Shown here: in pieces, positions 1-21,249 of the stretch
How the letters are laid out: every line of letters begins with the position of its first letter
How positions within the stretch are numbered: the stretch's first letter is position 1
Virus record (IMG/VR): IMGVR_UViG_3300044490_000423
Location: 1-21,249 of that record
DNA length: 21,249 bases
Direction: 5' to 3' (one strand)
From: a virus
Position numbers and translations under genes: made by a program
The notes under the pieces: model-generated
What the model was told of the DNA's origin: nothing
Database searches by the model: none
Seen by the model: the letters and a program-made list of their open reading frames with translations, nothing else

Positions 1-2954
1 GTGATCGCGGCCGCGCCCGTCGCGTCGGTTCGCACCTCCGCGCGGAGGGGCCCGACGCCGCGCAAGTAGAGCGTCTGGTTCCTGGGGCCGTTCTGAATCC
101 AGCCTACTCCCCAGGTCCAGGCGGTGCCCCAGTTGTCAAAGGTGAAGGTCGCCACCTCGAACTCGTAGGCCGGCAAGACGAGCGGGATGAGCTGGTCGTC
201 GAACAGGCCCCATTGAGGCCCCAGGTTCACCGGGCGCAGGATGCCCTTGAGCGGCTGGTTGAGCTTCCAGCGAGGGTCAGGGGCCGTGAAGGAGCCCTCG
301 ACGCCCACGACGGTCGCCGCCTTGCGCGAGTCGTTCGACACCTCGCGCGAGGCCCCGAAGTAGACCTCGATGTGCCTCGAGCCGATGTGGAGCGTGCGCC
401 TGCCCCACATGAGACCCTTCATCTGGCTTTCGAGCTTCTGCTTGTGCAGCATGTCGTCGGCCGTCGCGTAGATGACGAGCGTTCCCTTGCGAGGCGTCAT
501 GGCCGTCTCGAGCGGGAACGTCGTCCAGACGCCGCCCACCGTCTCGGTCATCGTCGGCTCTCGGCCCGCGACCTCGCCCCAGTCGCTCTCTTGCCAGGAC
601 AGCAAGTAGGGCGTCGCCCCGTCGATGGGCGTCGTATCGAGGAACGCGCGCCCGTAGTCGAGGCCCATGATGACCTTGGGCGGTCCTTGCTCGCCACCAG
701 AGCCTGATTGCGTCGCGTCGAGCACATCGAACGTGCCGGCGGTCTGGACCGTGTACCCGTTGGTCATGATGATCACGGGGTAGTCGATGGCCCCTTCGGG
801 CACCGTCGCCTGGATGAGCGTCGCTGTCGCGTTTTGCACGTTAGCCGGCAGCAAGCCGATCATGACGAGCAGGTCGGCCGGGTTGAAGTTCGTGCCCTCG
901 ATGGTCACGAGCTCGCCCACTTTGCCCGCCATCGGTGTGACCGCCGTGATGAGCGGCGGCGACGCCTTGACCGTGAAGGTGCCGGCGCTCTCGGTGCTCT
1001 GATTGTTCACCGTGACGTGAATCTTGCCTGTTTGCGCGAGCTGGGGAACCTTCACGATGAGCTGAGTGGCCGTTGCGGACACCTTTTCGGCCAGCGGCCC
1101 CGAAGCCCCGCCAAAACGCACCTCAGCGTCGGCCGAGAAGTAGTTGCCTGTGATCGTCACCTGGGTTCCAGGCGGGCCTTCCGTGGGTGTAAACCCCGTG
1201 ATCTGAGGCGGCTCCGGGTTGGGCGGGGGCAGTTGCGTGGCATCGCCCGAAGTCGTGATCTCGTAGAGCGCAACCGTCATGCGCTCGGCCTTCAGCGTGT
1301 GGTAGCCGGCCGACGAGGCCACGAGCGTCTGTTCGACGGGCGCGTTGTAGGCGTCCCAGGCGCTGTTCTCGTAGTCCGTCACGCCCGCTTTTGGGCTGAG
1401 CTTCCACATGCGAATATTCGCGCCCTCATCGAACTGGAAGCCCGTCACGTTCGCCTGGCGCAAGGGCAGCTCGTGATCGGCATCGAAGCTCTTGTTCATG
1501 ACGATGAGGTAGAGCTTTTTGCCGTCAGCGGACTTCGCCGCGGCGAGGTGAATGTGCGGCACGTTGAACGCGCCGCCTACCGAGGGCGTGATCGACCAGC
1601 TGGGGCTATCGGGGCACGCAGCCGTCACGATCTCGTCGCCCCAGTTCTTCGCGAGCACGGCCAGGAAGCTGTACCAGGCGGTCTTGTTCGCCGGGTTGCC
1701 CTTGTAGAACAGCACCTCATCGGTGTTGTTCATGCCGTGCCACATGCAGAACGCATTGGACCAGGCATAGCCGTTGTTCATGCAGAACAGCAGCATGTCG
1801 AGGCCGTACATGGAGCCGCCGTAGCCTTGATCCTTGCTGGAGTACCACTTCGTGAAATGCTCGGTGTTGCCCCATTCGTAGGCGCTCGAGCCGCCCGGCA
1901 CGTTGGCGTCGAGCCAGGCGCGAGCCGCCTCGAGCTTCGGGTACGCCCAGGCGCTCATGGAGAGCTTGGTCTTGAGCGTCATGCTCTTGGAATCGCCCCC
2001 GGGCAAGGGATACGACGGGTAATTGTGGGTGATGAACCCGTCGATTTGAAGCGTCGCGCCCGAGGTACCAGGCGCGACCTTGTTCCCGCTCGCGTCTACC
2101 CAGGCGTTGTCGCAAAGCGCCTTGAGGATCCTGGTCGGGTCGAGACCCTGGCCCCAGCCGCCGTTGCCGTCGAAGTGGAGGCCCGTGCCGGTGGTGAACA
2201 TGCACTTGACGCCCAGAGGCCCGCCAGAGCGCGCTGCATCGGCCAGATGAATGGCATGTGCGAGCCTGGCCGCGTAGGTCGCGTACTCGCTGGGAGAACT
2301 CGCGAAATGCGGCTTGGACTCGTCGAGCGTGTACCCGTCGGAGAGATAGGTGCCGTGACCGAACTGGGTTTTCATGGACATTTCGTTGCCCATTTCAAAC
2401 CACTTCACGCCACCCGGGTACGGGTCCGCGCGCCACTTCGCGGGCCTGAGCTGGTCGGCCGGGTCGTTGAGGAACCTATATAAGTCCCTCGCGTGGTTGG
2501 TCGCGCTCCACCCGTTCGTGCCGTGCCGGAGCCAGGCGGAACCGAAGTTCACGACCCAGGTGAACTCGCCGTTCATCTCGATGCCTTCATCCAGGGCGTA
2601 CTTGATGTCGTCGTAAGGGTAGGTGCCGGACTTCCCGAAACACTCGTCGAAGAAGTAGCCGTTCCAGCCCCTGTCGCCCAGGCGATTCGTGCCGTCAATG
2701 GGCTCGTGACCGAAGCGATAGCCCACCTTGCCCCTATAGCTCGCGTACTTGTCCGCGCCCCAGGTGGTGTTGAGGGCCTTCATGGCGGCGAGGATGCCCG
2801 CGCGATACCCCTCTTTGGGTACGCCCGATCCGTCGCCGTAGTTCCAGCCGTAGCCGTGGGGCGCGCCGTAGACATGGTTCCGGTTCGAGCAAATGAGCAT
2901 CGGGCTTGCCCAGAACTTGCGCGTGGCGTTGATCGTGAGTGTCAGCGTTGCCAT
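1..2954 (-). CDS. Virion glycoside hydrolase-TIG-TIG-Dit fusion tail protein (C-terminus cut off)
   Basis: This 984-residue open frame starts at ATG 2954 behind TGGAGG and runs off the left edge without a stop. Residues 1-450 look like a clan-A (beta/alpha)8 glycoside hydrolase: FEMGNEM places a candidate acid/base Glu at 191, and YEWGNTEH places candidate nucleophile Glu at 360 (or 364). Residues about 475-570 look like the beta-sandwich that closes GH51/GH39-type enzymes (YLIVMNKSFD, then an N/S-rich strand and MTVALYEI). Two IPT/TIG domains follow (about 583-660 and 667-745; ITGFTPTEGPPGTQVTITG is the first signature). From about 755 the sequence resembles siphovirus distal tail protein, including GSFTAPDPRW. 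Family knowledge suggests a baseplate enzyme that cleaves a surface polysaccharide; GH51 is the nearest family by eye, and substrate is unknown. It follows the hub gene, with a plus-strand gene between them. Confidence 0.8.
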   Translation of the reverse strand, partial: MATLTLTINATRKFWASPMLICSNRNHVYGAPHGYGWNYGDGSGVPKEGYRAGILAAMKALNTTWGADKYASYRGKVGYRFGHEPIDGTNRLGDRGWNGYFFDECFGKSGTYPYDDIKYALDEGIEMNGEFTWVVNFGSAWLRHGTNGWSATNHARDLYRFLNDPADQLRPAKWRADPYPGGVKWFEMGNEMSMKTQFGHGTYLSDGYTLDESKPHFASSPSEYATYAARLAHAIHLADAARSGGPLGVKCMFTTGTGLHFDGNGGWGQGLDPTRILKALCDNAWVDASGNKVAPGTSGATLQIDGFITHNYPSYPLPGGDSKSMTLKTKLSMSAWAYPKLEAARAWLDANVPGGSSAYEWGNTEHFTKWYSSKDQGYGGSMYGLDMLLFCMNNGYAWSNAFCMWHGMNNTDEVLFYKGNPANKTAWYSFLAVLAKNWGDEIVTAACPDSPSWSITPSVGGAFNVPHIHLAAAKSADGKKLYLIVMNKSFDADHELPLRQANVTGFQFDEGANIRMWKLSPKAGVTDYENSAWDAYNAPVEQTLVASSAGYHTLKAERMTVALYEITTSGDATQLPPPNPEPPQITGFTPTEGPPGTQVTITGNYFSADAEVRFGGASGPLAEKVSATATQLIVKVPQLAQTGKIHVTVNNQSTESAGTFTVKASPPLITAVTPMAGKVGELVTIEGTNFNPADLLVMIGLLPANVQNATATLIQATVPEGAIDYPVIIMTNGYTVQTAGTFDVLDATQSGSGGEQGPPKVIMGLDYGRAFLDTTPIDGATPYLLSWQESDWGEVAGREPTMTETVGGVWTTFPLETAMTPRKGTLVIYATADDMLHKQKLESQMKGLMWGRRTLHIGSRHIEVYFGASREVSNDSRKAATVVGVEGSFTAPDPRWKLNQPLKGILRPVNLGPQWGLFDDQLIPLVLPAYEFEVATFTFDNWGTAWTWGVGWIQNGPRNQTLYLRGVGPLRAEVRTDATGAAAI

Positions 2955-3067
2955 CGGATGCCTCCAGCGAAAAGCGACCGGGAAGCCCCAGCCGCCTTCA
3001 AAGGTTAAGAGAACCGCTGAACTAAAATAATAGGTAGATAACCACTCTTAGTTGAAAGGAAAACGAG
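2955..3067. promoter_or_regulatory. AT-rich divergent spacer, possible promoter of the plus-strand cargo gene
   Basis: This 113-base divergent spacer separates the start of the minus-strand tail enzyme (2954) from the start of the plus-strand 100-residue gene (3068). Its right half (3005-3060) is clearly richer in A and T than the surrounding phage DNA. TAAAAT at 3023-3028 matches the -10 consensus at five of six bases, but no -35 hexamer lies at a good distance (TTAAGA at 3005-3010 is too close). A strong ribosome binding site, AAAGGA, lies at 3055-3060. A plus-strand promoter is an inference from composition and orientation. Confidence 0.35.
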
Positions 3068-3370
3068 ATGAATTATTTGACATTGGGATTTCGCGTCTTC
3101 GAGGTGCAAGAACGAGCCGAGGCTTATCACCTGGTCCCCTTCCACACCGCGAAGCAAGCCGCCTACGGCGACGACATGAAGGCCGGCGACCTCGACTTCG
3201 ACCCGCTCAACGCCGCCCACCGCGCTCAATTGGTGCGCGTTGACGCGGCCCCCACGATCATCCGAAAGGATCCCGCGCACCGCAAGCAAGACGCCGAGGC
3301 GTTCATCGCCTCGCTCGAGCAGGACGAGCGCACGAGGGCCGAGTCGCAGCTGCGTGAATGGCTGCGCTAG
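3068..3370 (+). CDS. Plus-strand cargo protein of unknown function, 100 residues
   Basis: The ORF starts at ATG 3068, seven bases after AAAGGA, and codes for a soluble, charged protein (N-terminus MNYLTLGFRVFEVQERAEAY, C-terminus SQLREWLR) with no signal peptide or membrane segment. I do not recognise the family. It is transcribed against the tail genes. Its TAG stop (3368-3370) overlaps the TAG stop of the convergent hub gene (3369-3367 on the minus strand) inside one CTAG. Body codon use is GC-rich like the phage genes, unlike the PIN gene further right, so it may have resided in this lineage for longer. The strong ribosome binding site and its own AT-rich upstream region argue that it is real and not a shadow of minus-strand coding. 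A phage moron (host-range, exclusion or lysogeny gene) is the likeliest role by context only. Confidence 0.65.
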   Translation: MNYLTLGFRVFEVQERAEAYHLVPFHTAKQAAYGDDMKAGDLDFDPLNAAHRAQLVRVDAAPTIIRKDPAHRKQDAEAFIASLEQDERTRAESQLREWLR

Positions 3371-5619
3371 GCGTAATCTGCCACCTCGAGCGTCATCGCG
3401 GGAGCCTCCCAATCGGGGCTCTCGCGAAACCCTACCACGAGCCGATGCAGCGTGCCGCCTGTTGCCGGGTCGTAAAGCTTGATGCTGTCGCCGAGCTGCA
3501 CCTGGGGCTCGAGCACCACGTCGATCTCCTGCGCGGTCGCACGGCGCATGACATCCACCAGGTGCGCCCTGGCGAGTTCCTTGGCGCGCTGCCGGCTCAC
3601 GGCGCCCATCTCGATGAGCTTTGTCCGGTGTTTCCACCATTCAGCCCGGTACGTCGTCAGGTCGTCGGACCGGTTCTCGTTGACGAGCCAGCGTTTCAAA
3701 AGGTCGGTCGCCACGACGAGTTCGAAGCCATCGGTGGTTTCCACCCAGGTGCCGATTTCGCCGTCGTGGTCGCGCAGCATGGCCACGGCTTCAAGCACCC
3801 GGTCTACTTTCAGCTCGACGTGATAGAGCCTGGGCGCGCTCACGACGCTGGACGCGCCCACCTCGATGACGAGCCAGGTGGGCCCGGGGTCGCTGGCGCT
3901 CACCATGCCCTTGAGGTCGCCCACGGACAGGTCCTTCGCCTGGCCGTGATGCGCGACCTGATAGCCGGGCAGATACCACGCTTGCGACGTGTCCGGCGCC
4001 CCTCCCACATCAGGGGCGAGCATGATCTTCGCCTCGCCCTCGAAGCGCAGCTTGAGGCTCTTGAACCGCTCGAGGTGATTGAAGGGGTACTGCACGCGCA
4101 TGGCCACGCCGGCGGCAGTGGGCTCGGCGAAGGTGTCGTCGCCCGGCGCGAGCGCCGCGTAGGGGTTTTTTGCCATGATGCCCGCCGCGAGCGCGCTCCA
4201 GTTGGGGTCCTGGTCCTCCAAGACGGAGCGAACCACGACGCGGGTGAAGAACTCGGGCGGCTCGCGATCGCGCAGGCCCTTGACCGAGCCGAGCGTGAGC
4301 TGCGGGCGCGTGCTCTGGACGAAGTAACGCCCGCGCGGCAGGCCCTCCTCGTCGTCGTAGAACACGTAGTTGGGAGGCAACGCCCCTGCGACGACTTGCA
4401 AGAGCTTGTCGCCCTTGTCGGCCTGGTCGAACTCGGCCACGGTCAGCCCGCTGAACTCGAAGCCGCCGTAGTATTCGTTCAAGGTCGGAAGTGCCCCCGC
4501 AAGCTCGTAGAGCCGGCCCGCCAGGGCCTCGGGGCTGTTGGCCCAGTTGCTCGTGTCGGGCCAGGCGAGGCCCTTCGCGCCCACGAAACAGACTTCTCCG
4601 CCCAGCACGTCGTCCGTATCGAATACGAGGCCCCGTGTGCCGACGTATCGGAACTGTCCGCGCTCGAGCGCGAAGTCCCAGTCGGAGGCGAGCGCCTTCG
4701 TGGCTGCGCCCGTGCCGGCGCCCACGCGGGTGTAGATGATCGGGCGCGAGCCCGCTGGCGCGAAGTAGCGGCAGTAGTCGAAATTCGCCTCGGCAATCGC
4801 CTCGACCGAGGGCTCGTCGCCCGAAAGCTCGTAGGCATCGGTCGCGCCTGGCGTCGTGAAGTCGTCGAACCTGGGGAACGTCGAGGGCGCGACCCAGGCG
4901 ATCACGACCCGCGCCGTTAGCTCGTAAGCGGTGCCGGCGGCCGGGGCCTGCGAAGTCCAGTTGACCTCGATGGGCCCGCTCTCGGTCATCCGAAGCACGA
5001 AGTGCGTGCCGGCGGTGCGGGTCTGCGTCACGCCCTGAGCGTCCTTCCAGCGGGCCTCGGCGACCATCGCGCCCGAGTGGGGTCGCCAGACGGCGTTCAC
5101 CGGGTAGGGATCGTTCCCGCTCGAGGCCCTGACAAGGTAGGCGCTGTGCAGGGCCACCACGGGGCGCAGCACGAGCCCGGCGTTCGCCCCCGGCGTGAGG
5201 ACCTGAGCCCGGTGGTGCAGCTCGGCATCCAGAGCGGCGAGGCGCTGAGACTCGGAGTAGGCCGTCACCTTGAGGGAGGTCACGACTGCGCCCCCGCTCA
5301 CCGCCCAGCCCTTGTCGAGCGCCCAGACGTGGCCCCGGAACCGCTCGAATCGCTGCCCATTGACGATCTCGGCGTAGGTGACGCGCCGCTGCTCCTTGAA
5401 CAGGGCGAGCATGGCATCGCTAGGGACCAGTTCGAGGTCGAGGCGCATCACCGGGCTCCTCGATAGGACGGGCGACTGACTTCTGGCAGGGCGGGAGATG
5501 ATCAACTCCGAGGGAACGACCGTTTTGCCGCCCGCCTCGTCGATGACGGTCAAGATAGGGTAGATGCGGATCTTCCGCTCGTCGAAGGCCGCTTTGGTGG
5601 CTTGAAGCAAGGGAATCAT
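3367..5619 (-). CDS. Tail hub / tail-associated protein (Tal-like)
   Basis: A 750-residue protein starting at ATG 5619 behind AGGAG. It lies directly downstream of the tape measure gene, where siphoviruses encode the baseplate hub. The N-terminal part (about 1-130; the stretch from IYPILTVIDEAGG through RFRGHVWALDKGW) is beta-rich and ends in SESQRLAALDAELHHR. The last 100 residues carry VVLEPQVQLGDSIKLYD followed by GTLHRLVVGFRESPD and MTLEVADYA, the beta-barrel style ending seen in gp27/Tal-type hub proteins. The middle is long and beta-rich, perhaps a receptor-facing insertion. I see no catalytic motif. By family knowledge such proteins close the tail tip and contact the tape measure C-terminus. 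The assignment rests mostly on position and the C-terminal pattern. Confidence 0.65.
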   Translation of the reverse strand: MIPLLQATKAAFDERKIRIYPILTVIDEAGGKTVVPSELIISRPARSQSPVLSRSPVMRLDLELVPSDAMLALFKEQRRVTYAEIVNGQRFERFRGHVWALDKGWAVSGGAVVTSLKVTAYSESQRLAALDAELHHRAQVLTPGANAGLVLRPVVALHSAYLVRASSGNDPYPVNAVWRPHSGAMVAEARWKDAQGVTQTRTAGTHFVLRMTESGPIEVNWTSQAPAAGTAYELTARVVIAWVAPSTFPRFDDFTTPGATDAYELSGDEPSVEAIAEANFDYCRYFAPAGSRPIIYTRVGAGTGAATKALASDWDFALERGQFRYVGTRGLVFDTDDVLGGEVCFVGAKGLAWPDTSNWANSPEALAGRLYELAGALPTLNEYYGGFEFSGLTVAEFDQADKGDKLLQVVAGALPPNYVFYDDEEGLPRGRYFVQSTRPQLTLGSVKGLRDREPPEFFTRVVVRSVLEDQDPNWSALAAGIMAKNPYAALAPGDDTFAEPTAAGVAMRVQYPFNHLERFKSLKLRFEGEAKIMLAPDVGGAPDTSQAWYLPGYQVAHHGQAKDLSVGDLKGMVSASDPGPTWLVIEVGASSVVSAPRLYHVELKVDRVLEAVAMLRDHDGEIGTWVETTDGFELVVATDLLKRWLVNENRSDDLTTYRAEWWKHRTKLIEMGAVSRQRAKELARAHLVDVMRRATAQEIDVVLEPQVQLGDSIKLYDPATGGTLHRLVVGFRESPDWEAPAMTLEVADYA

Positions 5620-5940
5620 CTGCTCGCTCCTGATGTGGCCATGCCGCGAGCGCCCCGCGCGTCAGAGCCGTCGTCTTTGACGGTTCAGCCGCCCACGGGG
5701 CCGTCTTTCGCGACCCAACGTAGAAACTACAAAGGCCCTCGCGTCGAAACGGCGTATACGCGAAGCCATTCCGAGCGAGCGCCGAGCCGCGCGAAAGCCG
5801 CGAGGCCAATGTAGACAGGGGTTAGCCGGTTCTGAGGTCTCGACGCCGCGGCGAAGCCCCGAGTGGGGGATGCGATCTGACGCGAGTACACCATTTCGCA
5901 TCCCCCGCCGGGTGCCGTCGAAGGCCACTTCGAGGGGCGC
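5620..5940. other. 321-base gap with no supported gene, between tape measure and hub
   Basis: This is the longest spacer in the tail half of the module. The open frames in it (minus 5662-5928, plus 5602-5814) lack ribosome binding sites, use GTG or TTG starts and are arginine- or proline-rich without any natural-looking segment, so I reject them as genes. It holds the 11-bp inverted repeat at 5865-5906 and a shorter CCCC/GGGG repeat beside it. No promoter is convincing. Adjacent structural genes here usually abut, so the gap may be a site where a cargo gene was lost, or a processing region. Confidence 0.5.
5865..5906 (-). terminator. Perfect 11-bp stem-loop after the tape measure gene
   Basis: GGGGGATGCGA at 5865-5875 is exactly repeated in inverted form as TCGCATCCCCC at 5896-5906, leaving a 20-base loop. 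It lies 34 bases beyond the tape measure stop. No T-run follows in the minus direction, so it is not a standard factor-independent terminator. It could be a transcript 3'-end stabiliser, a processing site or a protein-binding site. The pairing is seen directly; the function is inferred. Confidence 0.5.
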
Positions 5941-8900
5941 CTAGCCGACCCTCACGATCGCCTGGCCGATGCCGTTCTGGCGGTTCACCACCCGCGTCAG
6001 GGTCGCGCCCGCGTTCACGATCGCTTGCTCCACGGCACTCGTGAGCTGACGGTCGGACAGGCCCGACCCGTTGATCTGGATGGCCCCTGCTTCCAGGCTG
6101 AGCGTCGGCTGCTGGGCCTGACGGAAGTAGAAGCTGGCCGGCAAGGGGAAAGCCGGGGGCAGCTCGACGACCCGGACGGGCAACGGATTGGCGTCCGTGT
6201 ACCGCGTCTCCTGGTCGACTTGAGCTTTCATCAGGTCTTTGATGGCATCGAGGTAGTTGCTGATCTTGTGCTGCTCCTCAATGTCGAATCGACCCGACAG
6301 ATAGCCCGAGTGCCGAAGCTGCTCGTAGCGATCACGGAACTCGGCCTCGATCTGCGCCTTGCGTACTTCCGCTATTTCCCGAGGGTCTTTGCGGTACTCG
6401 GCGAGCAAGAGCCGGTATTGCAGCTCCATGTCCCGAGCGACCTTTTCGCCTTCCGCCTCGGTGTCCCACTTGAGCTTGTTGCGCTCAATCTCGAGCCGCT
6501 TCAGCTCGCGGTCGATGCTCTGCATCTCCTTGATGCGGGTTAGCATGTTCTCCTGGGCGAGCGCAGGCACCCGAGAGTAGCCCGGCAGCTCGTAGCCCTG
6601 GAGGGTCGTGCCGCCCGTCCGCGTCGAGGTCAGCCTGCCGTTGGTGCCTGTCATCCCGAACGCTTCTTGGAAGAACGCCTCCCAATCGCCGTAGTTTCGG
6701 ATGAAGGTGCCGTTGACGTAGCCGCCCGATGCGAAGGCGTTGAGCGTGCTTTGGACCTGGTTGTTACCGGCGTTGAGCATGCCGAGCTGCTGGTGGAACG
6801 CCCTGAGCATCTGGATCTTCTGCCCGAGCTGGTCGAACTCGGCCTCCGCACGCCCCCAGAACCCGATGGACGTGAAAAGGTTGAAGTCGTTTTCCATCGC
6901 CAGGAACTGCGTCTCCAGGTTGCTCCTGAGCGCCTTGATCTCGTTCTCGGCCGCGTTGGCGAACTGCCTCAAGAAGCCCTCGGCGTTCTTGATGGCCCCT
7001 TCCCAGGCGTTCTCGAAGGCACGAGCGGCCTCTTGAGCTTCCTCGGCGGCTCGACGCTCGGCATCGGCGCGATCCTCGGCCATGTCGTCGTTGAGATGCT
7101 TGAGCCACTTGCGAAGCTCGGTGTACCGCTGACGGCCCCATTCGGTGCTCTGGTCGGTCGCGGCCATTTCCGCCTCGATGCGCCGGGCGGCTTCCTCCTT
7201 GGACACCTCGTTGAAGTAGAGCAGGTCGGAGAGCGCCTGGTCCCACTTCGCCGCGGCGTCCTCACGCTGCTGCTGCTCGAGCTCTTGGATCTGAATCTGC
7301 AAGTCCTCGAGTTGCTCTTGCGTGATGCCAGCCGTGCCCTGGAGCCGCTTGAGTTCGGCGACCACATCGGCGACGGTCGCGCGCCCGAGCTTCTGCAAGC
7401 GGGTGATGCGCGCGATCGCGTTGTCGATGGTCTCGGCCACCTCGGCGCGAGCATTCGCCTGCGCTTGCTTCTCGGCCTCGGCGATTCGGCGGTTCTCCTC
7501 GGCGGCGATGGCCGCTTCTTCCTCGGCCGTCACGAAGCCCGGGGAGTGACCAATCGGGATGAGGCCCAGGAACTTGGTCGTTTTCTCGCGATCCTTCCTG
7601 AACTTCTCCCGCGTCTGCCGCCCCCAGAGCCGCGCCTGCTCGACGGGGTCCTGGTTCCAGCCTGCGATCTCGTCCTGGTGCGAGCGGTTGATCTCAGCCG
7701 CGCGCCCCAGGTCGCGGAAGCTGCCGATGATGAGGTCGAGGAAGCCCCCGATGAGCGCCCCCTTGAGGCCGCCCAAGGCCCCGGCGCCGCCGAACAGGCC
7801 CCCGATCTTCTGCCCGACCTCACTCGAGGCGAAGGCGTCGCTCAGGCCCTTCTTGGCGCTGGCCTGGATGGCGTTCTGGATGCCCTCGATGGGGTCGCCC
7901 GAGCCGAACACGGTGTCGAGCGCCCGTTCCAGGCCGTCGCGGGTCTGGTCGAAGATGGCGTCGGCCATGGCCGTGCCCGTTTCCTTCGCAATCGCCTCGC
8001 TGTCGCCTTTGTGCTTGGCTTTCAGCCGGTCGCTCTCGGCCCGAAGCTGCGCGAGCTGGCCTTCCGCCTCGGCGACGGCCGACCAATCCACGAGCCCGTC
8101 AGTCGGGTTCTTGAGCTGCTTGAGCCGCATTTCGAGCACCTGCTGCTCGGCCTCGATACGCTTCTGGGCCGCTTGCAGCTCGGCGTCGAGGTCGCTCTGG
8201 CGCAGCCGGCCGATCTCGGCGAAGTAGGTGGTCGCGTCGATCCGCTGGCGGTCGTAGAGGCGCTGGACCTCGGCGCGCTTGCGCTCGTTGGCCGTCTTGG
8301 CGTCCTCCTCCTCCCAGTCGAGCACCTTGAGCTTCATGTCGCGCTCGGCTTCGGCGCGGGCGACGGCGAAGTCGGCGGCTTCCCGCTCGGCGTCCTTGCG
8401 GGCTTCAACCGCCCTTTCGCGCGCCTCCCGCTCCTTTTCGATGTTCGACACCTTCTGCTCGATGTGAGCCAGCTCGAGGCGGCGGCTGAGGTCGAGCACC
8501 TCCTGCTCCGAGCGAGGCAGCTTCTTGAGCTGGGCCAGGTAGTTGTTCATGACCTTGATGCGGCCAGCGAGCCCGCCCTTCCAGGCGTCGTTCTTCGACA
8601 GGGCGTGGTTCATGTCGTCCATGAGGGCGCGGACGGCCTCGTCCTGGCGCTTCTCAAGCTCGCGCTGTGCCTGCTCGGCGGCACGCTGGGCGTCGCTCTT
8701 GCCGCCCCGGCCCCGACGGGTCGAGCCGCCGCCCCCGAGCGTCCTCGGGTTGGGCGTGTAGTTGAGCCCGCCGCCCCGAGGGCCGGTCATGCCCCTGCCG
8801 CCGCCTTGCAGACTCTTGAGGAACGCATCGGGGTCCATGCCCTGATACTTCGCCTCGACGGCCTGCCGACGCCGCTCGGCCTCGCTCGGAATGGCCTTCC

Positions 8901-10038
8901 ACCGCTCGGCGTTCCAACGCCGGGCTTCGGCGAGGTCCTGCTGGACGAGGGGGCTTGCCGGGAACCGCTCACGCAACCAGATCATGCCCCGATGGACGAG
9001 GTTCCCCGCTTGCTGGACGCGCTCGTTGACGTTGATCGCCCAGGCGTTGAGGGTCTTGTCGGCTTGCCCCAGGAGGTTGATGACCCAGATGACGCCCCGG
9101 CCGACGTTCACGACGGCCTCGGCGAGCTGGGCCATGCCCGCTCGCGCGTCGTAGGCGAAGGCCATCATCGTGCCGTGCAGGCTCGTCGTGGCCTTCTCGT
9201 CGCCCATGATCTCGTGCAGGAGGTCTTGAGCGCCCTTGGTCAAAATGCCGAGCGCGTCTTGGCCGACGACCGCCATGAACTTGTCGCCCATGTCGGCAAT
9301 CGAGCTGGTGACGCCATCGAGCGACTGGCTCTGCATTTCGGCCGCGGCGTTGAAGTCCGCGAGCTTCTGGGTCAGCACGTCATAGAGCTTGCCTTGCTCG
9401 ATGAGCTGCTTGATCTGCTTGCCGCTCAGGCCGATGGAGGCCGCGAGCTGCGAGTTGTCGATCTGCTCGCCACTCAACAACGCCCGCATTTCGGACTTGG
9501 CCTGGTCGGCGTTGATGCTCAACACCTTCATGGCGTTGGACATGGCGACCGTGAGCTTTTGGACCTGCTCGGGCTTCATGCCCGCCGCCATGCCAGCAGG
9601 CAGCGCGACCGCGAACTGCTCGACGAGCTCCTTGGTCGTCGCGGTCGTTTTGAGGGCGTCTTGCTGAATCTGGCGGAACAAGCCAGCCGAGAGCTGCTGT
9701 GCCGCCTTGATCTTCTCGATGCCCTGGAGCACCTGGCCGTTGGCGGTCGTGATCTTGCCGTTGGCCGCCAGGATGGCCGCGACCTGCAAGTTGAGCTTCT
9801 GCAGGTCGTTCGCCGCCTGGACCGCCTTCGCGCCGAACATGGCCAACCCGCCAGCCGCGACGCCCGCGAGCGCGCCCTGCAAGAGCCCGAACTTGCCCCG
9901 CAGATCGCTCACCGCCTTGTTGAGCTGGCCGACCTTGCCCTTGAAGCTGTCGGTCTGCCGCTCAGCGTTGCGGATACCCTGGTTGTATTGCTCGGCACGG
10001 AGGTTCAGGCGGACAAGGATCTCCCGTTCCGTCGCCAT
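5941..10038 (-). CDS. Tape measure protein
   Basis: The longest gene, 1365 residues. I choose ATG 10038 because GGAGGTG ends three bases before it; a TTG 12 bases upstream is in frame but lies inside the ribosome binding site. The protein opens with MATEREILVRLNLRAEQYNQ and SFKGKVGQLNKAVSDLRGKF, typical of tape measures, followed by an Ala/Gly-rich hydrophobic helix (about 51-75). A Gly/Arg-rich linker lies near residues 409-447. Very long charged coiled-coil stretches rich in E, R, K, A and Q follow, with a second hydrophobic patch (LKGALIGGFLDLIIGSF) near 757-773. By the general rule of about 0.15 nm of tail per residue, a tail of roughly 200 nm is expected. The protein fills the tube, sets its length and is ejected with DNA. 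I see no lysozyme or peptidase motif. Confidence 0.95.
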   Translation of the reverse strand: MATEREILVRLNLRAEQYNQGIRNAERQTDSFKGKVGQLNKAVSDLRGKFGLLQGALAGVAAGGLAMFGAKAVQAANDLQKLNLQVAAILAANGKITTANGQVLQGIEKIKAAQQLSAGLFRQIQQDALKTTATTKELVEQFAVALPAGMAAGMKPEQVQKLTVAMSNAMKVLSINADQAKSEMRALLSGEQIDNSQLAASIGLSGKQIKQLIEQGKLYDVLTQKLADFNAAAEMQSQSLDGVTSSIADMGDKFMAVVGQDALGILTKGAQDLLHEIMGDEKATTSLHGTMMAFAYDARAGMAQLAEAVVNVGRGVIWVINLLGQADKTLNAWAINVNERVQQAGNLVHRGMIWLRERFPASPLVQQDLAEARRWNAERWKAIPSEAERRRQAVEAKYQGMDPDAFLKSLQGGGRGMTGPRGGGLNYTPNPRTLGGGGSTRRGRGGKSDAQRAAEQAQRELEKRQDEAVRALMDDMNHALSKNDAWKGGLAGRIKVMNNYLAQLKKLPRSEQEVLDLSRRLELAHIEQKVSNIEKEREARERAVEARKDAEREAADFAVARAEAERDMKLKVLDWEEEDAKTANERKRAEVQRLYDRQRIDATTYFAEIGRLRQSDLDAELQAAQKRIEAEQQVLEMRLKQLKNPTDGLVDWSAVAEAEGQLAQLRAESDRLKAKHKGDSEAIAKETGTAMADAIFDQTRDGLERALDTVFGSGDPIEGIQNAIQASAKKGLSDAFASSEVGQKIGGLFGGAGALGGLKGALIGGFLDLIIGSFRDLGRAAEINRSHQDEIAGWNQDPVEQARLWGRQTREKFRKDREKTTKFLGLIPIGHSPGFVTAEEEAAIAAEENRRIAEAEKQAQANARAEVAETIDNAIARITRLQKLGRATVADVVAELKRLQGTAGITQEQLEDLQIQIQELEQQQREDAAAKWDQALSDLLYFNEVSKEEAARRIEAEMAATDQSTEWGRQRYTELRKWLKHLNDDMAEDRADAERRAAEEAQEAARAFENAWEGAIKNAEGFLRQFANAAENEIKALRSNLETQFLAMENDFNLFTSIGFWGRAEAEFDQLGQKIQMLRAFHQQLGMLNAGNNQVQSTLNAFASGGYVNGTFIRNYGDWEAFFQEAFGMTGTNGRLTSTRTGGTTLQGYELPGYSRVPALAQENMLTRIKEMQSIDRELKRLEIERNKLKWDTEAEGEKVARDMELQYRLLLAEYRKDPREIAEVRKAQIEAEFRDRYEQLRHSGYLSGRFDIEEQHKISNYLDAIKDLMKAQVDQETRYTDANPLPVRVVELPPAFPLPASFYFRQAQQPTLSLEAGAIQINGSGLSDRQLTSAVEQAIVNAGATLTRVVNRQNGIGQAIVRVG

Positions 10039-10071
10039 GTTCACCTCCAAAGAAAAAGGCGAGGGCCACCC

Positions 10072-10847
10072 CTACCCGGGGAGCCCCCGCCTGCGTTGCA
10101 GCGCCAGGTACTCGCTGGCCGACATGGCCTTGTAGCCGCCTATGACGGGCATCTCCCAGTCCTCGGTGGAAAGGTTCTGGTTCCAGAAGCCGCCGTCGGC
10201 CAAGACGTAGATCGCGGCGCGGCTATAGCGTGCTAATACGTCGGCGGGGTGGAGCTTGTATCGCTCGCAGACGCGCTCGATGAGGGCGTGGAAGTGGGCC
10301 CACTCGGGGGTTTCGAGATATTCAGGGCCTCCACCATTCTTGCGGACAGGACGCCGCGCCCCCAGAGCTTTCCCAGGGTGTCGGCCACCTTGTTCTTCCG
10401 CACCTGGGCCTTGACGAGCTCAATCACCTCGGCGAGCGAGGCGTTGTAGTTGAGCCAGGCTTCGTCGAGGTTCGGGTCGTAGGCCTGGAGGATCACGACC
10501 GCGAGCTCGGTCAGGTCCTCGTCCGATTCCACGATCGCGGCGGTGAGCGCGGCGGCGAAGGCGTCCTCGCCAGCGAGCCACGCCTCGAGCAAGAACTTGA
10601 GGTAGGGCCCGATGAGCCGCTTCATGTGCCGCTCGGTGCCGTAGGGCAGGTGCGTGATGGTGATCTCGCGTCCGCCGATTGTCACCTTGTCGATGCTGGC
10701 CTCCGCGCCTTCCAGCGCCTCGTTGATGGCCGCGCCCAGCTCCTCGTCGGTCGTGATGGGCTTGGGCGGCTCCACCATCGCGTCGAGGATGCTGCCGGGC
10801 GTGCTCGTGGGCGAAGGCGCGCCCTTGCGCTTCTGCTGCTTCTTCAT
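10072..10847 (-). CDS. Tail assembly chaperone, frameshifted long form (gpGT-like)
   Basis: The short chaperone frame contains GGGAAAG at 10374-10368, phased G GGA AAG (codons 159-160). This is the same heptamer lambda uses for its gpG-gpGT -1 shift. Reading back one base there (10368 read twice) opens a 98-codon extension ending at TAG 10074-10072, so the long form is 258 residues. The extension looks like real protein (EWAHFHALIERV, YSRAAIYVLADGGFW, GYKAMSASEYLALQRRRGLP), whereas the unshifted frame beyond this point is a Ser/Pro/Thr-rich string typical of out-of-frame reading. A modest GCGG/CCGC stem could form about a dozen bases downstream. By analogy the long form helps load tube subunits onto the tape measure. 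It lies just before the tape measure gene, as expected. Confidence 0.85.
10233..10847 (-). CDS. Tail assembly chaperone, short form (gpG-like)
   Basis: The unshifted product is 204 residues from ATG 10847, with AGGAGG about eleven bases upstream. It has a low-complexity basic N-terminus (MKKQQKRKGAPS), then a helical core (ITHLPYGTERHMKRLIGPYL, FAAALTAAIVESDEDLTELA, YNASLAEVIELVKAQV). The last 40 or so residues follow the slippery site; the final 25 are Ser/Pro/Thr-rich and probably are not a folded domain. The position between the tube and tape measure genes is diagnostic for this family. It is expected to be a non-virion assembly factor made in excess over the frameshifted form. Confidence 0.88.
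   Translation of the reverse strand: MKKQQKRKGAPSPTSTPGSILDAMVEPPKPITTDEELGAAINEALEGAEASIDKVTIGGREITITHLPYGTERHMKRLIGPYLKFLLEAWLAGEDAFAAALTAAIVESDEDLTELAVVILQAYDPNLDEAWLNYNASLAEVIELVKAQVRKNKVADTLGKLWGRGVLSARMVEALNISKPPSGPTSTPSSSASASDTSSTPPTY
10368..10374 (-). promoter_or_regulatory. Programmed -1 ribosomal frameshift site GGGAAAG
   Basis: On the minus strand the heptamer is GGGAAAG, with the zero frame dividing it as G GGA AAG. That is the exact X XXY YYZ phase needed for tandem slippage by one base. It joins the chaperone frame to the 98-codon downstream frame that ends at 10072. The match to the lambda G/T heptamer is established knowledge; use of this copy is inferred from phase and from the coding quality of both frames. 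Confidence 0.85.
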
Positions 10848-10875
10848 GGGGGTGTGGTCCTCCTACGCAGCGCGA

Positions 10876-10897
10876 AGGGCCCCTCGGCGGGGGCCCT
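10876..10897 (-). terminator. 8-bp GC-rich stem-loop before the chaperone ribosome binding site
   Basis: AGGGCCCC (10876-10883) and GGGGCCCT (10890-10897) are perfect inverted repeats with a six-base loop. It lies between the tube gene and the chaperone start, close to the AGGAGG that serves the chaperone. There is no T-run. A role in lowering downstream expression relative to the abundant tube protein is plausible but unproven. Confidence 0.4.
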
Positions 10898-10933
10898 CAG
10901 CGCGTCAGAGATGGATGAGGTCAGGCGATGGGC

Positions 10934-10957
10934 CCCTACGCCACGGATGGCGTAGGG
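10934..10957 (-). terminator. 9-bp stem-loop directly after the tail tube stop codon
   Basis: CCCTACGCC (10934-10942) and GGCGTAGGG (10949-10957) pair perfectly around a six-base loop. It begins one base after the tube gene's TAA. A second stem-loop lies about 40 bases further on. No U-tract follows. The pair may protect the tube mRNA 3' end or attenuate transcription into the chaperone and tape measure genes. Confidence 0.45.
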
Positions 10958-10958
10958 C

Positions 10959-11765
10959 TTAGCTCACGCCCGGGAAGCGCAGGTAGTGGTACGCCACGAT
11001 GGGCTGCTTCTTGCCGTCGAGGGTCACTTCCTTGCCGTAGGCGCGCAGCTGCACGGGGATCTTCGCGTTCGAGCGCGCGTCGGCGAAGTTCGGCTGGTAG
11101 TTGCCGACCGAGCTGACGCACGGAACGTAGATGATCGCCTGTTCGCCGTTGCGGTCCGTGAACACCGTCTTGAGGGCCTTCTTCGGCACCGCGAAGCCGC
11201 CGATGGGCTTGACGTACTGGCGAATCCACTTCACGTCGTTGCCGGCGGCGGGCGCGGCCGAGAGCGCGGGCTTGACCGTGACCTCGCCGGTCGCCTCATC
11301 ATAGTCCTCGATGTAGGTGTCCTCGAGGCCGTTGGCTGTCTCGACCTCGATGCGCTGGCCGATGACGATGCCGGCGCCGGCCGTCTCGAGGGTAAACTTG
11401 GTGGTCGTGGGCGCGGGCGCGGCAGCGACGGTATCGGGCGCGGGGCTCGCGCCGTAGTCCTTGGTCGTGGGCGCGCCGCCGGCCGCGAGGTCGACCGCGC
11501 GGGCCGTGTACTCGTCGAAGGTGAAGCCCACCGTCCCGTCGCGGCCGATCACGGCCTGGACCTTGGTGGTGTTCGGGTGCCCCGTCTTGAGCTCGAACAT
11601 TTCAGCGGGGAAGTCGTAGGACTCCGAGCCCGCCTCGATCACGCCCTCCCAGACCCACTTGCCGGTCTGGTCGTTCTCGGGCGTGCCCTCGGGGGCGGTG
11701 AACACGTCGACCACGCCGATTCGCACGTTGCGCTCGTGCAAAAGTTCCTGCGAAAGACCTTCCAT
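10959..11765 (-). CDS. Major tail tube protein
   Basis: A 268-residue protein from ATG 11765 with GGGAGG eight to ten bases upstream. The N-terminal part (MEGLSQELLHERNVRIGVVD, then the acidic, Gly-rich stretch around IEAGSESYDFPAEMFELKTG) and the C-terminal part (YLRFPGV ending) are beta-rich in the way of siphovirus tube subunits. A Pro/Ala/Thr-rich hinge at about 108-121 leads into an extra beta segment (about 123-177; KFTLETAGAGIVIGQRIEVE and the acidic turn DYDEATGEVTV), probably a surface loop or small inserted domain on the outside of the tube. It lies between the terminator and chaperone genes, the standard place, and is followed at once by a stem-loop, as fits a very abundant product. 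An Ig-like decoration is the alternative reading of the insert. Confidence 0.88.
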   Translation of the reverse strand: MEGLSQELLHERNVRIGVVDVFTAPEGTPENDQTGKWVWEGVIEAGSESYDFPAEMFELKTGHPNTTKVQAVIGRDGTVGFTFDEYTARAVDLAAGGAPTTKDYGASPAPDTVAAAPAPTTTKFTLETAGAGIVIGQRIEVETANGLEDTYIEDYDEATGEVTVKPALSAAPAAGNDVKWIRQYVKPIGGFAVPKKALKTVFTDRNGEQAIIYVPCVSSVGNYQPNFADARSNAKIPVQLRAYGKEVTLDGKKQPIVAYHYLRFPGVS

Positions 11766-11785
11766 CGTTTGTTTCCTCCCGGCGT

Positions 11786-12184
11786 CTAGCCGTAGTAAGC
11801 GAACGTCACCTGGCAGAACACGAGGCCGCCGCCTGTGGGGTCAGGCAGCAGCTCCCAGCCCCCGCTTGCGAGCGAGAAGTCGGCGAGTGCCCCCGTGCCG
11901 GGGAGCCGCCGCCCGTGCGTCAGCCCGAGGGCTGTGGTCAGCGCGTTGGCCTCGTGCCAGGCCTCCTCGGGGGTCACGCCGTAGCAGTAGACGGCGAGCT
12001 GGCCCTCGAGCCGGCCCGGGATGGGGGTGGGGTCGCTCATTCGCTGGTAAATGAGCCGGAAATAGGGACGCTTGGGCTCTTGAGCCTGCCTGCTGGTCGG
12101 CCGGGCGGTTCCCAGGACCACCGGCATGGTGGTCGCGCCCTTGATGATGTGATTCAGAACCGTTGCCGCGTCGGTCGCCTTCAT
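11786..12184 (-). CDS. Putative tail terminator / completion protein
   Basis: I place the start at ATG 12184 (MKATDAATVLNHIIKGATT), giving 132 residues. GGAGGG lies about eight bases upstream, and the longer frame reading to 12307 adds only Arg/Ala-rich out-of-frame sequence that overlaps the preceding gene. Size, position immediately before the tube gene, and the pattern of an N-terminal helix followed by alternating strands (YFRLIYQRMSD, GQLAVYCYGVTPEEAWHEAN, FCQVTFAYYG) fit the small proteins that cap the tube and mediate joining to the head. No family signature is decisive, so the call relies mostly on order. The start is four bases past the upstream stop, so translation is probably coupled. 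Confidence 0.6.
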   Translation of the reverse strand: MKATDAATVLNHIIKGATTMPVVLGTARPTSRQAQEPKRPYFRLIYQRMSDPTPIPGRLEGQLAVYCYGVTPEEAWHEANALTTALGLTHGRRLPGTGALADFSLASGGWELLPDPTGGGLVFCQVTFAYYG

Positions 12185-12188
12185 GGCG

Positions 12189-12680
12189 TCAGCCCTCCTC
12201 GTTCGACCGGATGCGCCGGCGCACGCCGCGCTTGCCCTCTCGGGCGCGGTCGCGGTCGCGTGAGGCTGCTTCGCTCGACGGGCTCGGCGTGAGGCCCAGG
12301 CCCACACTGTCGTGGCGGGTGCCGTCGGCGAGGGTCACTTCCCACGACCCGCGCGCGCGGCCGGTGTCGATTGGCGTGTCGACGACGATCTCGCGCAGGA
12401 GGAACAGCGCGCCGTCGTTGAGCGCGCCTTCGAGCGCGGCGTCGGGGTCCGCCCCGTCGATGATCCAGTCGATGGCGCGGTCGAGCGCCCGGTTGAGGTT
12501 CGCCGCCCCGTTGGCGAGGTTGATGTCCACCATGCCGTCGGGGGCCTGGCGGGAATGCCCCTCCTCGAGCGCGGGCATGTACACGAGGTCGGTGTAGACC
12601 TCGGCTTCTTTGAGCGGCTGGGTCACGTCGAGTGTGCGCCAGAGCCGATGATGGTCCTCGAGCTCGAACCGCTGGGGCAC
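12189..12680 (-). CDS. HK97 gp10-like head-tail joining protein
   Basis: Starting at GTG 12680 (one base past the TGA of the upstream gene, with a G-rich AAAGGGGGG ribosome binding site) gives 163 residues beginning MPQRFELEDHHRLWRTLDVT. An ATG 57 bases further upstream lies inside the preceding gene and is less likely. The segment LREIVVDTPIDTGRARGSW is the recognisable signature of the HK97 gp10 family. These proteins act in neck or tail completion, and the gene sits where they normally do. The C-terminus is strongly basic (about 30 residues rich in R, E and S) and probably disordered. Confidence 0.75.
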   Translation of the reverse strand: MPQRFELEDHHRLWRTLDVTQPLKEAEVYTDLVYMPALEEGHSRQAPDGMVDINLANGAANLNRALDRAIDWIIDGADPDAALEGALNDGALFLLREIVVDTPIDTGRARGSWEVTLADGTRHDSVGLGLTPSPSSEAASRDRDRAREGKRGVRRRIRSNEEG

Positions 12681-12681
12681 A

Positions 12682-13155
12682 TCAATCCCCCCTTTCGATC
12701 GGAAGCCTTCGCACGGCGAAAATGCTGGTGAGCGCACCGGGCCTGGCCCAGACCGCCTGATGCGCCTCCCCGTTGATGACGAACTCGACGCGGGCGAGCT
12801 CGGGGTAAGGGCCGCCCTCGGTGTCGGTCGGGTCGTCGAGCCGCGTTTGCAAAAACGCCTCGATCGCAGCCGTGCGGGGCAGCTTGACGATCAGGTCGCC
12901 GGTCTCGAGCACCCCGCCTGCGGCCGTGATGAACCCGAGACTCGCAGGCCTCACGTCAGGCGCGGTGACAGCGAGCGTCAACGGCTCACCGCGCTGGGTT
13001 TCGCGCACCGTCGGGTCCATCGAGAGCGAGTCCCATTCGGGTGTCTCGGGCCAGCGGCACAGCACCAGGGAATAGTCGAGGCGCAGCCCCGCCTTGGGGA
13101 GCTGGGCGAGCCCTTTGGCAAGCTGCTCACGCGCCTTCTCGATGGGACTGGGCAT
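12682..13155 (-). CDS. Putative head closure (stopper) protein
   Basis: A 157-residue protein from ATG 13155 with GGGAGG about ten bases upstream. It lies second after the capsid-side connector, where the head-closure protein is encoded in HK97- and SPP1-like modules. The helix-rich N-terminus (MPSPIEKAREQLAKGLAQLP) is followed by beta-rich sequence (PLTLAVTAPDVRPASLGFIT, ARVEFVINGEAHQAVWARPG). No family motif is certain, so the assignment depends on gene order and size. It ends just before the GTG of the gp10-like gene, so the two are translationally linked. Confidence 0.45.
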   Translation of the reverse strand: MPSPIEKAREQLAKGLAQLPKAGLRLDYSLVLCRWPETPEWDSLSMDPTVRETQRGEPLTLAVTAPDVRPASLGFITAAGGVLETGDLIVKLPRTAAIEAFLQTRLDDPTDTEGGPYPELARVEFVINGEAHQAVWARPGALTSIFAVRRLPIERGD

Positions 13156-13161
13156 GGCGCG

Positions 13162-13455
13162 CTACCTCCCAATGACCACGTCGATGGGGTCGTCATTCCA
13201 GCCGATCAGGTCAGCCAAGCGGCGCGCGAGCAGCTTGCGCGAGTCCGCCGGATCGATGCTCACGCCCTCGGCCTCGATGCGCGTCGTCGAGAGCTCACTG
13301 TCGGCGGCTTCGATGAGGATGCGTGCGAGCTCACCCAGCTCGGTGTCGTCGAGCTGGTCGATGAGCGCCTCCACCTCGGTCGCCTCGTCACGCTTCACGC
13401 CCAACAGCAACCGGGCCTGGAGCTTCTGCGCGGGTGTGGCCGGCATGGGGCTCAC
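13162..13455 (-). CDS. Putative head-tail connector (adaptor) protein
   Basis: A small, acidic, almost wholly helical protein of 97 residues. The frame starts at GTG 13455, which overlaps the preceding TGA as GTGA; an in-frame ATG nine bases on (MPATPAQKLQARLLLG) is the alternative start. Helices such as TEVEALIDQLDDTELGELAR and DSRKLLARRLADLIGWND fit the gp6/gp15-type adaptor that binds under the portal ring. The closing segment DDPIDVVIGR is short. Identification is by size, helix content and position after the capsid gene, not by a recognised motif. Confidence 0.5.
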   Translation of the reverse strand: MSPMPATPAQKLQARLLLGVKRDEATEVEALIDQLDDTELGELARILIEAADSELSTTRIEAEGVSIDPADSRKLLARRLADLIGWNDDPIDVVIGR

Positions 13456-13835
13456 CGCCCCTCGCGGGGCACCCCACGCGAGCGGCGTCGACCCGCATGC
13501 GCATCGGTGGTCCTTCCAGGGGCCGGGGGCGTGCGGAATGCCGCATCACCCACGTCGCCCCCCTCGGGGCCCGTTGCTGACGATTCTGGCGCGATTGGCG
13601 GGGTGTCTTCACGCGAGGCGACCGCCTCATCGTCGACGCCAGGCACGAGGCCTTCCCAGTCGTTCGGCGAGTACTCGTGAGCGTCGACCACCCGCCCCGA
13701 CAGGGCACTGGCAATGCGCTGGGCCTCGTGAGGCGCGATGGGCTCGGAGACCCCGTTGATGAACCGGGCACCGCCCGCGATGTCATTGAAGCTGGGCCAG
13801 CGGTCGACCACCACGCGCTTGGTCTTCTCGATCAT
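13452..13835 (-). CDS. Small virion-module protein of unknown function
   Basis: A 127-residue protein from ATG 13835 with GGAGG about six bases upstream. I do not recognise the family. The N-terminal half could fold (MIEKTKRVVVDRWPSFNDIA, GARFINGVSEPIAPHEAQRI, DAHEYSPNDWEGLVPG), while the C-terminal half is Pro/Ala/Arg/Gly-rich and likely disordered (ending HAGRRRSRGVPREGR). Its TGA overlaps the GTG of the connector gene, so expression is coupled. Genes here, right after the capsid gene, often code for head decoration proteins, capsid completion proteins or small neck proteins, but the sequence supports none of these specifically. Confidence 0.6.
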   Translation of the reverse strand: MIEKTKRVVVDRWPSFNDIAGGARFINGVSEPIAPHEAQRIASALSGRVVDAHEYSPNDWEGLVPGVDDEAVASREDTPPIAPESSATGPEGGDVGDAAFRTPPAPGRTTDAHAGRRRSRGVPREGR

Positions 13836-13857
13836 GGGCTACCTCCGTACTCGTGAT

Positions 13858-13921
13858 GGGGGAGGGGCGCCCCAAGGCACCCGAAGGGCTGTTGCCCAAC
13901 GTGGCCTCTAGCGCCCCTCCC
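13858..13921 (-). terminator. 11-bp stem-loop after the major capsid gene
   Basis: GGGAGGGGCGC (13860-13870) is perfectly inverted as GCGCCCCTCCC (13911-13921). The 40-base interior, read on the minus strand, contains a smaller CCCTTCGGG element that can form a UUCG-capped hairpin. It starts nine bases past the capsid stop and lies before the ribosome binding site of the next gene. No T-run follows. It may stabilise the capsid mRNA or attenuate read-through. Confidence 0.5.
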
Positions 13922-13929
13922 GGCGCGCA

Positions 13930-15114
13930 TCAGTTCTTGATGCCCTTGAGCCGCGCCACCGACAGGGTCGAGTAGAGCGCGGTGCCGGCATACCACTTCA
14001 CGCGGTAACGCTCGGCATCCTTGTCTTGAACCGTACCGACCGGCTGGACCCGGATGCCCGCGGAGGCGCCACCGAAGAGGCCCTGGAAGGCCCCCTGGCC
14101 GATGCGCACCGCGTAGACCGAGACGGTGTTGTTGGCCGCGCCCTGCTGCTCATTGGCCATGACGAACTCGCTCTTCAGCACCGGCGCGCCGTTGAGCGTG
14201 AGCACCGGCCGGCCGAAATTGGGCAGCTGGAGCATGGCCGAGTCCGTGCCACCTGCCACGCGCAGAAGCGCCTTGTACGAGCGGATGGTGCGCTCATTCA
14301 TGAGGTAGCAACTCACGGGCCCGCCCTTGACCTTGTCCGCGAGCTGGTCGAGCAGGTCCCAGTTGAGGTCGGCACCGTTGGGGCCCGCCTCGATGGTCTG
14401 GGTGGGCACCACCAGGTGCTTGAGGCCCGTGAAGCTCTTGGTCTCCGTCGCCGTGAGGGTGATGGTGGCATCCGCCGCACCCTTGTTCGCGGGGTTGAGC
14501 GTGAGCCTCAGGTACTTCGAGGGCATCTCGGAGCGCACGACCACCTGGCCCGTCGCGCCAGGCAGGGCCACCCAGGCGCCGGGGTTTACGTCCCCCGGGG
14601 CGGTGTAGCGCACCTGAGACCCGTCGGCGTCGAGCTCGAGGTAGCCCTTGCCCTTGCCGTGGTTGTCGGACACCTCGTCGACCGAGACGACGAAGCCCGC
14701 GGGAGCACCCGCGATGTTGCCCCCCAGCACCTGGAAGGCGGCCCCATTGATGAGGGCGTGGCGGAACTTCCGGGCCACCGCCTTGGTCTTCATGCCGACC
14801 TGAATCGCGGTCTGGTCGTTCGTGTCGCCCATCGTCTCGTCGAGGAACGCATCGACGTCCACGTCGCCGAGGATGGCGCGCAGCACGACCGTGATCTCCT
14901 CGACGGTGCCGGCGCTCTCGTCGATGGTGTCGTTGGGCGCGTAGAAGTCGGCTTCCGGCAGGGCGAGCTCGCGGTTGTACACGAGCGACTTGCCCGAAAG
15001 GCCCCGGAAGTCGAGCACGTTGAAGAGATCGTCTTCGGTGTAGATCTCCTCGATGAGGCCGCTCATCAGCTCGTCTTGCGAGAGCCGCTCGGCCACTTCC
15101 TTCAAAAGAGGCAT
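13930..15114 (-). CDS. Major capsid protein (HK97-fold type)
   Basis: A 394-residue protein from ATG 15114 with AAAGGAG about eight bases upstream. It follows the scaffold gene and has the size and texture of an HK97-fold major capsid protein: an acidic helical N-terminal arm (KEVAERLSQDELMSGLIEEI), an extended-loop region (ALPEADFYAPNDTIDESAG), a long spine-helix candidate (DTNDQTAIQVGMKTKAVARK), and a closing domain with LPNFGRPVLTLNGAPVLKSE and IGQGAFQGLFGG. Residues about 150-225 (from NHGKGKGYLELDADGSQVRY through ATITLTATETKSF) look like an extra beta domain inserted in the core and could project outward. It is probably the most abundant product of the module. I see no protease site or crosslinking-residue evidence. 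Confidence 0.85.
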   Translation of the reverse strand: MPLLKEVAERLSQDELMSGLIEEIYTEDDLFNVLDFRGLSGKSLVYNRELALPEADFYAPNDTIDESAGTVEEITVVLRAILGDVDVDAFLDETMGDTNDQTAIQVGMKTKAVARKFRHALINGAAFQVLGGNIAGAPAGFVVSVDEVSDNHGKGKGYLELDADGSQVRYTAPGDVNPGAWVALPGATGQVVVRSEMPSKYLRLTLNPANKGAADATITLTATETKSFTGLKHLVVPTQTIEAGPNGADLNWDLLDQLADKVKGGPVSCYLMNERTIRSYKALLRVAGGTDSAMLQLPNFGRPVLTLNGAPVLKSEFVMANEQQGAANNTVSVYAVRIGQGAFQGLFGGASAGIRVQPVGTVQDKDAERYRVKWYAGTALYSTLSVARLKGIKN

Positions 15115-15144
15115 GCGTCAGGCTCCTTTCTACGCCCAAGCGAA

Positions 15145-15172
15145 AGCCCCCGGACCCATCGGCCCAGGGGCT
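15145..15172 (-). other. 6-bp stem-loop between scaffold and capsid genes
   Basis: AGCCCC (15145-15150) pairs with GGGGCT (15167-15172) in the short spacer between the scaffold stop and the capsid start, with a CCG/CGG pair possible inside the loop. It is weaker than the other spacer hairpins and could be chance in such GC-rich DNA. If real, it may help set the scaffold-to-capsid ratio. Confidence 0.25.
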
Positions 15173-15187
15173 GCGCTCGGGGCGCAC

Positions 15188-16057
15188 TTAGCCGCCGCTG
15201 CTGGTCCGCAACCGGGCGAGACCCGCGGCGATCTTCGCGGTAGACGTGGAGAGGTTCTGCTTGTTGCCACCAGGGGCCGTGCCGCCCCGGCTGCCGCTGC
15301 CCGTCGTCACCTCGGCCTTGAACATGTGCGGGTTCGCTTTCGCGAACTCGACCATGAACTCGTCGACGGTCATGTAGTTGCCGTCCTTGCCGTAACGGGG
15401 CTGACCGCTCGTGCTCAGAACGACGATGCCGCCGTCCTCGTCGAAGCCAATCTGGTCGTTCACCAGCTTCGCGACCTGCTTGGCGTTGACGGGCGACAAG
15501 GGCGCGACCGCCGCAATGATGGCCGTGTGCCGCTTCTCGTCGAGCAGCACCTCGATCTGCTTGTCCTTCTGGGCGATGACCTCGTCCTTCTCGGCGAGCG
15601 CCTCCTTGTGGGCCCTCTCGAGCTGGCCCTTGAGGTGGTCGTACTCCGAGCGCGGGATCGTGCCCTCGTCCTTGCCCTTGGGCTTCTCCTTGCCGTCTGG
15701 CGTCTGGGTCTGGGACTGCGATTCTGCCGCGCGGGCCTTGAGCGCCTCGTCGAGCTTCTGCTTGAAGTCCCGGTCCCACTTGCGGCGCTCTTGCTCGAGT
15801 CGGCGGCCGACGACCTCGTCCAGTTGCTTCTGCGTGAAGCGTGGCTGGTTGTCTTCGCTGTCGCCGTCTGCGTGGGCGCCGTCGCCCGATTCGGAGCCGC
15901 CCGCGCCGGTGCTGTTGGCGCTCTCACCGCCATCGGCCCCGTCGAAATGGATCCCACGGGGATGCCCCGAGTGGGAGCGCATCCACGGGCCCATCCACGG
16001 CCCCCAGGTCGCAGAGCCCGGAGTCGGAGCGACACGCACGGAGTTGGAAAGCAGCAT
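15188..16057 (-). CDS. Capsid scaffolding protein
   Basis: I choose ATG 16057 (MLLSNSVRVAPTPG) because AAAGGAGG lies five to seven bases upstream; the longer frame to 16321 adds 88 Arg/Gly/Pro-rich residues and has no ribosome binding site. The 289-residue product has a Gly/Ser/Asp-rich N-terminal part, then the scaffold signature FTQKQLDEVVGRRLEQERRK, a long charged coiled coil (EYDHLKGQLERAHKEALAEK and onward), and a C-terminal region with YMTVDEFMVEFAKANPHMFK and a basic Ser/Thr/Gly tail. This is the DUF4355/phi29-like scaffold pattern. The gene directly precedes the capsid gene, and its upstream neighbour on the same strand is the MuF gene beyond the inserted PIN cassette. Confidence 0.85.
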   Translation of the reverse strand: MLLSNSVRVAPTPGSATWGPWMGPWMRSHSGHPRGIHFDGADGGESANSTGAGGSESGDGAHADGDSEDNQPRFTQKQLDEVVGRRLEQERRKWDRDFKQKLDEALKARAAESQSQTQTPDGKEKPKGKDEGTIPRSEYDHLKGQLERAHKEALAEKDEVIAQKDKQIEVLLDEKRHTAIIAAVAPLSPVNAKQVAKLVNDQIGFDEDGGIVVLSTSGQPRYGKDGNYMTVDEFMVEFAKANPHMFKAEVTTGSGSRGGTAPGGNKQNLSTSTAKIAAGLARLRTSSGG

Positions 16058-16148
16058 TTGAACCTCCTTTCGGCCTCGATGGCCGCCGTTTAACGCCCGT
16101 CGGCACGAAACCAGGCCCCGCGCGAGAACACACGGGGCCGCGCGGGGG

Positions 16149-16321
16149 AGCGCATGTGCGCTCGGTGGCCCGCCCGCTGCGGGATTGGAGCCAGGCGTTG
16201 GCCTTCCGCCTGGCTCGAGGCGCTGGGAGGCCGACTTGAACGGCCTTCTGCCGGTCACCCACCAAATCCGGCGCCCGACCTGGCCCAGCACAATGGGTCG
16301 CCGCGCGCTGCGACGACCCAT
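16149..16321. other. Gene-free stretch with a string of six hairpins
   Basis: The 338 bases between the scaffold and PIN start codons contain no conventional gene I can support, but successive perfect inverted repeats: AGCGC/GCGCT (16149-16162), CCCG/CGGG (16173-16183), a 10-bp GAGCCAGGCG/CGCCTGGCTC (16188-16197 with 16207-16216), GGCCG/CGGCC (16229-16245), GCCGG/CCGGC (16250-16272) and ATGGGTCG/CGACCCAT (16293-16300 with 16314-16321). Such density suggests a structured RNA, active on either strand, or a structured DNA recognition site. Some short stems are expected by chance in GC-rich DNA; the 10-bp one and the orderly spacing are less so. Confidence 0.45.
16221..16289 (-). other. Degenerate tRNA-like fold lacking a D-arm
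   Basis: On the minus strand GCTGGG (16289-16284) pairs with CCCAGC (16227-16222) as an acceptor-like stem. Directly inside the 3' half is a perfect T-arm: five-base stem GGCCG/CGGCC with the canonical seven-base loop TTCAAGT (16240-16234). A four-base variable region (AGAA) precedes it, then a five-bp stem GCCGG/CCGGC where the anticodon arm should be. That arm has a 13-base loop, so no anticodon can be assigned, and only 11 bases are left where the D-arm should be. The whole is 69 bases. It is not a functional tRNA by normal rules; it may be a tRNA remnant, a tRNA mimic or coincidence. Confidence 0.3.
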
Positions 16322-16335
16322 CGGAGGAGGAGAGA
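16322..16335 (+). promoter_or_regulatory. Strong ribosome binding site of the PIN cassette
   Basis: CGGAGGAGGAGAGA forms an excellent Shine-Dalgarno region but lies about 60 bases from the PIN start codon, which has no site of its own. It lies at the right distance from two GTG codons (16337 and 16341) that open micro-ORFs leading into the PIN start. It directly follows the 16293-16321 hairpin. The geometry suggests that PIN translation depends on prior translation of a leader. Confidence 0.5.
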
Positions 16336-16336
16336 C

Positions 16337-16399
16337 GTGGGTGAATACGTTACAATGGTTGCTTGTTATAGCCAGCCTATTGCTCGGGGCTTTCGATGA
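16337..16399 (+). CDS. Possible 20-residue leader peptide overlapping the PIN start (ATGA)
   Basis: Starting at GTG 16337, six bases after GGAGGAGG, this frame codes for a 20-residue peptide beginning MGEYVTMVACYSQP and ending in TGA 16397-16399. The stop overlaps the PIN start codon as ATGA, the classic arrangement for translational coupling. The sequence itself carries no recognisable signal. It competes with the hydrophobic micro-ORF in another frame that uses the same ribosome binding site; at most one is likely the functional leader. Confidence 0.3.
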   Translation: MGEYVTMVACYSQPIARGFR

Positions 16400-16415
16400 T
16401 TCACCTTGTTCTTGA
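16341..16415 (+). CDS. Possible 24-residue hydrophobic membrane micropeptide
   Basis: Starting at GTG 16341, about ten bases after the GGAGGAGG core, this frame codes for a peptide with a clear membrane-spanning segment, MNTLQWLLVIASLLLGAF, and a short polar tail ending DDSPCS. It runs 20 bases into the PIN gene. Single-pass micropeptides of this sort occur as type I toxins, membrane-protein regulators and superinfection factors, but nothing identifies the class here. A short hydrophobic frame can occur by chance, so confidence is low; the good ribosome binding site and place in front of a cargo gene are the reasons to list it. Confidence 0.3.
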   Translation: MNTLQWLLVIASLLLGAFDDSPCS

Positions 16416-17517
16416 TACGTCCGTTTTGCTTCACGACCCCTATCGCAGGCGTGCGAGCACGGAGACCCTCGAAAACCTCGCGGAACGCGATGTGGTGAAG
16501 GTGCATCTGCCCAACATCGTGGATCGCGAGCTGCGTTCGAACCATCTGAAGCGGATCGACAAGCACTTCGGAGACTCCGCAGCTCAAATCAAGAAAGCGG
16601 CTGATCGGTTGGCACAAGAAGGCATGTATGCCGGACACACCGAAGCTAATGCCCTCAAGCGCAAGCTAGAAGAGGCCTTAGGCGAATTGGAAGCGCTTCG
16701 AGAACGCCTCCCCGAGAGCATCGATGCTTCGATGGCACGCTGGCTCGGAAGACTGAGCGCGGCGCGATACGACTTCGCCCCCGGTCACTCCACGCGCGTC
16801 TTTGAGTCCTATTTTGCCGACTCGCCGCCGTTCGACATCGCCAAGAACAAGGAGAGCAAGGAAAAGCGTGAGCATCTCCCTGATGCTTTCATCCTGGAGG
16901 CCGTGCGCGAGCTCGCTGCGGACCCCGATATCGAAGAGCTGCACGTCGTTTGCCACGACAACAACCTGAGGGCGTGTTGCGCCGCAGTCGCAGGGGTTCG
17001 AGGCTACGAGACAGTCGAGGCGTTCTTGCAAGAGGGACCGTGTCTTCAGTACCTCATCGAGAACGACGAATACGTCTATTTCAACATCGAGCGCATCCGC
17101 GAAGGTGTTTGCCAGTTCACACACACTATCTTCGATGCGGTCAAAGACGACATCTTGCGAGAGCTGAGGCGCATGCACTTGCGGGAGATCAAGAACCTTC
17201 CGTCCAGCTATGATGAATTTGAGGTGAAGCGGTTCAGGCGCCCCTACATCGAGGTCGATTCCGTGGAGCCCTATTGGGACAGCTTGACGGCCACGTTCCA
17301 GATCACCGCGGATTGCGAAGTCGAGTTCGTCGACGAGGAGGATTGGTCGACGGTGATAAGCGACGACCGGACCCTCAACTTCGTAGCGACCATCAAGGTG
17401 GCGCTTCCCGCCGTTCCGGCCGAAAGACTGGAGATCTCGGAAGAAGCCGTTGACGCGCTGATGAGGGCTTCGACGTTCACCCTGGAATCGGTCGATAGCG
17501 TCGAGCTGGAAGACTAG
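16396..17517 (+). CDS. PIN-domain ribonuclease-like cargo protein (DUF4935/PIN_12-like)
   Basis: A 373-residue plus-strand protein from ATG 16396 to TAG 17517. Residues 1-200 carry all four acidic positions of a PIN nuclease: D7 in LVLDTSVLLHDPY, E45 in PNIVDRELRSN, D163 in KREHLPDAFI and D188 in HVVCHDNNLRA. The KREHLPDAF motif and the long helical insertion (about 60-120) suggest the DUF4935/PIN_12 group. The C-terminal half (about 200-373) is acidic and beta-rich, with no domain I can name. The metal site appears intact, so RNA cleavage is the likely activity. Base composition is less GC-rich than the flanking genes, indicating later arrival. No separate antitoxin gene follows. Its stop overlaps the MuF stop in CTAG (17514-17517). 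A role in phage exclusion or host RNA control is inferred from the cargo setting. Confidence 0.85.
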   Translation: MIHLVLDTSVLLHDPYRRRASTETLENLAERDVVKVHLPNIVDRELRSNHLKRIDKHFGDSAAQIKKAADRLAQEGMYAGHTEANALKRKLEEALGELEALRERLPESIDASMARWLGRLSAARYDFAPGHSTRVFESYFADSPPFDIAKNKESKEKREHLPDAFILEAVRELAADPDIEELHVVCHDNNLRACCAAVAGVRGYETVEAFLQEGPCLQYLIENDEYVYFNIERIREGVCQFTHTIFDAVKDDILRELRRMHLREIKNLPSSYDEFEVKRFRRPYIEVDSVEPYWDSLTATFQITADCEVEFVDEEDWSTVISDDRTLNFVATIKVALPAVPAERLEISEEAVDALMRASTFTLESVDSVELED

Positions 17518-18563
17518 GGCCGATCCGCCCGTGGAGAAAAACCAGGGTAGACCTTCCGGCGCGCCACGTCTTTCTCCCTAAAGCCGCCTCCCGACAGGAA
17601 ATACGCGACCTCGTCATGCGACAGCGGCGCAAGCCGCGGATTTTCCGGCCAGTCGGGGTGATGGGGCGCGACCCGTGACCGGCACAGGTGAAAACGTGGC
17701 TCGGCGCCCTGCCCGATGGCCGGTGGACGTTTGCCGTGCCAGGCGCGCCAAGCGAAATCCTCGCCGATGTCGCGGATCTGGCCGTGGAGCCCGAGGCATA
17801 TTGGGGTGGAGCGGACCTTCGCGCTCACCCAGACTTGCTTGAGCTCCGGGAGGGTCTCTTTCGCCTGGCGAAGGGTGCTCGTGTGCCCCTCGTTGAAGGC
17901 GTCGTTGACGCCGAGCCGAGTCACGAGAATGGCGTCTTTGTACGCCAGGCGCACGAACTCACCCTCGCGGGGCGCCATGAGCCGTCTCGCAATCGAGCGG
18001 GTGCCGTCGCCGCTAGCGATGCCGACCATCAGGCGCTCGCGAATGGCTTCGACACCTGCTCCTGCCCGGCGTAAGGCCTCAGCGTCGTCAGCGGCGGCCG
18101 CGGCCGCCACGCGGACTTGCTGGATGATCTGGACCCGGATGCGCTCGAGAGTCCCTTCGAGGAAGGACGCCCGGCCGTCGATGACCGCCAGCAGAGCATC
18201 CGTTGGCACTCTTGGGGCGAAGATGCCCTTGAAGCCACCATAATAAACCGCGACCTCCTCGAAGGTTTGCTCCTGGCCGAGCATGTAGCTGGATTCCATC
18301 TCGCGCCTGAGCTCCCCGACGGCCTCCTGGCGCAACAGTGCGAGCGCCTGGTTGATGTCGTCGATGACACCCGCGAGGTATGCCGGTGTGTAGGTCCGGC
18401 TCTCGCCCCAGCGGTCCTCAAACGCGAGGATGCGGGCGAAGAGCTCCTCGCGGGTGCGCTCGAGCACCCGGTACAGCCTGAGCGCGCTTCGATCCTCGTG
18501 CTTCAAGCGCTCCACGGTGTGCGCATCGAGCCGCCGATTGAAGCGCTCGACCTGGTCGCTCAT
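17514..18563 (-). CDS. Minor head protein, Mu gpF-like
   Basis: A 349-residue protein from ATG 18563, with GGGGGTGAT upstream and only 13 bases between it and the portal stop. The C-terminal part has the MuF pattern: VTRLGVNDAFNEGHTSTLRQ, then VWVSAKVRSTPICLGLHGQ (Cys 256, His 260) and FHLCRSRVAP (His 292, Cys 294), which could bind a metal. The N-terminal 200 residues are helical, with an Ala-rich stretch. Proteins of this family sit inside the head with the portal and are often ejected or needed for head morphogenesis. No toxin domain is attached at the C-terminus, unlike many MuF fusions. The stop lies in the CTAG shared with the convergent PIN gene. Confidence 0.88.
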   Translation of the reverse strand: MSDQVERFNRRLDAHTVERLKHEDRSALRLYRVLERTREELFARILAFEDRWGESRTYTPAYLAGVIDDINQALALLRQEAVGELRREMESSYMLGQEQTFEEVAVYYGGFKGIFAPRVPTDALLAVIDGRASFLEGTLERIRVQIIQQVRVAAAAAADDAEALRRAGAGVEAIRERLMVGIASGDGTRSIARRLMAPREGEFVRLAYKDAILVTRLGVNDAFNEGHTSTLRQAKETLPELKQVWVSAKVRSTPICLGLHGQIRDIGEDFAWRAWHGKRPPAIGQGAEPRFHLCRSRVAPHHPDWPENPRLAPLSHDEVAYFLSGGGFREKDVARRKVYPGFSPRADRP

Positions 18564-18576
18564 GCCGAATCACCCC

Positions 18577-20151
18577 CTATGCCGCGTGTTGGCCGTCTTC
18601 TCCCGCCGGACTCGCGGCTTTCGCGATGCCGGACCCAGGCTCGAGCGGCCCGGCTTGTCCCAGTGCCTGCTCATGTATGGCCCCGAGGGTCAGAAGCTGG
18701 GCGAGCTGGTTGTTCTGCTTGATCTCCTCCACGATCGCCGCGAAGTCGTCGTCGCTCACGTCGGGCAAGAGCTTCCGGACGAGCCCCTCGAGGTAGCGCT
18801 GCCAGAACGTCGGGCCCAGATCGCCCACCTGTTTGACGGTCAGGGCCTCTTGCAGCTCGTCGGCGAGGGCCTTCACGTTGAAACGGCGCGGGTAGACGAC
18901 CCACGTCGCCACGTCATCCGGCTCGTAGGGCGTCTTCGTCCACAGGCACACGAGCTCGGCGAGCTGGCGCTCGGCGGCCTCGAGCCCCCGGGCCTTTTCG
19001 GACAGGGCCGAGTTGAGCTTCTCGAAGTCGAAGCTGGCCTCGGTGGCGGTCTTCGCGCGAGAGGCCTTCTGGCCGCCTTCGGTATCGAGCAGGGCGTCTT
19101 CAAAGATCTGCTCGCGGAGCCGGTCGATGGCTTCGAGGATGAGCTTGCCCTGCGAGGCGTCGGGGCTGAGGAAGTGCGGGGCGTGCTGCGCCTTGTCGTT
19201 GAAGAGAAAGATGCGCCGGGTGCCCATCTTGATCATCTTCTCGCGCCGCCCCTCGGCGTTCTTCTCGGTTGAGGCGATGAGCCCCGCATCGGGAATTGCG
19301 AGCTGAGAAAACGTCTGGTCGCAGATGACGTTGGAGAGGCACGATTCGAAGTTCGCCACCGCCTTGTCCTTGTAGGCGATCTCCTCGGTGAGGGCGATCG
19401 CCCGGTACCGGCTCGGGCCCTTCTTGTGGGCGAGCTGGATGACGGGCACCCGGCCCAGCGGGTGTTCGCCTTCTTCAACCAGGCGGTAGGCGGTAGGGCC
19501 GTTTTCGCCCGTTTTCTCGTAGAGGTGCCAGGACGTCCGTGTCCACAGGCGGAAGCGCTCCCGGAACTTGCCTGATGCGGTAAACGGGTCCTCGTCGTCG
19601 CGCTTGTACTCGCGAATGAGGACCCATGTGAACTCGTCATCCTCGTCGAGCCCAAAATCGAGCACGTCCGTCGGGTAGACGATGTAGGCATAAGGCCTGA
19701 GCCCCAGCGATTGCGCGTGGGCCTGCGTGAGTACTTGGCCCTCGGGGAGCCTGGGAGCAGCCGGCATGTCCACCACGAGGTAGATGGGGCTGACCGCGCC
19801 GCTTTTGTCCGAAGCCTCGCGCATGAGGTCGTCGATGGACACCGCGTCTTTCCCGCGGTTCGCGCGCTTCCAGAAATCGAGCACGGCCGCAGGGGCTCCT
19901 TCCGCGCGGGTCACGGGCACCTTGAAGGTGTGTGCCGACCAGATCTCGACCACGTCCCGGCTGATGTTGTCCCTGTAGGCGCGCTTCAAACGGTCCTCGA
20001 ACTCACGGTCGCCCTCTTTGTAGAAGCGGACGATGTGCTTCTTGAGCCAGCCGGGGCCGCCCTCGAAGGTGTCGATGAGGAACTGCCAGTGGGGCAAAAG
20101 CTCGTCGTAGGCGGGGTGCCTGCGAGCGAGAAACTGAAAGCTCTGCGTCAT
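18577..20151 (-). CDS. Portal protein
   Basis: A 524-residue protein from ATG 20151, six bases after TAGGAG, whose TAG is also the stop of the preceding gene. Size, order (after terminase, before MuF) and sequence texture match a siphovirus portal: an N-terminal wing region (LPHWQFLIDTFEGGPGWLKK), the central YAYIVYPTDVLDFGLDEDDE and FTWVLIREYKRDDEDPFTAS strands, PVIQLAHKKGPSRYRAIALT, a stem/crown helix segment (KTATEASFDFEKLNSALSEK, LEAAERQLAELVCLW), and a low-complexity Gly/Ala C-terminus. The dodecameric ring forms the DNA entry and exit vertex and docks with terminase. I see no truncation. Confidence 0.9.
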   Translation of the reverse strand: MTQSFQFLARRHPAYDELLPHWQFLIDTFEGGPGWLKKHIVRFYKEGDREFEDRLKRAYRDNISRDVVEIWSAHTFKVPVTRAEGAPAAVLDFWKRANRGKDAVSIDDLMREASDKSGAVSPIYLVVDMPAAPRLPEGQVLTQAHAQSLGLRPYAYIVYPTDVLDFGLDEDDEFTWVLIREYKRDDEDPFTASGKFRERFRLWTRTSWHLYEKTGENGPTAYRLVEEGEHPLGRVPVIQLAHKKGPSRYRAIALTEEIAYKDKAVANFESCLSNVICDQTFSQLAIPDAGLIASTEKNAEGRREKMIKMGTRRIFLFNDKAQHAPHFLSPDASQGKLILEAIDRLREQIFEDALLDTEGGQKASRAKTATEASFDFEKLNSALSEKARGLEAAERQLAELVCLWTKTPYEPDDVATWVVYPRRFNVKALADELQEALTVKQVGDLGPTFWQRYLEGLVRKLLPDVSDDDFAAIVEEIKQNNQLAQLLTLGAIHEQALGQAGPLEPGSGIAKAASPAGEDGQHAA

Positions 20152-20159
20152 ACGCGCTC

Positions 20160-20471
20160 CTAAGAGGCCTCAGGCAAGCCAGACGAGCCGCTTCGCAGCT
20201 CGCGCACCTCGAAGAAGCCAGCAAGGTCGGGCTCTTGCGCCATGGCGAGGCGGGCATAGCGGCTCGTGTACTGGTCGTTGAGCTTGAAGTGGGGGTCGCT
20301 TGTCGTGATGGCCGTCTCCCAGCGCATGCGCTCGAAAATCATCGCGGCCGAGCCCCTGGCGCGGCGTGCGCGGAGCTGGCGCGCGAAACGGACGAACATC
20401 TCGTAGACGTGCGGGTTCTCAGCGTGAAACCGCTCGAACCGCTCTTGAATGGTGGGTTTTCGAGTTGCCAT
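20160..20471 (-). CDS. Small conserved phage protein next to terminase, unknown function
   Basis: A 103-residue basic protein from ATG 20471, with AGAGGTGAT about six bases upstream. The pattern IQERFERFHAENPHVYEMF, then SAAMIFERMRWETAI, FKLNDQYTSRYARL and PDLAGFFEVRELRS, is one I recognise as recurring in small phage proteins near terminase and in other phage contexts. Function is not established. It is probably helical and may bind nucleic acid (a run of Arg at about 34-40). Its stop codon forms part of the portal ribosome binding site, so it belongs to the head operon. A small terminase subunit or packaging accessory is possible by location only. Confidence 0.7.
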   Translation of the reverse strand: MATRKPTIQERFERFHAENPHVYEMFVRFARQLRARRARGSAAMIFERMRWETAITTSDPHFKLNDQYTSRYARLAMAQEPDLAGFFEVRELRSGSSGLPEAS

Positions 20472-20614
20472 CTCACATCACCTCTTTGTCTCAAGGCAGC
20501 CAAACGGCAGGCCGTTGCCACATCGATTTGTAAAGAGTTCACCGCTGGGGCAGTGCAGCATTTGAATTCGCGTTACGATGGGGTTGATTGCTTGCGAGGA
20601 CGGTTGACTGCTCA
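20472..20614. other. Divergent spacer upstream of the zinc-ribbon gene
   Basis: This 143-base spacer lies between the start of the minus-strand 103-residue gene and the plus-strand zinc-ribbon gene. It is less GC-rich than the structural genes, like the cargo gene that follows. I could not find a -35/-10 pair that I would defend; TACGAT at 20574-20579 is a four-of-six -10 match without a good partner. Confidence 0.3.
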
Positions 20615-20806
20615 ATGCAAAACAGCGCATATGAATGCCCGTTGTGTGGCGGTCGTCTGGAGTACGCAGACGACCGTCAAAAGACGTTGCGCTGTTCGTC
20701 GTGTCAGGCGCTCGCAAGCATCAACGCCCAGGGGGCCTGCATCTTGCTCCCACCTGCTGGGGCTCCGGTTACGGTCAAGAGCCTAAAGCGCATCGACAAT
20801 CAGTAG
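20615..20806 (+). CDS. Small zinc-ribbon cargo protein
   Basis: A 63-residue plus-strand protein starting at ATG 20615 (MQNSAYECPLCGGRL). Two CxxC pairs, C8/C11 (CPLC) and C27/C30 (CSSC), make a zinc ribbon with LEYADDRQKTLR between them; the remainder is a hydrophobic Ala/Pro-rich strand and a basic tail ending SLKRIDNQ. The start is uncertain: AGGA at 20597-20600 is 14 bases away, and an in-frame TTG at 20588 would add nine residues. The TAG stop (20804-20806) overlaps the convergent terminase TGA region by seven bases. Composition is lower in GC than its neighbours. Such small zinc ribbons bind nucleic acid or RNA polymerase, but the specific role is unknown. Confidence 0.6.
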   Translation: MQNSAYECPLCGGRLEYADDRQKTLRCSSCQALASINAQGACILLPPAGAPVTVKSLKRIDNQ

Positions 20807-21249
20807 CTCAGACCCTCAGGCTCGAACGCTTCGAAATGGCCGAGCTGCGCCATTGCTTGGCTCCAGGCGTCGACCTGGTCGTCGTGGGCCCCACGCGGGA
20901 AAGCGGCGCACTCCTCGATGAACTCGGCCACCCACTCGTGTCCCGGCGCGTCCGGGTCGGGGAGAAAGCAATTTCCCGCTTCGAGGAAGGGCTGCGCGGC
21001 GTTTGCGCGGGCGACCTTGCCGCCCAAGGGCCTCACGGGGATGATGCCGGGAATCTCGTGACCCAGCTCTTCAATCACCGCGGTCCCGTTCGCGGCATCC
21101 TCGATGAAAATGCCGCCGATGTCGGGGTACAGCCGCTTGAGGTTGCGGATGGCGGCCTTGGTGGCCGCATAGCCCAGGCGCTCGCGCACCTGGTGCACGA
21201 GAAAGAACCGCGCGCCCGCGCGGCCCCAGACCTGCAAGACCACGAATTC
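20800..21249 (-). CDS. terL: Terminase large subunit, C-terminal nuclease part (N-terminus beyond window)
   Basis: The frame is open to the right edge and ends at TGA 20802-20800, leaving about 149 residues. It contains RNase H-fold nuclease features of large terminases: the second-strand acidic motif GGIFIEDAANGTAVIEEL and the last metal-binding segment FPRGAHDDQVDAWSQAM, in which the Asp residues complete the metal site. The linking sequence IPGIIPVRPLGGKVARANAA is also typical. The ATPase half must lie outside the window. The enzyme drives DNA into the head through the portal and cuts concatemers. Its stop overlaps the end of the convergent zinc-ribbon gene. Confidence 0.92.
   Translation of the reverse strand, partial: EFVVLQVWGRAGARFFLVHQVRERLGYAATKAAIRNLKRLYPDIGGIFIEDAANGTAVIEELGHEIPGIIPVRPLGGKVARANAAQPFLEAGNCFLPDPDAPGHEWVAEFIEECAAFPRGAHDDQVDAWSQAMAQLGHFEAFEPEGLSY

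Follow-up and report, generated by a model that had tools for sequence, protein, structure and literature searches.

A GH51-like glycosidase domain at the N-terminus of a predicted tail-associated protein of a siphophage-like virus

The gene that closes the tail block of the virus record analyzed here probably encodes a polysaccharide hydrolase associated with the tail tip or with a fibre of a siphophage-like virus, and its catalytic domain is an unusual one. The record was examined as a whole (an IMG/VR-type entry of 21,249 bases, referred to as the window), and the gene of interest is cut at its end. The N-terminal ~575 residues of the product are predicted to form an active retaining clan-A glycosidase, in which Glu191 would be the acid/base and Glu360 the nucleophile. 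The two IPT/TIG beta-sandwiches that follow would serve as a spacer, while the remaining residues, 743-984 (region X), along with whatever lies past the contig end, would fix the protein to the tail tip of the virion. On contact, the outward-held enzyme would trim or cut a glycan presumed to lie on the cell surface, allowing the tail to reach its receptor. The virus may therefore open the sugar coat of its host with an unusual tool, an enzyme type scarcely known from phage virions. Coordinates of the relevant features are given in Table 1.

Table 1. Features of the hydrolase gene and of the two tail genes preceding it (window positions).
Feature	Positions	Strand	Basis
GGAGG, ribosome-binding site lying six bases ahead of the ATG at 2954	2961..2965	-	sequence
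Open frame of 984 codons: GH51-like hydrolase, two TIG domains and region X	3..2954	-	3' end cut by contig end
GH51-like clan-A glycosidase, residues 1-575 (barrel and C-terminal beta-sandwich by alignment)	1230..2954	-	hhalign Prob 93, E 2.7e-7
Glu191 codon; predicted to be the acid/base, pairing with E175 of 1pz3	2382..2384	-	alignments
Glu360 codon; predicted to be the nucleophile, pairing with E294 of 1pz3	1875..1877	-	alignments
IPT/TIG domain 1, residues 583-661	972..1208	-	PF01833, E 5.4e-14, 52.4 bits
IPT/TIG domain 2, residues 667-742	729..956	-	PF01833, E 1.9e-10, 41.0 bits
Region X, residues 743-984, presumed tail anchor	3..728	-	no family match
Presumed hub, 750 aa, directly after the tape measure	3367..5619	-	position only; no family match
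Presumed tape measure, 1369 aa	5941..10050	-	size, position; an unnamed PHROG matched weakly

A previous sequence-only reading of this DNA had placed a hydrolase, two IPT/TIG linkers and a tail domain in one polypeptide, and the reading frame bears out that these parts belong to a single protein. It is unbroken on the minus strand, with no stop before the contig end, and upstream of its ATG there is no earlier in-frame ATG, GTG or TTG start. Since the frame is open from an ATG preceded by GGAGG, and its third-position GC stays between 0.77 and 0.93 in each of 12 consecutive segments, it is a single coding sequence, and nothing in it points to a frameshift. The C-terminus of the protein lies beyond the contig end, which is also the end of the whole virus record. 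Both IPT/TIG linkers were recovered after the hydrolase, at scores above the curated cut-off of PF01833 (20.9 bits).

The genes of the minus strand read from head to tail: a terminase fragment, portal (phrog_145, E 5e-76), head morphogenesis protein, scaffold, major head protein (phrog_212, E 2e-67) and neck are followed by terminator-like, tube-like and chaperone-like genes, the presumed tape measure, the presumed hub and, running off the contig end, the hydrolase gene, which thus comes last in the tail block. The names tape measure, tube and hub were given by size and position.

Searches of residues 1-575 against Pfam, NCBIfam and PHROGs, and single-sequence searches of the PDB, assigned no family at significance; in Pfam no family was found up to E 10, GH51, GH39, GH44, GH79, GH30 and GH5 included, and PF22848 was absent from the record. 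Below threshold, three of the five PDB sequences listed at E<10 were GH51 arabinofuranosidases, aligned in order at their GNEM motif and C-terminal sandwich, and three of the seven plasmid matches at E<10 were Deinococcus GH51s. The single phage sequence was compared by hhalign with a profile of 11 aligned GH51 proteins, all of them bacterial, and matched it with Prob 93.3, E 2.7e-7 and a score of 61.4 over 372 columns (residues 44-511). As a control for bias, the three Deinococcus GH51s, which had been found by their likeness to the query, were left out and 1pz3 was added, giving Prob 90.7, E 1.3e-6 and a score of 56 over ~360 columns. The best of 200 shuffled sequences reached 29 and the best of 200 unrelated open reading frames 24, and three GH5-family proteins gave alignment scores of 15-21, which is noise. 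The Pfam GH39 model weakly matches GH51 genes and cannot, for that reason, separate GH39 from GH51. Of the family profile comparisons suggested by the previous reading, the one with GH51 was positive when our own profile was used, while the Pfam models of GH51, GH39, GH44 and GH79 were silent. Its proposal of a GH51-like clan-A hydrolase is upheld by these alignments, as is that of a beta-sandwich C-terminal to the barrel, which aligns collinearly with the GH51 sandwich.

Residues 1 to ~575 are therefore best described as a probable retaining clan-A glycosidase closest to GH51, for which we use the label GH51-like and which we do not file as GH51. The global alignment with GH51s starts at residue 1 of the phage protein, which places the enzyme unit at the very N-terminus; the anchor must then be C-terminal, in region X or beyond the contig. 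That classical GH51s are mostly exo-acting speaks against the favoured reading. The loops after strands 4 and 5 are longer in the phage domain than in the aligned GH51s, and could turn the pocket into a cleft.

Region X had been read as the distal tail (Dit) part of the protein. This would be a special case of the tail-associated hydrolase favoured here, namely a Dit bearing the enzyme at its N-terminus, so that six copies would surround the end of the tail, and we regard it as doubtful. No match to region X was obtained with tblastn, Pfam or PHROGs, and in particular none with Sipho_tail (PF05709), SPP1_Dit or DUF2460, the last of which is the Dit family of gene transfer agents. When compared with a profile made of ten phage Dits and SPP1 gp19.1 (one of the ten, L103, was cut wrongly at the N-terminus, and the test rests on the other nine and SPP1), region X scored 19.65 with Prob 1.5. 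This borderline score exceeds those of 195 of 200 shuffled sequences (top ~3%) and 199 of 200 open reading frames, with five and one scoring higher, respectively, and the match falls on an N-x-G-x-A segment, the one that follows the Sipho_tail domain. However, correctly cut SPP1-type Dits withheld from the profile were recovered at Prob 96-100, whereas T5 pb9, a genuine Dit but not of that type, scored 13.8, at the level of noise, so that the test is able to confirm an SPP1-type Dit and not to exclude other types. By eye, the stretch 'FTAPDPRW' at residues 887-894 resembles Sipho_tail domain ends such as 'FVCPDPYAY', and between the tape measure and the presumed hub there is no other candidate for a Dit. 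Yet the hydrolase gene itself lies downstream of the presumed hub rather than between tape measure and hub, a place that is unusual for a Dit, with the identity of the hub given by position only. T5 pb9 and Pb3 provided no usable link to region X or to the presumed hub, and the AlphaFold2 models of the whole protein and of region X alone had pLDDT values of ~31, too low for fold comparison. The Dit assignment was thus not borne out and, given the little power of the test, not refuted either. A PDB match of region X to a GH5 mannanase, covering 21 residues at E 0.08, was set aside as chance.

N-terminally extended Dits do exist, and the premise that Dits always begin with the hexamer-forming domain turned out to be too strict. 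In the Enterococcus Saphexavirus fHoEfa06, a protein of 1330 aa encoded directly after the tape measure (locus L111:5369-9361) carries ~860 residues before Sipho_tail (862-937), with SPP1_Dit at 1269-1329, both being C-terminal. Like the protein studied here, it combines a long multi-domain N-terminal part with further domains in one polypeptide of the tail block, but its Sipho_tail and SPP1_Dit matches are clear and the order tape measure-Dit-Tal is canonical. Its N-terminal extension gave a weak Ig-domain match and no glycosidase match. Carbohydrate-binding insertions are well described in the so-called evolved Dits (PMC7291167, PMC10688798), which share with our protein a sugar-directed module on a tail protein; there, binding modules are inserted inside the Dit, whereas here the hydrolase is N-terminal and the Dit identity unproven. 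A catalytic 'evolved Dit', that is, a Dit with a complete and active GH51-like glycosidase at its N-terminus and six enzymes per virion around the tail end, seems to us unlikely. In roseophage R4C the tail tip bears sugar-directed accessory domains, and its authors note links between Dit and glycoside hydrolase proteins (PMC10276861). The tail tips of R4C and RcGTA resemble our case in having such accessory domains on tail-tip proteins, and differ from it in that their Dit family, DUF2460, is absent here; in this comparison our protein had no match to Pfam's models at E<10.

The active site was compared in five alignments, three by MAFFT and two by hhalign, with 1pz3 as reference. In all of them the two glutamates proposed earlier as catalytic fall on the acid/base and nucleophile of GH51 (Table 1), and N190, H310, Y312, W97 and W370 on N174, H244, Y246, W99 and W298, respectively. 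The companion entry 1pz2 has Ala at the acid/base position E175, and E294 is the nucleophile of GH51; in the phage protein, Glu191 sits in a GNE motif, and going by the alignments Glu191 would follow strand 4 and Glu360 strand 7 of the barrel. Three other positions, which line the sugar pocket in GH51, have changed: N26 takes the place of E29 wherever the stretch could be aligned and H406 that of Q351, while no residue lines up steadily with N74. The catalytic pair is thus retained and the sugar pocket altered, and it is for this reason that the domain is called GH51-like and arabinose is not named as its target; an arabinose-containing glycan, one of the kinds proposed previously, is a possible target only. 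Altogether, GH51 alpha-L-arabinofuranosidases such as 1pz3 and the products of the Deinococcus plasmid genes share with the phage protein a collinear barrel and C-terminal sandwich, both catalytic Glu and the five neighbouring equivalents, but differ from it in sequence (~21% identity), in the three pocket positions, in the shorter loops after strands 4 and 5, and in lacking the fusion to TIG domains and the location in a tail block.

Judging from these residues, the altered pocket could mean that activity has been lost or changed. The domain might then be a carbohydrate-binding module of a tail adhesin that is no longer catalytic, as sugar binding without cleavage is common among the accessory modules of phages (evolved Dits, PMC7291167). 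The loss of the three pocket positions fits such a role, although both catalytic Glu and their neighbours (the GNE motif, H310 and Y312) have been kept while the rest diverged to ~21% identity, and we find it improbable. That the protein acts outside the virion, as a secreted or metabolic enzyme acquired from a bacterium, is very improbable indeed: classical GH51s are cellular sugar-utilisation enzymes, and the plasmid genes have sugar transporter, solute-binding, ribulokinase and epimerase genes among their neighbours, but the gene lies in the tail block, on the strand of the tail genes and with the codon bias of neighbouring phage genes (GC3 0.88 and 0.89), its hydrolase part is joined in one chain to TIG domains and another region, and no close bacterial relative was found.

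For the tail-associated hydrolase that we favour, no relative with the same domain architecture was found in scans of viral and genome contigs requiring near-exact peptides, nor in the contig with the nearest portal. The viral contigs were scanned with the whole protein, the hydrolase, region X, the presumed hub and a GH51-containing alignment, and neither these nor the genome contigs yielded a close relative; the empty scans mean little, because near-exact peptides were needed and two hand-written DNA patterns among the queries were too strict. Two typical GH51 queries against 50,697 phage records, which would miss diverged GH51-like proteins such as ours, hit nothing but unannotated contigs that carry a phage label ('Bacteriophage sp.' or 'Listeria phage LM 4-11-1 / 4-14-1'), and these contigs may be bacterial DNA. 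A catalytic GH51 in a phage tail was not found in the literature searched, which was covered in part. An enzyme directed at an arabinofuranose polymer of the host envelope is encoded by Gordonia phage GMA6, the GH183 (DUF4185) endo-D-arabinanase (PMC10115798), but this belongs to an unrelated family and its hosts are of mycobacterial type, of which there is no sign here. Here the enzyme occupies the end at which fibres and spikes usually carry their anchor, the N-terminus (PMC10684548).

Most of the enzymes with which phage particles degrade polysaccharides are beta-helix spikes. If the preferred reading is true, the free N-terminus of this tail protein carries a further catalytic scaffold, a retaining glycosidase of GH51 type, mounted in the reverse domain order; a wider range of glycans would then be within reach of phages, and one more way of mounting enzymes on tails would be known.

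The phage itself belongs to an undescribed group, since its portal is at most ~39% identical to those of the described phages compared (Rhizobium, Klebsiella and Pseudomonas phages) and 56% identical to that of one uncultured contig, IMGVR_UViG_3300035703_002461. In this contig, the terminase fragment is 53% identical, whereas the major head protein and tail genes have no detected similarity to ours except for a weak neck match; there is no match to the hydrolase gene, and the proteins encoded after its tape measure do not align with ours above noise. The contrast between portal and terminase on one side and head and tail genes on the other suggests module exchange within this phage group. The major head protein (394 aa, window 13930-15114, minus strand) aligns to most relatives in two pieces covering ~75% of its length, which suggests an inserted domain in the middle. 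In the gap between the presumed hub and the hydrolase gene, an antisense open reading frame of 100 aa (3068-3370, plus strand), to which family searches gave no match, has a ribosome-site-like stretch before its ATG and a third-position GC of 0.81. In addition, a protein with a PIN_12 domain (PF16289, E 1e-16) and no match in PADLOC is encoded at 16396-17517 on the plus strand, opposite to the structural genes and between those for scaffold and head morphogenesis, and looks like a moron-like cargo gene.
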